Assembly: GCF_000423365.1 (NCBI RefSeq)
Contig: NZ_AUHV01000006.1
Coordinates: 62,001 to 126,000, forward strand
Length of the DNA: 64,000 nt
Origin: Maritalea myrionectae DSM 19524
GTDB lineage: Bacteria > Pseudomonadota > Alphaproteobacteria > Rhizobiales > Devosiaceae
Direction of reading: 5' to 3'
In this document: one piece after another, positions 1 to 64,000 of the stretch
Position numbering within the stretch: the stretch's first letter is position 1
Layout of the letters: each line of letters starts with the position of its first letter
The notes under the pieces: generated by a model
The model's input: the letters and a program-made list of their open reading frames with translations, nothing else
What the model was told of the DNA's origin: nothing
The model's database searches: none
Translations under genes and position numbers: made by a program

Positions 1-14
1 CACGGCCGATCATT

Positions 15-1079
15 TTACGCTAAGCGCGCTCTATTATACTTCAATTCGAGATCAATCAGCTTTTGCTTGCGCCACAAGCCGCCACCATAGCCGGTGAGCT
101 GGCCATCTGCGCCGATGACGCGATGGCACGGAATGATGATTGCGATTTGGTTGGCACCATTGGCCCGGGCCACGGCACGTGCAGCATTGGGTTGGCCGAT
201 CTTTTTTGCCAAGGCGCCATAGCTTGTGGTTTCGCCTACGGGGATGTCCTGTAATTCGCGCCAGACCTGGTTGGTGAACGCGGTGCCGTGCAATGCGAGT
301 TTTAAATCAAATTGTGGCCGATCACCGGTGAAAAATTCCGCCAATTGCGCTTTTGTGATTTCCAATGCCGGGGTGGTGCCAAACCCCATTTGACCTTTGG
401 CGGTTTTAAACAATTTGCCGAGTTCTGTGGGCAGGGCTTTGCGGTCATGAAATTCCAGCAAATGCAAATGGGTCGCGTCGGCTACCGCCACCATGGTGCC
501 CAAGGGCGTGTCAAACCAATCGGCCTTTAGCGGGGCATCGGCGCAGAAATCACTTGGTTTAAGGCCAATATGTTTGGCAAAGGCCGTGCGAAAGGCGCTG
601 GCCGATGAGAAGCCTGCATCGAGCTGCGCATCGATCATTTTGCCGCCTGCCTGCAAGGTGGTGAAGCTTTTGCGTAATCGACGAAGGCGCGCCATTTCCA
701 AAAAGGTGATGCCAAACTGCCGTTTGAATGCGCGGCGCACGGTGGATGGATCTAAGCCAAACTTGACAATATCGCGTTCCTGCCAGAAATGATCGGGGCG
801 TTCCTCCAATGCCGACACAAGGCTGCGAATGGCTTTGTTGCCATCGGCTTCGCTGGTGGTTGGGTGGCATTTTTTGCAGGCGCGATAACCCATTTCGAGC
901 GCCTCGCTGGCGGTTTCGAAAAAGGTGCAGTTTTCCCGTTTTGGCTTTCGCGCCGGACAGGTGAGGCGGCAAAAAATGCGGGTGGAGGCAACGCCGACAA
1001 AAACACGTCCGTCAAACGCCGGGTCGCGGTTTAAGAGGGCCTGATAAAGCTGATCATCATTGGGTAATTGAAATAACAT
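15..1079 (-). CDS. ada: Bifunctional DNA repair methyltransferase / transcriptional activator Ada
   Basis: A 354-residue protein with the full Ada architecture. The N-terminal zinc/methylphosphotriester domain carries Cys37, Cys41, Cys68 and Cys71. An AraC-type helix-turn-helix lies around residues 85-180. The C-terminal O6-alkylguanine methyltransferase domain has the PCHR motif with acceptor Cys318. In the family, methyl transfer to the N-terminal cysteine turns the protein into an activator of the adaptive response, while the C-terminal cysteine repairs O6-methylguanine and O4-methylthymine irreversibly. Length and domain order match E. coli Ada. One base after its stop there is a minus-strand ATG (position 13) that could begin a coupled repair gene, but only four codons are in the window. 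Confidence 0.95.
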   Translation of the reverse strand: MLFQLPNDDQLYQALLNRDPAFDGRVFVGVASTRIFCRLTCPARKPKRENCTFFETASEALEMGYRACKKCHPTTSEADGNKAIRSLVSALEERPDHFWQERDIVKFGLDPSTVRRAFKRQFGITFLEMARLRRLRKSFTTLQAGGKMIDAQLDAGFSSASAFRTAFAKHIGLKPSDFCADAPLKADWFDTPLGTMVAVADATHLHLLEFHDRKALPTELGKLFKTAKGQMGFGTTPALEITKAQLAEFFTGDRPQFDLKLALHGTAFTNQVWRELQDIPVGETTSYGALAKKIGQPNAARAVARANGANQIAIIIPCHRVIGADGQLTGYGGGLWRKQKLIDLELKYNRARLA

Positions 1080-1133
1080 GTGCCCAATTTAGGCGATAAA
1101 AATCGACCTGTCTGTCTCAATTCGGGCGTTTAA

Positions 1134-1355
1134 TTATTTTTGGATGACGAAGCGGATCACGCCATTTTCGTTTTCATGGGACACCAGCTCAAACCCCTGC
1201 TTGTTGCACATGTTGGGGATGTCGATCTCCGCCAGCGGATCGGTGGCCAACAGGCAAATGGATTGCCCTTTTGTTACGTTGGCCAGCGCCTTTTCAGCCT
1301 TGATTACCGGCAGCGGGCAGTTCAGCCCGCGCGTATCCACGGTCAACCCGCTCAT
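1134..1355 (-). CDS. TusA-family sulfurtransferase (SirA-like)
   Basis: A small 73-residue protein starting MSGLTVDTRGLNCPLP. It carries the TusA/SirA CPxP signature with the presumed persulfide-bearing Cys13. Family members relay sulfur between cysteine desulfurases and acceptors such as the tRNA thiolation machinery or sulfur-oxidation enzymes. The partner here cannot be told from the neighbours. I chose the ATG at 1355 rather than a longer frame because it overlaps the stop of the upstream lipoprotein gene as ATGA, a typical translational coupling, and gives the usual family length. Confidence 0.85.
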   Translation of the reverse strand: MSGLTVDTRGLNCPLPVIKAEKALANVTKGQSICLLATDPLAEIDIPNMCNKQGFELVSHENENGVIRFVIQK

Positions 1356-1816
1356 TTGGCAAGGCCGAGCACCCAATAGGTGCCGTAAGTTGAATTGGCG
1401 TCATAATGCACAGCGATTGCGGCTTTTGAGGCGAAGGGGTTCAGCAAAACTTTTGAATCTTTGGTGCTGTTGCGCCAACCAGAGAACGTGTCGGCAAATG
1501 TGGCGTAGCCAGCACTGGTGAGGCTTGCGGTTTCGCCGGGCACGTTTAGGGGTTTAGTGGCGGCCTGACTGTTGCCATTTTGGGCATATTCGAGCGTTGC
1601 GTCTTGCGCTTTCACTTGCAGGCCTGAATCAAGGGTCAACATGTTGAGGCCCTGGGATGTGCGGTATTGGTTGATCAGGTTCAGGGCGGCCTGCCGATCC
1701 AATTGCGGGTTGTTGGTATCCATGCGTGCGGTCAGTGCTGCAGGCAATTGGCTGGTCATGGTGGTGCAGGCGGCCAACGGCACGATCAACATCAATCCAA
1801 GCAATAATTTACGCAT
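1352..1816 (-). CDS. CAP/SCP-domain lipoprotein
   Basis: A 154-residue predicted lipoprotein. The start is basic and hydrophobic, and a lipobox LAAC places the acylated cysteine at residue 17. The rest resembles the bacterial CAP/SCP (PR-1) fold: an AALNLINQYRTSQGL helix, paired small-residue segments, and a C-terminal strand ending YGTYWVLGLAK. The function of bacterial CAP proteins is mostly unknown. The start at 1816 is preceded by GGGAG at good spacing, better than the longer in-frame start at 1828. It is coupled by overlap to the TusA-like gene, though no functional link is obvious. Confidence 0.8.
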   Translation of the reverse strand: MRKLLLGLMLIVPLAACTTMTSQLPAALTARMDTNNPQLDRQAALNLINQYRTSQGLNMLTLDSGLQVKAQDATLEYAQNGNSQAATKPLNVPGETASLTSAGYATFADTFSGWRNSTKDSKVLLNPFASKAAIAVHYDANSTYGTYWVLGLAK

Positions 1817-1864
1817 AAAAACTCCCAACGACGCTTATCAAAAAAGGCTCTTAGCAGAGACCAT

Positions 1865-1894
1865 AAAAAACAGCCAGCAAAGCTTTGCCGGCTG
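1865..1894 (-). terminator. Rho-independent terminator of the phn operon
   Basis: On the minus strand a stem of two CAGCC/GCAAAG-type half-sites (1871-1894, one internal mismatch) is followed by a run of six T residues (1870-1865). It lies just after the DUF1203 stop at 1932. It is the first clear intrinsic terminator downstream of phnG, so it probably ends an 8.3-kb transcript. Confidence 0.8.
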
Positions 1895-1931
1895 CGTGAA
1901 AATGTGCCTGAAAAGTGCGGCGGAAATGAGA

Positions 1932-2405
1932 TCAGCGTGCGCGATCAATGCGGGTGGTAAAGCAGCTATAGGCCGCCGATCGCACATGGATAAAGTTCAC
2001 GTCTTCAAGCGCAAATATTTTCTCGGCTTGGCTGACAAGATCACTCACCTTTGCGATTTGTCCGGTGCGATAGTCGATTTTCTCGTCTGCCGAATAGCCG
2101 CGGATTAGAAACTGATCACGTTGGGCAATCACTGGTGGCACCTCGTTTGTGCCGCCCTGGAAGCGCTTGCACGGTTTTTCGCATATGAAGATGGGGCCGG
2201 TTTCGGTGAAGGCGCCGACTGTGTCAAAGGGTTTGTAGGCGCCGAGCAGAACGGTGTCGCCCTCCGGCACATTTTTGAGGCAATGGCGGCAGGGTGCGCG
2301 GCCATCTGAGATGCGACGCTCGGGCTTTTGCCCATGGGCATCTGTGCCGCCATTGCGCCAGCTTTCCGCTGTTGTGGTGGGGATGGGTGTAAATTTGATC
2401 GCCAT
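1932..2405 (-). CDS. DUF1203 family protein at the end of the phn operon
   Basis: A 157-residue cytosolic protein without signal or membrane segments. It has a CRHCL cysteine pair near residues 39-42, a second ICEKPC cysteine cluster and a C-terminal FIHVRSAAYSCFTTRIDR block, all typical of DUF1203. No biochemical role is known to me. The start at 2405 has AGGAG six bases upstream; the longer open frame to 2741 only overlaps the acetyltransferase in another frame. It is 62 bases behind the hexapeptide acetyltransferase and before the terminator, so it is probably co-transcribed with C-P lyase genes, perhaps only as a passenger. Confidence 0.75.
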   Translation of the reverse strand: MAIKFTPIPTTTAESWRNGGTDAHGQKPERRISDGRAPCRHCLKNVPEGDTVLLGAYKPFDTVGAFTETGPIFICEKPCKRFQGGTNEVPPVIAQRDQFLIRGYSADEKIDYRTGQIAKVSDLVSQAEKIFALEDVNFIHVRSAAYSCFTTRIDRAR

Positions 2406-2467
2406 GTAAAGCTCCTTTTTGGGAGTAAAATGGCTTAGGCACACACCTTCGGCGACCCGAATTTCAC

Positions 2468-3082
2468 CTAGGCGGCATATTTTTCTAAAAAGGCTTCGGC
2501 GGGCAAGCTGCGCATATCTTTTAAGCTGTCTTTCAGCTTCTCCCGCGGCCAATCCCACCAGGCCAAGTCTTGCATCTGTTCGGCGATTTTGGGTGTGAAC
2601 CGCTCTTTGATCGTTTTGGCAGGCACTCCGCCGACAATGTGATAGGGCGGCACATCTTTTGATACGACTGCTCCGGCGCCGATCACTGCGCCAGTGCCAA
2701 TCGAAACGCCGGCCAAAATCGTCGCGCCATGGCCGATCCATACATCGTGTCCAATGGTCACCTCATGCTCTTTTCGCCAGGAAAAGAACTCGGTGTCATC
2801 GTCGCCCAAGCCAAAGGCGGCTGCACGATATGAAAAATGATGTTGGCTGGCGCGCCAGGTCGGGTGGTTGCCCGGGTTGATCCGGACATCGCTGGCGATG
2901 GAGCAGAACTTGCCGATCTTGGTCCAAATGATCTGGCAACGCTGCATGGCATAGGAATAGTCACCCAAGCGCGAGTCGACAAAAATGGTGTCGTGTCCCA
3001 ACTCGGTCCAAACGCCTAAATCGCTGCCTTGGGTTTCGGTGTTGGGGCCGATGGTTGGGGCTTGGGATAATTGCTTTGCCAT
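2468..3082 (-). CDS. Phosphonate-locus hexapeptide-repeat acetyltransferase (CatB-like)
   Basis: A 204-residue left-handed beta-helix acyltransferase. Hexapeptide repeats run through [18 protein letters not shown] and the [18 protein letters not shown] region to [20 protein letters not shown]. This is the acetyl-CoA-dependent xenobiotic acetyltransferase type that is repeatedly found in C-P lyase operons (the phn-linked transferase hexapeptide family). It is eight bases downstream of phnN. The natural substrate is unproven. N-acetylation of aminoalkylphosphonates, the job of PhnO elsewhere, is a reasonable inference because no PhnO-type GNAT is present in this locus. Confidence 0.85.
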
Positions 3083-3090
3083 TGCGGTAC

Positions 3091-3651
3091 CTATTTTTGA
3101 ACGGCGCGGATGAGGTGAACAAGCTTTTCAACCCCGACCACGAGCGACTGATCGTTGCTAATTGTGGTTTGGGGTAGCGCCGGATCGAGCGCATCCACCT
3201 TGCGGTTCAAACGCTGCTCAATTTCTTCTTTGTTTTCCCGGCCACGCCCAGCCAATCGCTCCGCGCGCAGTTCCACAGGTGCGGTGATGTTGATCACGTG
3301 GATGGGATATTTTTGGTGGGCGATGGGCAGTTGGTTGCGCGATGTGTTGCAGATCAGGGTTTTGCCCGCGCGCAGGTCATCTTCAATGGTTTTCGGGATG
3401 ATATAGCCAAGCCCATGGGCGCGCCAATGCAAGGCAAAGTCGCCCTGCTGCACCATCTCTTCATATTGGGTTTCGCTGATCGTGCCATGATCTTCCAGTT
3501 CGGCCATGGCCTCCCGCGTGATCAGGCGACGTACAAAGCTGATATTGGGTTCTTGGCTGAGCGCACTTGCCGCGCCCGCCATCAAACTGTCCTTGCCCGC
3601 ACCCGACGGCCCAACAACAAAGATCAAAATGCCCTTATAGGCGTCCGACAT
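3091..3651 (-). CDS. phnN: Ribose 1,5-bisphosphate phosphokinase PhnN
   Basis: A 186-residue guanylate-kinase-like P-loop protein. Walker A is GPSGAGKD (residues 14-21). A conserved HWRAHGLGY segment and the C-terminal [12 protein letters not shown] lid-like helix are typical of PhnN. It phosphorylates ribose 1,5-bisphosphate to PRPP, the last step of the C-P lyase route. It lies ten bases after phnM and eight before the acetyltransferase gene, within the minus-strand operon. Confidence 0.93.
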
Positions 3652-3661
3652 AGTGTGTTCC

Positions 3662-4801
3662 CTAGATCACGCGTTCGCCATCGCGCCAAACGGCGCGTAC
3701 GATCGGCACACCGTCTTCGGGTAAATGCACCCGCGCAAAGTCTGCCTTTTTGCCCACAGCCAGTTCGCCTCGATCATCAAGCCCTGCCGCTCTCGCTGGA
3801 TTGAGCGAGACTTTGGCGATGGCGTCGGGCAGGCTGATTTGCTCTACATTTTTGGCCAGCTTGAAAGCCCCCTGCATCAGTGAGAAGGGCACATAGTCGG
3901 AGCTGAGCACGTCGAGCAGGCCTTCGCTGGCCAATGATGTGGCGGAAATATTGCCAGAATGAGATTTGCCGCGCACCACGTTTGGCGCGCCCATCAAAAT
4001 GGCGATATTGGCGTCGCGCGACGCTTTCGCCGCTTCGATGGTGGTGGGGAATTCGGCAATGCCGACACCATCTGCCTGCGCCTCAGCAACATGATCGATT
4101 GTCGCGTCATCGTGGCTGGCGAGGGTCAGACCGATTTCATGACCACGTTTCACGATAGCCTGACGGTTTGGTGCGGAATATTGCTCGTGCTCGGCGATCC
4201 GCGCGGCGATGAATTTTTCCATCTCCGCATCATTCATGCCAGTTTTGCCTTGGTAATAAAGGTAATATTGTTCCAGCTGCATAAATTGCCGCTGGCCGGG
4301 TGTGTGGTCCATTAGCGAGGCCAGTTTCACCAACTCATTCTGGCAATATTGCTCGAACTGCTCCAAGGCATCATGGCTGGACAATTCGCAGCGCAAATGG
4401 ATCAAATGATCTGAGCGAAGGCGTTTTTCAGCTTTGGCTTTGGTGATGGCGCCCACCAAGACGTCCACATGCTCGCCCATATTTTTCATATCGGTGTCGG
4501 AGCCGATCCGCACCGCGTCAAACACCGTGGTGATGCCAGATGAGGTGACTTGCGCATCGTGGGCGTGCAACGCGGCCATGGGGTCCCAAAAGACACCGGG
4601 GCGCGGACGGTAGTGGCTTTCAAGATGGTCGGTGTGCAGCTCTACCAGGCCAGGCACGAGATAGTCGCCATCGAAGTCGAGACCCGACTCCCCGCTGTTC
4701 GCCATGTCGGCGATCATGCCGTCTTTCACGTTCAGGGCGCCTGTCATTTCGCTGTCGGCAAGGATCAGCTTTGCATTTTTAATGCTTAGATTTTCGGTCA
4801 T
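3662..4801 (-). CDS. phnM: Ribose 1-methylphosphonate 5-triphosphate diphosphatase PhnM
   Basis: A 379-residue amidohydrolase-superfamily enzyme. The metal-binding ELHTDHLESH motif lies near residues 53-62, further ligands are in the SHDDAT segment, and the C-terminal SLNPARAAGLDDRGELAVGKKADF is typical of these metallohydrolases. PhnM removes pyrophosphate from the 5-triphosphate formed by PhnGHIL, giving the 5-phospho substrate of PhnJ. Length fits the family. It is 17 bases downstream of the DUF1045 gene. Confidence 0.95.
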   Translation of the reverse strand: MTENLSIKNAKLILADSEMTGALNVKDGMIADMANSGESGLDFDGDYLVPGLVELHTDHLESHYRPRPGVFWDPMAALHAHDAQVTSSGITTVFDAVRIGSDTDMKNMGEHVDVLVGAITKAKAEKRLRSDHLIHLRCELSSHDALEQFEQYCQNELVKLASLMDHTPGQRQFMQLEQYYLYYQGKTGMNDAEMEKFIAARIAEHEQYSAPNRQAIVKRGHEIGLTLASHDDATIDHVAEAQADGVGIAEFPTTIEAAKASRDANIAILMGAPNVVRGKSHSGNISATSLASEGLLDVLSSDYVPFSLMQGAFKLAKNVEQISLPDAIAKVSLNPARAAGLDDRGELAVGKKADFARVHLPEDGVPIVRAVWRDGERVI

Positions 4802-4818
4802 TTCATCTCAGCTTTCGT

Positions 4819-5511
4819 TCAGCCCCTTAGGGGATAATCTTCTAATCGGACAAAAGGCGCGCCCTTTTCAGGTTCATGATAAAGCGCCAAATTGTTGAAG
4901 GTGTAGGTGCGTTCCAACTCGGCCGTAAACCATTGTTGCGCCGCCTCGAAGAACAATTTTCCGGCCAACTCATCCACTTGCCCTGTCAGGGTCAAATGCA
5001 TTTTGAATTGCTCGCTCACATAGGGGTAGCCCCATTGGTCGAGCAGTTCGATTTGACGGTCATTGAGGCCAGCGGCGATGCGTTCTTGCCGTTTTTCTTG
5101 GCTCAGCGGCGCGCGATAGTGATCAAAGTGGTGCACCACTTTTCGGGCGAGTTCGGTCACGTCCTCACTTTGATGCGCGGGCACGATGGCGACAAATCTG
5201 CCGATCTGATGCACTTTTAAGCTGCCAATTTCGACGGGCTTTTGCGCATCTGCAAAGGCTTTCAGGTCGCGCCGCAGAGAATCGATATTCGTATTCTCCG
5301 CCAAATGAAATGGTGCCTTGATGGTGGCATGAAATCCATAACGCCGTGGCGAGGCAGTGAACTCATATTGGTCCACCGGCGTGATGCCTTCAATGGAAGG
5401 TTGCGCCAGTTCGCAATTTTGGTGGCAGTCGCGCCCCAGCCATTGGCTGGCTTTTTGCCACAAAGAGTCATTTGTGGCTGGCGCATAATATATCGCATAA
5501 CGCTCAGACAT
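4819..5511 (-). CDS. DUF1045 phosphonate-locus protein, 2H phosphoesterase-like
   Basis: A 230-residue protein of the DUF1045 family often annotated as a phosphonate metabolism protein. Two H-x-T motifs, HAT at residues 61-63 and HLT at 172-174, are the catalytic signature of the 2H phosphoesterase / RNA ligase-like fold. That fold acts on cyclic phosphodiesters or 2',5'-linkages. The start at 5511 follows an AAGG and gives the conserved SERYAIYYAP opening. It sits between phnL and phnM. The locus lacks phnP, whose product opens 5-phosphoribosyl 1,2-cyclic phosphate, so a role in that step is an attractive inference, not shown here. Confidence 0.85.
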   Translation of the reverse strand: MSERYAIYYAPATNDSLWQKASQWLGRDCHQNCELAQPSIEGITPVDQYEFTASPRRYGFHATIKAPFHLAENTNIDSLRRDLKAFADAQKPVEIGSLKVHQIGRFVAIVPAHQSEDVTELARKVVHHFDHYRAPLSQEKRQERIAAGLNDRQIELLDQWGYPYVSEQFKMHLTLTGQVDELAGKLFFEAAQQWFTAELERTYTFNNLALYHEPEKGAPFVRLEDYPLRG

Positions 5512-5601
5512 GAGGGACCTTAAGAATTGGAAGGCGTGAACTCGCGCCTTCACATAGTCTATTTAAATGTCAGCAATTTGACAGTCATTTATTCGATCAA
5601 A

Positions 5602-6309
5602 TTAAGCTGCCTGTTGTACCGCAAATTTGGTGACATCAATCACACGATCCGCCACCTTGTCGCGGGTGTCAGCGTCGTGAAAAATGCCCAGCATGGCGGT
5701 GCCGTTGGCGTTGCGTTCCTCAATCAAAGACAGCACAACTTGTCGGTTGGCTGCATCAAGCGAAGCCGTTGGCTCGTCGAGCAGCAGCAATTTATGTTCG
5801 CCCATAAAGCCGCGCGCAATGTTCACCCGTTGTTGCTCGCCGCCAGAGAAGGTGGCGGGGGGCAGGCCCCACAAATGCTCGGGAATATTCAATTGGCCAA
5901 GCATTTTTGCGGCCTTTTCTTGGGCCACCTCTTCGCTGTGGCCCCATTGCCGTGCGACTTGCGCCACCAGATCGAGGGCGGACACGCGGGGGATGGCGGA
6001 GAGGAACTGGCTCACATAGCCGATGGTGGATTGGCGTAGGCGCAAAATCTCCCGGGGAGAGGCTTGGACCAAATCGGTGTGCTGGTCGCCATGAGCGATG
6101 ATGATTTCACCGGCATCAGCTGCATAGTTGCCATAGATCATTTTCAACAAGGTGGATTTGCCCGCGCCGGAGGGGCCGCCAAGCACCACGCATTCGCCAG
6201 CGAAGACTTCAAATCCTGCCCCGTCCATCACGGGCAATTGCAAACCATTTTGCAAATGCATCACGAAGGATTTGGTCAGGCTTTGAACGCTCAAAATTGG
6301 CTGTGTCAT
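5602..6309 (-). CDS. phnL: C-P lyase system ABC-type ATPase PhnL
   Basis: A 235-residue ABC ATPase. Walker A is GGPSGAGKST (residues 44-53), the signature is FSGGEQQRVNIARG and Walker B is LLLLDEPTASLD. PhnL is part of the C-P lyase machinery, not a membrane transporter, and is needed with PhnGHI for ribose 1-methylphosphonate 5-triphosphate formation. It begins two bases after phnK. The 90-base gap before the DUF1045 gene is the longest break inside the phnG-phnN core. Confidence 0.93.
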   Translation of the reverse strand: MTQPILSVQSLTKSFVMHLQNGLQLPVMDGAGFEVFAGECVVLGGPSGAGKSTLLKMIYGNYAADAGEIIIAHGDQHTDLVQASPREILRLRQSTIGYVSQFLSAIPRVSALDLVAQVARQWGHSEEVAQEKAAKMLGQLNIPEHLWGLPPATFSGGEQQRVNIARGFMGEHKLLLLDEPTASLDAANRQVVLSLIEERNANGTAMLGIFHDADTRDKVADRVIDVTKFAVQQAA

Positions 6310-6311
6310 GA

Positions 6312-7103
6312 TTAGCTCCCCACATGCAGAATGGATGACACCAAAAGTTGGGTATAGGCTTGGTGTGGATCATCAAGAACCTGGTCGGTTAGACCTTGCT
6401 CAATCACCTCGCCGTCTTTCATCACCATAATCCGGTCAGACAACAAACGTGCGACAGCCAGATCGTGCGTCACGATAATGATGGAAAGGCCAAGTTCCGA
6501 GACCAAACGGCGAATCAAATCGAGAAGCCGCGCTTGCACAGACACGTCGAGGCCGCCGGTTGGTTCGTCCATAAACACAAGGCGTGGATTGGTCACCAGA
6601 TTGCGGGCAATTTGCAATCGCTGCTGCATGCCGCCAGAAAAGGTGCGGGGCGCGTCATCGATGCGATCTGCCTGAATTTCCACTTTCTCCAGCCAGTCGA
6701 GGGCGGTGTCGCGGATCTTGCCATAGTGGCGATCACCCAGCGCCATCAGGCGCTCGCCCACATTGGCACCGGCGGAGACATTCATGCGCAACCCATCGCG
6801 CGGATGCTGGCGCACAAAGCCCCAATCGGTGCGCAGTAAAATGCGCTGCTGGGCTTCGTTCATCTCATAGAGATTGTCCGACTGCCCCTTGCGATTGCGA
6901 TAATAGACTGCGCCATCTGTAGGAATGATCTGGGTGGAGAGGCAATTGAGTAGAGTGGTTTTGCCCGACCCGCTTTCGCCCACAATGGCCAGCACTTCGC
7001 CGGGATAGAGATCGAAATTGACATTCTTGCAGCCCAGTTGCTGGCCGTAGAAATGGGATAGATTTTTCACGCTCAACAAAGGCAAGTCTTGATCAAGGCT
7101 CAT
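6312..7103 (-). CDS. phnK: C-P lyase system ABC-type ATPase PhnK
   Basis: A 263-residue ABC ATPase resembling the oligopeptide-transporter ATPases. Walker A is GESGSGKTT, the signature is FSGGMQQRLQIARNL, Walker B is LVFMDEPTGGLD and the H-loop is VTHDLAVARLL. PhnK docks on the PhnGHIJ core complex. The start overlaps the phnJ stop by four bases, so translation is coupled. Confidence 0.94.
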   Translation of the reverse strand: MSLDQDLPLLSVKNLSHFYGQQLGCKNVNFDLYPGEVLAIVGESGSGKTTLLNCLSTQIIPTDGAVYYRNRKGQSDNLYEMNEAQQRILLRTDWGFVRQHPRDGLRMNVSAGANVGERLMALGDRHYGKIRDTALDWLEKVEIQADRIDDAPRTFSGGMQQRLQIARNLVTNPRLVFMDEPTGGLDVSVQARLLDLIRRLVSELGLSIIIVTHDLAVARLLSDRIMVMKDGEVIEQGLTDQVLDDPHQAYTQLLVSSILHVGS

Positions 7104-8002
7104 TGCATGCGCTCCTTATAGTCGGCATTTAGCGGGCCAAGATGACCTTCGCTCTGGCGGGTTTCGCAATAGTCACTGTCTGAGCACACAAACATATTGT
7201 TGCCCGCATCATCCAAAATCACCTCGTCGAAATAGACGCCTTCAGCGCCGCACATGGCGCATTTTGTGTCGGGCCATTCCTGAATGGTGAAGGGGTGATC
7301 TTCAAAATCGAGGCTCACCACATCGGTGTAGGGCGGCAGGGCATAGATCCGCTTTTCCCGGCCTGCCCCGAACAATTGCAATGCCTTGGATTTGTGCATT
7401 TTCGGGTTGTCGAATTTTGGGGTCGGCGAGGGGTCCATTACATAGCGGCCCTCCACCATCACCGGATAAGCGTAAGTGGTGGCGATGTGGCCATGGGTGG
7501 CGATATCTTCATAGAGCTTCACATGGATCAGGCCATATTCGCTCAACGCGTGCATTTTGCGGGTCTCGGTTTCCCGTGGTTCCAAAAAGCGCAGCGGCTC
7601 GGGAATCGGCACCTGATAGACCAATGTTTGATGCGCTTGCAGCTCTTCTTCCGGAATGCGGTGCCGGGTTTGAATCACCGTGGCCTCTTTGGTGTGGGTG
7701 GTCAGTTCCACATTCGCGGTTTTCGCGAAGAAATTGCGGATAGACACGGCATTTGTTGTGTCGTCTGCGCCTTGGTCGATCACTTTGAGAATGTCGCTTT
7801 CGCCCAAAACGGAGGCAGTGACCTGCACGCCACCGGTGCCCCAGCCATAAGGCATGGGCATTTCACGTGCGGCGAACGGCACCTGATAGCCCGGCACGGC
7901 GATGCCTTTCAGGATCGCGCGGCGAATCATGCGTTTGGTTTGCTCATCGAGATAGGCAAAATTGTAGGCCGGGGCCGCATTGGTCAATTGATCAAGGCTC
8001 AT
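7100..8002 (-). CDS. phnJ: Alpha-D-ribose 1-methylphosphonate 5-phosphate C-P lyase PhnJ
   Basis: The catalytic radical-SAM subunit, 300 residues. The C-terminal cysteines fall at 248, 251, 273 and 279, the same spacing (3, 22, 6) as Cys241, 244, 266 and 272 of E. coli PhnJ. There the first three hold the 4Fe-4S cluster and the last forms the thiyl radical. All catalytic cysteines are therefore kept and the enzyme should be active. It overlaps phnI by four bases. Confidence 0.97.
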   Translation of the reverse strand: MSLDQLTNAAPAYNFAYLDEQTKRMIRRAILKGIAVPGYQVPFAAREMPMPYGWGTGGVQVTASVLGESDILKVIDQGADDTTNAVSIRNFFAKTANVELTTHTKEATVIQTRHRIPEEELQAHQTLVYQVPIPEPLRFLEPRETETRKMHALSEYGLIHVKLYEDIATHGHIATTYAYPVMVEGRYVMDPSPTPKFDNPKMHKSKALQLFGAGREKRIYALPPYTDVVSLDFEDHPFTIQEWPDTKCAMCGAEGVYFDEVILDDAGNNMFVCSDSDYCETRQSEGHLGPLNADYKERMQ

Positions 8003-9126
8003 TGGGCTGCCTCCATTTTTGGCGCATCATCGTCGCCATTTTCATTTTGCTGCGCGTCAAATTCCTTGCGCATGGTGCGGATCAGGTCCAATTCGGCTTG
8101 GAAATCCACATAGTGCGGCAGCTTCAAATGCTCCACAAAGCCTGTGGCCTGAATATTGTCGGAGTGTGACAGCACAAATTCCTGATCTTGTGCCGGGGCG
8201 GAAAATTCTTCGCCCAGCTCTTTCCAGCGGAGCGAACGATCCACCAGCGCCATCGACATAGCTTTGCGTTCCGCTTGCCCGAACACCAAACCGTAGCCGC
8301 GGGTGAAGGCCGGTGGCGCTTTGGCGCTGCCTTTAAACTGGTTGATCATTTGACACTCGGTCACTTCCATGGTGCCAATGGGCACGGCAAAGCCAAGCTC
8401 TTCCGCAAAGAACTCCACCTCGACTTCGCCAAAGCGAATTTCGCCGGCGAAAGGGTGCGAGCGGGCATAGCCGCGCTGGGTTGAGTAGCCCAGCGCCAGC
8501 AAAAAGCCTTCGTCACCGCGGGCCAGATTTTGCAGCCGCACATCGCGATCAGTTGGAAAGTCGATCGGGGTGCGGGTCAAGTCGCCTGTTTCATGGCCTT
8601 CGTCAAATCGATGGTCTGGCTCAATCATGCCGGACTTGCCCAAAATGTCCGAAACGCGCGGCACTTCCGCATTCAGATCAATGTCTTCGTCACTTGAAGG
8701 GGGTGTTTCCGGTGCCGCTTCCGCGTCGAAATCGAAATTGATCAGGCGGTGGGAATAGTCAAAAGTTGGCCCAAGCACTTGGCCACCGGGCAAATCTTTA
8801 AAGGTCGCCGAGATGCGGCGCTCGATGGCCATCTTGCCGGTTTCAATGGGTTCCGCATAACCAAAGCGCGGCAGGGTGGTGCGGTAGGCGCGGATCAAGA
8901 AGATCGCTTCGATCAAATCACCCTGTGCCTGCCGAATGGCCATGGCCGCCAATTCCGGGTCATAAAGCGAGCCTTCGCCCATCACGCGATCCACGGCGAA
9001 TGACAATTGCTCGGTGATCTGATCGAGGCGCAGGCCGGGCACATTTTCATTGCCACGACGTTTGGCAGCAAACAATGTGTGGGCGTTTTTGATGGCTTTT
9101 TCGCCACCCTTTACAGCAACATACAT
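7999..9126 (-). CDS. phnI: C-P lyase core subunit PhnI
   Basis: A 375-residue PhnI, the nucleosidase-type subunit that, with PhnG, H and L, transfers the ribose triphosphate of ATP to the phosphonate. Conserved stretches include the N-terminal MYVAVKGGEKAI and a central LGYSTQRGYARSHPFAGEIR. The C-terminal tail is short and acidic. It starts two bases after the phnH stop and overlaps phnJ, as expected for a complex made in stoichiometric amounts. Confidence 0.96.
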   Translation of the reverse strand: MYVAVKGGEKAIKNAHTLFAAKRRGNENVPGLRLDQITEQLSFAVDRVMGEGSLYDPELAAMAIRQAQGDLIEAIFLIRAYRTTLPRFGYAEPIETGKMAIERRISATFKDLPGGQVLGPTFDYSHRLINFDFDAEAAPETPPSSDEDIDLNAEVPRVSDILGKSGMIEPDHRFDEGHETGDLTRTPIDFPTDRDVRLQNLARGDEGFLLALGYSTQRGYARSHPFAGEIRFGEVEVEFFAEELGFAVPIGTMEVTECQMINQFKGSAKAPPAFTRGYGLVFGQAERKAMSMALVDRSLRWKELGEEFSAPAQDQEFVLSHSDNIQATGFVEHLKLPHYVDFQAELDLIRTMRKEFDAQQNENGDDDAPKMEAAQ

Positions 9127-9128
9127 GT

Positions 9129-9746
9129 CTATTCTCCTTGCGCCGGGTCAAGATTGATTTTGGTGGAGCGGGGCAGGGCAGCCAGTTGCGTTTCGGTCAC
9201 GAAAATATGGTCGATGCCCAAGGGATATTCCGCATTGTTGGCTTCAGCCTGCTGCCAGAATTTTTCGCTCAAACTAGATGAAGCGAAGGCGCGGCTGGTT
9301 TCAATGCCGGGTCCGGAAAGCGTGGCGCCTGCGTGATTGGCCAGATCGTTCACGGCGATAATGACCGTGGTGGATTGGTCAGGATATTCATGATTGCCCA
9401 TATTGAAAGCGTGGTCGCCTTCTAGGGCTTCCGCACTGCTCAGAAAGGCAAACTGCGCTTTTTGCGGGTCACTTGTTGTGGCCGCGCCGGTGTGGAATGC
9501 CAGGAATTGCCTTGTCTCGGCCGAATTGAGTGCCTCATCGAGATAGATCAACGTCTCCGCATCACAAAGGGTCAAGGCAACCATAGTAGCGACCGGATTG
9601 AGGGCGCCCGCATTGTCCACTTTATGTGGCGCATCATAGATTTTGCCTGGCTGCGCCATGGCATCCATAATGGATTTAAAGCTCTGCTGGCTTTGATGGG
9701 TGAGGTCGGTGAAGCCTTGTGCAATGGTTCGTTGTGGCATTGTCAT
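9129..9746 (-). CDS. phnH: C-P lyase core subunit PhnH
   Basis: A 205-residue PhnH, a PLP-transferase-like fold without cofactor that forms part of the PhnGHIJ core. Recognisable segments are the N-terminal QSFKSIMDAMAQPG and the C-terminal YPLGIDHIFVTETQLAALPR. The start codon overlaps the phnG stop as TAATG. A second in-frame ATG follows two codons later. Confidence 0.94.
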   Translation of the reverse strand: MTMPQRTIAQGFTDLTHQSQQSFKSIMDAMAQPGKIYDAPHKVDNAGALNPVATMVALTLCDAETLIYLDEALNSAETRQFLAFHTGAATTSDPQKAQFAFLSSAEALEGDHAFNMGNHEYPDQSTTVIIAVNDLANHAGATLSGPGIETSRAFASSSLSEKFWQQAEANNAEYPLGIDHIFVTETQLAALPRSTKINLDPAQGE

Positions 9747-10228
9747 TATCCGTCTCCCCGCACCATGGTGAAAAAGTCGACCTTGGTGGCCGCTGCTTTT
9801 TTCAGTTTGTCTTTTTTGGCCGTGACTTGCTCTTGCTCCAGCGGTGCGATGATGTTGGCTTCAACGCTTTGCTTGTGCGCTTCGCTCAACCAGGCGGCAT
9901 CGAAGAAAGCTGCAATGGCGGCTTTGCGTTGGTTGCGGCCTTGGCAATAGGCGTGGCCAACTTCACCACTTTCCAATTGAATGGCGGCGCGGGTCACAGT
10001 TATTTCGCCCAGATTAAACGGTGCCCCGCCGCCGCCGATCCGCCCGCGCGTCATCACGAGGCCTGTTTCAGGCTTGCGGGCGAATGTCCAGTCTGGCTTG
10101 TCAGCAAATTGCTCATACAGATCTTCAAGTTGTTGGTCGGGCGCTTGCGCCAAAACGCGCATCACGCGCTGGCGGGCAATCACCTCAGCATTTTCAGCTT
10201 GTGTGTCAGGGGAGGAAGGCGCGGTCAT
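9746..10228 (-). CDS. phnG: C-P lyase core subunit PhnG, first gene of the minus-strand phn operon
   Basis: A 160-residue PhnG with the conserved ARQRVMRVLAQAP opening, the TGLVMTRGRIGGGGAPFNLGE block and the GHAYCQGRNQRKAAIAAFFDA core. It works with PhnH, I and L on the first activation step. It is the promoter-proximal gene of the minus arm and faces phnF across an AT-rich region holding a candidate operator. Confidence 0.95.
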   Translation of the reverse strand: MTAPSSPDTQAENAEVIARQRVMRVLAQAPDQQLEDLYEQFADKPDWTFARKPETGLVMTRGRIGGGGAPFNLGEITVTRAAIQLESGEVGHAYCQGRNQRKAAIAAFFDAAWLSEAHKQSVEANIIAPLEQEQVTAKKDKLKKAAATKVDFFTMVRGDG

Positions 10229-10307
10229 AGATTGGCTCTTTTCAGTTTTTGAACGATCAGAACGGGTGCTGTCCTAAAGCATTTCAAAAAGTTTGTCTAT
10301 ATTATTT

Positions 10308-10323
10308 GTATATATTTGTATAC
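10308..10323. promoter_or_regulatory. Candidate operator in the phnG-phnF divergent promoter region
   Basis: An AT-rich stretch (10292-10335) between the divergent phnG and phnF genes carries repeated TTTGTAT and TTTGTCTAT words. It includes an imperfect inverted repeat with GTATA/TATAC arms at 10308-10323. The TTTGTCTAT word recurs at 11150-11158, upstream of phnC. PhnF is a GntR/HutC-type repressor, so these shared words are candidate PhnF sites; no binding has been shown. Confidence 0.45.
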
Positions 10324-10399
10324 TTTTGTTTGTATGGTTTATTAAAGTGCGAAATTGTTGCAGTCATATGACGGCATCAAAGGCTTGGGAGTGTGGAGT

Positions 10400-11125
10400 T
10401 TGAGCAAGATTGAGCGGGGGCAGGGCGTGTCCCTCTGGCGGCAAATCGCCGAGCGATTGCAGCATGAAATTGTGGCGGGTACCTACAAGCCGGGCACGCA
10501 ATTGCCGACAGAAGTCGAATTGGCAAATGATTATGAAGTGAATCGCCATACGGTGCGGCGCGCCATTGCGGCGCTCACGGAGAACGGGTTTCTCACCGCG
10601 ACGCGTGGCCGCGGCACCTTTGTGGCAGATGCGCCCATCACCTATCCGATTTCATCGCGCACGCGCTTTTCTGAAATTATCAGCGCCCAGAAGCGCCAGC
10701 CGGGTGGGCGGTTGATCTCTTCAGCAGAGGAAGCGGCAACTGAGGACGTGGCCAAGCATCTCGACATAGTGGCGGGCGATTCGGTGCTGCGCATCGAGAC
10801 CTTGCGGGTGGCCGACGGGGTGCCGATCACCGTGGCCACCATCTGGTTTCGTAAAGATTTGCTGCCTGATCTGGTGCCGCACTATGCCGAGTTGGGGTCG
10901 ATCTCAAAAGCATTGGCCCGGGCGGGCTATGAAAATTACAAGCGCGACAAGAGCTGGGTGACCGCCATTGCCGCTACGGCAGATGATGCGCGCCTGTTGC
11001 AGGTGGAGGTGGGGTATCCGCTGATGCAGATCACCAGCGTGAATGTGTCAGATTCAGGGGAAAAACTGCAATATACCCGTTCCCGCTTTCGGGGCGAGAC
11101 GGTGCAGTTGGAGATCGAAAGCTAG
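10400..11125 (+). CDS. phnF: Phosphonate metabolism GntR-family (HutC-type) regulator PhnF
   Basis: A 241-residue regulator. An N-terminal GntR winged helix (LWRQIAERLQHEIVAGTYKPG to TVRRAIAALTENGFL and GRGTFV) is followed by a UTRA effector domain with the VLRIETLRVADGVPIT motif. No in-frame ATG exists near the 5' end. I chose the TTG at 10400, which gives the conserved SKIERGQGVSLWRQ start and has GGGAG nine bases upstream. The frame opens upstream from a TTG at 10355. The product probably represses both phn arms; the ligand is unknown. Confidence 0.88.
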   Translation: MSKIERGQGVSLWRQIAERLQHEIVAGTYKPGTQLPTEVELANDYEVNRHTVRRAIAALTENGFLTATRGRGTFVADAPITYPISSRTRFSEIISAQKRQPGGRLISSAEEAATEDVAKHLDIVAGDSVLRIETLRVADGVPITVATIWFRKDLLPDLVPHYAELGSISKALARAGYENYKRDKSWVTAIAATADDARLLQVEVGYPLMQITSVNVSDSGEKLQYTRSRFRGETVQLEIES

Positions 11126-11178
11126 GCGCAGCGCGTTTGGCGACCTATATTTGTCTATGAATAGCGACTTTCACAAAT

Positions 11179-11200
11179 CTGACATCTAACCGACATTTTT
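11179..11200 (+). promoter_or_regulatory. PHO-box-like direct repeat upstream of phnC
   Basis: Two adjacent 11-base units, CTGACATCTAA and CCGACATTTTT, match the PhoB-binding pattern of CTGTCAT-type repeats at 11-bp spacing. They start 78 bases before phnC and are preceded by a weaker TTTCACAAAT unit. phnCDE genes of other alphaproteobacteria are PhoB-regulated, so phosphate-starvation control is likely. Confidence 0.6.
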
Positions 11201-11256
11201 ATGTAAAGCAGCAGCAATAGAGATGGGCCCGAATTCGAATAGGGGCACATCTTTAC

Positions 11257-12114
11257 ATGTTGAAGCTGCAAAATATTAATCGTCGATTTGGAGACAAATT
11301 GGCGGTGAAAAATGTCAACCTCTCCATCGCCTCAGGCGAAATGGTGGGGGTGATCGGTCAATCCGGGGCGGGCAAATCCACCCTGCTGCGCATGATCAAC
11401 CAATTGATTGCCACCAGCGACGGGGCCATCGAGTTTGATGGCACCAAAGTCTCCAGCCTGAAAGGCGCTGACTTGCGCAATTGGCAACGTGATTGCGCCA
11501 TGATCTTTCAGCAGTTCAATCTGGTGCCGCGCCTAGATGTTTTGACCAATGTGATGTTGGGGCGTTTGAACCGGCGCAACACATTTTCTTCCCTCATCAA
11601 AAGTTTCACCGAAGAAGAGCAGCTTGAAGCGCTTGAAGCGCTGGAACGGTTGAGCATTGCGCAAACCGCGTTGCAGCGCGCGGGCACTTTGTCCGGCGGT
11701 CAGCAGCAGCGCGTGGCCATTGCCCGCGCCCTGATGCAGCAGCCAAAAATGATTTTGGCCGATGAGCCGATTGCATCGCTTGATCCGCGCAACGCGAAAG
11801 TGGTGATGGATAGTTTGAAGGCGATCAATGAAGATGACGGCATCACCGTGATCACCAATCTGCACACACTGGATACGGCCCGCAATTATTGCGAGCGGAT
11901 CATCGGCATGGCCCATGGTGAGGTGGTGTTTGATGGCCCGCCTGAAGCGCTGACCACTGAGGTGGCGCGCCGCATTTATGGTGCCGAAGGGCTGAAAGAT
12001 GCCTTCTCTGAAAGCATGACCTCGACTTCTCTTGAAGACGACAATGAGACACCCGCGCAAAAACGCCGCGGGCCCTATCGTGATGCCGACGAGGCGCACG
12101 TGACGCTGAATTGA
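11257..12114 (+). CDS. phnC: Phosphonate ABC transporter ATP-binding protein PhnC
   Basis: A 285-residue ABC ATPase. Walker A is [12 protein letters not shown], the signature is [15 protein letters not shown] and Walker B is [13 protein letters not shown]; the H-loop reads TNLHTLDTA. It energises phosphonate import. A roughly 30-residue hydrophilic C-terminal tail extends beyond the usual family end. AGGGG lies upstream of the ATG. It leads the phnCDE1E2 arm. Confidence 0.94.
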
Positions 12115-12173
12115 TGCGCTGAGGCGCAGCAATGAATTTCAACGGTAAACCGCATAATTTTAGGAGAATCCCC

Positions 12174-13079
12174 ATGAATGCGATCCGTACTGGCCTTTTG
12201 TCTGCTGTAGCTGTTGTGGCCATGTCCTCAACCGCCATGGCGCTTGATACATTCCGCGTTGGTATTTTGGGCGGCGAAAACGAAGCCGACCGTTTGCGCA
12301 ACAACCAATGCTTGATCGATCTATTGCCTGAAGCCATTGGCGTGAACAATGTTCAATTGTTCCCAGCTGCAGACTATGACGGTGTAATCCAGGGCCTTTT
12401 GGGCGGCACGCTTGATTATGCCGAGCTGGGTGCGTCTGGCTATGCAGCTGTTTATCTGCAAGACCCAGAGGCTGTAGATCCGATTTTGACCACCGAACAA
12501 GTTGATGGTGCAACGGGCTATCACTCCATCATGTTGGCCCGCTCAGATAGCGGCATTGAATCTTTGGACGATATGAAGGGCAAGCATCTTGGTTATGCTG
12601 ACCCAGATTCAACTTCAGGCTTCTTGGTCCCCTCCGTTGCCTTGCCTAAAGAATTGGGCATGCCCGTTGATGAATATTTCTCAGAAACCTCCTTCAATGG
12701 CGGGCACGAAAACAATGTGTTGGCGGTGCTGGACGGCAAAATTGACGGCGGTGTGACCTGGTCATCAGGCGTTGGTGAATATTTGGATGGCTACACTTCG
12801 GGCAATATCCGCAAGATGGTGGATAAAGGCCTTCTCGACATGGAAGACGTGAAAGAGATCTGGCGTTCGCCTTTGATCCCGAATGGTCCAATTGTTGTGC
12901 GTGCCGATCTGGAGGAAGATGTACGTGCCAAGTTCAAAGACTTCATGTTGAGCTTGCCAGAAACAAATCCTGATTGTTTTTCTGCCATCCAAGGCGGCAC
13001 ATATAACGGTTTCGTGGAAGTAGATCACTCATTCTACGAAACAATCGTTGACGCCCGTAAAGCCAAAATTGGCGGCTAA
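12174..13079 (+). CDS. phnD: Phosphonate ABC transporter substrate-binding protein PhnD
   Basis: A 301-residue periplasmic binding protein with a signal peptide cleaved after a TAMA-type site near residue 22. The TFRVGILGGENEADR start of the mature protein and the YADPDSTSGFLVPSVAL segment are typical PhnD ligand-site sequences. The ATG at 12174 has AGGAG eight bases upstream and begins the signal peptide; the longer frame from 12132 adds a leader without a ribosome site. A strong hairpin follows the gene. Confidence 0.95.
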   Translation: MNAIRTGLLSAVAVVAMSSTAMALDTFRVGILGGENEADRLRNNQCLIDLLPEAIGVNNVQLFPAADYDGVIQGLLGGTLDYAELGASGYAAVYLQDPEAVDPILTTEQVDGATGYHSIMLARSDSGIESLDDMKGKHLGYADPDSTSGFLVPSVALPKELGMPVDEYFSETSFNGGHENNVLAVLDGKIDGGVTWSSGVGEYLDGYTSGNIRKMVDKGLLDMEDVKEIWRSPLIPNGPIVVRADLEEDVRAKFKDFMLSLPETNPDCFSAIQGGTYNGFVEVDHSFYETIVDARKAKIGG

Positions 13080-13095
13080 TTCTAAAACCTCGTTG

Positions 13096-13124
13096 AAAGG
13101 ACCGGTCATGTTGACCGGTCCTTT
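13096..13124 (+). terminator. Strong intercistronic hairpin between phnD and phnE1
   Basis: A perfect 13-bp stem (13096-13108 and 13112-13124) with a three-base loop ends in only a few T residues. It sits 17 bases after the phnD stop and within the phnE1 leader. Such elements usually give partial termination or protect upstream mRNA, raising the binding protein over the permeases. Confidence 0.7.
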
Positions 13125-13150
13125 TGCATATCTATGTGGAGCGCGATTTG

Positions 13151-14119
13151 ATGGGTGCTGTTAGCCAATCTTCACCGCCAAAACTTTCTGATGCCACCAA
13201 AAAGGTGCATCAACATTATCAAGAGCTGGCGCGAACCAAAAAGCTTTATAGCTTTCTCACCATCGGTATTCTCGGGGCCATTCTTGTGGCGGCCTTGTGG
13301 TTTGCCAATGCCTCGAACTCGGGCAAATTTATTGATCGCATCCCGTATTTTTTCGATTTTGTTTTGAATTTCTTGCCGGACGATCCTTTGGAGATTTTCC
13401 GGGCCCTGTTTGATTTGCCGTCGCCCTATGCCGATGGTTCGTTGAAATATGATTATGAAGAGGGGCGGCATTATCTGTTCGGCGATTTTTATCTGCCTGA
13501 ATATTTTTATGAAATGCTGGTCACCCTCAATATTGCTTTTGTGTCCACGCTGTTGGGCGGCGGCATTGCCTTTGTGCTCTGCTTTTTCGCAGCCTCCAAT
13601 CTGGTGGGTTCCAAAGCGGTGCGCTTTGTGGTGCGCCGCATCATGGAGCTGCTGCGCGCCTTCCCCGAAATTGTGATTGCAGGCTTGTTGGCTGCGATCT
13701 TGTCGCTGGGTCCAATTGCAGCGATTGCCGCGGTGTCGATCCACACGATCGGCGCGTTGGGCAAGCTGTTTTTCGAAGTGGTGGAAAATGCCGACATGAA
13801 ACCGGATGAGGGTTTGCGGGCCGCGGGCGCCAGTTGGGTTGAGCGGGTGCGCTTTGCCATTGTGCCGCAAGTGCTGCCCAACTTCACGTCCTATGCCTTG
13901 CTGCGCGCTGAGATCAATGTGCGTGCCTCCACCATCATTGGTGCGGTGGGCGGCGGCGGTATTGGCGAAGTGTTTCGCCTGTCTTTGTCGCGCGATCATG
14001 CGGCGAAAACATACGCCATTATTCTTTTGCTGTTTGTCACCATCGTCGCCGTGGATCAGCTGTCGGGCTGGCTGCGCCGCAAGATGGTGGGCGATCAAGC
14101 GTTCCAGTTCGGCGCATAG
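13151..14119 (+). CDS. phnE1: Phosphonate ABC transporter permease PhnE (first copy)
   Basis: A 322-residue inner-membrane permease with an N-terminal membrane segment (ILGAILVAALWF), a soluble stretch and a BPD-transport domain containing the ATPase-coupling loop near DEGLRAAGASWVERVRFAIVPQVLP. I prefer ATG 13151, which has GGAG nine bases upstream, over the upstream TTG at 13124 that lies in the hairpin. It pairs with phnE2 to form a heterodimeric channel. Confidence 0.9.
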   Translation: MGAVSQSSPPKLSDATKKVHQHYQELARTKKLYSFLTIGILGAILVAALWFANASNSGKFIDRIPYFFDFVLNFLPDDPLEIFRALFDLPSPYADGSLKYDYEEGRHYLFGDFYLPEYFYEMLVTLNIAFVSTLLGGGIAFVLCFFAASNLVGSKAVRFVVRRIMELLRAFPEIVIAGLLAAILSLGPIAAIAAVSIHTIGALGKLFFEVVENADMKPDEGLRAAGASWVERVRFAIVPQVLPNFTSYALLRAEINVRASTIIGAVGGGGIGEVFRLSLSRDHAAKTYAIILLLFVTIVAVDQLSGWLRRKMVGDQAFQFGA

Positions 14120-14125
14120 GGGGAT

Positions 14126-15481
14126 ATGACCATGTTGACCACCACAATCCTCACCGCCGAACGGCAAGCCGAGCTAAAAGAGCAATATGCCGAGGTGTTT
14201 CACAAAGACCCGGTGAAAAAGTTTCGCCCGCTGGCGATTGTCGCGGCGTTGCTGGCCTATCTCGTGGCCTGCTTTTTCTTTTTCAATATTCCGCAGGTTT
14301 TCTCCGATGCCAAATGGGACCGGGCCGGGCTTTATATGGCCGATTGGGTGTCTTGGCAGGCGCAGCCAAAGTTCCGCTTCCGCGATGATGGGCTGGAACT
14401 GCAATATCCGCGCTTTTCACCCCTTGGGGCCGAGCCAGATCCAAGTTGGGTGATCGCCAATGAAACCGCCGATGCCTATCGTGTCGATTTTGGCCCGAGC
14501 GATTTTATCGTCGTGCAAGAAGGTCTGGTGGAGATCACCAAGGGCGGACAGCGTTTTGAGGTGGTGATCACCGATGATGAAGCTCTTTTGCCGCCCAACG
14601 CCACCAGCGCTTTTGAAGCCCGCAACGGCCGCGTGAAATTCAGTTTTGGCTTTGCCGGCAATATTGAAATTCGCAACACCCAAGTGCGCGTTTGGCGCCG
14701 CTTTTGGGGGTGGGAGAATTTCTTCTTTGATCCGAGTTCAGCTTTTTGGGGTATGAACGGATTTGAAGTGATCTCGACGATTGCTGCTGGGCCGCAACTT
14801 GCCGAGGGCCAAAGCAATCTGAGCGTGGCGATCAATGACTTTCTTTATAATGCCGAATGGCAGCATGCAGACGTGTTTGTGAAATTGCTGCAAACCATTG
14901 TGATGGCCTTTGTGGGTACGTTGTTTGCGGGCATTCTTGCCTTCCCGCTGGCCTTTATTGCCGCGCGCAATATCACACGGTCTAACGCCGCCAACTGGTT
15001 TATGAAGCGGGCGTTCGACTTTTTGCGCTCGGTCGATATGCTGATTTGGGCGCTGTTTTTCACCCGCTCATTCGGGCCGGGACCGATTGCCGGTATCGCG
15101 GCGATCTTTTTCACCGACACGGGTACGCTCGGCAAACTTTATTCCGAAGCCTTGGAGAATGTCGACGACAAGCAACGCGAAGGCGTGAAGTCATTGGGCG
15201 CGTCGCCAGTGGAAGTACAGCGCTTCGGCGTGGTGCCGCAAGTGCTGCCGCTTTTTGCGTCGCAAGCGCTCTATTTCTGGGAATCCAACACCCGATCCGC
15301 CACCATTATCGGGGCGGTAGGCGCGGGCGGCATTGGCCTCAAACTGCTCGAAGCCATGCGCACCGGCACCGACTGGGAAAATGTCGGCTATATGGTGATC
15401 TTGATCCTGATCGTCGTGTTTGTCTTTGACAATATCTCGAACTATTTGCGCACTAAGCTGATCGGGGAAGAGGCGCGTTAG
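14126..15481 (+). CDS. phnE2: Phosphonate ABC transporter permease PhnE (second copy, long form)
   Basis: A 451-residue permease. The C-terminal 210 residues are a normal PhnE domain with coupling loop EGVKSLGASPVEVQRFGVVPQVLP. Between the first membrane helix (about residues 35-55) and that domain lies an insert of about 190 residues without membrane segments, presumably periplasmic. It follows phnE1 by six bases. The ATG at 14132 has better spacing from GGGGGA and may be the true start, two codons inside. Confidence 0.88.
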   Translation: MTMLTTTILTAERQAELKEQYAEVFHKDPVKKFRPLAIVAALLAYLVACFFFFNIPQVFSDAKWDRAGLYMADWVSWQAQPKFRFRDDGLELQYPRFSPLGAEPDPSWVIANETADAYRVDFGPSDFIVVQEGLVEITKGGQRFEVVITDDEALLPPNATSAFEARNGRVKFSFGFAGNIEIRNTQVRVWRRFWGWENFFFDPSSAFWGMNGFEVISTIAAGPQLAEGQSNLSVAINDFLYNAEWQHADVFVKLLQTIVMAFVGTLFAGILAFPLAFIAARNITRSNAANWFMKRAFDFLRSVDMLIWALFFTRSFGPGPIAGIAAIFFTDTGTLGKLYSEALENVDDKQREGVKSLGASPVEVQRFGVVPQVLPLFASQALYFWESNTRSATIIGAVGAGGIGLKLLEAMRTGTDWENVGYMVILILIVVFVFDNISNYLRTKLIGEEAR

Positions 15482-15490
15482 CGCCCCGAC

Positions 15491-16042
15491 CTATTGGCCA
15501 AAGCTATCATGCTCGCTGGAGAGGAACGCCTCCTCGGCGGGCGTGTTTTCGCGCCCCAGTACTTGGTTGCGATAGGGGTAGCGGCCAAACTGCTCGATAA
15601 TGTCCCGGTGCTTGATTTCATATTCAAGGCTATTCTCATTGCCGAGGCTTTTGAACAGCTTTACCGCCTCATCATGCACTTTCAGGCTTTCTGCATGCAT
15701 ATAGGGCATATAGGCAAAGGTGCGCATCCGCACTTCTAAATGTTGATCGTCGCCGCTGGCCACGAGCTCTTGCGCCAAGGTGAGCGCCTGCATGTCAGAG
15801 GCGAAGGCGCGTTTGTCTTTGCGGTAAATTTGGCGGCTGAATTGATCCAGAATGATGATCTCCGCCAGGCGCCCTTCGGCATCTACCCGCCAATCGAACA
15901 GATCACCGCGTGCGGCGGCTGTGTGCGTATCTTTGAACTGGTCGATGATTTTGGCGTCAAACGCTTCGCCTCCGGTGAACCAATCTTTTTCTCCATGGTC
16001 GACAAACCAGAATTGAATAATGTCTTTTGCGGTGACCGTCAT
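15491..16042 (-). CDS. DUF924 family protein
   Basis: A 183-residue cytosolic protein with the DUF924 hallmarks IIQFWFVDHGEKDWF, IIILDQFSRQIYRKDKRAFASD and KHRDIIEQFGRYPYRNQVLGR. The fold is helical and TPR-like in known members; the biochemical role is unknown. It converges on phnE2, nine bases from its stop, and stands alone. No link to phosphonate use is evident. Confidence 0.9.
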   Translation of the reverse strand: MTVTAKDIIQFWFVDHGEKDWFTGGEAFDAKIIDQFKDTHTAAARGDLFDWRVDAEGRLAEIIILDQFSRQIYRKDKRAFASDMQALTLAQELVASGDDQHLEVRMRTFAYMPYMHAESLKVHDEAVKLFKSLGNENSLEYEIKHRDIIEQFGRYPYRNQVLGRENTPAEEAFLSSEHDSFGQ

Positions 16043-16173
16043 AGGCGCTCCTTTTCCATCAATCTAAATTGACGATGATTTTTAAGAAAATCAACTTGAA
16101 GTGAGTTTGGGGTCGCCATCGCTGCGTATTTTGCGCTAGTAAGGCGCAAATTCAATTTCAAACTGGCGCACCT

Positions 16174-17514
16174 ATGACCATTGAAACGTTCAAACCTTTC
16201 CAAATGGGCCGCGAAAGCATGACGGGCCTTTCCCGCGATCTCTATAAGCTGGCGGACAGCGGCAAAGAGATCATTGTGGGGTTGATTGGTGCGGGTGAAA
16301 TGGGCACCGATTTGATTTTGCAAATCGGTCGGATGCGCGGCATGCGCGTTGGCGCCGTTGCCGTGCGCAATATTGAAAATGCGCTTAAAGCGGTTGAGAT
16401 TGCCTATGGCGATCGCGAGATGGCGATGGTGTGCGAAAATGATGCCGCCATATCTCGCGCGATTGAAATGGGCAAGATTGCTGTGTGTGGTGATGCGCGT
16501 TTGGTGGCGCAAAATGATCATGTGAGCCAGGTGATCGAAGCGACGGGCAAGCCCAGTGTGGGCGCTGAAATTGGCCTGTTGACCTTGGAGGCGGGCAAGC
16601 ATTTGGTGATGATGAATGTGGAAGCGGACGTAACCGTTGGCACCTATTTGCATCGCCGCGCGAAAGAGTTGGGCCTTGTCTATTCCGTCGGGGCGGGGGA
16701 TGAGCCTTCATCCATTATGGAGCTGGTTGATTTTGCCAACGCGCTGGAACTGCCCATCATTTCTGCCGGTAAAGGCAAAAACAATCCGCTGAAATTTGAT
16801 GCGGTGCCTGCGGACTACGAAGAAGAAGCCTTCGCGCGCAACATGAACCCGCGCATGCTGGTTGAGTTTGTCGACGGGTCCAAAACCATGGTGGAAATGG
16901 CGGCGCTGGCTAATGCCACAGGGTTGCTGCCCGATGTGCCGGGCATGCATGGGCCGGAAGCGACCATTGATACGCTTGAGGATATTTTGATCCCAAAAGA
17001 GGATGGCGGCATTCTCTCCGGTGCGGGCAAAGTGGATTACACGATCGGCAAGGGCGTCGCGCCGGGCGTGTTTGTGGTGGTCAAAGCCCCGCATGAGCGT
17101 ATTCATGAGCGCATGGCTGATTTGAAAGTGGGGCGCGGGCCGTATTTCACGCTTTATCGCCCATTCCATCTGACCAGTTTGGAAGTGCCGCTCACCTGCG
17201 CGCGGATCGCGCTTTATGGTCAGTCAGATATGGTGCCGATGGATCGGCCGGTGGCTGACGTGTGTGCGGTGGCGAAAAAGGATATGCAGCCGGGCGAAAC
17301 GTTGGATGCGATTGGGCAATATTGCTATCGCTCGTTCACCATGACGCGGGATGATGCGAAGGCGAAAGCGGCGCATCCCGTAGGGTTGATCGAGGGGGGC
17401 AAAGTGATCGCGCCGATTAAAAAAGGCGAGCTGATCACGGCAGAAAACACCACCCCGGACGCGAGCTTGAAGATCGTTGATCTCCGCCGCGCCCAGGATG
17501 AGATGTTGGATTAG
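16174..17514 (+). CDS. NAD(P)-binding, SAF-domain oxidoreductase (homoserine-dehydrogenase-like)
   Basis: A 446-residue protein. The N-terminal Rossmann fold has the dinucleotide motif VGLIGAGEMG (about residues 34-43). A homoserine-dehydrogenase-like middle contains GAGDEPSSIMELVDFANAL. A C-terminal SAF domain reads GLIEGGKVIAPIKKGELIT. Members occur in sugar-acid and polyol catabolism clusters, but the substrate is not assigned. This copy has no catabolic neighbours: upstream is a divergent DUF924 gene and downstream a convergent znuA. Its role remains open. Confidence 0.8.
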   Translation: MTIETFKPFQMGRESMTGLSRDLYKLADSGKEIIVGLIGAGEMGTDLILQIGRMRGMRVGAVAVRNIENALKAVEIAYGDREMAMVCENDAAISRAIEMGKIAVCGDARLVAQNDHVSQVIEATGKPSVGAEIGLLTLEAGKHLVMMNVEADVTVGTYLHRRAKELGLVYSVGAGDEPSSIMELVDFANALELPIISAGKGKNNPLKFDAVPADYEEEAFARNMNPRMLVEFVDGSKTMVEMAALANATGLLPDVPGMHGPEATIDTLEDILIPKEDGGILSGAGKVDYTIGKGVAPGVFVVVKAPHERIHERMADLKVGRGPYFTLYRPFHLTSLEVPLTCARIALYGQSDMVPMDRPVADVCAVAKKDMQPGETLDAIGQYCYRSFTMTRDDAKAKAAHPVGLIEGGKVIAPIKKGELITAENTTPDASLKIVDLRRAQDEMLD

Positions 17515-17515
17515 G

Positions 17516-18592
17516 CTATTCGCCTAAACAGTCGGCAAAATTGTTGCCCATATCGCGGATCAGGTTGAAATAGAGGTCAGCGCCATCTTCAAGGCTCGCA
17601 CCCAGCGGGTCCAACACGGCCTGTTTGACCGCGGTGCCTTCCACGGCAAGATCAACCAATTTGGCGTCAAACTGCGGCTCGGCGAAAATGCAGCTGATTT
17701 GATCTTCCTGCAAATGCGCTTTCAATTCAGTCAGTCGTTTTGCGCCGGGCTTAATCTCCGGGCTTAAGGTCACGGTGCCGGCATTGGAAAGGCCATATTG
17801 GGCTTCAAAATACTGGTAGGCGTCGTGGAAGGTCACGAATTTTTTTGCCTCAAGTCCAGCCAGTTGCGCTTTGATCTCGGCGTTCAGCGCGTCCAACCGT
17901 TCAAGGGTGCTTGCGGCATTTGCCTGATATTGCGTCGCATTCGCCGCGTCAGCTGCGCTCAATTCTTCCGTCGCCAGTTCAACAAAATGTTTGGCATTTT
18001 CAATATTGAGCCAAAGGTGCAGGTCCACATTGCCATGATGATGATCGTCATGGCCTTCTTCACCATGATCGTCATGATGCTCATCTTCGTGGTCATGGGC
18101 GTGCTCATCATGGTCTTCGTGCTCGTGAGACGTATCCTCATGATCATGTTCATCATGGTCGTCCGCATGATCAGTATGGGCGTCGTTGTGTTCGTCGTGG
18201 GCTTCATCATGACCATGGTCATCGTCCGCCAAGCTCACCTTGCGAGTGGGCAGAAAATCAAAATGGTCTTCGTGATCCTGCAGTGCGATCACCTTGGCAT
18301 TTTGCGGCAGGGAGGTGATGGATTTGGCCAAGAAGCTTTCCAAATCTTCACCGACCCAAAACACCAAATCTGCATTTTGCAGCGCTTGCGCATCAGAAGG
18401 CTTCAGCGCGTAATCATGGGGCGACGCGTTGGCGGGTACAATATTGGTGGGGGTGGTCACCCCTTGGGTTACATTGGCCAATAGCGAATGAAGCGGGCGA
18501 ATGGAGGTCACCACATTAAGTTCGTTCGCTGAGGCCAAACCCGTCATTGCCAAGCTCAAAACCAAGGCGCTTGCACCAAATTTCATTCGCAT
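17516..18592 (-). CDS. znuA: Zinc ABC transporter substrate-binding protein ZnuA
   Basis: A 358-residue periplasmic zinc-binding protein with a signal peptide ending near ASA. Probable ligands are the His in SIRPLHSLL, the VDLHLWLN histidine after the loop and the TFHDAYQYF histidine. Between them, about residues 123-187, lies a metal-sponge loop rich in Asp, Glu and 22 histidines, longer than usual. Four ATG codons are clustered at 18586-18604; the one at 18592 has the best spacing from GGAG. It is divergent from znuC across two Zur-like palindromes. Confidence 0.95.
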   Translation of the reverse strand: MRMKFGASALVLSLAMTGLASANELNVVTSIRPLHSLLANVTQGVTTPTNIVPANASPHDYALKPSDAQALQNADLVFWVGEDLESFLAKSITSLPQNAKVIALQDHEDHFDFLPTRKVSLADDDHGHDEAHDEHNDAHTDHADDHDEHDHEDTSHEHEDHDEHAHDHEDEHHDDHGEEGHDDHHHGNVDLHLWLNIENAKHFVELATEELSAADAANATQYQANAASTLERLDALNAEIKAQLAGLEAKKFVTFHDAYQYFEAQYGLSNAGTVTLSPEIKPGAKRLTELKAHLQEDQISCIFAEPQFDAKLVDLAVEGTAVKQAVLDPLGASLEDGADLYFNLIRDMGNNFADCLGE

Positions 18593-18605
18593 TTCCATCT
18601 CCATT

Positions 18606-18643
18606 AATGTAATAACATAACATTGTTGCGTTACGATATAACG
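18606..18643. promoter_or_regulatory. Two Zur-like palindromes between znuA and znuC
   Basis: The first is a 19-base near-palindrome at 18606-18624 with AATGT/ACATT arms and matching TAT-type inner bases. The second, at 18629-18643, has CGTTA/TAACG arms. Their centres (18615 and 18636) are 21 bp apart, two helical turns. Zur sites in alphaproteobacteria are of this ATGTTAT-NN-ATAACAT type, so zinc-dependent repression of both divergent units is likely. Confidence 0.65.
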
Positions 18644-18691
18644 TATGGCAAAAAGAGGTGCAACCGTTCTTTTCAAATTGAGTGCAAATTT

Positions 18692-19513
18692 GTGTCCGAT
18701 CAAAATTTAGCGCAAGAGGCGCTGGTGCGTTTAGACAAAGTTGGCGTTTATCGCGACGGCAAATGGCTGGTGCGCGGTGTCACTTTTGACGTGCATCCCA
18801 AAGAAATTGTTACGCTGATTGGGCCAAACGGGTCAGGCAAATCCACCAGTGTGAAAACCGCCTTGGGCGTGCTGCAGCCCACCGAAGGCCAGGTGATCCG
18901 CCGACCCGATTTACAGATTGGCTATGTGCCACAAAAATTTAACTTGGACTGGACCTTGCCCATGCCGGTCAGCCGGTTGATGAAGTTGACCAAAAAACAA
19001 ACCGAGCACGATATTGATCATGCCTTGGATTTGGTCGGCATCTCGCATCTCAAGAAATCGGATATGCAATCGCTCTCGGGTGGGGAAACGCAGCGGGCTC
19101 TGTTGGCCCGCGCCTTGCTGATGCAGCCAGATTTGCTGGTGTTGGATGAGCCGGTGCAGGGCGTCGATTTTGCGGGCGAGATCGCGCTTTATGATTTGAT
19201 CAAAACCATACGCGATGAAACAGGTTGCGGGATTTTATTGATCTCTCATGATTTGCATGTGGTGATGGCGCAAACCGATACGGTGATTTGCTTGAATGGG
19301 CATGTGTGTTGTCGCGGCACGCCGAAACTGGTGGCAGAGAGCGATGAATATAAGCGTCTGTTCGGCGCGCGGGCGGCGCAAAGTCTTGCGGTTTATCAGC
19401 ATGATCATGACCACACCCATTTGCCGGATGGCCGGGTGATGCACGCCGATGGCACCATTCATGATCATTGTGATCATGGGCAGGATCGGCCGCATGAAAA
19501 GGAGCATCACTAA
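18692..19513 (+). CDS. znuC: Zinc ABC transporter ATP-binding protein ZnuC
   Basis: A 273-residue ABC ATPase with Walker A GPNGSGKST, signature LSGGETQRALLARAL, Walker B LLVLDEPVQGVD and H-loop SHDLHVV. The last 40 residues contain 11 histidines and presumably bind zinc. The only plausible in-frame start is GTG 18692, with a weak ribosome site. The upstream TTG at 18623 overlaps the Zur palindromes. The stop overlaps the znuB start. Confidence 0.93.
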   Translation: MSDQNLAQEALVRLDKVGVYRDGKWLVRGVTFDVHPKEIVTLIGPNGSGKSTSVKTALGVLQPTEGQVIRRPDLQIGYVPQKFNLDWTLPMPVSRLMKLTKKQTEHDIDHALDLVGISHLKKSDMQSLSGGETQRALLARALLMQPDLLVLDEPVQGVDFAGEIALYDLIKTIRDETGCGILLISHDLHVVMAQTDTVICLNGHVCCRGTPKLVAESDEYKRLFGARAAQSLAVYQHDHDHTHLPDGRVMHADGTIHDHCDHGQDRPHEKEHH

Positions 19514-20343
19514 TGGGTATTTTAGATGATTTCTTTATGCGGGCGATGATTGCTGGTATCGGTTTTGCTTTGGTCACGGGCCCGTTGGGCTGTTTTATTG
19601 TGTGGCGACGCATGGCTTATTTTGGTGACACAATGGCCCATTCGGCCTTGTTGGGTGTGGCGCTCAGCTTTGTGTTCAATCTCAATTTGATGGTCGGCGT
19701 GATCGCTGTGGCGCTGATGGTGTCCTTCGCTTTGCTGATCCTTGAAAAACGGCAATCCCTTTCAGCGGATGCGCTTTTGGGCATCCTCTCGCACTCCACG
19801 CTGGCCCTGGGTTTGGTGATTGTCAGCTTGATGACGAGTGTGCGCATTGATCTGATGGGGCTTTTGTTTGGCGACATTCTCGCCGTGACCAGCACCGATA
19901 TTCAAATGGTCTATGGGCTTGGTGCCGTGGTCCTTGCCATCTTGATTTGGTTCTGGCGCCCCTTGGTGGCGGCGACGGTGAATGTGGAATTGGCGCAGGC
20001 GGAAAATATGAAGCCGCAACGCAGTCGGTTTATTCTGATGGTCTTGCTTGCGCTGTTGATCGCCATCGCCATGAAAATTGTCGGTATCTTGTTGATCACC
20101 GCCTTGCTGATTATTCCTGCGGCGACAGCCCGTCGTTTTGCGGCCACGCCCGAGATTATGGCGGTGCTGGCGTCTATTTTGGGCGTTGTCGCTGTGATCG
20201 GCGGTCTATATGGTTCTTTACAATATGACACCCCGTCTGGCCCCTCAATTGTGGTGGCGGCGTTGATCATCTTTTTGATTTCCTTGATGCCGAAAAATTT
20301 GCGCGGCGCCAAAAACCAGCCTGTGGAGGCCCCTCATGAGTGA
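19513..20343 (+). CDS. znuB: Zinc ABC transporter permease ZnuB
   Basis: A 276-residue ABC-3 family permease with about eight membrane helices and the typical RMAYFGDTMAHSALLGVAL and LLITALLIIPAATARR segments. It starts with a TAATG overlap on znuC and ends eight bases inside zur, so znuC, znuB and zur form one translationally coupled unit. Confidence 0.94.
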   Translation: MGILDDFFMRAMIAGIGFALVTGPLGCFIVWRRMAYFGDTMAHSALLGVALSFVFNLNLMVGVIAVALMVSFALLILEKRQSLSADALLGILSHSTLALGLVIVSLMTSVRIDLMGLLFGDILAVTSTDIQMVYGLGAVVLAILIWFWRPLVAATVNVELAQAENMKPQRSRFILMVLLALLIAIAMKIVGILLITALLIIPAATARRFAATPEIMAVLASILGVVAVIGGLYGSLQYDTPSGPSIVVAALIIFLISLMPKNLRGAKNQPVEAPHE

Positions 20344-20725
20344 GCAAAACTTGACCAAAAATCAGGATCTGGTGCTCAACCAATTGGGCAAATCCAAAAC
20401 CCCGATGAGCGCTTATGATTTGCTGGATAAGTTGCGTGAAAAGGGCTTAAAGGCACCGCTACAGATTTATCGGGCGTTGGATAAGCTGACCGAAATGGGC
20501 CTCGCCCACCGGCTGGAAACGCTTAATGCTTTTGTGGCGTGTGCCCATCCGAACTGTCATGAGAATGAACTGATCGCTTTTGGTATTTGCGAGAATTGCA
20601 ACAAGGTGTGGGAGTTCTCAGATGATGAGGTGAGCAAACGCCTCGACCTTTGGGCGAAAGAACGCGACTTCACGCCGGTAAAAACCAGCCTCGAAATTCG
20701 CGGTATATGCGCTAAGTGCGCTTAG
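20336..20725 (+). CDS. zur: Zinc uptake regulator Zur (Fur family)
   Basis: A 129-residue Fur-family protein with an N-terminal winged helix (MSAYDLLDKLREKGLKAPLQIYRALDKL). Two cysteine pairs of the structural zinc site are GICENC and GICAKC; CAHPNC lies between the domains. Its place as the last gene of znuCB-zur indicates Zur rather than Fur or PerR. It probably binds the paired palindromes at 18606-18643, giving autoregulation. Confidence 0.92.
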   Translation: MSEQNLTKNQDLVLNQLGKSKTPMSAYDLLDKLREKGLKAPLQIYRALDKLTEMGLAHRLETLNAFVACAHPNCHENELIAFGICENCNKVWEFSDDEVSKRLDLWAKERDFTPVKTSLEIRGICAKCA

Positions 20726-20855
20726 GCCCTTTTCCTTTACTTGCCATCGGCATCCCCGCCTGATAGGAAGCGCGTCCGCATTTTATCAGCTTGTCACCTT
20801 GCACGGATAGATCATCGCGATCCGGGCAGGGTTTTTACGTTCTTTGGAGGGGCAT

Positions 20856-22175
20856 ATGGGCGCACAATATTCCTATGGTGTTGATTTCGGTACCACCAAC
20901 ACAGTGATTGCCCGGGCCAATCAAAATGGCGATGTGGACACGGTGCAATTTGGCATGGGCGAGCAAATGTCCGATGTGTACCGCTCGGTCTTGTGTTTTC
21001 AAAAGATCGAACGCGAACGCTCGTTTGATGTGGAGGTAAGTGCGGGGCTGGAGGCCATCAAATCTTATTTATCCGCCCTCTCTGAAATCCGTTTTATTCA
21101 GTCCTTTAAAAGCCATGCAGCCAGTCGATTGTTTGAAGAAACGCGGGTCTTTGGTCAAAAATATCGGTTTGAGGATTTACTCGCCGCCTTTTTGCAAACC
21201 GCGCGCAAGAGCGCGGCCAATGGACTTGATGAAATGGGTACCACCTTTATTTCGGGGCGGCCGGTGGCCTTCGTTGGCGCGTCCCCAGACGATCAATTGG
21301 CGATGGAGCGATATGAGCTGGGCTATAAGCAAGCTGGGTTTCCCACCCCGCAACATGTTTATGAGCCAGTGGGCGCGGCCTACTCCTATGCCAAACGGTT
21401 GAAAAAAGATGCGACCGTGTTGGTGGGCGATTTTGGCGGCGGTACGAGCGACTTTTCGATCATTCGGTTTGAGCGCCATGGCGATCGGGTTGTCGCGCAT
21501 CCTTTGGGCTATGCGGGCGTGGGCATTGCTGGTGATAGTTTTGACTATCGGATTATTGATGCGGTGATTTGCCCGGAATTGGGCAAAGGCACCGAATATA
21601 AGTCCTTCGACAAAATCCTTGAAATTCCCAAGCATTATTTTGCCAATTTCGCGCGTTGGCACCAATTGGCGGTGTTGAAAACGCCGCAAAATATGAATGA
21701 GCTGGAAGAATTGTGGAATGCCTCGCTGGCGCCGGATAAGTTGGAAGCGTTGATCGATACGATTATGGATGATCGGGGCTTTGATATTTATCGGGCCGTC
21801 TCCGGTGCCAAAGCACAATTGTCATCAAACCCCACGGCCAATCTGCAGATCAAGCTGGGCAAAATTCAAATCGATCAGGAGATCAAGGTCGATGATTTTG
21901 AGCATTGGATTGAAAAAGACCTCAATAAAATCGGCCAAGCGGTTGATGGTTTGTTTGCGCGCGAGCACATCAAAATCGAAGATATTGACCATGTGTTTTT
22001 GACCGGCGGTTCATCTTTCATCCCGGCGGTAAAGCGTTTGTTTGCTGATCGGTTCGGCCCCGAAAAGCTGGCTGATGGCAATCAGTTCCAATCGGTGGCC
22101 CATGGCTTGGCTTTGATTGGTTTGCTCGATGATGTGGAGCCTTGGCTTGCCGGTGCCGAGCTTGAGTTGAGCTAG
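20856..22175 (+). CDS. YegD-type Hsp70-like chaperone
   Basis: A 439-residue Hsp70/actin-like ATPase. The phosphate-1 loop is GVDFGTTNTVIA, phosphate-2 is LVGDFGGGTSDFSI and the adenosine motif is VFLTGGSSFIPAVKRLF. It lacks the Hsp70 substrate-binding domain, as in E. coli YegD. Client and partners are unknown. The start is ATG 20856, with GGAGGGG just upstream; an in-frame TTG at 20844 is part of that ribosome site. It is monocistronic. Confidence 0.88.
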   Translation: MGAQYSYGVDFGTTNTVIARANQNGDVDTVQFGMGEQMSDVYRSVLCFQKIERERSFDVEVSAGLEAIKSYLSALSEIRFIQSFKSHAASRLFEETRVFGQKYRFEDLLAAFLQTARKSAANGLDEMGTTFISGRPVAFVGASPDDQLAMERYELGYKQAGFPTPQHVYEPVGAAYSYAKRLKKDATVLVGDFGGGTSDFSIIRFERHGDRVVAHPLGYAGVGIAGDSFDYRIIDAVICPELGKGTEYKSFDKILEIPKHYFANFARWHQLAVLKTPQNMNELEELWNASLAPDKLEALIDTIMDDRGFDIYRAVSGAKAQLSSNPTANLQIKLGKIQIDQEIKVDDFEHWIEKDLNKIGQAVDGLFAREHIKIEDIDHVFLTGGSSFIPAVKRLFADRFGPEKLADGNQFQSVAHGLALIGLLDDVEPWLAGAELELS

Positions 22176-22239
22176 TTTAAAAACAAACGCCAGATATTAT
22201 CCGGGTCGCGCCTTCATCACCGCAATGTGGCGAGAGGCT

Positions 22240-22566
22240 TCAAAGCGTCATCGCTGCAATCAGCTCATCAAAGTCTTTGCTGTCGATCATCTTCATGGAC
22301 CAGTCGCTATAGGCGCGTTCGGTGATGGGTTTGCGCATCATCTCAATGACATTGGCATGGCGGCTATCATCTTTGATCTTTCGCATCAGTTTGTCGATGT
22401 CGGCCTCACTACCCTCAAGCACTTGGGCAAAGTTTTTGCCATTATAGGCGAGGGCGCCAGTAATGTTTTTGGTGGCGTTCTTTCTCTGGGCAGCTTCAAG
22501 GATGGCCGAAACATCTTTGTAGTCTAAATTGGCGAGACCGGTGCTGACATATAATAGTCTGATCAT
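22240..22566 (-). CDS. Single-domain BLUF blue-light sensor, copy 1
   Basis: A 108-residue stand-alone BLUF domain. By comparison with AppA (Tyr21, Asn45, Gln63, Trp104, Met106) it has all key flavin-pocket residues: Tyr6, Asn30, Gln48, Trp89 and Met91. FAD binding and the blue-light hydrogen-bond switch should work. No output domain is fused, so it must act on a partner protein. The next gene upstream is a second, closely similar BLUF gene. The neighbouring genes give no clue to the target. Confidence 0.88.
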   Translation of the reverse strand: MIRLLYVSTGLANLDYKDVSAILEAAQRKNATKNITGALAYNGKNFAQVLEGSEADIDKLMRKIKDDSRHANVIEMMRKPITERAYSDWSMKMIDSKDFDELIAAMTL

Positions 22567-22644
22567 AATGCCTCATCAGTAATTTTGGTGCGCAATGCGG
22601 GCCAGTTTAACTGCTGAGGCTAAATTAATTCTGAAAGATTGGGG

Positions 22645-22666
22645 TTAAAAGGCGGCGCGCCACCTT
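22645..22666 (-). terminator. Terminator-like hairpin directly after BLUF copy 2
   Basis: On the minus strand a GC-rich, nearly self-complementary AAGGTGG/CCGCCTT stem starts at the base after the stop codon and runs into four T residues. It would separate the second BLUF transcript from the first copy. Confidence 0.55.
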
Positions 22667-22993
22667 CTAAGTGTTCATGGCGCTTACCAGTTCATCAAAC
22701 TGGAGCCCTTCAATATGCTTCATATGGAAACCGTCAAAGGCCCGCGATTCAACTGGGTTGCGCATCATTTCGATCACACCAGAATGGCGATGGTCTTTTG
22801 AGATATTGTCCATCAATTGATTGAGATGGTGCTCCGCACCTTCAAGCACTTGCGCGAAATTCACCCCATTGTAGGCCAAGGCCCCTGTGATATCGAATTC
22901 CGCATTATGTTTGTTCGCTGTGGCAACGATCTCTGCAATATCGTCTTCACTCAGATTTGGAACCGCGGTGCTTACATATAAGAGTCTGATCAA
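22667..22993 (-). CDS. Single-domain BLUF blue-light sensor, copy 2 (Trp-to-Phe variant)
   Basis: A 108-residue paralogue of the preceding gene, the same length and alignable without gaps. Tyr6, Asn30, Gln48 and Met91 are kept, but the residue equivalent to Trp104 of AppA is Phe89. The photocycle should be possible, while the Trp/Met switch near the beta-5 strand would differ. The copies share the opening IRLLYVST and the ITGALAYNG and NFAQVLEG motifs, so they arose by duplication. Each has its own leader region. Confidence 0.87.
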   Translation of the reverse strand: MIRLLYVSTAVPNLSEDDIAEIVATANKHNAEFDITGALAYNGVNFAQVLEGAEHHLNQLMDNISKDHRHSGVIEMMRNPVESRAFDGFHMKHIEGLQFDELVSAMNT

Positions 22994-23146
22994 ATTTATA
23001 TCCTAGATCTGCTGAAACAGCCTTGTTTGGGGTGTTGAATTCCCGTGTGAGGAAATCTTATTTCAACATTAATTTGCAGGCAATGTCGCGGGGGCGGCGA
23101 AACCCGTGGCTCAATATATTTTTACAACACCTGTCAATCGGTTAGC

Positions 23147-23223
23147 TGGTGATCCCGGCGCGATTCGAACGCGCGACCCCCAGATTAGGAATCTGGTGCT
23201 CTATCCAACTGAGCTACGGGACC
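23147..23223 (-). tRNA. tRNA-Arg (anticodon CCU)
   Basis: A 77-base cloverleaf with an encoded CCA end. The acceptor stem is GGTCCCG/CGGGATC with one G-T pair, and the D-arm is GCTCAGTTGGATAGAGC. The anticodon stem CCAGA/TCTGG encloses the loop TTCCTAA, giving anticodon CCU. The T-arm contains GTTCGAATC. It reads AGG codons. Confidence 0.95.
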
Positions 23224-23308
23224 ACAGGTGGCAATCTACCCAAACATTGCTTGAGAGAAAAGCAGTTTGCAGGGATGATTTTTGCCTTATTTTGGTGCAA
23301 CATCGCTG

Positions 23309-24148
23309 ATGAGAAAATTTAGTGGGGTCTTTATGGGATTCTCCAGCCAAGTTGGAGCAGTTTTTGTGGCGGGTCTTGTTTCTTTTGCAGGTTGCGCGAT
23401 GTCGGCATTTGCGTGCGAGACGCTCACGCCCGGGCCAAAGGGGCGCGTGGTGGAAATCACCGATGGTGACACGTTCATTTTGGACAACAGCCAGAAGGTG
23501 CGTCTGATTGGTATGCAAGCCCCAAAACTGCCCTTGGGTCGGATCGGATTTGACACATGGCCTTTGGCCGAGGAAGCCAAGGACTTTTTGGCGGATTTTG
23601 CTTTGGGTGAAATTGTGCAGGTTTTTTACGGCAGCACCCGAAAAGATCGGCATGGCCGGGTGTTGGGCCATGTGTTTGTTGACGGTGAACGGCAAAAATG
23701 GGCGCAAAAGGCGGTAATCGCCAATGGCCTGGCGCGGGTGTATTCATTTGATGACAACCGCCATTGTTTGGACGAGCTTTATGCGGCGGAGCGGCAAGCA
23801 AGAGTTGACCGCAAGGGCATCTGGGCGCTTGATTATTATCAAATCCGGCAAGCGGGCAAGCCCAACCAATTGGTGAAGCTGGCCGGGCGCTACGAGTTGG
23901 TAGAGGGCCGTGTTTTTGATGTGGGCGAAGCCAATGGGCGCGTCTATCTTAATTTCGGGCGTGACTGGGATACAGATTTTACCGTCGTCATTCAACGCGG
24001 GGCGCTAAGTGCCTTTAAAAAGGCTGATTTTGATCCCAGAAAACTCACAAGTGCCCTAATTCGCGTGCGAGGATGGGTTGACGATCATGACGGGCCGCGC
24101 ATTGATGTGACCCATCCAGAACAGATAGAAATATTGGCGGCGCAGTAG
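23309..24148 (+). CDS. Exported thermonuclease-family (SNase-like) protein
   Basis: A 279-residue protein with an N-terminal signal sequence ending near SAFA. The SNase fold is recognised by VVEITDGDTFILDNSQKVRLIGMQAP, LGEIVQVFYGSTRKDRHGRVLGHVF and the later GLARVYS segment. It contains the Arg and Asp/Glu positions expected for calcium-dependent nuclease action. A second C-terminal half (VEGRVFDVGEANGRVYLNFG) resembles an OB-like extension. ATG 23309 gives a charged signal-peptide start; ATG 23333 has a better ribosome site (GGGG) and is an alternative. It is nine bases upstream of the M48 lipoprotein gene. Confidence 0.85.
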   Translation: MRKFSGVFMGFSSQVGAVFVAGLVSFAGCAMSAFACETLTPGPKGRVVEITDGDTFILDNSQKVRLIGMQAPKLPLGRIGFDTWPLAEEAKDFLADFALGEIVQVFYGSTRKDRHGRVLGHVFVDGERQKWAQKAVIANGLARVYSFDDNRHCLDELYAAERQARVDRKGIWALDYYQIRQAGKPNQLVKLAGRYELVEGRVFDVGEANGRVYLNFGRDWDTDFTVVIQRGALSAFKKADFDPRKLTSALIRVRGWVDDHDGPRIDVTHPEQIEILAAQ

Positions 24149-24156
24149 GAAAGAGC

Positions 24157-25611
24157 ATGAAGAGACGTCACATTGTTATTGCAGTGGCGCTGGCTGGTCT
24201 TTTGTCTGGCTGCACGAGCGTATTTACCGGTGGGGTCGGCACATCGCAGTTGGGTGACCGCACGGCGGATCGTGTGCCCGCAGGGGCAGACCCCGGCGAT
24301 AGTGTGATCGGGCTGCGCGAACACCCCAAAATTGTGGCGACTTATGGCGGGGTTTATAACCATCGTTCAGCGGAGATTATGCTGGCCCGTATGGCGGGCA
24401 AATTGCTGGTGGCGGCGGAGCAGCCCAACCAAAGCCTGACGGTGACGATTTTGGATTCGCCTGAGGTGAATGCGTTCGCCTTGCCCGGCGGCTATATTTA
24501 CGTCACGCGGGGTATTTTGGCGCTCGCCAGCGATGAAGCTGAGTTGGCCGCTGTGCTGTCCCACGAAATCGCCCACCTCACCTTGCGGCACGCGCGTGAG
24601 CGCTCCAATCGCGAACGCACCAGCAAAATTGTTGATCGGGTCATCTCCGGCATTTTGGGCGCTGATCCGGATACGGATCAATCCTTGGCCCGGTCAAAGC
24701 TCTCTTTGGCCGCCTTCTCGCAATCGCAAGAATTGGCGGCGGACCGCCGGGGCGTGTTGGTGGCTGGCGCGGCGGGCTATGATCCCCATGCGGCAGCACG
24801 GTTCCTTTCGCAGATGGGGCGCTTTGCGGCCTTTACCGAGGGTAATGAAAGCGGCGATGATTTCTTGTCCTCTCACCCTTCCACGCCGTCACGCATTGAA
24901 GAAGCGGTCAAGTCGGCGCGGCAGTTGGGCGCGCCAGGCATTGGGGCAAATGAGCGCGAGCGCTATCAGCGGGCCATTGATGGTATTGCATTTGGCCCGA
25001 ACCCGAATAACGGCACGATTGTGGGGCAGCAATTCATCTATCCTGCGCTTAAATTTACCTTCTCGGTGCCCCAATCCTATCAGTTGAGCAATGGTGCTGC
25101 CTCTGTGGTGGCGGTGGCGGAAAGTGGCACGGCGCTTCGGTTCGACAGCGCTGAAGTGCCAAGTGATCTGCCATTGGAGACCTATTTGCGTTCCGGTTGG
25201 GTGGCAGGCCTTAATGATGACAGCGTGCGCACAGGCCAAAAGAATGGCGTGGAGCGGGTGATCGCAACAGCGACCACTGAGAAGTGGTTTTTCCGCATTG
25301 CTGCGGTGCGGTATGAGGGGCAAGTCTATCGCTTTATCTTTGCGGCTGAGCGTGACAGCAAAGCGTTCCGCCAGGAATTTGAAGCCACGATCGACAGCTT
25401 TAGAAAAGTGCGGGCATCAGACCTGAATCAGATTCAAAACTTTGAAATTGATATTGTGACCGCAAAGAGTGGCCAGCGGGCGGGCGATCTTTCGCGCCTC
25501 ATGGCTGGGGTGAAACGGCGTGACGATTTGTTCTTGATTTTGAATGGACTTTATCCGGGCGATCCGCTTGTGGCGGGGCAGGGATATAAAATCATTCGGA
25601 AGGACAAATAA
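24157..25611 (+). CDS. M48-family metalloprotease lipoprotein
   Basis: A 484-residue predicted lipoprotein with lipobox LSGC (Cys19). An M48 protease domain has the zinc motif HEIAH at 136-140 and downstream ELAADRRGVLVAGAAGYDP supplying the third ligand. The C-terminal half contains a beta-rich region and ends in a LysM-like NGLYPGDPLVAGQGYKII. Related BepA/LoiP proteases act in outer-membrane protein quality control. It converges on carD, with a shared terminator between. Confidence 0.9.
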   Translation: MKRRHIVIAVALAGLLSGCTSVFTGGVGTSQLGDRTADRVPAGADPGDSVIGLREHPKIVATYGGVYNHRSAEIMLARMAGKLLVAAEQPNQSLTVTILDSPEVNAFALPGGYIYVTRGILALASDEAELAAVLSHEIAHLTLRHARERSNRERTSKIVDRVISGILGADPDTDQSLARSKLSLAAFSQSQELAADRRGVLVAGAAGYDPHAAARFLSQMGRFAAFTEGNESGDDFLSSHPSTPSRIEEAVKSARQLGAPGIGANERERYQRAIDGIAFGPNPNNGTIVGQQFIYPALKFTFSVPQSYQLSNGAASVVAVAESGTALRFDSAEVPSDLPLETYLRSGWVAGLNDDSVRTGQKNGVERVIATATTEKWFFRIAAVRYEGQVYRFIFAAERDSKAFRQEFEATIDSFRKVRASDLNQIQNFEIDIVTAKSGQRAGDLSRLMAGVKRRDDLFLILNGLYPGDPLVAGQGYKIIRKDK

Positions 25612-25645
25612 AAGGCCGCAACCCTATGACGGGATACGGCCTTTT
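25610..25645. terminator. Bidirectional terminator between the M48 protease gene and carD
   Basis: AAAAGGCCG (25610-25618) and CGGCCTTTT (25637-25645) form a stem with flanking A and T runs on both sides. It lies between convergent genes and can serve both strands. Confidence 0.75.
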
Positions 25646-25667
25646 AGAATGAATTGGCTATGGCGCC

Positions 25668-26228
25668 TTATGCGGCGGCTTCTTCGCCTGACTCGTCTGA
25701 TTTAGCACCACGACGTGGGCTTTTAGCGAGGTTCTTCTGGATCAGTTTGACCGCTTCGGTCAAAGAGATGCGGTTGACGGCACCGATTTCACGGCTCATG
25801 CGGTCGATCGCTGCTTCAAACAGTTGGCGCTCTGAGTAAGATTGCTCAGGCTGATCGTCCGAACGGAAAAGATCGCGCACAACTTCTGAAATCGAGATCA
25901 AATCGCCTGAGTTGATCTTGGCTTCATATTCCTGTGCCCGACGGCTCCACATGGTGCGCTTAACGCGGGCGCGACCTGTGACGGTTGAAAGTGCTTTTTC
26001 TACTGTTTCTTCGTCTGCCAATTTGCGCATGCCAACGGTTTTGACTTTTGCAAGTGGCACACGGAGGGTCAACTTATCCTGCTCAAAATTGATCACAAAA
26101 AGCTCAAGTGAAAGACCTGCAACTTCTTGCTCCTCGATGCCGGTAATCTGGCCAACGCCATGCGACGGGTAAACAACAAACTCACCTGTTTTAAACCCTT
26201 GACGTTGTACTGATTTTTTAGTTGCCAT
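25668..26228 (-). CDS. carD: CarD-family RNA-polymerase-binding regulator
   Basis: A 186-residue CarD/CdnL-type protein. The N-terminal RID (Tudor-like) domain reads FKTGEFVVYPSHGVGQITGIEEQEVAG. A helical C-terminal DNA-binding domain contains WSRRAQEYEAKINSGDL and LFEAAIDRMSREI. In the family it contacts RNA polymerase beta and stabilises open complexes at housekeeping promoters. The ATG at 26228 follows AGGAG; the longer frame to 26315 lacks support. The tail is basic, then acidic (ESGEEAAA). Confidence 0.93.
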   Translation of the reverse strand: MATKKSVQRQGFKTGEFVVYPSHGVGQITGIEEQEVAGLSLELFVINFEQDKLTLRVPLAKVKTVGMRKLADEETVEKALSTVTGRARVKRTMWSRRAQEYEAKINSGDLISISEVVRDLFRSDDQPEQSYSERQLFEAAIDRMSREIGAVNRISLTEAVKLIQKNLAKSPRRGAKSDESGEEAAA

Positions 26229-26371
26229 ATTAATGGTACTCCTGTTGACGCCCAAACGTTTTCCACGTTTGTTTTGGCTCTTATCGCCCCCAGTCGCAGC
26301 TATATTCTGACGCAAGGATTAGGCCCCAATTCTCATTGGTTACCAAAATGTTAATCCTGTCCTTGTGAAGC

Positions 26372-26395
26372 AAAAAAAACGTGCCCTCCGGCACG
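26372..26395 (-). terminator. Second of two tandem terminators downstream of fdxA
   Basis: On the minus strand a CGTGCC/GGCACG stem with a four-base loop (26395-26380) is followed by eight T residues. It is a textbook intrinsic terminator and also lies upstream of the carD promoter. Confidence 0.8.
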
Positions 26396-26433
26396 GCTGG
26401 TTAGAATAAGTTCGCGACTGTTATCTATTTGTA

Positions 26434-26469
26434 ACACAAAATGCCGCCAGAATCAATTTTGGCGGCATT
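26434..26469 (-). terminator. First terminator downstream of fdxA
   Basis: A ten-base perfect stem (AATGCCGCCA at 26440-26449 with its complement at 26460-26469) and a ten-base loop, followed on the minus strand by TTTTGT. It is 52 bases after the fdxA stop. Confidence 0.75.
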
Positions 26470-26521
26470 AGGACTTGTCCAGCGATTTTTTATAGTAAAA
26501 AAGCGGCTAATAGAGCGAAGC

Positions 26522-26860
26522 TTAGTCGCCTTCGCCGGGGGCCTCTGAGAAGTATTTCTCAAACTTGCCTTTTTCGCCATCATGCTTTTCCGCGTCCGCT
26601 GGCGGATCGCGTTTTTCTGTAATGTTCGGCCAAACTTCAGCGAACTTGGTGTTGATCTCCAACCAGCTCTCAAGGCCAGGCTCTGTATCGGGTACAATGG
26701 CTTCGGCAGGGCATTCTGGCTCGCACACGCCACAATCAATACATTCATCAGGATGGATCACCAGCATGTTTTCGCCTTCATAGAAGCAGTCTACAGGGCA
26801 AACTTCAACGCAATCCATATATTTACATTTGATGCAATTGTCGGTGACGATATAGGTCAT
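26522..26860 (-). CDS. fdxA: Seven-iron ferredoxin FdxA
   Basis: A 112-residue ferredoxin of the 3Fe-4S/4Fe-4S type. Cys9, Cys17 and Cys50 match the 3Fe cluster ligands and Cys21, Cys40, Cys43 and Cys46 the 4Fe cluster of Azotobacter ferredoxin I, shifted by one. The C-terminal 55 residues, rich in Glu, Lys and Pro, are the usual FdxA extension. It is a low-potential electron carrier; the partner is not known. It has two terminators of its own, so it is transcribed separately from carD. Confidence 0.95.
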
Positions 26861-27035
26861 GAAGCCAATTCCACTTTGTTTATTGACCCGTTTTAGAACG
26901 GTTTCAGAATTGGTTTATTGGCTAAAGCCTTTTCTGAAAAAGTGCAAGTCATGAAACCGGGTTTCCTTTTTCAAAGTTTGGTGATTTTTGAAAAAGCAAA
27001 GCTGTTTTTGGATGAAAAACAAAATAGTCGCAAAA

Positions 27036-27431
27036 TCAGAGCGGATCTTTGCCCAAAAGAGTCTCTGTTTGGCGGCGTTCCTTCTTGGTGGGGCGGCCCG
27101 CGCCTTTCTCCCGCACGGCTTGGGGTAAGGGGCGTGGCCCTTCACTTTTGGGAATGGGCGGTGGGCTTAAATCGTCATAAAGTTCAGCGGCTTGGGTGGC
27201 GGATCCCCGCTTTTCGCCCAGTTCGACCACGCGATATATTTTAATCTGCCGGGGCAAGGTGACCGTGAGCACGTCGCCCACTTTCACTTTGTGGGCGCAA
27301 TCATTGCAGCGCTCTTTGTTGATTTTGACGTGGCCGCCATTGACCAGCTTTTGCGCCAGGGTGCGCGTTTTGACGCAGCGGACAAACCACAGCCATTTAT
27401 CAATGCGTTGTTTGCCCGCTGGCGCGTTCAT
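27036..27431 (-). CDS. S4-domain RNA-binding protein (Hsp15-like)
   Basis: A 131-residue protein. The N-terminal S4 domain, QRIDKWLWFVRCVKTRTLAQKLVNGGHVKINKER, is like E. coli HslR, which recycles stalled 50S subunits carrying peptidyl-tRNA. A basic C-terminal tail ends GRPTKKERRQTETL. It starts immediately at the end of the helicase gene (one-base spacing), a pairing conserved in Rhizobiales. Confidence 0.88.
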   Translation of the reverse strand: MNAPAGKQRIDKWLWFVRCVKTRTLAQKLVNGGHVKINKERCNDCAHKVKVGDVLTVTLPRQIKIYRVVELGEKRGSATQAAELYDDLSPPPIPKSEGPRPLPQAVREKGAGRPTKKERRQTETLLGKDPL

Positions 27432-30284
27432 TTATTGCTTTTTGAGGGCCATCAAAGCGGCAAAAGGCGAATCGGGATCGATTGGCTTTTCTTTTTTCGC
27501 GGGCCGTTGATTTTGGTTGGCGTGGCGGTTCGGACCTTTGCCTTGTTGCGGCTTGCCGCGCTTTTGGCCTTTGGCGGGCCGCTTGGCGCCGGACTTGGCC
27601 CCTTGTGGCTTGCGATTATTGTTGCGCCCGCCGGGGAACCAGATTTCATCAAACTGTTCTTCAGCTTCTGCAGCAGCATCAGCTTCGTCCGTTGTCTCTT
27701 TTGCGGTGACAGCGGGTTCGGCTGTTGCGTCAGCTTCAGGGGCCGCCGCTTCTTCTGCCGGAGCAGGTGTCTCGGCAGCCGCCTCTTCGGCCTTTGCGGG
27801 TGCGTCGGCGCTTTCGGCTTTGGCTTCAATCTTGGTGCGATTGACGCGGTAGCCAAGGCTTTTCAATACAGAATTGAATTCTTCGCCCGCACAACCGAGC
27901 AATGAGGTCATTTCCACCGTGACGCGGAAACCGTTGCCTGGGGCCGCGCCTTCCGGGGCTTCAACTTCTTGATTGCGGGCTGGATCAAAGCTGATCAGCG
28001 GGCGAATCAAATCGGCCAAGCGTTCAAGAATATCCACGCGGACAGCCCGTTGGCCCACCACTTTAAAGCCTGCGATTTCATAAAGTTCTTTGGCAAAGCT
28101 GGGGTCCACATCAATTGATGTGCGGCCTGAAAGAATGATCTGCGGCAATTCAGAAACGCCGGGCTGGCGCACGCCACCATTTTGCAAGGCCCACAGCACC
28201 AGCGCCAATTCGCGCGGGGCGGGTTTCAGGGAAAGCGGCACATAAATGTGATAGGCGCCAAACTTCACGCCCATTTTGCGCATGATGCCACGCACATCCT
28301 GATCGAGTGCTTTGACATCTTGCGACACTTCTTGCCGCGGCAAAACACCAAGTTTTTCGGCAATCTGATAGGCGACGCCGCGGGCGGTGCCTTCCAACTC
28401 TGTCGGTTCGCGCAATTGCAGGAGTGGTTCAAGCAGCGTGTTCACATGGTGCTTTAACCAAAGGGTCACCCGTTCTTGCACGGATTCAAGTTCGGCACCG
28501 CTCAGGCTCTCATCCGCCAGGATCACAGCGCGCGGGCGGAACATGTCGTCGCCCTGCGCCAGATCGGCGATCACTTCGCCGCGCCACCGAATAAGACCAT
28601 CCGTCGCCAACACAAATTCATCATTTGGGGCGTCTGTCACTTTTTCGGCGCGTTTTTTGATTTCAGGGGCAATGGCCACACCAGCGGCGGTGCGTAAATT
28701 CTTTGCGTCGTCGCCTTCGCCGGGGCTCAGGTTAAATCGAAACCCTTCGATAGATCCGATTTTATGACCCTCTAGGGATACGTCGCCGCTTTGGGAAATT
28801 TCAGGTGTCGTCATATTCTTATCTCTTAAATGGCGCAGAAGGACGCTGGTGCGTCGATCAACAAATCTTTGGGTAAGTCGCTCATGGAGCGCGTCTGATA
28901 AATTGTTCTCGATTTCACTTGTTTTTTCACGCCAATAGGTCGGATCTTTTAGCCAGTCTTTACGATTTGCCACGAAAGTCCAAGTGCGAATTTGTTTAAT
29001 CCGATTGGACAATGTGTCAATGTCACCGACACTATTGTCGCAAAAGCTGACCTGTTCGTCCATCCAGTCTTCAAAAATATAGCCGTTGGAGCCAAGATTT
29101 TGAAAGATTGTGGCAATTATCTCACCATGTTGCGCAGGGGAGATGCTGCGATAATCAGGAATCTGGGCGCATTCCCACGCTAAACTGGTCTGTTCTCGCC
29201 CTTTAATGTCACCAATATTGGGGTGGCGCTGCAAAAATTCGAGCGCCAGTTGATCCTTTGCCGTGGGGATATTGGTGAGCAATTTATGCTGTGCAGGCAC
29301 CTCTAAAGATTGGCGCAGCGCATCAAGCGAGCGCAAATCATAGTCGCGGGAGCGCCATTGCAGCACTTTCACCGGGGCAAATTGGTGGGTTTCCAGCTGT
29401 TCGATGACTTCGTCGGAAAAGGGCTCCAACCCGGCGGTGATGCCAAAGGTGCCATCGCGTTTGTAGCGCCCGGCGCGGCCGGCAATCTGCGCCATTTCTG
29501 CGGGCGTCAGGTGGCGCAATTGTTTGCCGTCAAATTTCATGTCGGCGGCGAAGGCCACATGTTCAATGTCCAGATTCAGGCCCATGCCGATGGCATCGGT
29601 GGCGACCAAAAAGTCCACATCGCCATTTTCATAAAGGTCGACTTGGGCGTTGCGGGTGCGGGGGCTGAGGGCGCCCATCACCACCGCTGCGCCACCACGT
29701 TGGCGACGGAGCAATTCGGCAATGGCATAGACTTCATTGGCGGAAAAGGCGACAATTGCTGAGCGCCGGGGTTGGCGGGTGATCTTTTTTGAACCGACAT
29801 AATCCAAATTGGAAAAGCGCGGGCGCATGATGATGTCGACATCGGGCAGCAGTGCCGAAATGATCGGCGCCATGGTGCCGGCCCCTAATAGCAAGGTCTC
29901 TTGCGTACCGCGACAATGTAAAATCCGGTCGGTAAAAACGTGGCCGCGATCCAGGTGGGTGGCGGTTTGGATTTCATCCACCACCACGCAATCCACCACC
30001 AGTTCGGTGGGCATGGCCTCCACCGTGGCAACCCAATAGCGGGCTTTGTCTGGCACAATGCGTTCTTCACCCGTCACCAACGCCACGGCGTCCGTGCCCG
30101 CGCGTTTGCACAGGGTTTGATAGATCTCGCGCGCCAACAGCCGCAGGGGCAGCCCGATCATGCCAGATCGATAGGCCAACAGCCGCTCAATGGCATAATG
30201 GGTTTTGCCCGTATTGGTTGGCCCCAAAATGGCTTTAAGGTTTGGGCCTTTGGCGGGGCGAATGAAATGGTGAGGTGCGTTCAT
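27432..30284 (-). CDS. SUV3-like superfamily 2 RNA helicase
   Basis: A 950-residue DExH-type helicase. Walker A is LGPTNTGKTHYAIERLL near the N-terminus, the DEIQ box is in VDCVVVDEIQTATHLDRGHVF, and motif VI is AEMAQIAGRAGRYKRDG. The family is related to mitochondrial SUV3, which unwinds RNA for degradation. The last 150 residues are an Ala/Glu-rich stretch followed by a Lys/Arg/Asn-rich tail ending PDSPFAALMALKKQ. I use ATG 30284; a TTG at 30299 is in frame. It is cotranscribed with the S4 gene. Confidence 0.88.
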   Translation of the reverse strand: MNAPHHFIRPAKGPNLKAILGPTNTGKTHYAIERLLAYRSGMIGLPLRLLAREIYQTLCKRAGTDAVALVTGEERIVPDKARYWVATVEAMPTELVVDCVVVDEIQTATHLDRGHVFTDRILHCRGTQETLLLGAGTMAPIISALLPDVDIIMRPRFSNLDYVGSKKITRQPRRSAIVAFSANEVYAIAELLRRQRGGAAVVMGALSPRTRNAQVDLYENGDVDFLVATDAIGMGLNLDIEHVAFAADMKFDGKQLRHLTPAEMAQIAGRAGRYKRDGTFGITAGLEPFSDEVIEQLETHQFAPVKVLQWRSRDYDLRSLDALRQSLEVPAQHKLLTNIPTAKDQLALEFLQRHPNIGDIKGREQTSLAWECAQIPDYRSISPAQHGEIIATIFQNLGSNGYIFEDWMDEQVSFCDNSVGDIDTLSNRIKQIRTWTFVANRKDWLKDPTYWREKTSEIENNLSDALHERLTQRFVDRRTSVLLRHLRDKNMTTPEISQSGDVSLEGHKIGSIEGFRFNLSPGEGDDAKNLRTAAGVAIAPEIKKRAEKVTDAPNDEFVLATDGLIRWRGEVIADLAQGDDMFRPRAVILADESLSGAELESVQERVTLWLKHHVNTLLEPLLQLREPTELEGTARGVAYQIAEKLGVLPRQEVSQDVKALDQDVRGIMRKMGVKFGAYHIYVPLSLKPAPRELALVLWALQNGGVRQPGVSELPQIILSGRTSIDVDPSFAKELYEIAGFKVVGQRAVRVDILERLADLIRPLISFDPARNQEVEAPEGAAPGNGFRVTVEMTSLLGCAGEEFNSVLKSLGYRVNRTKIEAKAESADAPAKAEEAAAETPAPAEEAAAPEADATAEPAVTAKETTDEADAAAEAEEQFDEIWFPGGRNNNRKPQGAKSGAKRPAKGQKRGKPQQGKGPNRHANQNQRPAKKEKPIDPDSPFAALMALKKQ

Positions 30285-30762
30285 AAGATCTTTTGGCAAA
30301 ACAATATTTTAGCAGCCTTTAACGCGGCTTGGTGTTGGTTTCAAATTGAAACATATTTGGATTGGTTCGCCAGTTCAATTTACGATTGGTACAAAGTGAG
30401 AACAAATACGGTCCGAATCGCGGTTTATCCTGTATTCTGATTTCGTTCTATACCGTATATAGTAGGGCGAGGGTGGCTTGCCCACAATTTTTGAATTCTT
30501 AATCAAAAATTTACCATAAAATTCGCTTTTTCCGTTTAGATTGATGAAGGTTTAGTTAAAATTGTAACTTTGTTTACCTGCCTTGTTTTTGTGTGAACAG
30601 CATCAATTGCAAATTAATTGCGATTTTAACTTTTGTGGTGCTGAAAATAAGGCATTTGAGCGCAAAAATTTACAAAAAAGCGGTTGCCGTTCCATTTTGA
30701 GAATGAGGGCGCGCAGAATCGCGGGCTGGAGCAGCCCTTCTGCCTCAACACAATAAGGGTGG
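30285..30762. other. 478-bp AT-rich non-coding region between the helicase and DUF3108 genes
   Basis: No credible ORF. It holds a perfect inverted repeat with GTTTCAA/TTGAAAC arms (30338-30352), a CTATA/TATAG repeat (30448-30462), and a nested hairpin at 30713-30743 (GCAGAA/TTCTGC around GGGCT/AGCCC) that could end the DUF3108 transcript. The helicase promoter is expected here. Composition is clearly more AT-rich than the flanking genes. Confidence 0.5.
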
Positions 30763-31584
30763 TTATTGAACGGAGAGGCGGGTGAGCACCATGGAGAGAT
30801 CGCCAAAGGCGGTGCCGACCAAAACCCGGTAGGGAATGACGTAGCCCGTGTCTTTGAGCGGCGCAAACCACATTAGAAAACGCTGATTGTTTTTCATATA
30901 GGTGGTGCTGGCGCTGTCGCTAAAATGGCCCGATACCGGGTTGTATTTCAACTTGCACAGCACAACAGGGCCTTGATAGCCGGTGCGTTGCGAGGTTGCG
31001 GTTTGGTTTTCGGCAAAGCTCATATTGATGTCAAAGCGCTCAATGCCGGTGAAGATCCGCATTTGCCGATTGCAAATGGCGGGCGACAGGCTATCGGCTT
31101 TGATCAAGAATGCCGCAACCGGATCATTGATGTTTGTGAGTTGGCTTTGCTTGACCGGCACGCGATTCACATTGTCGGTGAGCTCGGGGATCACTTGAAA
31201 GCTGTTCACTTTGGCGCCTTGTGCCCGAAACTGCACTTTGAACAGTTCATTATTGGCCTCTGTGGCCAGTTGAAACTGCTCGGCTTGCAGGTCGCCGCCG
31301 TTCAGGCTGCCTTTGGAATCGAGATTTGCGGTGCCCGCGGCCACAAGGCTCGCCAAGCCGGAAACCACACCATCAATATCCACAGCATAGTTTTGGCCAT
31401 TATTGTCAAAATCAACAGCGACCTGGGCGATGTTGACGCCTCTAAGGGTCACCACATAATTGGCGGTGGCATCGAATGCATTGGCGGCCAGTGTGCTGGC
31501 ACAAAAAAGGGCGACTGACGCCCCGGTGAGATTGCTGAATATACGCTTCGAAAAACGCTTGACGGTCAACACATTTATCGCCAC
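30763..31584 (-). CDS. Exported DUF3108 domain protein
   Basis: About 273 residues with a signal sequence (LTGASVALFCASTLAANA) and then the DUF3108 region, a beta-rich domain with ANYVVTLRGVNIAQVAVDFD at the start and YVIPYRVLVGTAFGDLSMVLTRL at the end. Two cysteines, in SPAICNRQ and VVLCKLKYN, could form a disulfide. Function is unknown; the fold suggests a periplasmic protein. There is no good ATG. GTG at 31584 or 31572 are the best starts, and the longer frame from 31704 is unlikely. It is divergent from rpmB, as in related genomes. Confidence 0.8.
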   Translation of the reverse strand: MAINVLTVKRFSKRIFSNLTGASVALFCASTLAANAFDATANYVVTLRGVNIAQVAVDFDNNGQNYAVDIDGVVSGLASLVAAGTANLDSKGSLNGGDLQAEQFQLATEANNELFKVQFRAQGAKVNSFQVIPELTDNVNRVPVKQSQLTNINDPVAAFLIKADSLSPAICNRQMRIFTGIERFDINMSFAENQTATSQRTGYQGPVVLCKLKYNPVSGHFSDSASTTYMKNNQRFLMWFAPLKDTGYVIPYRVLVGTAFGDLSMVLTRLSVQ

Positions 31585-31718
31585 GTTTCGCCCATGCTCC
31601 CTAGCCGCTATTATCGCCAATTGGCTGCTTCGAATCAGTTTTTCTTCACACTGAACGGTGATCCGGGTCGATTCAAGGCAAGAATAGGACAAATTGGCAC
31701 GCAAGCGCTTGACTAACG

Positions 31719-31747
31719 GGGCAGAGTTCTCTAATTAGACGCGACTT
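31719..31747 (+). promoter_or_regulatory. Sigma-70-type promoter of rpmB
   Basis: TTGACT (31719-31724) and TAATTA (31742-31747) are separated by 17 bases, 78 bases before the rpmB start. Both hexamers and the spacing fit a strong housekeeping promoter. Confidence 0.6.
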
Positions 31748-31824
31748 TTCATTAATATGAGATCGACAAGGCACCGCCTGTTAGAGCGGATTTGTTGGTT
31801 TTGACCGAACAGGATGTGAGTAAA

Positions 31825-32115
31825 ATGGCACGACGTTGTGAACTTTCTGGCAAAGGCGTGATGTCAGGCAATAATGTGAGCCACGCGCTCAACCGGACCC
31901 GTCGCAAATTTTTGCCTAATCTGTGCTCCGTGACTTTGATGTCAGAAGCGCTGGGCGAAAGCGTGAAACTTAAAGTTTCTGCTGCAGCATTGCGCACCGT
32001 TGAGCACCGTGGTGGTTTGGATGCCTATTTGCTGAAAGCAAAGGACACCGAATTGTCTACACGCGCTTTGAACGTGAAAAAAGAAGTGCGTAAGGCACTT
32101 GCTGAAGCGTCTTAA
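31825..32115 (+). CDS. rpmB: 50S ribosomal protein L28
   Basis: A 96-residue L28 with the standard start [27 protein letters not shown], in the alphaproteobacterial version without zinc cysteine pairs. It sits on the large subunit near the E site. The ATG at 31825 is chosen over an upstream in-frame TTG at 31792. It has its own promoter and a terminator 44 bases after the stop, so it is monocistronic. Confidence 0.97.
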
Positions 32116-32158
32116 GCTGCGGCTTGAACGTTTGAAAATTTAAAGATTTTCGTTGGTG

Positions 32159-32190
32159 CCGCGCAAAGTTTTTGCGCGGTGCTTTTTATT
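32159..32190 (+). terminator. rpmB terminator
   Basis: A nine-base perfect stem CCGCGCAAA/TTTGCGCGG with loop GTT (32159-32179), followed by TGCTTTTTATT. It separates rpmB from the downstream transporter gene. Confidence 0.75.
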
Positions 32191-32244
32191 GGATGTGGCG
32201 CTGGTCACCTGCCGGGTCAGCCACAAATAATAGAGGTGCATGAA

Positions 32245-32886
32245 ATGGTGCTCACTCGTCTATTGTTGGCCATTGTGGCCATGGCCGTTGTGGTAACGGC
32301 GTCGAACTTTCTTGTTCAATTTCCGGTGCAAGCGCAATTGGGGCCTGCCAATTTGGCAGACATCCTCACTTGGGGCGCGTTCACCTATCCCTTCGCCTTT
32401 CTCGTTACAGATTTGACCAACCGCTTTTTCGGGCCGCAAAAGGCACGCATCGTGGTGTTGGTCGGCTTTGCATTGGCAGTTGTTCTCTCCATCTTTATGG
32501 CGACGCCGCGGATCGCGATCGCGTCCGGCACTGCTTTCCTCACCGCGCAATTGTTGGACGTGTCGATATTTGACCGTTTGCGCAAAGGTGTGTGGTGGAA
32601 AGCGCCGCTTGTGTCGTCCGGCATTGCATCCGTTGTTGATACATTGTTGTTCTTTTCATTGGCCATGGCCCCGGCTTTCGCCTTTATCGATGGGTGGTTT
32701 GGCATGGACGACAGTTCATTGGGCTTCCCCGTGCCGTTCCTCAGCTTTGGGGCAGAAACCCCGCTCTATCTCTCACTTGCTGTGGGTGACATGCTGGTGA
32801 AAGCCCTGATGGTTATCGCCTTGCTGCTGCCTTATCAGGCATTGCGTCGGGTGATTGCTGCACGCGTGGAAACAGTGTCTGCATAA
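32245..32886 (+). CDS. Queuosine-precursor-type (VUT/YhhQ) membrane transporter
   Basis: A 213-residue protein with about six membrane helices. The family motif region LTDLTNRFFGPQKARIVVLVGFALAV and the later VASVVDTLLFF-like helix match YhhQ-type vitamin/queuosine precursor transporters. E. coli YhhQ imports preQ0/preQ1. The ATG at 32245 follows GAGGTG; the longer frame begins in the rpmB terminator. A hairpin with TGTGGC/GCCACA arms (32194-32225) lies in its leader, but I see no recognised preQ1 riboswitch. Confidence 0.85.
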   Translation: MVLTRLLLAIVAMAVVVTASNFLVQFPVQAQLGPANLADILTWGAFTYPFAFLVTDLTNRFFGPQKARIVVLVGFALAVVLSIFMATPRIAIASGTAFLTAQLLDVSIFDRLRKGVWWKAPLVSSGIASVVDTLLFFSLAMAPAFAFIDGWFGMDDSSLGFPVPFLSFGAETPLYLSLAVGDMLVKALMVIALLLPYQALRRVIAARVETVSA

Positions 32887-32932
32887 ATTGAAAGCGCCGC
32901 GCCTTTTTTAAGGCGCAGCGCAATCGTGAGCG

Positions 32933-32968
32933 AACCCCAAGCATGGTAATCCGTGCTTGGGGTTTTTT
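32933..32968 (+). terminator. Terminator after the queuosine-precursor transporter gene
   Basis: An 11-base perfect stem (32933-32943 with 32954-32964) and a ten-base loop, then TTTT. A second hairpin with GCGCCTT/AAGGCGC arms precedes it at 32899-32916. Confidence 0.8.
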
Positions 32969-32982
32969 GTCTTCATCTGGGT

Positions 32983-33621
32983 TTAGGCGACCGGTGGATT
33001 TTGCCAACGGGTTGGCGCGAAGGGCTTCGTTAGGGCCCGTTCGACCAGTTCCAGATGATCTTGGCCGTAAAAGGGATCGCCCTCGACAATATAGGTGGGT
33101 GAACCAAAAATGTTCTGCGCGATCGCCCAGTCCGTGTTTTCCTGCAATTTTGCTTGGATGCGGGTCGAGCTGGCCTCTGCCACAAGGGCGTCGGCGTCGT
33201 GGCCCAGTTCCGTTGCGATCTTTTTCAACGTGTCGGTATCAGACAGATCTGCATCATCGCGCCAATGGGCTTCAAGCAGCCTATGCGCCAACTTGTCGGG
33301 GGCAGGGCCACTATCGCCGAGGGCGAGGATCAGGCCGGAGGCGAGGCTATAATCCGCATCGTGAAAGGTGGGGCGAAATGTGATGATCGGCACGTCACGA
33401 TATTCTGCCCATCGTTCGATCTCACGTCCGAAGAAATAGCCAACATTGGCTTGGGTGCGATTACGGAACGGCTGGCTGCGCTGGGCTTGCACCACTGGCG
33501 ACAGCAGAATGGGCCGATGAGTCAGCGTGACTTTATGCGCGGTGCAAATCGCGTTCAGCTTTGCCGATCCGATATAGGCGAAGGCAGAGTGGGCCGAATA
33601 GACATATTCGATGGTGGGCAT
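32983..33621 (-). CDS. DsbA-family 2-hydroxychromene-2-carboxylate isomerase-like protein
   Basis: A 212-residue thioredoxin-fold protein of the HCCA isomerase / GST-kappa group. Signs are the EYVYSAHSAFAYIGSAKL start with the catalytic Ser position, RPILLSPVV, and IFGSPTYIVEGDPFYGQDHLELV near the end. True HCCA isomerases act in naphthalene breakdown; most relatives, including this one with no aromatic-pathway genes nearby, have unknown substrates. It is transcribed behind the TetR gene, 28 bases downstream, so it may be part of that regulon. Confidence 0.8.
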   Translation of the reverse strand: MPTIEYVYSAHSAFAYIGSAKLNAICTAHKVTLTHRPILLSPVVQAQRSQPFRNRTQANVGYFFGREIERWAEYRDVPIITFRPTFHDADYSLASGLILALGDSGPAPDKLAHRLLEAHWRDDADLSDTDTLKKIATELGHDADALVAEASSTRIQAKLQENTDWAIAQNIFGSPTYIVEGDPFYGQDHLELVERALTKPFAPTRWQNPPVA

Positions 33622-33649
33622 AATTACTGTTCTTTCAACGCGGTGGAGA

Positions 33650-34321
33650 TTAGCTAAGTTGGCCGGATTGGAGCTGGCGGGCAAGCCCTTCCAGCAGCAA
33701 GTTTAAGCCGAAATCGAATTGAGTGACGCCATCATATTCCCCATTGACCAAGGCCAAGGTGGCACCGTGCAAATAGGGGAAGTCCGATTTCTCGATCATT
33801 GGCAGATAGTGTGCGGCGGCGGCTTTATACTCGTCTGGTTCAACGGGGAAATTGAGCTCTTGCATGGTGTAGCCATAAATGTGGCTATCGATGGCATTGC
33901 GCGCCCAATCTGCGGTCGCGTATGTAAAGCCAACATTGATGAGGCATCCCAGCGTTGCATCCGTGTCGCGCATGGTTTGTTCGCCATTGGTGATGGTGGA
34001 GATCAGCAGCGGCGGTGCCCAGGGGTGCCTTAAAAAGGCTTGGCGCATGGAGTGCGCGCGCCGTCGCATCGTTTCTTGCCAGTCGCCCTTAATTTGAGGG
34101 CGTTCAAATTCACTCACAACATGGTCCAGCATCAAGCTGAGCAAATCGTCCTTGTTGGCCACATGGTTGTAAATCGACATGGCGGTCACGCCCAATTGGG
34201 TGGCGAGCTTGCGCATGGATAGCGCCTCAATGCCCTGACTGTCGGCCAGTTCGATGGCCGCTTCGGTAATTTTTTGTGCGTTCAGCGTGCGGCGTTTGTC
34301 AGCTTGGGATGTGCGGCTCAT
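33650..34321 (-). CDS. TetR-family repressor
   Basis: A 223-residue TetR-type regulator. The N-terminal helix-turn-helix is KITEAAIELADSQGIEALSMRKLATQLGVTAMSIYNHVANKDDLL. The C-terminal half resembles the TetR_C tetracycline-repressor class (LLEGL at the end). Ligand unknown. It is divergent from a DUF6326 membrane protein gene with two matching palindromes between, and leads an HCCA-isomerase-like gene. A TTG at 34327 is an alternative start. Confidence 0.9.
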   Translation of the reverse strand: MSRTSQADKRRTLNAQKITEAAIELADSQGIEALSMRKLATQLGVTAMSIYNHVANKDDLLSLMLDHVVSEFERPQIKGDWQETMRRRAHSMRQAFLRHPWAPPLLISTITNGEQTMRDTDATLGCLINVGFTYATADWARNAIDSHIYGYTMQELNFPVEPDEYKAAAAHYLPMIEKSDFPYLHGATLALVNGEYDGVTQFDFGLNLLLEGLARQLQSGQLS

Positions 34322-34355
34322 GGGCAATCAATTCCAGTTGGACGTAAAAAGAGGC

Positions 34356-34411
34356 TTGACTCATATACAGTGTATATTTATAGCTCAATGCCGTCAAATA
34401 TACACTGTATA
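34356..34411 (+). promoter_or_regulatory. Promoter with twin TetR operators
   Basis: TTGACT (34356-34361) and TATAGC (34379-34384), spaced 17 bases, form a promoter for the DUF6326 gene. Two perfect palindromes of the form TATACA-N-TGTATA lie at 34364-34376 (inside the spacer) and 34399-34411, with centres 35 bp apart. The divergent TetR protein is the obvious binder. Confidence 0.75.
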
Positions 34412-34446
34412 CATAATGCAAGTTTAGCCAGCCTATTGGAGGCGCA

Positions 34447-34833
34447 ATGTCTGTTACTGAAAAAATCTCAACCCTATGGATTGTGGTCATGTTCAACATG
34501 GTCTTTGCCGATGTTCTGTCGTTTATCAGCCCTGGCTTTTTGGCCGAGGCCGCGACGGGCGTGATCGATGGGATTGAAATCACGCCCATGTTCATCTTGT
34601 TGGCGGCGATATTTATTGAAATCGCCATCGCCATGATTTTTCTATCGCGGGTTTTGCCGCGCAAAAGCTGTCGCATCGCCAATTGGGTGGTGGTGGTGGT
34701 CACCATTCTTTTTGTGGTTGGCGGCGGGTCGCTTGCGCCGCATTACATCCTGTTTGCTTCAATCGAAGTATTGGCGATGCTCTATATCGCCTATCTTGCT
34801 TGGACTTGGCCGGCAGAAAGCGCGCAGGTATAG
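34447..34833 (+). CDS. DUF6326 small membrane protein
   Basis: A 128-residue protein with four predicted membrane helices: WIVVMFNMVFADVLSFI, MFILLAAIFIEIAIAMIFL, VVVVVTILFVVGG and LFASIEVLAMLYIAYLAW. It matches the DUF6326 family; function unknown. GGAGG is present seven bases upstream of the ATG. Its control by a TetR with twin operators suggests induction by a small molecule, perhaps a toxic compound, but this is inference. Confidence 0.8.
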   Translation: MSVTEKISTLWIVVMFNMVFADVLSFISPGFLAEAATGVIDGIEITPMFILLAAIFIEIAIAMIFLSRVLPRKSCRIANWVVVVVTILFVVGGGSLAPHYILFASIEVLAMLYIAYLAWTWPAESAQV

Positions 34834-34839
34834 GCGTAA

Positions 34840-34869
34840 AAAAGCCCGCAGCAGATGCTGCGGGCTTTT
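34840..34869. terminator. Bidirectional terminator between DUF6326 and M42 peptidase genes
   Basis: A 13-base perfect stem AAAAGCCCGCAGC with its complement (34840-34852, 34857-34869), four-base loop, and A/T runs on both ends. It serves both convergent genes. Confidence 0.85.
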
Positions 34870-34892
34870 GATTATTCAACTGGATATAACAG

Positions 34893-35939
34893 CTAGTGTG
34901 TCGACAAATAGGTCGCCAGGATATCGCGGGCGGCACCTAGGTCAGTTTTGTCGATCATTTCGGTCACGGTGTGCACATAGCGTGTGCCCACCACGATGCC
35001 GATGGCTTTCGCGCCAGCCGCGGCTTGTTGCGCTGCCGCGCCGTCTTGGCCGCCCCGGGCCAAAATGGTGCGCTGATACGGAATTTTGTTCTTTTCAGCC
35101 AGTTCTTCCATTTCGCGCACAAGGCCGATATCGGCAATGAAGCTGGAATCTTTGATGTGCAGGCCAACGCCTTCGCCTTGAACGGTCACACGCTGATGCT
35201 CAGGCACGCCGGGCGTGTCGCAGGCGAGGGTGACGTCAATGCCAAGGCCGATATCGGGTTTAATGGCATAGGCCGCTGTGCGGGCGCCGCGCAAGCCAAC
35301 CTCTTCTTGGGTGGTGAAGGCCACATGGATTTCGCATTCATGTTTGCCACCATCTTCGACCAGCTTGCGGATCGATTCGATGCCGAGCCAGCAGGCCACG
35401 CGGTTATCCAGTGCCTTGGAGACAACTTTGTCTTCAAGATCGAGCAAGGGCTCGTCCATCACGATGTAATCGCCGATTTTGACCTTGTCTTTGGTCTTTT
35501 CGCCCATGCCGAGGTCCACGAAAAATTCTGACAGGCCGGGCACTTTTTTTGCGTCGCCAGGTTCTTGAATGTGGATTGGTTTTCCACCGGGGTTCATCAC
35601 GCCTTTATAATCGCCATCATCGGTGCACACCAAAACCCGGCGTGAGAACAAATTGCGTGGGTCAAAGCCGCCAACGGGATCAATATAGATGTGACCCTTG
35701 TCGCTGATGTGTGAAACCAAAAAGCCAATCTCGTCCATATGGCAGAGCAGCATGACTTTTTTCGGGGTGCCTTTGCCCTTTTTGGTGGGGTTGCGCTTGC
35801 ACAGCAGTGAACCCATCGGGTCCATAGTGACTTCGTCAAAAAGGCCTTCAATTTCGCTTTTGATCACCTCGCGAATACGGTCTTCGCGTCCGGGTACGCC
35901 GGGTGTTTCACACAGGCGCTTAAGCAGGTCGATATTCAT
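34893..35939 (-). CDS. M42-family metalloaminopeptidase
   Basis: A 348-residue enzyme of the M42 glutamyl aminopeptidase / deblocking aminopeptidase group. Metal ligands are recognised in LLCHMDEIGFLVSH, the ALDNRVACWLGIE segment, and the catalytic TTQEEVGLRGART glutamate pair; a late histidine is in GTRYVHTVTEMID. Such peptidases form large tetrahedral cytosolic complexes that trim peptides. It is monocistronic and convergent with the DUF6326 gene. Length fits the family. Confidence 0.92.
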   Translation of the reverse strand: MNIDLLKRLCETPGVPGREDRIREVIKSEIEGLFDEVTMDPMGSLLCKRNPTKKGKGTPKKVMLLCHMDEIGFLVSHISDKGHIYIDPVGGFDPRNLFSRRVLVCTDDGDYKGVMNPGGKPIHIQEPGDAKKVPGLSEFFVDLGMGEKTKDKVKIGDYIVMDEPLLDLEDKVVSKALDNRVACWLGIESIRKLVEDGGKHECEIHVAFTTQEEVGLRGARTAAYAIKPDIGLGIDVTLACDTPGVPEHQRVTVQGEGVGLHIKDSSFIADIGLVREMEELAEKNKIPYQRTILARGGQDGAAAQQAAAGAKAIGIVVGTRYVHTVTEMIDKTDLGAARDILATYLSTH

Positions 35940-36037
35940 ATATTTATCCCTTGTTATGTCACGTTTCGTTAGACGCTCGAAACTTGGTAAATCAAGTTAC
36001 TTTTATTTGCCGTAAACTCAAGCATAATGCCGCATAA

Positions 36038-37042
36038 TTAATACAAAATATCGAATTGCAATAACATTGTGCGTTGCCAGCCATTAAAATTGTCGTCGGA
36101 AACAAGTGTGATTCGTGGATTATTGGTCGGACCAATACTTACCGCAAGTCCTTCCATATTGTCCACTGCGGTGCCGCCGGCAGCCAAGATGGTCTCCCCC
36201 CTTATCCGCGCGCCGGGCTTAATCCTGTCGCTGGTGATCAGTTCCAGCCGCATGGTGAAGCCGATCAGGGAGACGTCGCGCTTGAGAATCAGCAGGTCGC
36301 CATTGGGCAAAAAGGCGCAAGCTGTGGGTTTAAACCCGCCTTCGCGCGCAAAGCTGAGTTCGCCGCGGTCCTCATTGCCTTTCAGCCATGCAGCATGGTC
36401 ACCGCCGCTGGCTTTCACGTTCTCCGTGAGCATTAAGGTGGAGCCGGCAATCGGGGAAGCGGGTGGGGCGATGCAAAGCGCCTCCAACGAACCATTGTGG
36501 CGGTTTCTGCGCAACCAATCGGGGATGGAGACTTCGCGTGCCGCCCCTTGCGGCCAACCGTCCACCAATTCGAAATCTGCGACGCGGGTCAGGTGCTCAA
36601 AGGCGACCCGGACGGCGCTCGGGACCCCGTCGCGAAAAATGGTCTCGATGCTTTCAGAATCGCGCGAAAAGCGGGTGGGTAAATTGGCGCCCTTTGAGTT
36701 TTTAATTGGCACGAGGGTGATGTTGTTGAGGTCGCCCAAATTGCCTGCTTGATCATAGGACATTTTGCCATTTAGAAAATGTCCACGATCACTCACCGCA
36801 GCAAATTTGCCATCGTCAGAGGTGAATGTGATGCCGGAGAAGCCGCCAAACTGTTCATGATCATTGCGCAGCACAAACCCGCCGCGCCAGATCAGCTTGT
36901 CGATCTTGTCGCCTTTATTGCGCCCTTGAAAGCGCTCGATGGGCTGCAGGTCAATTGTGAGAGGTTCCGCAGAGGCGGGCGCAGCGGCGCAAAGGCCGCT
37001 GGCAAAAAGTGCAAATGCTATTCGCCTAGCGGCGGCGTGCAC
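36038..37042 (-). CDS. Exported esterase-like/phytase-like domain protein
   Basis: A 334-residue secreted protein. A signal sequence ([20 protein letters not shown]) precedes a beta-propeller of the esterase-like activity of phytase family, with [25 protein letters not shown] and [14 protein letters not shown] repeats. There is no ATG near; a GTG at 37042 gives a proper signal peptide and overlaps the end of cobT by 17 bases. The longer open frame to 37288 is a shadow of cobT. It is found next to cobT in many Rhizobiales; the substrate is unknown. Confidence 0.82.
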
Positions 37043-38912
37043 GGGCTTTTGATGGCGGTTCTTCGTCAAACAAATCGGCCAGATTGTCCGTAAGCGCACC
37101 CGCCAGCTCTTCCGCGTCGAGCAGCGTGACCGCCCGGCGGTAATAGCGGGTAACATCGTGGCCGATACCGATGGCCACCAATTGAACAGGCGAACGTGTT
37201 TCAATATCTTCAATGACGAACCGTAGATGTTTTTCCAAATAGTTGCCGGGATTGACGGATTGTGTGCTGTCATCCACAGGCGCGCCATCGGAAATCACCA
37301 TCAATATGCGGCGATTTTCGGGCCGGGATAAAATCCGTTTATGCGCCCATTGCAGCGCCTCGCCATCGATATTTTCTTTCAATAAGCCTTCGCGCATCAT
37401 CAGGCCGAGATTGTCTTTGGCATGGCGCCAAGGCTCATCCGCGGCTTTATAGATGATGTGGCGCACATCGTTGATCCGACCAGGATTGGCCGGGCGACCA
37501 GCTTGCATCCACGCTTCGCGAGATTTGCCGCCTTTCCAGGCACGGGTGGTGAAGCCCAAAATCTCAACCTTCACGCCACAACGCTCCAGCGTGCGCGCAA
37601 GAATGTCGCCGCAAATGGCGGCAATAGTGATCGGGCGACCGCGCATGGAGCCGGAATTGTCGATCAACAGGGTCACGACGGTATCGCGGAAGTCTGTGTC
37701 TTTTTCGATCTTAAATGACAAAGGCTGCAGCGGATCGGTCACCACGCGGGTGATCCGTGACGTGTCCAACAGGCCTTCTTCAAGGTCAAATTCCCAAGAG
37801 CGATTTTGCTGCGCCATTAAGCGACGTTGCAATTTGTTGGCCAACCGCGCAACAGCACCCGTCAGGCTATCCAATTGCTTGTCGAGTAAGGCACGCAATT
37901 GCGCCAATTCTTCAGGTGGGCAAAGCTCGGCCGCGCCAATGATCTCGTCAAACTTGGTGGTGAAGATCTTATATTCCGGCATATTGCGGAAATGATCTGG
38001 AATGTCGTTTTGCGGCGGGGTGTTGGCCGCGTCTTCGCCTTGTTCAATCGGCGCTTCTTGCTCTTCGGTTTCCTCTAAGCTGGCTTCTTGACCGTCGGTC
38101 TCGCCTTCTTCTTCGGTGTCGCCGGGCGCTTGCTCGGCGTCCATATCCATTTCTTCTTGGTCCGCAGAGCCATCCTGCTTATCCGCATTTTCGTCTGGTG
38201 CGTTTTGCGGATCGGCATCTTCGCCGCTTTCGTCCTCGTCGCCATCCAAATCGGTGGGGTCAGCATCAATCATCATGTCGAGATTGCGCAGGGCGTTGCG
38301 GGTCAGTTTGGAAAACTCGACTTGGTCATCAAGAAAATCGCCGAGATTATCAAGGCCATCGCCAACTTTGTCTTCAATGGTATCGCGCCAGAACTCCACC
38401 AGTTTTTCACCGGAGGGGGGCACCTTCATGCCGGCGATTTTTTCGCGCAACACCAGGCTCATGGCTTCGGCCAAAGGCGCATCGGCAATGTCTTTGATGT
38501 TGGAATAGTTGGCGCGGAACATTTTGTCTTCCAGCATGGCCGACAAATTGTCTTTCATGCCGGGCAGGCGTTCCACCCCAAGCGCCTCCACGCGTACTTG
38601 CTCGAGCGCATCAAACACCGCGCGGGCTTCGGGGTCCTGCGGGGCATAACGATTGTGTTTTTTGGTGTCATGGGCCGCCAGGCGCATAGACATGGCGTCA
38701 CCCTGGCCCCGGGCAATAGCAATGTCTTCAGCTTTGGGCACGCGCGGCAAGTTGGCCAGCCGGGCCTTGTCTTTGGTCAAAAGCGGTCGATCGGAGGTGA
38801 AGGCCACCTCCAATTCGCGTTCGCCAGACACGGTCCGCACCGTTGCGCCAATCGCGTTTTTCAGCGTGGCGGTCGGGTCGGCCCGGTTTTGCTTTTTCCC
38901 GGATAAAGACAT
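37026..38912 (-). CDS. cobT: Cobaltochelatase subunit CobT
   Basis: A 628-residue CobT. After a helical N-terminal half comes a very acidic stretch (about residues 215-310), then a von Willebrand A domain with the MIDAS motif DNSGSMRG and the later [11 protein letters not shown]. With CobS and CobN it inserts cobalt into hydrogenobyrinic acid a,c-diamide in the aerobic cobalamin route. The gene follows cobS by 21 bases. CobN is not in this window. Confidence 0.96.
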
Positions 38913-38933
38913 GGTGCCTCTTTGGGTTGGCGG

Positions 38934-39914
38934 TTAGGCGCTCAGGGCGATGTTCGCAGCGGATTCTGGCAGATCTGTGCCAAATACACGCTGGTAGAAC
39001 TCAGCCACAACAGGGCGTTCCAGCTCATCACACTTGTTGAGGAAGGTGAGGCGGAAGGCAAAGCCGATATCGCCGAATATCTGGGTGTTTTCCGCCCATG
39101 TGATCACGGTCCGTGGGCTCATCACGGTCGACAAATCGCCATTGATGAACGCCTGACGGGTCATGTCAGCAAGGCGCACCATGTTGGAAACGGTCTTTTC
39201 GCCTTCTTCATTCTGGAACTGCTTGGCTTTGGCCAACACAATGCCCACTTCTTTTTCGTGCGGCAAATAGTTCAGCGTGGTCACCAAAGACCAACGGTCC
39301 ATTTGGCCCTGGTTGATCTGCTGCGTGCCGTGATAAAGCCCGGACGTATCGCCCAAACCGATGGTGTTGGTGGTGGCAAACAAGCGGAAGGCAGGGTGTG
39401 GTTCGATCACTTTGTTTTGGTCCAACAATGTAAGGCGACCTGACACTTCCAGCACGCGCTGAATCACGAACATCACGTCGGGACGGCCCGCATCATATTC
39501 ATCAAACACGATGGCGACATTGTTTTTCAGCGCCCATGGCAAAATGCCATCGCGGAATTCGGTGATTTGCTTGCCGTCTTTCAACACAATGGCGTCTTTA
39601 CCCACCAGATCGATCCGGCTCACATGGCTGTCGAGGTTTACCCGCACCAAAGGCCAGTTCAATCGCGCGGCAACCTGTTCGATGTGGGTGGATTTACCCG
39701 TACCGTGATAGCCTTGCACCATCACACGGCGGTTGTGCTCAAACCCGGCCAAAATGGCCAAAGTAGTGGCCTTGTCGAACAAATAATCAGGATCAAGGGG
39801 CGGCACATGTTCTGTGCGCTCTTTGTAACCTTTCACCACAAGGTCGGAATCAATGCCAAAAAGGTCACGGGCATTATATTCGGTATCGGGTAATGGAGCG
39901 GTTTGTTCAGTCAT
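38934..39914 (-). CDS. cobS: Cobaltochelatase AAA+ subunit CobS
   Basis: A 326-residue AAA+ ATPase with Walker [11 protein letters not shown], Walker [17 protein letters not shown] and sensor segment [17 protein letters not shown]. It forms hexamers with CobT that drive cobalt insertion by CobN. The ATG at 39914 has AAGG upstream; the longer frame to 39947 has no support. Confidence 0.96.
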
Positions 39915-40021
39915 AGCGGATGCCTTCGTCAGGTCTGGCCGAAGCACGGCATAGTGCCGAAAATGGCGGGTAAGGTTTTAGTTGAGATTTCTATAACAGC
40001 AAATTGTGGCGTACCCAAGGG

Positions 40022-40639
40022 TTAAACGAACCCTTTGGCCTTCAAATGGTTATAAGCGGTGATGATATTGCGCAAGCGCTCTTCAGAGCTTTTGTCGCCC
40101 CCATTAATGTCGGGGTGGTGCTTTTTCACCAAATCCTTATAGGCCAATTTGATGGCGTCGGCGCTGTCGGTGGGGCTCACGCCCAGCATTTCAAGCGCCT
40201 TGCGGTCGGCCTCCAAAATTTTGCGATCTGCTGAGCGGTTGGGGCCGCTCGATTTGCCCTGCATGCGGGCATAGCGCGCAAAAACATTGGATGGATCGTG
40301 ACGCTTTTTCTTTTTGGTGCGGCCGTTAGAGTCGGCGCCAACGCTGCCGCCTTTGCCTGCGCGCGTGTCCCAAGTGGGGCGGCCATAGGAACGGTCGGAG
40401 ACGATATCTTTGATTTCGTCGTCGCCCAGATCAGAGAAAAAGTCGTAATTCTTGTTATATTCACGCACATGGGCCAAGCAGAATTGGTGATGTCCGGGCG
40501 TGTTTGGGCCTTTGGGGGCCTTGTGGATTCCCGGTTCCTCACAACCTTTCCATGCGCAGCGTGGTGATCCATCTTCAGGCTTGCCGGATGAAGAGGCTCT
40601 TTTTTTAACGCGAATTTTATCGAACAGCTTGGATTGCAA
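40022..40639 (-). CDS. DnaJ-like J-domain protein
   Basis: A 205-residue protein. The N-terminal half contains cysteines and histidines resembling a zinc-binding element (CAWKGCEEPGIHKAP, HHQFCLAHVREYN). The C-terminal 65 residues are a J domain: ALEMLGVSPTDSADAIKLAYKDLVKKHHPDINGG with the HPD motif. It would stimulate an Hsp70; the target is unknown. It lies upstream of cobS in a conserved Rhizobiales order, 107 bases away. Confidence 0.9.
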   Translation of the reverse strand: MQSKLFDKIRVKKRASSSGKPEDGSPRCAWKGCEEPGIHKAPKGPNTPGHHQFCLAHVREYNKNYDFFSDLGDDEIKDIVSDRSYGRPTWDTRAGKGGSVGADSNGRTKKKKRHDPSNVFARYARMQGKSSGPNRSADRKILEADRKALEMLGVSPTDSADAIKLAYKDLVKKHHPDINGGDKSSEERLRNIITAYNHLKAKGFV

Positions 40640-40708
40640 TTTCTCGGCTCAATTGATTTATGAAAGGGGACCCCTTTTAGCCTAAAAATGGAAAAGAGAA
40701 AAACCCCT

Positions 40709-40963
40709 ATGTTGGTAAAAGACGCGATTATTTCAAAATTAAATGCGACATTCTCGCCAGAACACCTCGAAGTGATCGATGAATCCGAACTTCACCGCGG
40801 TCATGGCGGCTGGCGCGAAGGCGGCGAAACTCATTTTCGCGTCGTGATTTCGGCCCAAAGCCTTGCGGACAAAAGCCGGGTTGAACAGCATCGCGCCATC
40901 AATGGCTGTTTGGCCGAAGAGCTTGAAGACCGCGTCCATGCCCTCGTGATCAAGGTGAAATGA
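40709..40963 (+). CDS. BolA-family protein
   Basis: An 84-residue BolA homologue with ESELHRGHGGWREGGETHFRVVIS and the C-terminal HRAINGCLAEELEDRVHALVIKV. BolA proteins pair with monothiol glutaredoxins in iron-sulfur handling. I chose the ATG at 40709 because MLVKDAIISKL matches the usual family start; an upstream ATG at 40688 is possible. It is divergent from the J-domain gene and convergent with the CNNM/CorC gene. Confidence 0.88.
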   Translation: MLVKDAIISKLNATFSPEHLEVIDESELHRGHGGWREGGETHFRVVISAQSLADKSRVEQHRAINGCLAEELEDRVHALVIKVK

Positions 40964-40975
40964 CCAATCGGTGCA

Positions 40976-42244
40976 TTACGGCACGATTTTGATTTCCGTG
41001 ATCCGGTTGCGTTCCTTTTTTAGCACCTTGAAGCGGAAGCCATGGAAGGTGAAGACCTGATTCACTTCCGGGATCATTTTGGCTTCTTCCACGATCAGTC
41101 CGGCGATGGTGTTGGCGTCTTCGTCGGGCAAATGCCAATCGAGCGTCCGGTTCAAATCACGGATCGGCACGGAGCCGTCCACAATATAGCTGCCGTCGGG
41201 TTGCTTTTGCGCCCCTTCCATAATCTCGTCATGCTCGTCGGCAATTTCGCCCACGATTTCTTCCAAAATATCTTCAAGGGTCAGCAGCCCTTCCACTTCG
41301 CCATATTCATCCACGATCATTGCGATGTGGGCTTTTTCCCGCAAAAAGGCGTTCAGCTGCGCTTGTACGGGGGTGGTGTCGGGCACAAACCAGGGCTTTG
41401 AGACAATTTTCGAGAAATCGAGCTTTTCCACGTTACCGCCGGCGCGGAACAGGGCGCGCAGCAAGTCTTTGGCGTGGACGATGCCGACAATGTTGTCTTG
41501 ATCATTGCGCCACAATGGAATGCGGGTATAGGGGCTTTCCAAAATATCCTGCACCAATTGCTCTTTGGGCAAATCAGCGTCAAAGGCCAACATTTTGGTG
41601 CGGTGCACCATCACGTCGTTCACTTCCAATTCGCTCAAATCCAAAATGCCGCCCAGCATGTCGCGGTCGTTTTTGATCACTTCACCTTCGCGGTGCAGCA
41701 GATCCACGGTGCCGCGCAGCTCATCATGCCCGGTCAGGCCATATTCATCATCTTCGGCACGCGCACCTAAAAGGCGGAGCATCAAATTGACCAGCTTTTG
41801 GATAGCATAGGTGATGGGGGCAAACACCACCACAACGGGCCGCACAAAGGGGCCCACATTGAGGGAGAATTCGTCGGGTTTTGAGATGGCCCAGGTTTTG
41901 GGCAGCACCTCAGAAAAAATCACCACCAATAGCGTCATCACCAGGGTGGCGTAGATGACGCCGGAATCGCCGAACAGCGAGATCAACACGCTGGTTGCCA
42001 AGGACGAGGCCAAGATATTGACCAGATTGTTGCCCAGCAGCAGGGCGCCGATCAGGCGTTCCTTATCGACGATCAGTTTTTCTACGACGGATGCTTTGCT
42101 TTTTCCGGCTTTCACCCAATGGTGGATGCGGGCGCGGCTGGCAGCGGTCAGCGCCGTTTCAGAGCCAGAAAAAAAGCCGGAAAGCGCCAGCAGAAAGATG
42201 ATGGCGCCAACGGAAACCCAGAAGGTCAGAGTTAATTCGGTCAT
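40976..42244 (-). CDS. CNNM/CorC-type membrane protein with CBS pair
   Basis: A 422-residue protein. The N-terminal CNNM (DUF21) membrane domain starts LALSGFFSGSETALTAASRAR. Two CBS domains follow (around MLAFDADLPKEQ and VQAQLNAFLREKAHIAMIVDEYGEVEGLLT). A C-terminal CorC/HlyC domain contains IRDLNRTLDWHLPDEDANTIAGLIVEE. Such proteins are implicated in magnesium or cobalt efflux. It overlaps aroB by four bases, so it is the last gene of an aroK-aroB operon, an arrangement common in alphaproteobacteria. Confidence 0.92.
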   Translation of the reverse strand: MTELTLTFWVSVGAIIFLLALSGFFSGSETALTAASRARIHHWVKAGKSKASVVEKLIVDKERLIGALLLGNNLVNILASSLATSVLISLFGDSGVIYATLVMTLLVVIFSEVLPKTWAISKPDEFSLNVGPFVRPVVVVFAPITYAIQKLVNLMLRLLGARAEDDEYGLTGHDELRGTVDLLHREGEVIKNDRDMLGGILDLSELEVNDVMVHRTKMLAFDADLPKEQLVQDILESPYTRIPLWRNDQDNIVGIVHAKDLLRALFRAGGNVEKLDFSKIVSKPWFVPDTTPVQAQLNAFLREKAHIAMIVDEYGEVEGLLTLEDILEEIVGEIADEHDEIMEGAQKQPDGSYIVDGSVPIRDLNRTLDWHLPDEDANTIAGLIVEEAKMIPEVNQVFTFHGFRFKVLKKERNRITEIKIVP

Positions 42245-43368
42245 TTTTGCCGTTCTTCGTTCAAGAATTCAAACACTTGGTCAGGATTGACATTTTTCTC
42301 AATGAAAGCCTTGCCTATGCCTTTTGTCAAAATAAAGGTCAGCGCGCCGCGCGAGACCTTTTTGTCTTGGGTAATCAGGTCGAGCAAATCCGCCGTGGGC
42401 GGCAGATCGCCGGGAATGTCACTCAAATTGGTGGGCAAGCCCGCTTTTTTCAAGTGCGCCACCACGCGCGCATCATCTTGGGCGTTGGACAGGCCGAGCT
42501 TGGTGGAGAAACGATGGGCCAAGGCCATGCCGATGGCCACCCCTTCGCCATGGATCAAGCGATCTGAGTATCCGGTGGCCGATTCAAGCGCGTGGCCAAA
42601 AGTGTGCCCCAGATTAAGTAGGGCGCGTTGGCCCATTTCGCGCTCGTCAGCCACCACCACGCGGGCTTTGGCGCGACAGGCGCGGGCAATCGCCTCGGCG
42701 CGGGCCGGGCCGCCTGCAAAGATTTCGGGTTGGTTTTCTTCAAGCCAGAAGAAAAACTCCTCATCATCGATCAAGCCATATTTGACCACCTCGGCATAAC
42801 CAGCGCGGAAATGACGTTCCGACAAAGTTTCGAGTACACCCAAATCAGCGGCGACAAAGCGCGGTTGGTGAAATGCGCCGATCAGGTTTTTGCCGTGGGG
42901 CGAGTTCACCCCGGTTTTGCCCCCAACGGAACTATCGACTTGCGCCAAAAGGGAGGTGGGGATTTGCACAAAGTCCATGCCGCGCCGCATGATGGCAGCA
43001 GCAAAGCCCGCCAGATCGCCGATCACCCCTCCACCGAAGGCCAGCACAATATCGTTGCGCTCCAGCTTCTCTTTCAAAAGGGCAAACACCACGCTATCGA
43101 GACGGGCCATGCTTTTGGCATTTTCACCGGGGGGGATGGAGATGAGGGCATAGTTCAAGCCGTGGGCCTCGAGGCTTTTTTGCAGTCGCGCCCATTGGTT
43201 CTTTTCCACATTCAAATCGGTCACCACGCCGAAACGCGCGCCGGGAAACTTTTCTTTCAAAATGCCGCCCAAGCGGTCCAATACATCGGGTGCGATCTCG
43301 ATGTCGTAGGCGCGGTCGCCTAAATCAATAGGCACAATGATCGGTTTTAGGGCGTTTTCGGTCGACAT
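42241..43368 (-). CDS. aroB: 3-dehydroquinate synthase AroB
   Basis: A 375-residue enzyme with the NAD-binding GGGVIGDLAGFAAAIMRRG, the DSSVGGKTGVN lysine/asparagine segment and zinc ligands in LNLGHTFGHALE and HGEGVAIGMALAH. It converts DAHP to 3-dehydroquinate, step two of the shikimate pathway. It is 16 bases downstream of aroK. Confidence 0.97.
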   Translation of the reverse strand: MSTENALKPIIVPIDLGDRAYDIEIAPDVLDRLGGILKEKFPGARFGVVTDLNVEKNQWARLQKSLEAHGLNYALISIPPGENAKSMARLDSVVFALLKEKLERNDIVLAFGGGVIGDLAGFAAAIMRRGMDFVQIPTSLLAQVDSSVGGKTGVNSPHGKNLIGAFHQPRFVAADLGVLETLSERHFRAGYAEVVKYGLIDDEEFFFWLEENQPEIFAGGPARAEAIARACRAKARVVVADEREMGQRALLNLGHTFGHALESATGYSDRLIHGEGVAIGMALAHRFSTKLGLSNAQDDARVVAHLKKAGLPTNLSDIPGDLPPTADLLDLITQDKKVSRGALTFILTKGIGKAFIEKNVNPDQVFEFLNEERQK

Positions 43369-43384
43369 AATTTCTTCTTACAGG

Positions 43385-43969
43385 TTAAGCGGTCAGATAA
43401 GAGGCGAGGGCATCGATGGCTTTTGCCGCCACAGCCTCGTGGGTGCCGTCAAATGAAGTGACCTTCACGTCGGCCAGAGCATATGTTGGATTGCGCGCAT
43501 CATAAAGGGCTTTCAGCGTGCCAAAGGGATCTGCCGTGCGCAAAAGCGGGCGGGTGTTGCGGCGCGAGACGCGCTCAAACAGCAAATTGATGTCTGCATC
43601 CAACCACAGTGATATCGCGTGCCGTTTGATATTGTCGCGGGTTTCTTCATTCATGAAGGCGCCGCCACCAGTGGCAATCACGGTATTTTTGTTTTCGGTC
43701 AACAGCCGCGAAATCACCCGCACTTCCCCGGCGCGAAACTCGTCTTCGCCATGGGTTTCAAAAATATCGGGGATGGGCATGCCTGCCGCTTTTTCGATTT
43801 CGTTGTCGCTATCAATGAAGGGGCGGTTCAAATAGTTGGCGATGCGGCGGCCCACAGTGGATTTGCCGGCGCCCATCAATCCAATCAGCACGATTGGCTT
43901 GGTGCCCAGCTGTTGGTTGACCAGTTTGCTCTTTTCACTCACATCCGTGCTGGTCAGCCCGTCGCCCAC
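43385..43969 (-). CDS. aroK: Shikimate kinase AroK
   Basis: A 194-residue P-loop kinase: Walker A LMGAGKSTVGRR, shikimate-binding DSDNEIE and RAGEVRVISRLL, GGGAF motif and the lid arginines in RRNTRPLL. The start is GTG 43969, supported by AGGAG five bases upstream. It leads the aroK-aroB-CNNM operon and is divergent from the xerD unit. Confidence 0.96.
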   Translation of the reverse strand: MGDGLTSTDVSEKSKLVNQQLGTKPIVLIGLMGAGKSTVGRRIANYLNRPFIDSDNEIEKAAGMPIPDIFETHGEDEFRAGEVRVISRLLTENKNTVIATGGGAFMNEETRDNIKRHAISLWLDADINLLFERVSRRNTRPLLRTADPFGTLKALYDARNPTYALADVKVTSFDGTHEAVAAKAIDALASYLTA

Positions 43970-44130
43970 TCTACTCTCCTTTGAATTCTACGCTGTTGAA
44001 GCCATTTGTTGGGTTTAATGTCAAGCCTTGTTGTCGGCGTGGTGGGCCTGTGCTTATTCACCACCTGCGCGGTAATTTCTTGAAATGATGGGCTAAATAA
44101 GCGAAAAAGGGGCCAATGGAGGGTGTCGAT

Positions 44131-44283
44131 ATGCCGACCTTGATCAGGTTTGTTGTGTTTTTAGCATTTTTGGCGGCGTTGGTTTTTGGGTCCATGGTGG
44201 CCCTCACCGTGTTTGTGGAGCCGACACCACGGGAAATGACCGAGCGCATTCCGGCGCGTGATTTATTTGGCAACAACACATAA
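44131..44283 (+). CDS. 50-residue single-pass membrane peptide coupled to xerD
   Basis: A short gene. The product begins MPTLIRFVVFLAFLAALVFG, one membrane helix of about 22 residues, followed by FVEPTPREMTERIPARDLF. The ATG at 44131 has GGAGGG at ideal spacing and the stop overlaps the xerD start as TAATG. Comparable small proteins with the VEPTPREMT motif precede xerD in other Rhizobiales, as far as I recall. Function unknown; the conserved tail after the helix is presumably periplasmic. Confidence 0.8.
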   Translation: MPTLIRFVVFLAFLAALVFGSMVALTVFVEPTPREMTERIPARDLFGNNT

Positions 44284-45197
44284 TGTCTGACCCTCATGAG
44301 CGTCATTTAGATTTATTTCTGGATATGATGAGCGCAGAGCGCGGTGCCGCACAAAACACGCTCGACGCTTATCAACGCGATTTGCAACAATATGTTGCCC
44401 ATCTCAGCGAAAAGCGCACCTCTTTGCTGACCGTAGACCGCAATGGGGTGCAGGCCTATTTGATGCAGTTGGAGCGCCAAGGATTTGCCGCGACCACCCA
44501 AGCGCGACATCTGAGCGCCATCAAGCAATTCCATCGGTTTCTGGTGGCGGAAAATTTGCGCAAAGACGACCCCACCGCGATTGTGCCAGCGCCAAAGGCG
44601 GGGCAGCGATTGCCCAAAACGTTGAGTATTGATGAGGTTGATCGATTGTTTGATGCGGCGGAGGCGGCGATGGCACAGCCGGATTTGTCGCCCAAAGCGC
44701 AGCTGAAGGCAGAGCGTAATTATGTGTTGCTGGAACTGCTTTATGGCACGGGCATGCGGGTCTCGGAACTGGTTGCCTTGTTGCGGTCGGCGATTGTTAA
44801 GGAAGCGGCGATGCTGGTGGTGCGCGGCAAGGGTGACAAAGAACGTATGGTGCCGCTCAATGATCGGGCAAAGGATGCGCTTTTAAACTATTTGAAAAAA
44901 CTCCCCCCGGGGCGGTTCGCCTTTCCCGCCAACACCAAAGAGGGTCATTTGGCGCGGCAGGTTTTTGCCCGAGAGTTGAAGCAAATTGCCATTGACGCGG
45001 GGATCGACCCAACAAAAATTTCACCGCATATATTGCGCCATGCTTTTGCCTCACATTTGTTGGAAAGAGGCGCGGACCTTCGGGTCGTGCAAGTCTTGCT
45101 GGGGCATGCTGATATTTCGACCACACAGATATATACCCATATATTGGATGAGCGCTTGACGCAGTTGGTGGAAAAGCATCATCCTTTGGCGCAATAG
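44283..45197 (+). CDS. xerD: Site-specific tyrosine recombinase XerD
   Basis: A 304-residue tyrosine recombinase. The N-terminal SAM-like core-binding domain starts LDLFLDMMSAERGAAQNTL. The catalytic domain has Arg in YGTGMRVSELVAL, the HILRHAFASHLLERGA His/Arg pair, LLGHADISTTQ with its histidine, and the Tyr nucleophile in QIYTHI. Together with XerC it resolves chromosome dimers at dif. Its start overlaps the stop of the small membrane peptide gene. Confidence 0.94.
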   Translation: MSDPHERHLDLFLDMMSAERGAAQNTLDAYQRDLQQYVAHLSEKRTSLLTVDRNGVQAYLMQLERQGFAATTQARHLSAIKQFHRFLVAENLRKDDPTAIVPAPKAGQRLPKTLSIDEVDRLFDAAEAAMAQPDLSPKAQLKAERNYVLLELLYGTGMRVSELVALLRSAIVKEAAMLVVRGKGDKERMVPLNDRAKDALLNYLKKLPPGRFAFPANTKEGHLARQVFARELKQIAIDAGIDPTKISPHILRHAFASHLLERGADLRVVQVLLGHADISTTQIYTHILDERLTQLVEKHHPLAQ

Positions 45198-45304
45198 AGT
45201 TAACCGCGCACCCTTATGAAGCTTGACATTTAAGGGGCAAATCGCCACTTTCCGCGCCAAATGGCGTGAACGGCGCAAATAGGACATAAGTAAAGCTGGT
45301 AATT

Positions 45305-46261
45305 ATGCAATCTTATCTTGAGTTTGAAAAACCTGTCGCTGATCTACAAGCGAAAGTACAAGAGCTGAAATCCCTTGCTCAAAGCGGTGAGGCGGTTGAA
45401 ATTGAAGATGAGGTGAAGCGGCTGCAGCAGCGTGCGGATGAGGCGCTGGCGGATATTTACGCCAAGCTGACCCCGTGGCAAAAAACACAAATTGCGCGCC
45501 ATCCTTCGCGGCCCCATTTTGTTGATTATGTCAAGGAATTGATCACCGATTTCACCCCGATGGCAGGTGACCGCAAATTTTCGGAAGATGCGGCGATCCA
45601 GGCTGGTTTTGGTCGGTTTGATGGCCAATCCATTGCGGTGGTTGGCATTGAAAAAGGTTCAGATACAGAATCGCGCCTGAAGCACAATTTCGGTTCGGCC
45701 CGCCCGGAAGGCTATCGTAAAGCCGTGCGGATCATGGAATTGGCAGATCGGTTTGATATTCCGGTTTTGTATTTGGTGGATACAGCCGGGGCCTATCCCG
45801 GTGTTGGCGCGGAAGAGCGCGGCCAAGCCGAAGCGATTGCCCGCTCAACTGAAAAATGCCTCGAACTGGGCGTGCCCAATTTGGCCGTGGTGACGGGTGA
45901 AGGCGGCTCCGGCGGGGCCATCGCCATCGCCGCCGCTTCAAAAGTGGCCATGCTTGAGCATTCTATCTACACCGTGGCGTCGCCAGAGGCTTCGGCTTCA
46001 ATTTTGTGGCGTGATGCGGGCAAGGCGCAGGAAGCTGCAAACTCCATGAAAATCACAGCGCAAGATTTGCTGAAATTTGGTGTGGTGGATCAGATTATTG
46101 CAGAGCCGGCTGGCGGGGCCCACCGGCATTCAGCGCAAGTCATCGAGGCGACCGGCAATCTGGTGCGCGACTTTTTGAAAAGCTATGATGGAAAAGACCG
46201 CAAAGAAATCCGCGAAGAGCGGCGCGAAAAGTTCCTGAATATTGGTACTAAAATCACTTGA
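45305..46261 (+). CDS. accA: Acetyl-CoA carboxylase carboxyltransferase subunit alpha
   Basis: A 318-residue AccA with LEFEKPVADLQAKVQELK at the start, QIARHPSRPHFVDYV, and the active-site region GEGGSGGAIAIAAASKVAMLEHSIYTVASPE. With AccD it transfers carboxyl from biotin to acetyl-CoA. xerD upstream of accA is usual in Rhizobiales. A TTGACA at 45223-45228 may be a -35, but I cannot point to a good -10. Confidence 0.97.
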   Translation: MQSYLEFEKPVADLQAKVQELKSLAQSGEAVEIEDEVKRLQQRADEALADIYAKLTPWQKTQIARHPSRPHFVDYVKELITDFTPMAGDRKFSEDAAIQAGFGRFDGQSIAVVGIEKGSDTESRLKHNFGSARPEGYRKAVRIMELADRFDIPVLYLVDTAGAYPGVGAEERGQAEAIARSTEKCLELGVPNLAVVTGEGGSGGAIAIAAASKVAMLEHSIYTVASPEASASILWRDAGKAQEAANSMKITAQDLLKFGVVDQIIAEPAGGAHRHSAQVIEATGNLVRDFLKSYDGKDRKEIREERREKFLNIGTKIT

Positions 46262-46305
46262 TTGTGATTGCGCTTTGCGGCGCAATTGCTTCACGTTAAC
46301 GTCCT

Positions 46306-46331
46306 ATTATGTGTAAAGATTTACACATAAT
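46306..46331. promoter_or_regulatory. Perfect 26-bp palindrome upstream of the L,D-transpeptidase gene
   Basis: Arms ATTATGTGTAAA (46306-46317) and TTTACACATAAT (46320-46331) flank a GA spacer. It lies 41 bases before the GTG start and 45 after the accA stop. The dyad is far longer than chance would give and has no T-run, so an operator is more likely than a terminator. The TGTAAA-N2-TTTACA core is a generic dimeric-regulator pattern. Confidence 0.6.
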
Positions 46332-46371
46332 TAGGGGCAAGGTTGAGCCAACAGCGCGTCGGGGACTATTT

Positions 46372-47388
46372 GTGGCCAAAGCAACACGCATCACTAAACT
46401 CGTATTTTTGTTCACTTCGCTACTGTTTGTGGCAGCGTGTACCACTGGGTTTGAAGACCGTGGTAACATTCCCCTATCGTCTTTCACCACAGCCCAGTTG
46501 GAGGGCATGGGCTCTTCACCCGGGGCGCCGATGATTATTCGCATCTTTAAGCAAGATAGCGAGCTTGAAGTGTGGAAACAGGTGAAGGCGACTGGCAAAT
46601 ATGAGCTGTTCCGCACCTATGATATTTGCGCCTGGTCTGGTGATTTGGGCCCTAAATTTAAAGAGGGCGACCGGCAATCGCCTGAAGGGTTTTACGAAGT
46701 GACGCCGGGGCACATGAACCCGCGCTCCAACTATTTCTTGTCATTCAATCTTGGCTTCCCCAACAAGTTTGACCGCAGTCATGGCCGCACGGGTTCGAAC
46801 ATCATGGTGCATGGCGACTGCACTTCGCGCGGCTGCTATGCCATGACGGATGAACAGGTCGGTGAGATTTATGCTTTGGTGCGCGAGAGCCATAGCGGTG
46901 GCAATCGGTCGGTGCAGGTGCAGGTTTATCCATTCCGCATGACGGGGAAAAACCTGGCGCTCAACGCCAGCAGCCCGCATATGGCGTTTTGGAAAAACAT
47001 CAAAGAGGGCTACGACATTTTTGAGGTCAGCAAGACCAAGCCCCAGTGGGATGTATGTTCAGGCGATTACAGCTTTAACCGCTCCGGGGCCTGTGGCGCG
47101 TCAACTTTGGATCCGGCGATCAAGGCAGCCGTGATGGCCAAGCAAGCCAAAGACGATGTCGCGTTTAAAGAGGCGCAGGCGGATATCGAACAAACCAAGT
47201 TGGATGAGGCTGAGGCTGAACAGCGGCGGCTCGAAGCAAAACAAGCCGCTGCGGAACGGCAAGCTGCGATTGAGCAGCAAACCTCAAAAGTGACGGGCTG
47301 GTTTGGCAGTTTGTTCGGCGGCGGCAGTGATGGCGCGCAAAGCGGCCAAACGGATCCGAACGCGCCAACACCGCCAGCACGCGACTGA
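46372..47388 (+). CDS. L,D-transpeptidase-family lipoprotein (YafK-like)
   Basis: A 338-residue protein with a lipoprotein signal (FLFTSLLFVAACTTG, lipobox near residue 23). The YkuD-type catalytic domain has the active-site block MVHGDCTSRGCYAM, where the second cysteine is the nucleophile. The C-terminal 110 residues form an Ala/Glu/Gln-rich coiled-coil-like segment, then a Gly/Ser tail. These enzymes crosslink peptidoglycan or attach or release proteins from it. I chose GTG 46372, with GGGGA seven bases upstream. ATG 46309 lies inside the palindrome and would spoil the signal peptide. Confidence 0.87.
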   Translation: MAKATRITKLVFLFTSLLFVAACTTGFEDRGNIPLSSFTTAQLEGMGSSPGAPMIIRIFKQDSELEVWKQVKATGKYELFRTYDICAWSGDLGPKFKEGDRQSPEGFYEVTPGHMNPRSNYFLSFNLGFPNKFDRSHGRTGSNIMVHGDCTSRGCYAMTDEQVGEIYALVRESHSGGNRSVQVQVYPFRMTGKNLALNASSPHMAFWKNIKEGYDIFEVSKTKPQWDVCSGDYSFNRSGACGASTLDPAIKAAVMAKQAKDDVAFKEAQADIEQTKLDEAEAEQRRLEAKQAAAERQAAIEQQTSKVTGWFGSLFGGGSDGAQSGQTDPNAPTPPARD

Positions 47389-47865
47389 TCAGTTTAGTTT
47401 CTTGATCCAATAGCCAACGGTCTTGCCGTTGGGCAAAGATGCTTCGGCAATTTTGTCGAAGCCCATCTTTTGGTGAAAAGCTTCTGAACCGAGATTGGGC
47501 GGTTCACGGTTGATTTCACAGCCCACTATTTCTTGTCCATCAGCTTTGGCCGCATCAAACAGGGCTTCATAAAGGCTTTTGGCCAATCCTTGGCCGCGGG
47601 CGCGTGCGTCGGTCACGATCCGGTCGATATAGACAAAATTCTCATAATGGTCTTTGAACCAGCCGAAATTGATCCCGTCATGAGCCGACTGCTCATTCAT
47701 GGCGATCAAGAACGCATCTGCTTCATCCACAACCTCCACGAAATAAGCCACATCCAGCAGCTTTTTCAGGTCTTCGGGCTCTAACCATGATGTTTCCACC
47801 TCATGGGCATTATTGAGGTTGCGCACCGCTTCCAACAATTGCGCATCGAATTCAGTTTCGCTCAT
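47389..47865 (-). CDS. GNAT-family acetyltransferase
   Basis: A 158-residue GNAT. The acetyl-CoA loop is ARGQGLAKSLYEALFDAAK and motif B reads NLGSEAFHQKMGFDKIAEA. The substrate is unknown. The ATG at 47865 is preferred over the neighbouring ATG at 47868 because of spacing to AGGAG. It overlaps nothing but directly abuts the L,D-transpeptidase stop on the opposite strand, and lies eight bases after the permease gene. Confidence 0.85.
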   Translation of the reverse strand: MSETEFDAQLLEAVRNLNNAHEVETSWLEPEDLKKLLDVAYFVEVVDEADAFLIAMNEQSAHDGINFGWFKDHYENFVYIDRIVTDARARGQGLAKSLYEALFDAAKADGQEIVGCEINREPPNLGSEAFHQKMGFDKIAEASLPNGKTVGYWIKKLN

Positions 47866-47873
47866 CATTTCTC

Positions 47874-49652
47874 CTAAAGCGGCCAAAAGACCAACAAGGC
47901 GGGCACGGATATAGCCACAATCAAGATTTCCAATGGTAGACCCATGCGCCAGTAATCTGCAAAGGAATAACCACCCGGGCCCAGCACCAGCATATTGTTT
48001 TTATGGCCGATGGGGGTCAAAAACGCGCAAGAGGCGGCAATGGCCACGGCCATCAAAAAGGTGTCCGGGTTAACCCCCATTTGGCTGGCAAGGCCGACGG
48101 CAATGGGGGCCGCAACGATGGCGGTGGCGGTGTTGTTGAGCACGTCCGACAGGGTCATGGTCACGATCATGAGCAGGGTGAGGGCCACCCAGGCAGGCAA
48201 CCCTGCGGTGGCCGCTGCCAAGCCATCAACAATCAATTGGGTGCCGCCGGAGCTTTCTAACGCGCTGCCTAAGGGGATCATCGAGCCCAGCAGCACCACA
48301 ACGGGCCATTCGATTGTGTCGTATAATTCGCGGATGGGCACAATGTCAGTATAAACGAACACCACGGCCACCAGGGCGAGGGCGACAGGCAGATAGAGCC
48401 AGCCAATGCTGGCGGCAATCAGGGCGGCGGCAAATAGGCCAATGGCCAATCCGGCGCGCTCATATTGGGTCACTTGCAGGCCACGATCTGCCAAAGGCAA
48501 ACAGCCCATGCGCGGGATCACATCGTCAATGGCCTCAGGCGCGCCGAGCAGCAGCAAAATATCACCAGGCTGCAGTTTGGTTTTGCGCACTTGTTCACGC
48601 TGGGTCTGGCCTTGGCGCGAAAGCCCCAAAAGCGACACGCCATAGCGCGACAGCAACCGAATATTCATCGCAGTGCGGCCAATCAAACGGCTGTCATTGC
48701 CGACCACAGCTTCGGCCAGCATCAGATCGCCGGACAGGGCGTTTTTAGACGAGGAGGCTTGGCCCTGATATTGCAGGCTCAATGCGCCGACCAGCGCGTT
48801 GATGGCAGCGGGTGCGGCTTCAATGATCAAGGAATCCCCTTCACGGATTTCTTCATTGCGAGCCCGTCCGGCCAATCGTTTGCCGCGACGGGAAAGCCCA
48901 AGAATGATGCAATCGTTTTCTTCCGCAATGGAATCCAAATCTTTGACCTGTTGGCCGATGGCGGATGAACCTTCGGCCACCACCAAATCGGCGACATAGC
49001 CTTCCAGCTCCATCAAATCTTGCGGCGAGTTTTTGGCTTTCTTTTGTTCCGGGATCAAGCGCCAGCCAATGGTGGACACAAAAATGATGCCGATGGTGGC
49101 AACAATGATGCCGACGGGCGCAAAGTCGAACATGCCGAAGGGTTCACCTAACGCCGACTCTCGGAAAGAACCAATGATGATGTTGGGCGGCGTGCCGATC
49201 AGGGTCATCAGCCCGCCCAAAATGGTGGCGAAGGAAAGCGGCATCAGGGTTTGACCCGGCGTGCGACCCGCCTTTTGCGCGGCTTGAATGTCTACAGGCA
49301 TCAGCAGCGCCAGCGCGGCCACATTGTTCATAAAGGCGGAAAGTATGCCGCCAATGCCACCCATAATGGTGATGTGCATGCCAATGGAGCGGGAGTGATC
49401 GATCACCGAGCGGGTGATCAGGTCCACAGCGCCTGAATTGGTGAGGCCGCGTGAAACCACCAGCACCAGCGCCACGATGATGGTGGCCGGGTGGCCAAAG
49501 CCCTCAAAGGCAATTTCGGTTGGAACGACCCCGGCGATCAGACCGGCAATGAGGGCGGTGAACGCCACCAGATCGTAGCGCCATTTGCCCCACAGCAGTC
49601 CCACAAAAACCAGAAAGAACAAGCTAAACAGAATAATTTGATCGAGCGTCAT
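47874..49652 (-). CDS. SLC13-type permease with RCK/TrkA-C domains
   Basis: A 592-residue inner-membrane transporter of the SLC13/ArsB-like ion-transporter superfamily. It has about ten or more membrane helices, with MSDVLNNTATA-type and NNVAALALLMPV motifs. In the middle (about residues 215-390) are two TrkA-C domains, as in SAC1/YbiR-type permeases. Substrates of relatives include sulfate and dicarboxylates; it is unassigned here. The ATG at 49652 has GGGAG upstream. It probably shares an mRNA with the GNAT gene. Confidence 0.85.
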   Translation of the reverse strand: MTLDQIILFSLFFLVFVGLLWGKWRYDLVAFTALIAGLIAGVVPTEIAFEGFGHPATIIVALVLVVSRGLTNSGAVDLITRSVIDHSRSIGMHITIMGGIGGILSAFMNNVAALALLMPVDIQAAQKAGRTPGQTLMPLSFATILGGLMTLIGTPPNIIIGSFRESALGEPFGMFDFAPVGIIVATIGIIFVSTIGWRLIPEQKKAKNSPQDLMELEGYVADLVVAEGSSAIGQQVKDLDSIAEENDCIILGLSRRGKRLAGRARNEEIREGDSLIIEAAPAAINALVGALSLQYQGQASSSKNALSGDLMLAEAVVGNDSRLIGRTAMNIRLLSRYGVSLLGLSRQGQTQREQVRKTKLQPGDILLLLGAPEAIDDVIPRMGCLPLADRGLQVTQYERAGLAIGLFAAALIAASIGWLYLPVALALVAVVFVYTDIVPIRELYDTIEWPVVVLLGSMIPLGSALESSGGTQLIVDGLAAATAGLPAWVALTLLMIVTMTLSDVLNNTATAIVAAPIAVGLASQMGVNPDTFLMAVAIAASCAFLTPIGHKNNMLVLGPGGYSFADYWRMGLPLEILIVAISVPALLVFWPL

Positions 49653-49780
49653 AAAAGGGGGCTCCCAACCTGCCACTTTCCTTTGTCAATTTTGGCGCAT
49701 GATGGCAAACTGTGGCGCGTGTGGCCAGTCTTTTGACGGGAAAGTTTGCCCCAAATTGGGGGCAGAAATGAAATAAAGAG

Positions 49781-50356
49781 ATGGTTGAAAGTTTAAAGAA
49801 AGAAATTGCAGCTTGCACCCTTTGTTTGCCGCATTTGGCGCATGGGGTTCGGCCTGTAGTGCAATTGAGTCAAAAGGCAAAAATTGCCATTGCCGGACAA
49901 GCGCCGGGGCGCGTGGTGTATGAGACGGGATTGCCGTTTAACGATAAAAGCGGGGATCGATTGCGCGAGTGGCTGGGGGTGACCCGCGACCAGTTTTACG
50001 ATCCTGACCTGTTTGCGATTGTGCCCATGGGTTTTTGCTATCCGGGCACGGGCAAATCCGGTGATTTGCCACCGCGGCCTGAATGTCGCGCCACCTGGCA
50101 CGACCGGATTTTTGAAGAAATGGATCAGCTTGAATTGATTGTGGTGATTGGCGCTTACGCCGTCGACTATCATTTGGGCAAGCGGGCCTATAAGACCCTC
50201 ACAGAGACCGTGAAAAACTGGCAGGACTTTCAACCCCGCCATATGGTGCTGCCGCATCCCAGCCCGCGAAACAATATATGGTTGCGGCGCAACCCATGGT
50301 ATGAACAAAGCATTGTTCCTGCACTTCAAAGGCGTGTCGATTGTCTGCTCTCTTAA
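49781..50356 (+). CDS. Uracil-DNA glycosylase superfamily protein with 4Fe-4S cysteines
   Basis: A 191-residue protein of the UDG fold. Motif 1 is AGQAPGRVVYETG, and LPHPSPRNN is the late motif. Four cysteines at 12, 15, 86 and 102 match the spacing of the iron-sulfur cluster of family 4/5 UDGs. Annotated relatives are called uracil-DNA glycosylase family proteins, but the motif 1 catalytic acid position is Gln, so uracil excision is not certain. It overlaps the next gene by 16 bases. Confidence 0.8.
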   Translation: MVESLKKEIAACTLCLPHLAHGVRPVVQLSQKAKIAIAGQAPGRVVYETGLPFNDKSGDRLREWLGVTRDQFYDPDLFAIVPMGFCYPGTGKSGDLPPRPECRATWHDRIFEEMDQLELIVVIGAYAVDYHLGKRAYKTLTETVKNWQDFQPRHMVLPHPSPRNNIWLRRNPWYEQSIVPALQRRVDCLLS

Positions 50357-51039
50357 AGCCGCCGCATTTTCGGTCAGTATTGTTTCATTACGCCGCCGTT
50401 GGGTTGCAGCTTCCGCCGCAGCTTTTATCACCCTTTTTGTTTAAGACAGGCACGGCGCCCTATTTCGACAATGAGTCGTCAAGTGCTTGGTTTTTGGCGC
50501 AACTTGCTGCGGCAAAAAGCTATTTGGAATATGGCAGCGGCGGCACCACTTTTGCAGCGGCGCAGTTGAAGAAACCGTTTTTCAGCAAAGAGAGCGACCT
50601 GAGATTTTGTCGTAGCGTTGCACATTCCATCGCCGCTGCGGGATTGTCGGCGCCAGAGCAAAATCTGGTGCATGCCGATATTGGGCCGACGGAAAATTGG
50701 GGCTATCCAGGCGGATTTAGGCGACCCAATTCAACGCGATTGGCAAAGTTTGATGCCTATTCGGATTTTCCAGAAATGGAGGTCGCGCCAGATCTGGTAT
50801 TGATCGACGGGCGGTTTCGCGTCGCCTGTTTTCTCAAAGCAATCAAAGCGCTGGATGGCGCGCGCGACTATACCATTATTGTCGATGATTATGTGGATCG
50901 GCCACACTATCATTGCATTGAGCAGTTTGTGCCAAAAGCGCATATGGTGGGGCGAATGGCAGTGTTTAAGCCCGCACCGATCACTGATCTGGAAGCGCTT
51001 GAGCGTCAACTTGATGCCTATCGGTACGACCCAAGATAG
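50341..51039 (+). CDS. Methyltransferase-like protein of unknown function
   Basis: A 232-residue protein. AKSYLEYGSGGTTFAAAQL looks like the glycine-rich SAM-binding loop, and APDLVLIDGRFRVACFLKA resembles a Rossmann methyltransferase strand with acidic residue. I recognise no specific family. The start is a TTG at 50341 inside the UDG-family gene, giving 16 bases of overlap in another frame. A slightly shorter protein is possible. The overlap suggests co-expression with the UDG-family gene. Confidence 0.6.
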   Translation: MSALLKPPHFRSVLFHYAAVGLQLPPQLLSPFLFKTGTAPYFDNESSSAWFLAQLAAAKSYLEYGSGGTTFAAAQLKKPFFSKESDLRFCRSVAHSIAAAGLSAPEQNLVHADIGPTENWGYPGGFRRPNSTRLAKFDAYSDFPEMEVAPDLVLIDGRFRVACFLKAIKALDGARDYTIIVDDYVDRPHYHCIEQFVPKAHMVGRMAVFKPAPITDLEALERQLDAYRYDPR

Positions 51040-51117
51040 ACGTGCTTGGCATTCGCAGATATTTGCAATGTGGCGCTTCTTGCCTATCATTGCACATCGC
51101 TTTTGAGGAAAACGCCA

Positions 51118-51354
51118 ATGCCCACGCCAACCCCCTGTCTTTGGTTTGACAACAATGCGGAAGAGGCCGCGCGCTTTTATTGCTCCATCTTTGAGCGTGC
51201 AGAAATGCTGCATCCCGCAGAACCAACACCCAAAGGGGCGCATCTGCCCTTCATGTCAGATCCGCAAGTGGCAAAAGCGGCCACAGAGGCCAAGTTCAAA
51301 ATGCGCAAAATCATTGTGGCGGATTTGGAAGCGGTGGCAGATGCGGCGCGCTAG
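51118..51354 (+). pseudogene. Remnant of a VOC-family (PhnB-like) protein with internal deletion
   Basis: 78 codons. The first part, PTPCLWFDNNAEEAARFYCSIF, is the N-terminus of 3-dmu-9_3-mt/PhnB-like VOC proteins. The last part, from LPFMSDPQVAKAATEAKFKM to the end, matches their C-terminus. The family is normally about 150-160 residues, so roughly 75 residues of the middle, including metal-site positions, are missing while the frame is kept. I regard it as decayed; a short functional protein is less likely. Confidence 0.65.
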
Positions 51355-52050
51355 CTAGTTCGGCTTTTCCAGCACCAGAAAAATAAAGCGCGGTTGGGTG
51401 GTGAGCTTTTTGTAAGCGTTAGGAAATTGCGCCTCGGTTTCTGGCAGCGGCATGGGTTCCTTGATCCTATCGATCTGCAACCCAGCGACTTTGATCTCCT
51501 CGACCATTTGGGTGAGGGGGCGCCGCCAATAGCGCACATAAAGGGTGCCATCCGGCTTGTCCCAGCTATCTTCAATCAGCGTATGGGCGAAATAGTTTTC
51601 GCCCCCGGCCAATTCATGATCCATAAAAGGATGGTGGGTGGAGATCACCACTTCGCCACCGGGCTTGAGCAATCGATAAAACTCACTGAGCGGTGTTTGC
51701 CAATGTTCCACATAGTGCAGGGCCAGCGCACATAGAATGCGGTCAAATTGCGTGTCTTGATAAGGCAGGGGTTCTGCCAGGTTCGCTTTTTTAAGGCTGA
51801 CCCGATCGCCAAGCGCCTCTTTGGCAAAAGCGAGCATATTTTCGCTCATGTCAAAGCCATGCACGTTTGCGCCTTTGGCCAACAGGTCGGCACAATGCTT
51901 GCCACCACCACAGCCCGCGTCCAGCACCGTTAAGCCCTTCACATCGCCCATCAGCTCTATAGAGTTGGGGCGTTCGTAAAGATCGTTCCACGGGCTTGTC
52001 TTTTCGGCGTCGTAAATCTTTGCGAGCTTGTCGAAATCTGTGGCGGTCAT
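51355..52050 (-). CDS. Class I SAM-dependent methyltransferase
   Basis: A 231-residue methyltransferase: motif I VLDAGCGGGKHCADLLAKGA, an acidic end of strand 2 (GFDMSENML), DRILCALALHYVEHW for motif II and LLKPGGEVVISTHHPF for motif III. This UbiE/BioC-like type methylates small molecules; the substrate is unknown. Its stop abuts the VOC remnant on the opposite strand. It is transcribed from near the secA terminator. Confidence 0.82.
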   Translation of the reverse strand: MTATDFDKLAKIYDAEKTSPWNDLYERPNSIELMGDVKGLTVLDAGCGGGKHCADLLAKGANVHGFDMSENMLAFAKEALGDRVSLKKANLAEPLPYQDTQFDRILCALALHYVEHWQTPLSEFYRLLKPGGEVVISTHHPFMDHELAGGENYFAHTLIEDSWDKPDGTLYVRYWRRPLTQMVEEIKVAGLQIDRIKEPMPLPETEAQFPNAYKKLTTQPRFIFLVLEKPN

Positions 52051-52069
52051 TTGGTTCCCCTAGAGACAA

Positions 52070-52097
52070 AAAAGGCGCTTTGGATAAAGCGCCTTTT
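52070..52097. terminator. secA terminator
   Basis: A 12-base perfect stem AAAAGGCGCTTT with its complement (52070-52081, 52086-52097) and loop GGAT, flanked by A and T runs. It lies 26 bases after the secA stop and can act on the minus strand. Confidence 0.85.
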
Positions 52098-52122
52098 GAA
52101 ATTATTCTGCCTTGCTTGGCGA

Positions 52123-54780
52123 CTAGTAAGCGCCGTGGCAATGCTTGTATTTTTTGCCTGAACCACAAGGGCATGGATCGTTGCGGCGCACTTTGCCCCA
52201 ATTCTCCATGTTGAGATCGCTATCTTCACCCACTTCGTTTCTGCCGGTTTGCGGGTTGATATGGCTTTCTTGCATTTGTGGCATTTCGGGCTCTGGTGGC
52301 CGCATTTCGATTTGCACATGGCTGATCTGGGTGATCACCAATTCGCGCAAGCGGTCCAACAGGCCTTGGAACAATTCATAGGCTTCTTGCTTATATTCGT
52401 TCAGCGGATCGCGCTGGGCAATCGCGCGCCAACCCACCACTTTGGACAAATGGTCGAGGGTCACAAGGTGTTCGCGCCACAGGCCGTCCAATGATTGCAG
52501 CAAGAACTGCTTTTCAATCTGGCGCATAACGTCTGGTGTGTATTGCGCTGCTTTTGCGGCGGCGGCTTCATCGGCAACTTTGGTGAGGCGCTCGGTGACT
52601 TCGGCAACGTCGATGCCTTCTTCTTCCGCCCATTTGTCCGTATGAACCTCAATATTGAGGTATGTTTTGGCCGCTTCGTTCAGGCCTTCAGTGTTCCATT
52701 GCTCAGGATAGGCCCGTTCAGGCACAAAGCGCTGGATAATGTCTTCCACCACATCGTGACGCATTTCGGTGATGGTTTCGCTGACATTGTCATCATCCAT
52801 CAATTCAAGGCGCTGTTCAAAGATCACCTTACGCTGATCATTCATCACATCATCATATTTGAGGATGTTTTTCCGAATGTCGAAGTTGCGCGCTTCCACT
52901 TTGGATTGTGAGCGTTCAAGCGCACTGGAGACCCATGGGTGAGAAATGGCTTCGCCATCTTCAAGGCCCAATTTGGTCAGCATGGATTCCATGCGCTCGG
53001 GCGCAAAGATCCGCATCAAATCATCTTGCAATGACAAGTAGAATTTCGAACGGCCCGGATCGCCCTGACGGCCAGAACGGCCACGCAACTGGTTGTCGAT
53101 CCGGCGTGATTCATGGCGCTCGGTGCCCACCACATAAAGCCCGCCAGCGGCGAGGGACTTTTGCTTGTTTTCTTCAATCTCGGCTTTGATCGCTTCGATC
53201 TTTTTCTCGCGCTCTTCGCCTTCAAGGCCATCACATTCAAGATCAACGCGCATTTCCAAATTGCCGCCGAGCTGAATGTCGGTACCACGGCCTGCCATGT
53301 TGGTGGCGATGGTCACGGCGCCGGGCATGCCGGCATTGGCGATGATGTGCGCTTCTTGCTCATGCTGGCGCGCGTTCAAAACTTTAACGTCTTTCACGCC
53401 TTCTTTTTCCAGCATCTTGGCCAATTGCTCAGATTTTTCAATCGAGGTGGTGCCCACCAAAACAGGCTGGCCCTTGGGCTGGCACGCTGCCACTTCTTTG
53501 GCGATGGCTTCGTATTTTTCTTCTTGGGTGCGGTAGACTTCGTCTTCCTCATCAATCCGTGCAGTTGGCCGGTTGGTGGGTACAGTCACCACATTGAGCT
53601 TATAAATGTCGGCAAATTCTTCGGCCTCGGTGGAGGCGGTGCCGGTCATGCCAGCCAGCTTGTCGTAAAGCCGGAAATAGTTTTGGAATGTGATGGAGGC
53701 CAGCGTTTGGTTTTCAGGCTGAATTTCAGCGCCTTCTTTGGCTTCCAATGCTTGGTGCAAACCTTCGGAGAACCGACGGCCCGGCATCATGCGGCCGGTA
53801 AACTCGTCCACGATCACCACTTCATTGTTGCGCACAATATAGTCTTTGTCGCGGGTGAAGAGTTTGTGGGCGCGCAACGCAGCATTCAAATGGTGCACCA
53901 CTGAGACGTTCTCAACGTCATAAAGGCCTTCGCCTTTGATCAGCTCCTCCTTACGCAGCACCTCTTCCAGTTTTTCAATGCCTTGGTCGGTGAAGGTGGC
54001 GGAGCGTTGCTTTTCGTCAAGCTCATAATCGCCTTCTTCCACCAAGGGGATCAGGGCGTTGATTTTGACATAGAGGTCGGAGCGGTCTTCGGACGGGCCC
54101 GAAATGATCAAGGGCGTCCGCGCCTCATCGATCAAGATGCTGTCCACCTCATCGACGATCGCAAAATTATGGCCGCGTTGCACCATTTGCTCGCGCGAGT
54201 ATTTCATATTGTCGCGCAAATAGTCGAAGCCGAATTCGTTGTTGGTGCCGTAGGTTACGTCCGCTTGATAGGCCGCGCGACGTTGATCTTCTGAAATGCC
54301 ATGGATGATGACGCCGGTGGTCAGGCCCAAAAAGCTGTAGACCTGGTTCATCCATTCGGCATCACGCTTGGCCAGATAATCGTTCACGGTTACAACGTGC
54401 ACGCCTTTTTCGGCGATGGCATTGAGATATACCGCCAATGTTGCCACCAGGGTTTTACCCTCACCAGTGCGCATTTCAGCGATTGCATTGTCGTTGAGCA
54501 CCATGCCGCCAATCAGCTGCACATCATAGTGGCGCTGACCGAGGGCGCGCTTGGCCCCTTCGCGTACAACCGCGAAGGCCGGGACCAAAAGATCCTTTAG
54601 CGTCTTGCCGTCTTTATATTCTTGCTTGAATTGTTCCGTTTTCGCGCGCAGTTCATCGTCGCTCAGCGCTGCGATTTCCGGCTCCATCGCGTTGATCGCA
54701 TCAACCAGTGGCTGATATTTCTTGACCTGACGATCATTTGCGGAACCAAAGATTTTTTTAGCCAGTGCAGCTAATGCCAT
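52123..54780 (-). CDS. secA: Preprotein translocase ATPase SecA
   Basis: An 885-residue SecA with the two helicase-type NBDs: Walker [38 protein letters not shown], and [18 protein letters not shown] in NBD2. A PPXD domain and a C-terminal SEC-C zinc motif [12 protein letters not shown] that binds SecB follow. The start at 54780 follows AAGGAC; the frame to 54876 is not used. It is divergent from the foldase gene. Confidence 0.98.
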
Positions 54781-55016
54781 GACAGATGTCCTTATTGATG
54801 CCTCAAAATCGGGTTTTAGGCCCTTAAGGCGACAGGAATGTGTTCGTTTTTTAAATGTGACACGATCAAATGCCACATTTGGCCACTAAAAAAGCAGCGT
54901 TGGGAGATGTAGTGCTGGCAAAGTGTCTTGTCAACGCTTCACAAATCACGCAAACCTCACAGCTAATTGTATCTGGCCGCAAAAATGGCCAGCCACACAA
55001 AGAAAAGGAACGTCTT

Positions 55017-55880
55017 ATGACCGGAATGCTTTACCAACTGAAAAACTTTACCTCAGCGCTTGTCTTGGGAGGGGTTGTTGCCGTTGGTTCGGTTTTTGCG
55101 GTCTCTGGTGCGCTGGCGCAGGACGCCACTCAGCAGCAAGCGCCTCAATTTGATCCGGACAAAGTGGTGGCTAAGGTTGGCGATTCAGCCATCACTGAGC
55201 TTGACCTTATTTATGCCATTGAAGATTTGGGCCAAGATATTGCACAGATCCCACCGCAACAGCGTCGGCAGTTTGTCATTCAAATGCTGGTGGATATGAA
55301 AGTGATGGCGCAAGTGGCGCGGGATGAAGGCATGGCGGAGAGCGAAGTGTTTGAACGCCGCAAAGCCTATCTTGAAGACCGGGCATTGCGCCGGGCCTAT
55401 TTGGAAGAGGTTGTGGCCAAGTCGATCACCGATGAAGAGGTGAAGGCTGAATATGATGCCATCTTCAAAGATTTTGAAGGTCAGGAAGAGCTGCGCGCGC
55501 GTCATATTTTGGTGGAAACTGAAGAAGAAGCGCAAGCATTGGTTGAAGAGATCAATGGCGGCGCTGACTTTGCGGAAACAGCAAAAGAAAAATCCACTGG
55601 CCCGAGTGGTGCACAAGGCGGCGACCTTGGTTATTTCAAACAGGGCGACATGGTGCCTGAGTTTTATGAAGCCGCAAATGCGTTGCAAGTTGGCGATGTT
55701 TCTGCGCCCGTGCAATCACAGTTTGGCTGGCACGTGATCAAGCTGGAAGACCGCAAGGCTGCTGAGCCGCCTGCATTGGCACAGGTTGAGCAACAAGTGC
55801 GTCAGCGAGTTTTGGCGAAGAAATTCGAAAAAATCGTGGCGGACAATAAAGAAAACATCACCGTCGAAATCGTAGAATAG
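55017..55880 (+). CDS. PpiC-type peptidyl-prolyl isomerase (foldase)
   Basis: A 287-residue exported protein. A signal peptide ends SGALAQ near residue 36. An N-terminal SurA-like helical part follows, with a rotamase domain of PpiC/parvulin type: ELRARHILVETEEEAQALVEEI, ADFAETAKEKSTGPSGAQGGDLGYF, and FGWHVIKLEDR. It assists folding of secreted proteins in the periplasm. The ATG at 55017 has AAGGAA upstream; the long frame from 54870 is rejected. It is divergent from secA across 236 bases. Confidence 0.92.
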   Translation: MTGMLYQLKNFTSALVLGGVVAVGSVFAVSGALAQDATQQQAPQFDPDKVVAKVGDSAITELDLIYAIEDLGQDIAQIPPQQRRQFVIQMLVDMKVMAQVARDEGMAESEVFERRKAYLEDRALRRAYLEEVVAKSITDEEVKAEYDAIFKDFEGQEELRARHILVETEEEAQALVEEINGGADFAETAKEKSTGPSGAQGGDLGYFKQGDMVPEFYEAANALQVGDVSAPVQSQFGWHVIKLEDRKAAEPPALAQVEQQVRQRVLAKKFEKIVADNKENITVEIVE

Positions 55881-55890
55881 GACAGCCTTG

Positions 55891-57120
55891 ATGGAGTTGG
55901 ACATCTCGCCATTGGCGCCCGCGCAATTTGCTGAACTCAACGACATTGATGGGGTGGATATTTTCACCACATCAATTGCTGGCGGCTATAAGGGCCGTGA
56001 TAATTTGTTGCTGGCTAGATTTTGCGAAGGCACGAGCGTGGCCGGGGTGTTCACCACGTCTAAATGTGCGTCTGCACCCATTGATTGGTGCAAAGCCTAT
56101 ATCGACAATGGCGTTGCCCGGGGCCTGATGGTCAATGCGGGCAACGCCAATGCCTTTGTTGGCAAGGTGGGGGCGCAAACGGTCGAGCAGACAGCGCAAG
56201 CCGCTGCGGCCTTTATTGGCTGTACCCCGCAAGAAATCTTTGTGTCGTCAACCGGGGTGATTGGCGAGCCACTTGATCCGCAACCCATGATGGATGCGCT
56301 GGCTCAATTGGATGACGCAAAACGGGGTGGATATGAAGCCGCCGCAAACGCCATCCGCACGACAGACACCTATGCCAAGGGCGCCGGGGCGACGTTGGAT
56401 TTGGATGGGGTGGAGATCAATATCTCAGGCATCGCCAAAGGGTCAGGCATGATTGCGCCGAATATGGCGACGATGCTGGCCTATGTCTTTACAGATGCGC
56501 CGATCGCGGCCGATATTCTGGACGCGCTGCTTAAGCCTGCCAACCGCGCCAGTTTCAATGCCATCACTGTCGATAGCGACACCTCTACATCAGATTGCTG
56601 TTTGGTTTTTGCCACGGGCAAAGCTGACATTGACCCGATCACCAAATTGGATGACCCGCGCTGTGCGCTTTTTGCTGAAGCGTTGCGTGCTGTTCTGCAT
56701 GATTTGGCGTTGCAGATTGTGTGCGACGGGGAAGGGGCGCAAAAGCTGATCATTGTGAAGGTTGAGGGCGCAACATCTGATCAAAGCGCCGATGTGATCG
56801 CCCGCTCAATTGCCAATTCGCCCCTGGTGAAAACCGCTGTGGCGGGGGAAGACGCCAATTGGGGACGGGTGGTGATGGCCGTGGGCAAGGCTGGTGAGCC
56901 AGCGGACCGCGACAAGCTACAAATTCGATTTGGCGATCTTTTGCTGACCGACCAAGGCCAGCGCTCCCCCCATTATCGGGAAGAAGATGCGGCAGCCTAC
57001 ATGAAAAATGATCAGATCGAGATTGGTGTTGATCTGGGGCTAGGCGATGGCGCCGCCACCATCTACACCTGTGATCTGACGCACGGATATATCACCATCA
57101 ATGGCGATTACCGCAGCTAA
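55891..57120 (+). CDS. argJ: Bifunctional ornithine acetyltransferase / N-acetylglutamate synthase ArgJ
   Basis: A 409-residue self-cleaving enzyme of arginine synthesis. KGSGMIAPNMATMLAYVFTDA holds the conserved Ala-Thr cleavage site, where the Thr becomes the nucleophile. Other marks are GLMVNAGNANAF and the C-terminal THGYITINGDYRS. It recycles the acetyl group from N-acetylornithine to glutamate. It starts ten bases after the foldase stop. Confidence 0.96.
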   Translation: MELDISPLAPAQFAELNDIDGVDIFTTSIAGGYKGRDNLLLARFCEGTSVAGVFTTSKCASAPIDWCKAYIDNGVARGLMVNAGNANAFVGKVGAQTVEQTAQAAAAFIGCTPQEIFVSSTGVIGEPLDPQPMMDALAQLDDAKRGGYEAAANAIRTTDTYAKGAGATLDLDGVEINISGIAKGSGMIAPNMATMLAYVFTDAPIAADILDALLKPANRASFNAITVDSDTSTSDCCLVFATGKADIDPITKLDDPRCALFAEALRAVLHDLALQIVCDGEGAQKLIIVKVEGATSDQSADVIARSIANSPLVKTAVAGEDANWGRVVMAVGKAGEPADRDKLQIRFGDLLLTDQGQRSPHYREEDAAAYMKNDQIEIGVDLGLGDGAATIYTCDLTHGYITINGDYRS

Positions 57121-57138
57121 GCGACAAAGGATAGATGA

Positions 57139-57549
57139 ATGAGCACTGACAAACCGCTTTTGGTTGTGGTGGCCTGTGCCTTGATCGATGCAGATCGACG
57201 GGTGCTCATTGCCCAGCGCCCAGAAGATAAAAATATGGGCGGGCTTTGGGAGTTTCCTGGCGGCAAGCTGGAAAAGGACGAAAGCCCGGAAGAGGCGCTC
57301 ATTCGCGAATTGCGTGAGGAGCTGGCTGTTGAAACGCAAGAGGCGTGCCTGGCGCCGTTGACCTTCGCTTCCTTTTCTTATGAAAGTTTTCACCTTCTCA
57401 TGCCACTTTACGTTTGTCGGAAGTGGCAAGGCACCCCGCAAGCGCTTGAACATCAAGCGTTGAAATGGGTGCGCCCGCAAAAGCTGCGTGACTATGATAT
57501 GCCCCCGGCGGATGAACCATTGATCGCCCATTTGTGCGATCTTTTATAG
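57139..57549 (+). CDS. mutT: MutT-like Nudix hydrolase (8-oxo-dGTP diphosphatase type)
   Basis: A 136-residue Nudix protein. It opens with VACALIDADRRVLIAQRPEDKNMGGLWEFPGG, and the Nudix box is GGKLEKDESPEEALIRELREEL with all conserved glutamates. argJ-mutT is a common pair in Rhizobiales. It hydrolyses oxidised nucleotides. It starts 18 bases after argJ. Confidence 0.92.
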   Translation: MSTDKPLLVVVACALIDADRRVLIAQRPEDKNMGGLWEFPGGKLEKDESPEEALIRELREELAVETQEACLAPLTFASFSYESFHLLMPLYVCRKWQGTPQALEHQALKWVRPQKLRDYDMPPADEPLIAHLCDLL

Positions 57550-57566
57550 GGCACAAAGGGGCGGAT

Positions 57567-57743
57567 ATGGCTATTCTAAAGCGATTTTGGGTCGATGAAA
57601 GCGGCGCTACAGCAATTGAATATGCATTGATTGGCACCCTTGCTTCAGTGGCAATTTTGGGCGGCGTTATGGCCCTTTCGGGCAATTTGGGCCTTGTTTT
57701 TGACGCGGTTGCCACCGCCTTCACCAATGCGATGCCGAGCTAG
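57567..57743 (+). CDS. Flp-family type IVb pilin
   Basis: A 58-residue prepilin. A short leader ends at the prepilin peptidase site before ATAIEYALIGTL, followed by a hydrophobic helix and a short tail. The ATG at 57567 is 17 bases after the mutT stop. Flp pilins normally need tad/cpa genes for export, and none are in this window. It could be a stray paralogue or a read-through passenger of mutT. Confidence 0.85.
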   Translation: MAILKRFWVDESGATAIEYALIGTLASVAILGGVMALSGNLGLVFDAVATAFTNAMPS

Positions 57744-58636
57744 TTCTCACCCGACTTATCGCCCAACACATCCTTTAGGCTTTTGGTGGCGCTGCCCGGG
57801 CGCAGCGGTTTTTGCTGACTTTCGTGCGGCGTCCATCCCATCAACCACAGCAGATCAAGGGTCGCGCGACAGCGGCCATCTTCATCGGTGAACTGATCCG
57901 CATAAAATTCAACCACCTTGGTCAAAAGGCCGCGGCTGACAAAGTTTTGTGGCCGTTCGAGCAGTGGGTTTGATGCCCCGAACTGGCGCAGCTCTTCCAT
58001 CAGGGCGATGGGATGCCCATAGCGCACCACATGATGTTCCAAATCTGTTACGGGGAGGGCAAATCCGCCCCGTTGCAACAAAGCGCCGCCATCACGAATG
58101 TCGATAAAGGGCGCGACGCGGGCATAGGCGCCGCCTGAATGGGCGACATCAGCGTTGAGCCATGCTTGGCGCAATTCGGTGAGACTGTCGCCGCCAAGCG
58201 CGGCCACAACACAAAGCCCATCGGGGCGCAAATAGCGCTGCGCCTGGACGAAAAAGCCCGGCACATCATCCATCATATGTAGATCCGCCAGCGACACGAT
58301 TAGATCATAATCATTATGAGGCAAATCAAGGCGCGCGGGATCGTAAAAAGGAACGTCGCCTTTTGCGTCGGACGGCAGAGTGAGGCCATACTCGAAATTG
58401 ATTGGCCCTTCTGCTGATTTGATGTTTTGCGCAAAAAAGTCGGGGTGTGGGGCCAGTAATAGCGCTTTCTCAAATTTCCGGGTGATGGTGCTCAAACGAT
58501 CTTTCAGATCATTGATCATTAGATCGGCGATAAAATTGTCTGGCCCTGAGGCGGTTTGGAAAATGCTGGCCTTTTGCAATCGTTTTGCAATAAGCTCCCG
58601 ATCAAACAATTTTTTAACCTGATTTTTTTGTGCCAT
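57740..58636 (-). CDS. BioC-like SAM-dependent methyltransferase (NDUFAF5-type)
   Basis: A 298-residue protein with NQVKKLFDRELIAKRLQKAS at the start, a YDLIVSLADLHMMDDVPGFF catalytic-domain strand and LRPDGLCVVAALGGDSLTELR for the post-motif region. It resembles the bacterial relatives of NDUFAF5, a hydroxylase/methyltransferase for complex I assembly. The first glycine-rich loop is poorly conserved. The ATG at 58636 follows AAAGGT. It converges on the pilin gene with four shared bases and is divergent from comF. Confidence 0.8.
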   Translation of the reverse strand: MAQKNQVKKLFDRELIAKRLQKASIFQTASGPDNFIADLMINDLKDRLSTITRKFEKALLLAPHPDFFAQNIKSAEGPINFEYGLTLPSDAKGDVPFYDPARLDLPHNDYDLIVSLADLHMMDDVPGFFVQAQRYLRPDGLCVVAALGGDSLTELRQAWLNADVAHSGGAYARVAPFIDIRDGGALLQRGGFALPVTDLEHHVVRYGHPIALMEELRQFGASNPLLERPQNFVSRGLLTKVVEFYADQFTDEDGRCRATLDLLWLMGWTPHESQQKPLRPGSATKSLKDVLGDKSGEN

Positions 58637-58649
58637 TGAAAGACCTTTC

Positions 58650-59438
58650 ATGTCAGGGCGTTGGACCGGTAAAGGCATCGCAAACGCTACAAATGCGCGG
58701 GTAGTGCGGACATTCAAAGCATTGTCGCTTGGGGTGTTGGATAGGGTTTTTCCCCCGGTGTGTCTAGCCTGCGATGCGGCAATTTCTGACCATCAGCATC
58801 TGTGTGCGCCCTGTTGGGCGCAATTGTCGCCGATCACTGCGCCGATTTGCCCCGTGATGGGCTTGCCCTTTGCCATGGATTTGGGGCGCGACGCCAAAAG
58901 CGCTGAGGCGTTGGCGCAGCCGCCAGCTTTTGATCGGGCGCGCTATGCGGTGCGGTTTAACGATAAAGCGCGGGAAATTGTTCATCATTTGAAATATCGT
59001 GATCGCCACGATATGGCGCGGTTTTGTGCCCGGATGATGGCGCATGCGGCACCCGAATTCTGGGCGGGCGACGGGGTGATTGTGCCGGTGCCCTTGCATT
59101 GGCGGCGGCACTTGTCGCGCCGCTACAATCAATCCGGGTTGCTGGCCCGCGCATTGGCGCGAGAGACGGGGCTGCCGGTGGATTTTGAACTGGTGCGGCG
59201 TATTAGATCGACCCAACAACAGGTGGGGTTGTCGGCCAGGGCGCGGGCGCAAAATGTGCGTGGCGCGTTTGCGGTCAATGAAATGGCGCTGGAGCGGCGT
59301 TTGGGGCGGCGGATCATATTGGTGGACGATGTGATGACGACCGGGGCCACAATCACAGCCCTAGCCAAATTGCTTCGTTCGCATTATATCACTCAAGTTG
59401 ATGTTATTTGCTTTGCGCGGGTTACCTCCCAACCCTGA
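58650..59438 (+). CDS. comF: ComF-family phosphoribosyltransferase-like protein
   Basis: A 262-residue ComF with N-terminal zinc-finger cysteines (PPVCLACDAAIS, HLCAPCWAQL) and the PRPP-binding loop ILVDDVMTTGATITALAK. Also conserved are VPLHWRRHLSRRYNQSGLLA and RIRSTQQQVGLSARAR. It is linked to natural competence or DNA uptake in other bacteria. It leads comF-grxC-nitrilase-DUF1178, a common Rhizobiales cluster. Confidence 0.92.
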   Translation: MSGRWTGKGIANATNARVVRTFKALSLGVLDRVFPPVCLACDAAISDHQHLCAPCWAQLSPITAPICPVMGLPFAMDLGRDAKSAEALAQPPAFDRARYAVRFNDKAREIVHHLKYRDRHDMARFCARMMAHAAPEFWAGDGVIVPVPLHWRRHLSRRYNQSGLLARALARETGLPVDFELVRRIRSTQQQVGLSARARAQNVRGAFAVNEMALERRLGRRIILVDDVMTTGATITALAKLLRSHYITQVDVICFARVTSQP

Positions 59439-59469
59439 TGGCGCAAACGAAGAGTATGAGAAGTGAAAT

Positions 59470-59739
59470 ATGCCGAAGATTGAGCTTTATACAACGCCAA
59501 CTTGCCCCTATTGCTTGGCCGCAAAGGCGTTGCTGAACAAAAAAGAAGTTGCCTTCACCGAGATTACTGTGGTGGGCCACCCGCAAGAGCGGGAAAAAAT
59601 GATTGCGCGTGCCAATGGCAAACAAACGGTGCCGCAAATCTTTATCGATGATTTTCATGTGGGCGGATTTGATGAGCTTGCCGCGATGGATCGTGCAGGC
59701 AAGCTTGACCCGATGCTTGAAGGGCGTGCCGCCTCCTAA
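59470..59739 (+). CDS. grxC: Glutaredoxin 3 (GrxC)
   Basis: An 89-residue dithiol glutaredoxin: YTTPTCPYCLAAKALL with the CPYC active site, the QTVPQIFIDDFHVGG cis-proline loop and glutathione-binding segment. It reduces disulfides using glutathione. It is 31 bases after comF and 14 before the nitrilase gene. Confidence 0.94.
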   Translation: MPKIELYTTPTCPYCLAAKALLNKKEVAFTEITVVGHPQEREKMIARANGKQTVPQIFIDDFHVGGFDELAAMDRAGKLDPMLEGRAAS

Positions 59740-59753
59740 ATGAGGTGAAACCA

Positions 59754-60587
59754 ATGAAAATTGCCGCACTGCAAATGCGCAGTTCCATGCAGGCTGATGA
59801 CAATATTGACGCCATTGCGCAGGCGGCGCAGGCTGCTGCCTCGCAAGGGGTGAGCTATTTGCAAACCCCGGAAATGTCGGTGATGTTTGCCGAGCGGCGT
59901 GCGCAGCTTGATGATTGGGCCACGGACGAGAATGTCGAGCGCACCCTTGGCGGATTGGCAGATATTGCGCGTAACAATGCGCTGTTTTTGCATGTGGGCT
60001 CGATGGCGGTGCCCGCCGGTGATGGTCGGCTTTACAACCGCGCCTATCTGTTTTCGCCCAATGGTGATCTGTTAGAGACTTACGAAAAAATCCATTTGTT
60101 TGACGCGGACGTGGAAGGGGACGATCCCTATCGCGAGAGCGACAATTATCGGCCGGGCGAGCGGGCGGTTGTGTGTCCTGTTGGGGCGCTGAACCTTGGT
60201 TTTTCTATTTGCTATGACATGCGGTTTGCCCATCTTTATGCGGCATTGCGCGAGGCGGAAGCCAATGTGATGGCGGTGCCTGCGGCGTTCACGGTGCCAA
60301 CGGGTGAAGCCCATTGGCACGCCTTGTTGCGGGCGCGGGCGATTGAAACGGGCAGCTTTGTGGTGGCGGCGGCGCAAGGTGGCGCGCATGAAAATGGCCG
60401 CAATACCTATGGTCATTCGCTCATTATTGACCCGTGGGGGCGCATTTTGGCCGAAAAAGCGGACGATGAGCCCGGTTTGATTATTGCGCCGCTCGATTTA
60501 AGCCTTATAAAGGAGGCCCGAATGCGGTTGCCGACATTTGCCAACCGGCGTGAATTTTCGTTAAGCGTTAACCGACACATGTCATAA
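59754..60587 (+). CDS. Nitrilase-superfamily carbon-nitrogen hydrolase (Nit1-like)
   Basis: A 277-residue hydrolase with the Glu-Lys-Cys triad: Glu in LQTPEMSVMF, Lys in ETYEKIHLFDADV and Cys in LGFSICYDMRFAHLY. This is the Nit1/NIT2 type, where relatives deaminate oxidised glutathione or ketoglutaramate. The ATG at 59754 follows GAGGTG; a GTG at 59745 is upstream in frame. It sits between grxC and DUF1178, consistent with a thiol-repair role, which is inference. Confidence 0.9.
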   Translation: MKIAALQMRSSMQADDNIDAIAQAAQAAASQGVSYLQTPEMSVMFAERRAQLDDWATDENVERTLGGLADIARNNALFLHVGSMAVPAGDGRLYNRAYLFSPNGDLLETYEKIHLFDADVEGDDPYRESDNYRPGERAVVCPVGALNLGFSICYDMRFAHLYAALREAEANVMAVPAAFTVPTGEAHWHALLRARAIETGSFVVAAAQGGAHENGRNTYGHSLIIDPWGRILAEKADDEPGLIIAPLDLSLIKEARMRLPTFANRREFSLSVNRHMS

Positions 60588-60621
60588 TCGAGATGTATCG
60601 TTAAGTTAAAAGGTGAACTTC

Positions 60622-61071
60622 GTGATTCAGTATTCGCTCATCTGCGAGAATGATCATAAATTTGAAGCGTGGTTTAAAAATGCCAGCGCCTATGATGTGC
60701 AGTCTGAAAAAGGCGTTTTGGAATGCCCTTTGTGTGGCACCCGCACAGTCAATAAAGCGCTGATGGCACCCGCCGTGGGCAAAAAGTCCAATCAAAAAGC
60801 TGAAGCCGCACCACAAAAGACCATGGCGTTGTCTGCTGGCCATCCTGAGCAGCAAGAAGTGCGCGAAGCCTTGCGCCGTTTGCGCTCCAAAGTGGAGAGC
60901 GAGGCGGAATATGTGGGCGATCGGTTTGCCGAAGAGGCCCGCAAAATGGCTGACGATGCCGAGCAAAAGCGCGGTATCTATGGCGAAGCCACAGCCGAAG
61001 AAGTTACCTCATTGATTGAAGATGAGATTGACTTTATGCCGCTGCCTCGCCTGCCCGAAGAGCATAATTAG
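60622..61071 (+). CDS. DUF1178 family protein
   Basis: A 149-residue protein with an N-terminal zinc-ribbon-like element (ICENDHKFEAWF, LECPLCGTRTVNKALM), a charged helical middle and a C-terminal LPRLPEEHN. Function unknown. GTG 60622 is chosen over GTG 60613 because AAGGTG is six bases upstream and it gives the family start IQYSLICENDHKFE. Confidence 0.88.
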   Translation: MIQYSLICENDHKFEAWFKNASAYDVQSEKGVLECPLCGTRTVNKALMAPAVGKKSNQKAEAAPQKTMALSAGHPEQQEVREALRRLRSKVESEAEYVGDRFAEEARKMADDAEQKRGIYGEATAEEVTSLIEDEIDFMPLPRLPEEHN

Positions 61072-61428
61072 GTTTTAGCTGTGCGGCAGTTTTGGTTGCT
61101 GCGCTTGCTTTACGGCACCCCGGTATTTTTTACGCGCCGCCACCGGTCGCTTTGCTCCCGTCCCCGGCACCCCCGGGATTTTGCGCGCCGCCGTCGTTCG
61201 CTTCGCTCACTACCCCGGCATCCCCGCCAATTGGTGCCCCTCACAAACGCAGTGCAAGTGAGGGAAAAGAGTGGACGAGCATAGCGAGGACCCCGAAACC
61301 TTCAGGTTTCGCGCCGTCGCAGGCCGATGCGCAGCAACGAATAGCCGTGAGACAAAACTAACTTACCACCCCGCGCCAAGTGATACACCGCTCGACCATC
61401 ATCCGGCCTGGTGCCCCCAAACCCATAC
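61072..61428. repeat. Non-coding region with tandem imperfect repeats
   Basis: 357 bases without a credible gene. Two adjacent imperfect copies of a 51-52 bp unit lie at 61114-61165 and 61166-61216. Both start GGCACCCC and contain GCGCGCCGCC or a near match, then GCTT-GCTC. A truncated third begins at 61217. A hairpin GAAACCT/AGGTTTC is at 61295-61310. The region separates the convergent DUF1178 and MFS genes. Confidence 0.55.
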
Positions 61429-62682
61429 CTACTCTGCATTTTCCTCATTGGCTTGCTCCGTCGCCCATTGTCCGGCGGCCTCAACAGCAATTGGAGAGGC
61501 CGAGGGGACGACGCCGAGATAGCTTTCTGTCTCGCTTGGTGGGGTGATCGGGCGCTGGGTCATCCGATAGAGCGCGAATAAGGTGATGAATAGGCAGGTG
61601 GTGGCGAGCATGATCCAGAACATATGGGAGCCAAACATCTGCATCACGGTACCTGCCGCCAGCGGGCCGAGGATCGCGCCAAGGCCAAATGTGAGGGCTA
61701 GGCCGCCCGAGGCCGCGGGCATATCTTCGGTTGGCAGCGCATCGTTTACATAGGCGAGCAGCAGCGCATAGAGGGGCATGGTCACCCCGCCTGAGAGGAA
61801 GGCGATGGCCAGAAGCGCGGGTTGGTTGTCGCCGATGCTGGCGCCAATCAGGCAGAAGATTGCCCCGAGGCCGGAGGTGGCGAAAATGACATAGCGCCGG
61901 TCGACCCGGTCGGAGATCCAGCCAATGGGCACCTGCATCAGTAAGGGGCCGGTAAACAGCATGGCCATAAGCAGCGCCACCTGGGGCGGCGAAAGACCAA
62001 TGCGCGCGCCATAGACCGGGCTCATGCCAGCTTGCGTCGCGTAAATAGTGCCGAGAAAGAAAATGCCGACGGTGCCGAGCGGCGACCCGCGAAACAGCTC
62101 AATCAATGGCATGGGGCGCGACATTTCAGCTGCGGGTGTGGGCGAGACTGACAAGAGGATAGGCCCAAATGAAATCGACACCAAAATAGAGGCGACGATA
62201 AAAAGCGACGCGGTTGCTGCATCGCCGAGGGCAAGCAACCCCTGGGCGCCGATAACGCCGAGCGTTTGGGCAATCATATAGATTGAAAGAATTTGACCAC
62301 GGTTCTGGTTGGTGGCTTCGGCATTGAGCCAGCTTTCCGCGGTCACATAGATGCCCGCCATGCAAAACCCGATCAAGACGCGCAGGACGATCCACGCCCA
62401 AGGCTCGACCACCAGCGTTAAAGCGATAAGGCCTGCAGACATAAAGCTACCCACCGCCGCAAAAGCACGCACATGGCCCACGCGCCGGATCATGATTGGC
62501 GCCGACCGTGCGCCCAATAAAAAGCCGCCGAAATAAGCAGATGTGACTACGGCCAGCGCACTGGCGGAAAAGCCTTCAATGTCGCCGCGCACACCCACAA
62601 GCGTGAACTGCATGCCATTGCCAAGCATGATAAAAAAGATACCGACGAGTAGCGGCAAAATGCCGAGATAAAGCTGTTTCAT
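61429..62682 (-). CDS. Major facilitator superfamily transporter (YcaD-like)
   Basis: A 417-residue, 12-helix MFS protein. It shows VTSAYFGGFLLGARSAPIMIRRVGHVRAFA for the loop 2-3 motif, and LRVLIGFCMAGIYVTAESWLNAEATNQNRGQILS, which is typical of the YcaD-like subgroup. Substrate unknown. I use ATG 62682 rather than the GTG at 62700; no strong ribosome site is visible. Confidence 0.88.
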   Translation of the reverse strand: MKQLYLGILPLLVGIFFIMLGNGMQFTLVGVRGDIEGFSASALAVVTSAYFGGFLLGARSAPIMIRRVGHVRAFAAVGSFMSAGLIALTLVVEPWAWIVLRVLIGFCMAGIYVTAESWLNAEATNQNRGQILSIYMIAQTLGVIGAQGLLALGDAATASLFIVASILVSISFGPILLSVSPTPAAEMSRPMPLIELFRGSPLGTVGIFFLGTIYATQAGMSPVYGARIGLSPPQVALLMAMLFTGPLLMQVPIGWISDRVDRRYVIFATSGLGAIFCLIGASIGDNQPALLAIAFLSGGVTMPLYALLLAYVNDALPTEDMPAASGGLALTFGLGAILGPLAAGTVMQMFGSHMFWIMLATTCLFITLFALYRMTQRPITPPSETESYLGVVPSASPIAVEAAGQWATEQANEENAE

Positions 62683-62818
62683 GTGGTCGCGTCCGCACAC
62701 TATTTGGTGTGATCAGGCTAACACGATTTGCGATTTGCCGCATTCGATTTTCGTTGGGGCGGGGCGCTTAACGTTGGTGCCGTGCTGACCGGACGAGAGC
62801 TTGGGTCATCGATTTATG

Positions 62819-62832
62819 TTGATACAGGTCAA
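62819..62832 (+). promoter_or_regulatory. FNR/FixK-like site upstream of the CBS-domain gene
   Basis: TTGATACAGGTCAA matches the Fnr/FixK consensus TTGAT-N4-ATCAA at nine of ten defined positions. It is 197 bases before the CBS/BON gene. It suggests oxygen-dependent control, of that gene or of the small ORF between. Confidence 0.6.
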
Positions 62833-62872
62833 AGAGCGGTACGGGCGAAGCTGCTATTGCTAAGGTGAGGCA

Positions 62873-62980
62873 ATGTCAGAGGACGTTCGTCATTTCATCT
62901 TGGACGGCTTTGCTGTTGTCTCTTTGTCGCACCGCCTTTTCTTAAGTCTGAGTCAATCAGGGCCTTGCGCAAATTTTTGA
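62873..62980 (+). CDS. Possible 35-residue small protein
   Basis: An ATG at 62873 with AGGTGAGG upstream opens a 35-codon frame beginning MSEDVRHFILDGF, ending 48 bases before the CBS gene. It contains a short hydrophobic stretch. No family is recognised, and chance is a real alternative. It is reported because it lies between the FNR-like box and the CBS gene. Confidence 0.25.
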   Translation: MSEDVRHFILDGFAVVSLSHRLFLSLSQSGPCANF

Positions 62981-63028
62981 GAGTTTATTTCAATATCGCA
63001 AACCGAGGATTGAGAAGGGACGAAGACG

Positions 63029-63721
63029 ATGCAAGCACACGATATTATGACACCTAAGGTGATTACGGTGGAGCCGACCACGACAGTGGAAGAGGTATCC
63101 CATTTGATGATCGAGCACCATGTCAGTGCCCTGCCAGTTGTTGACGCTGAAGGGACGGTGCTGGGCATCGTCAGTGAGGGCGATTTGCTGCGGCGTGTTG
63201 AGGGCGCGAGTGACCACAAAAAGTCTTGGTGGTTGCGGTTTTTTGCCAACACGGATGACTCGGTGAAAGAGTTTGTGGCGTTGCGCGGTCGCTATGCGAA
63301 GGACGTGATGACGAAAAACGTCATTTGCGTTGATCCGGAAATGCAGGTGGGTGAAGTGGCGCGCATCCTTGCCAAAAACCACATCAAGCGCGTGCCGGTG
63401 GTGCAAGACAACAAGTTGCAGGGCATCGTCAGTCGCGCCAACCTGATGCATGCTTTGGCGGCGGTGCCGGCCCGATCCCTTAAATCGGTCTCGACCGATG
63501 TGGAAAAGCGCGACATCATACTGGAAGCCTTGTCTGCCGTGCCCAATTTAAACGTCAGCCACCTCAATGTGATTATTGATGGTGATGAAGTGGAAATTTG
63601 GGGTGTTGCCGCTTCCAATGAAGAAGAAAATGCCATGAAAATCGCCTTGGAAGGCATCGATGGCGTGAGCAAGGTCAACTTCAATTTGGGCCGCTTGCCC
63701 GGCTATGCCTGGGCGATTTAG
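63029..63721 (+). CDS. CBS-pair protein with C-terminal BON domain
   Basis: A 230-residue cytosolic protein. Two CBS domains (DIMTPKVITVEPTTTVEEVSHLM and DVMTKNVICVDPEMQVGEVARIL) bind adenosyl ligands in relatives. A BON domain occupies the last 75 residues (LNVIIDGDEVEIWGVAASNEEENA). Such proteins are often in anaerobic or stress regulons. The FNR-like box upstream fits that. Confidence 0.88.
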   Translation: MQAHDIMTPKVITVEPTTTVEEVSHLMIEHHVSALPVVDAEGTVLGIVSEGDLLRRVEGASDHKKSWWLRFFANTDDSVKEFVALRGRYAKDVMTKNVICVDPEMQVGEVARILAKNHIKRVPVVQDNKLQGIVSRANLMHALAAVPARSLKSVSTDVEKRDIILEALSAVPNLNVSHLNVIIDGDEVEIWGVAASNEEENAMKIALEGIDGVSKVNFNLGRLPGYAWAI

Positions 63722-63740
63722 AGCTTGGGCAGCACGTCTC

Positions 63741-63763
63741 GATCCCGGCCTTGAGCCGGGATC
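63741..63763. repeat. Palindromic element (REP-like)
   Basis: GATCCCGGC and GCCGGGATC arms with a CTTGA loop, a nine-base perfect stem, 20 bases after the CBS gene stop. No T-run follows. Its sequence resembles dispersed palindromic units of alphaproteobacteria. It may also help end either convergent transcript. Confidence 0.5.
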
Positions 63764-63803
63764 AATGGCAGTTTTGAATTCCGGCCGATACCAAAGCGCA
63801 CAA

Positions 63804-64000
63804 TTAAGCGGCCGCCGTTACATAGGCATTATTGGTCGCGACCTGTTCGATTTTGAAGGTGTCGACGATGTTGTCGAGATTGTGCGCCTGACTTTCACAC
63901 TGCTCAATTGCCGCATTTGTTTCTTCAACAAGGGCAGCATTCTGTTGCGCCATTTCATCAATTTGCCGCACGGCAAGACCAACTTCAGAGAGTATTGAGG
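63804..64000 (-). CDS. Methyl-accepting chemotaxis protein, C-terminal fragment
   Basis: The last 64 codons of a gene that runs off the window end. The translation contains RQIDEMAQQNAALVEETNAA, the classic C-terminal helix of MCP signalling domains, then a tail ending TNNAYVTAAA. The stop (TAA) is at 63804-63806. The sensor and hairpin tip are outside the window. Confidence 0.88.
   Translation of the reverse strand, partial: SILSEVGLAVRQIDEMAQQNAALVEETNAAIEQCESQAHNLDNIVDTFKIEQVATNNAYVTAAA

Follow-up and report, generated by a model that had tools for sequence, protein, structure and literature searches.

Which protein opens 5-phosphoribosyl 1,2-cyclic phosphate (PRcP), the cyclic phosphate made by the C-P bond-cleaving enzyme PhnJ, in a bacterium whose phn operon carries no phnP? 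Methylphosphonate and other phosphonates are opened up as phosphorus sources by the C-P lyase pathway, which releases methane in the sea. The question is raised by a stretch of 64,000 nucleotides from Maritalea myrionectae DSM 19524 (contig NZ_AUHV01000006.1, positions 62,001 to 126,000), here called the window, in which a DUF1045 gene lies among the phn genes. An earlier note, made from the sequence alone, suggested that its product replaces PhnP.

The idea of such a replacement is already in print. A PhnP-like role was proposed for the 2H protein RcsF (Martinez et al., 2013; PMC3840354), rcsF was described as perhaps analogous to phnP (PMC5649143), an Aminobacter study names DUF1045, repeats the proposed role and calls the function still uncertain (PMC8235418), and a 2023 review repeats the idea, referring to a survey of 54 operons in which 27 had phnP and 16 of those without it had rcsF (PMC10574752). 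We infer that RcsF of Martinez et al. (2013) is DUF1045. Between the RcsF/DUF1045 proteins of C-P lyase operons and the protein described here we see no difference of substance, as family, position beside phnM/phnN and absence of phnP are the same. Indirect genetic support for the role comes from fosmid B3_TF_MPn_2, which encodes a 2H protein and no phnP and with which E. coli lacking phnHIJKLMNOP grows on methylphosphonate (PMC3840354). In Phaeobacter, the proteins listed for the response to phosphorus stress include a DUF1045 protein alongside PhnI, PhnJ, PhnL and PhnM (PMC10132767). No assay of a DUF1045 protein was found in the open-access literature. Added here are the genome-wide absence of PhnP, a larger exclusion test together with its phylogenetic limit, and a PhnP without active site beside an intact DUF1045.

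Results

The phn locus of M. myrionectae

The candidate PRcP phosphodiesterase gene is located at 4819..5511 on the minus strand and comprises 230 codons with the ATG at 5511; the mechanically called open reading frame begins at an upstream GTG (5553). A reading of 4819-5511 in frame 1 of the plus strand was ruled out by three stops. The earlier note had described a DUF1045 protein between phnL and phnM, which is borne out by the PF06299 match and the gene order, although the strand had to be corrected to minus. The gaps are 90 bp to phnL (5602..6309; TIGR02324, 313.5 bits) and 17 bp to phnM, encoding ribose 1-alkylphosphonate 5-triphosphate diphosphatase (3662..4801; TIGR02318, 487.2 bits). 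On the same strand, in the order phnG-H-I-J-K-L-DUF1045-phnM-phnN, are phnG (9746..10228; PF06754, 178.2 bits), phnH (9129..9746; PF05845, 204 bits), phnI (7999..9126; PF05861, 544.9 bits), phnJ (7100..8002; PF06007, 486.3 bits), phnK (6312..7103; TIGR02323, 393.5 bits) and phnN, the ribose 1,5-bisphosphokinase gene (3091..3651; TIGR02322, 184.2 bits, cut-off 156). The enzyme expected to take over ribose 1,5-bisphosphate is thus encoded in the locus, as had been noted. The operon ends with a hexapeptide-repeat transferase gene, also on the minus strand (2468..3082; TIGR03308, 295.3 bits), and genes of this family turn up in many of the phn loci read. Divergently, on the plus strand, a phnF-like GntR regulator gene (10355..11125) is followed by the transporter genes phnC, phnD, phnE1 and phnE2 (11257..15481). 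These five were named by eye from their translations, whereas phnG-H-I-J-K-L, phnM and phnN were assigned by family matches; the regulator gene has the same place in two Maritalea loci and the order of the transporter genes is the same in both.

The closest relatives found are the proteins of Maritalea mediterranea and M. mobilis (87% and 84% protein identity), with the same gene order. Identity to the 32 homologues compared is 31-40%.

Search for PhnP and PhnPP elsewhere in the genome

That phnP might be encoded elsewhere had been named beforehand as the point to check, and the entire genome (99.28% complete; 3.54 Mb in 10 contigs) gave no match over the cut-off of TIGR03307, the PhnP family. 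The best match (27.7 bits) is a 273-aa protein of the metallo-beta-lactamase fold, encoded beside genes that by eye are tatD-like and metG-like. Weak matches to TIGR03307 are common: they occurred in 11 of 14 control genomes, of which only E. coli, also the sole carrier of PhnJ among the 14, passed the cut-off. The alternative enzyme PhnPP belongs to the PHP-domain family. No candidate for it was found in the genome, where the PHP domain is limited to two open reading frames with products of 1171 and 1148 aa, lengths that would suit DNA polymerase III alpha subunits.

Family membership and conserved motifs

With 166.8 bits against a cut-off of 24.3, the window protein belongs to PF06299 (Pfam DUF1045). 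Its sole NCBIfam match at E 0.001 is TIGR03223, a 'putative phosphonate metabolism protein' family (Phn_opern_protn), which it matches nearly over its full length (residues 4-229) with 246.2 bits, 2.7 below the cut-off of 248.95. The window protein did not match TIGR03307 and shows no profile similarity to PhnP, and was therefore rejected as a PhnP itself.

The two H-x-T motifs described earlier are present as HAT at residues 61-63 and HLT at residues 172-174. In an alignment of 78 DUF1045 proteins, from which the fragmented copies in G194 (L086) and L017, which is the same place as L034, were excluded, H61 and H172 are invariant (78/78), so that the motifs are not due to chance. Thr63 is found in 75 of the 78 sequences; at position 174, 74 have Thr and one has Ser. 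R133, P67 and G161 are invariant as well, and R144 is present in 72 sequences. A third H-x-T/S match of the window protein, HQS at 113, is not conserved in this alignment. Both motifs also occur in all nine complete further DUF1045 copies, a tenth being cut by a contig end; no further usable homologues were found in the viral contigs scanned. Three sequences deviate at both Thr sites (HGV...HMP). They are orphan second copies from one genus (L054, L057 and L066 in G107, G253 and G043), and the phn-linked copies of the same genomes keep both motifs; by sequence, the deviating copies are likely inactive or altered paralogues.

A relationship to known 2H proteins was found by profile comparison. 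Using hhalign, a DUF1045 profile that retained 71 of the 78 sequences aligned with 17 ThpR/LigT proteins at E 0.0012 (single comparison; HH probability 18.9) over 135 columns with both motifs in register, and 11 unrelated phn families used as controls all gave E 0.1 or worse. Against one ThpR sequence, the similarity was weak and covered only the second motif (E 0.029, probability 1.7). A profile built from 33 of the 78 sequences had a lone match in the PDB at E up to 10, Bacillus subtilis YjcG (2d4g; E 0.042), again with both motifs in register, neither stretch being significant alone. A 2H relationship is thus indicated by the profiles with modest statistics. AlphaFold2 models were of low confidence, with a mean pLDDT of 39 for the window protein alone and 37 when two Maritalea copies were added.

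Distribution of DUF1045 and PhnP

A first sample of 398 Pseudomonadota genomes contained full-length PhnJ in 83 and strong DUF1045 matches in 69; the search for PhnP covered all 83 genomes with PhnJ and 17 others. Left out of the counts were G040, with an 18.9-bit PhnJ fragment containing stops, and G210, G288 and G371, with DUF1045 matches of 37.8, 30.1 and 19.3 bits. PhnP scores in this sample are bimodal, at least 296 bits or at most 85.9 bits. The co-occurrence of DUF1045 with the absence of phnP, which the earlier note had suggested testing, came out as follows: among the 83 PhnJ genomes, 62 have only DUF1045, 19 only PhnP, none both and two neither. Within the class of M. myrionectae, DUF1045 is present in all 58 sampled genomes with PhnJ, and PhnP reaches the cut-off in none of them. 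The two types meet within one family (f44), with DUF1045 in G246 and PhnP in G366. The Fisher value for the exclusion, 8e-17, is inflated by shared descent and is therefore not taken as proof. On PhnJ trees of 75 of the 83 PhnJ genomes, to which 8 rows of a second sample were then added, the DUF1045 label needs two to three changes and gives one to two independent contrasts. Consequently, the operon type is mostly inherited, and a sign test cannot reach significance.

The second sample comprised 369 genomes of the class of G249, some of them common to the first sample, and was searched for DUF1045 and PhnP. Strong DUF1045 matches were present in 10 genomes and PhnP passed the cut-off in four, with no overlap at these thresholds. 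A PhnP gene over the cut-off (L160 in G554; 333.7 bits) stands in a 20-kb stretch in which comparison with the window proteins recognised no phn gene; very divergent ones could escape this comparison. Plasmid records were examined for a second genus with both genes; at least 146 of them match DUF1045 and at least 22 match the degenerate PhnP described below. In the Methylibium and Thiothrix operons read, phnP is present, with no annotated DUF1045 within 8-10 kb.

The two PhnJ genomes with neither gene are G374 and G377 (C-P lyase loci L010 and L011). No remnant of PhnP was found within 20 kb around phnJ in either of them, and phnN of G374 also looks split between frames. Some bacteria may thus manage without a dedicated enzyme. 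G178, of the same genus as G377, carries PhnP (L087).

Genomic neighbours

For 62 of the 78 DUF1045 copies, phn genes are found on the same fetched stretch, and in 60 of the 61 phn-linked copies other than that of the window the next recognised gene is PhnM or PhnN. DUF1045 and phnN overlap by 4 bp in three genomes, at the stop of DUF1045. At all 18 PhnP loci read, PhnN is the next gene recognised. PhnN over the cut-off is encoded in 59 of the 62 genomes with DUF1045 and PhnJ, in all nine PhnP genomes tested (of 19) and in one of the seven DUF1045 genomes without PhnJ. The frequency of PhnN together with DUF1045 and PhnJ points to ribose 1,5-bisphosphate, and not ribose 5-phosphate, as product. 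A different arrangement is seen in family f18 (G299, G325, G319 and G321), where the phn cluster is without DUF1045 and a single copy is encoded elsewhere in the genome; G392 and G167 look alike.

A degenerate PhnP beside DUF1045

G502 and G620 are draft genomes of two gammaproteobacterial species from a single genus. In each, the operon with DUF1045 also encodes a PhnP homologue that scores below the cut-off (141.9 and 117.3 bits, respectively). The order in G502 is phnC-D-E-G-H-I-J-K-L-M-DUF1045-N-PhnP, and G620 is the same from phnJ on, where the contig ends. The homologues (L145:8202-9005 and L146:4876-5679, both on the minus strand) have intact frames of 267 codons, and their best NCBIfam family is TIGR03307, over residues 1-246 of 267. 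Compared with E. coli PhnP (3g1p), H76, H78, D80, H81, H143, D164 and H200 are lost in both genomes, and C21, C23, C26, H222, H225 and the THVSH motif are retained (E. coli numbering). The seven lost residues, together with H222, are all present in 27 of 27 other sequences, namely E. coli PhnP, the 19 and four PhnP over the cut-off of the first and second sample, and three weaker relatives. In PhnP, the seven lost residues belong to the catalytic site, and the cysteines together with H225 to the structural zinc. DUF1045 of both operons retains both motifs (YGFHATLKP and FRFHLTLTG), and scores 294.5 and 292.5 bits against TIGR03223.

With 0.49 (bootstrap 0.32-0.72), the dN/dS ratio of the degenerate PhnP exceeds those of the other five genes compared (DUF1045 0.38, PhnN 0.42, PhnL 0.37, PhnK 0.22, PhnM 0.20). 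Together with the intact frame, this argues for a conserved protein without catalytic site rather than plain debris. No report of a PhnP with a dead active site was found in the open-access literature.

Discussion

The window gene most likely encodes a 2H-fold phosphoesterase, predicted from motifs and profiles, that takes the place of PhnP in the C-P lyase pathway. The suggestion that DUF1045 replaces PhnP gains support from the lack of phnP in the genome, the pattern of co-occurrence (62/19/0/2) and the loss of the PhnP active site beside DUF1045. From these data we infer the fold, the activity on PRcP, the bond cut and the roles of single residues. DUF1045 would open the PRcP ring by means of its two H-x-T motifs, with His61 and His172 acting as acid/base pair and Thr63 and Thr174 holding the phosphate. 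The product would be ribose 1,5-bisphosphate, which PhnN would then convert to PRPP.

PhnP (TIGR03307) converts PRcP to ribose 1,5-bisphosphate, the reaction proposed for DUF1045, and has the same neighbour, PhnN. However, PhnP is an unrelated, metal-dependent enzyme of the beta-lactamase fold with the HxHxDH motif, to which DUF1045 shows no profile similarity (E 0.64). The RNA 2',3'-cyclic phosphodiesterases ThpR/LigT resemble DUF1045 in their two H-x-T motifs, which align in register, as do, more weakly, those of YjcG. In contrast to DUF1045, ThpR has a gap at about residues 126-153, a stretch that contains R133 and R144 and that, judged by the alignment, perhaps serves the 5-phosphate. Plant and yeast 2H cyclic phosphodiesterases open ADP-ribose 1'',2''-cyclic phosphate and leave the phosphate on C1. 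This is the chemistry needed for PRcP, but these enzymes form another 2H family with a eukaryotic RNA-processing context.

DUF1045 might act more broadly, as a 2H phosphoesterase on ribose 1,2-cyclic (or 2',3'-cyclic) phosphates in general; PRcP would then be one of several substrates, and ADP-ribose 1'',2''-cyclic phosphate could be another. Such breadth would suit the seven of 69 strong-DUF1045 genomes that are without PhnJ, as all seven copies have both H-x-T motifs. Two of the seven adjoin PhnM or PhnM and PhnN and thus look like remnants of lost pathways, which speaks against a broad substrate range. The other five (L004-L008) lack phn neighbours, apart from a generic ABC ATPase next to one of them, and with their intact motifs and the lack of PhnJ they could possibly represent a second function of the family. 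Also in line with several substrates, the four of these five whose surroundings were scanned (not L006) share no context, their neighbours being a SpoU methylase, a mannose-1-phosphate guanylyltransferase-like protein, a LacI regulator and an M20 peptidase, and unlinked copies do not form one clade. Nevertheless, 62 of the 69 DUF1045 genomes have PhnJ and most copies (62/78) share a stretch with phn genes, so that we consider a general phosphoesterase possible but rather doubtful.

An involvement of DUF1045 in both steps, giving ribose 5-phosphate and phosphate, would resemble PhnPP of Eggerthella, which reportedly forms these products. Three genomes with DUF1045 and PhnJ (G016, G032 and G246) have no PhnN over the cut-off, as would be expected in this case, but the other 59 of 62 do, and in G246 a PhnN-like match scores 135 bits. 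To our knowledge, 2H enzymes are known for ring opening and not for monoester hydrolysis, and we judge a two-step DUF1045 to be very improbable. It is also conceivable that a generic enzyme opens PRcP, such as the housekeeping metallo-beta-lactamase-fold protein beside tatD, and that DUF1045 is auxiliary in the operon. Candidates of this kind are widespread, since TIGR03307 has a match at E 1e-4 in 76 of 80 PhnJ genomes, in 58 of these below the cut-off only, and G374 and G377 contain C-P lyase with neither DUF1045 nor PhnP. Weak matches occur in 10 control genomes without PhnJ as well, though, and a generic enzyme leaves the mutual exclusion of DUF1045 and PhnP unexplained; moreover, where the two share an operon, in a single genus, the one that has lost its active site is PhnP. 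An auxiliary DUF1045 therefore appears unlikely.

Under the preferred reading, in which DUF1045 replaces PhnP, the simplest interpretation of the degenerate homologues in G502 and G620 is that DUF1045 would have made PhnP catalysis dispensable there; the case amounts to one evolutionary event. It is tempting to speculate, and on balance we lean towards this, that DUF1045 has truly replaced PhnP without being homologous to it, and that at least one gammaproteobacterial genus shows this takeover caught in the act. The operon there would retain PhnP as a pseudoenzyme that has lost the catalytic metal site, keeps the structural zinc residues and is still subject to purifying selection; it may serve DUF1045 or PhnN as a scaffold or regulator.

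Conclusions

On the contrary side, phnP was assigned to seven Marivita genomes by KEGG annotation in one study (PMC8774927); this phnP may be a housekeeping relative. If annotation relied on PhnP alone, pathways with DUF1045 would be called incomplete, or the step would be given to such a relative. The operon with a dead PhnP makes the old assignment of DUF1045 directly testable. Given that every PhnJ genome sampled from the class of M. myrionectae has DUF1045 and none has PhnP over the cut-off, the step that follows C-P cleavage would, in this class, rest on the predicted role of DUF1045.
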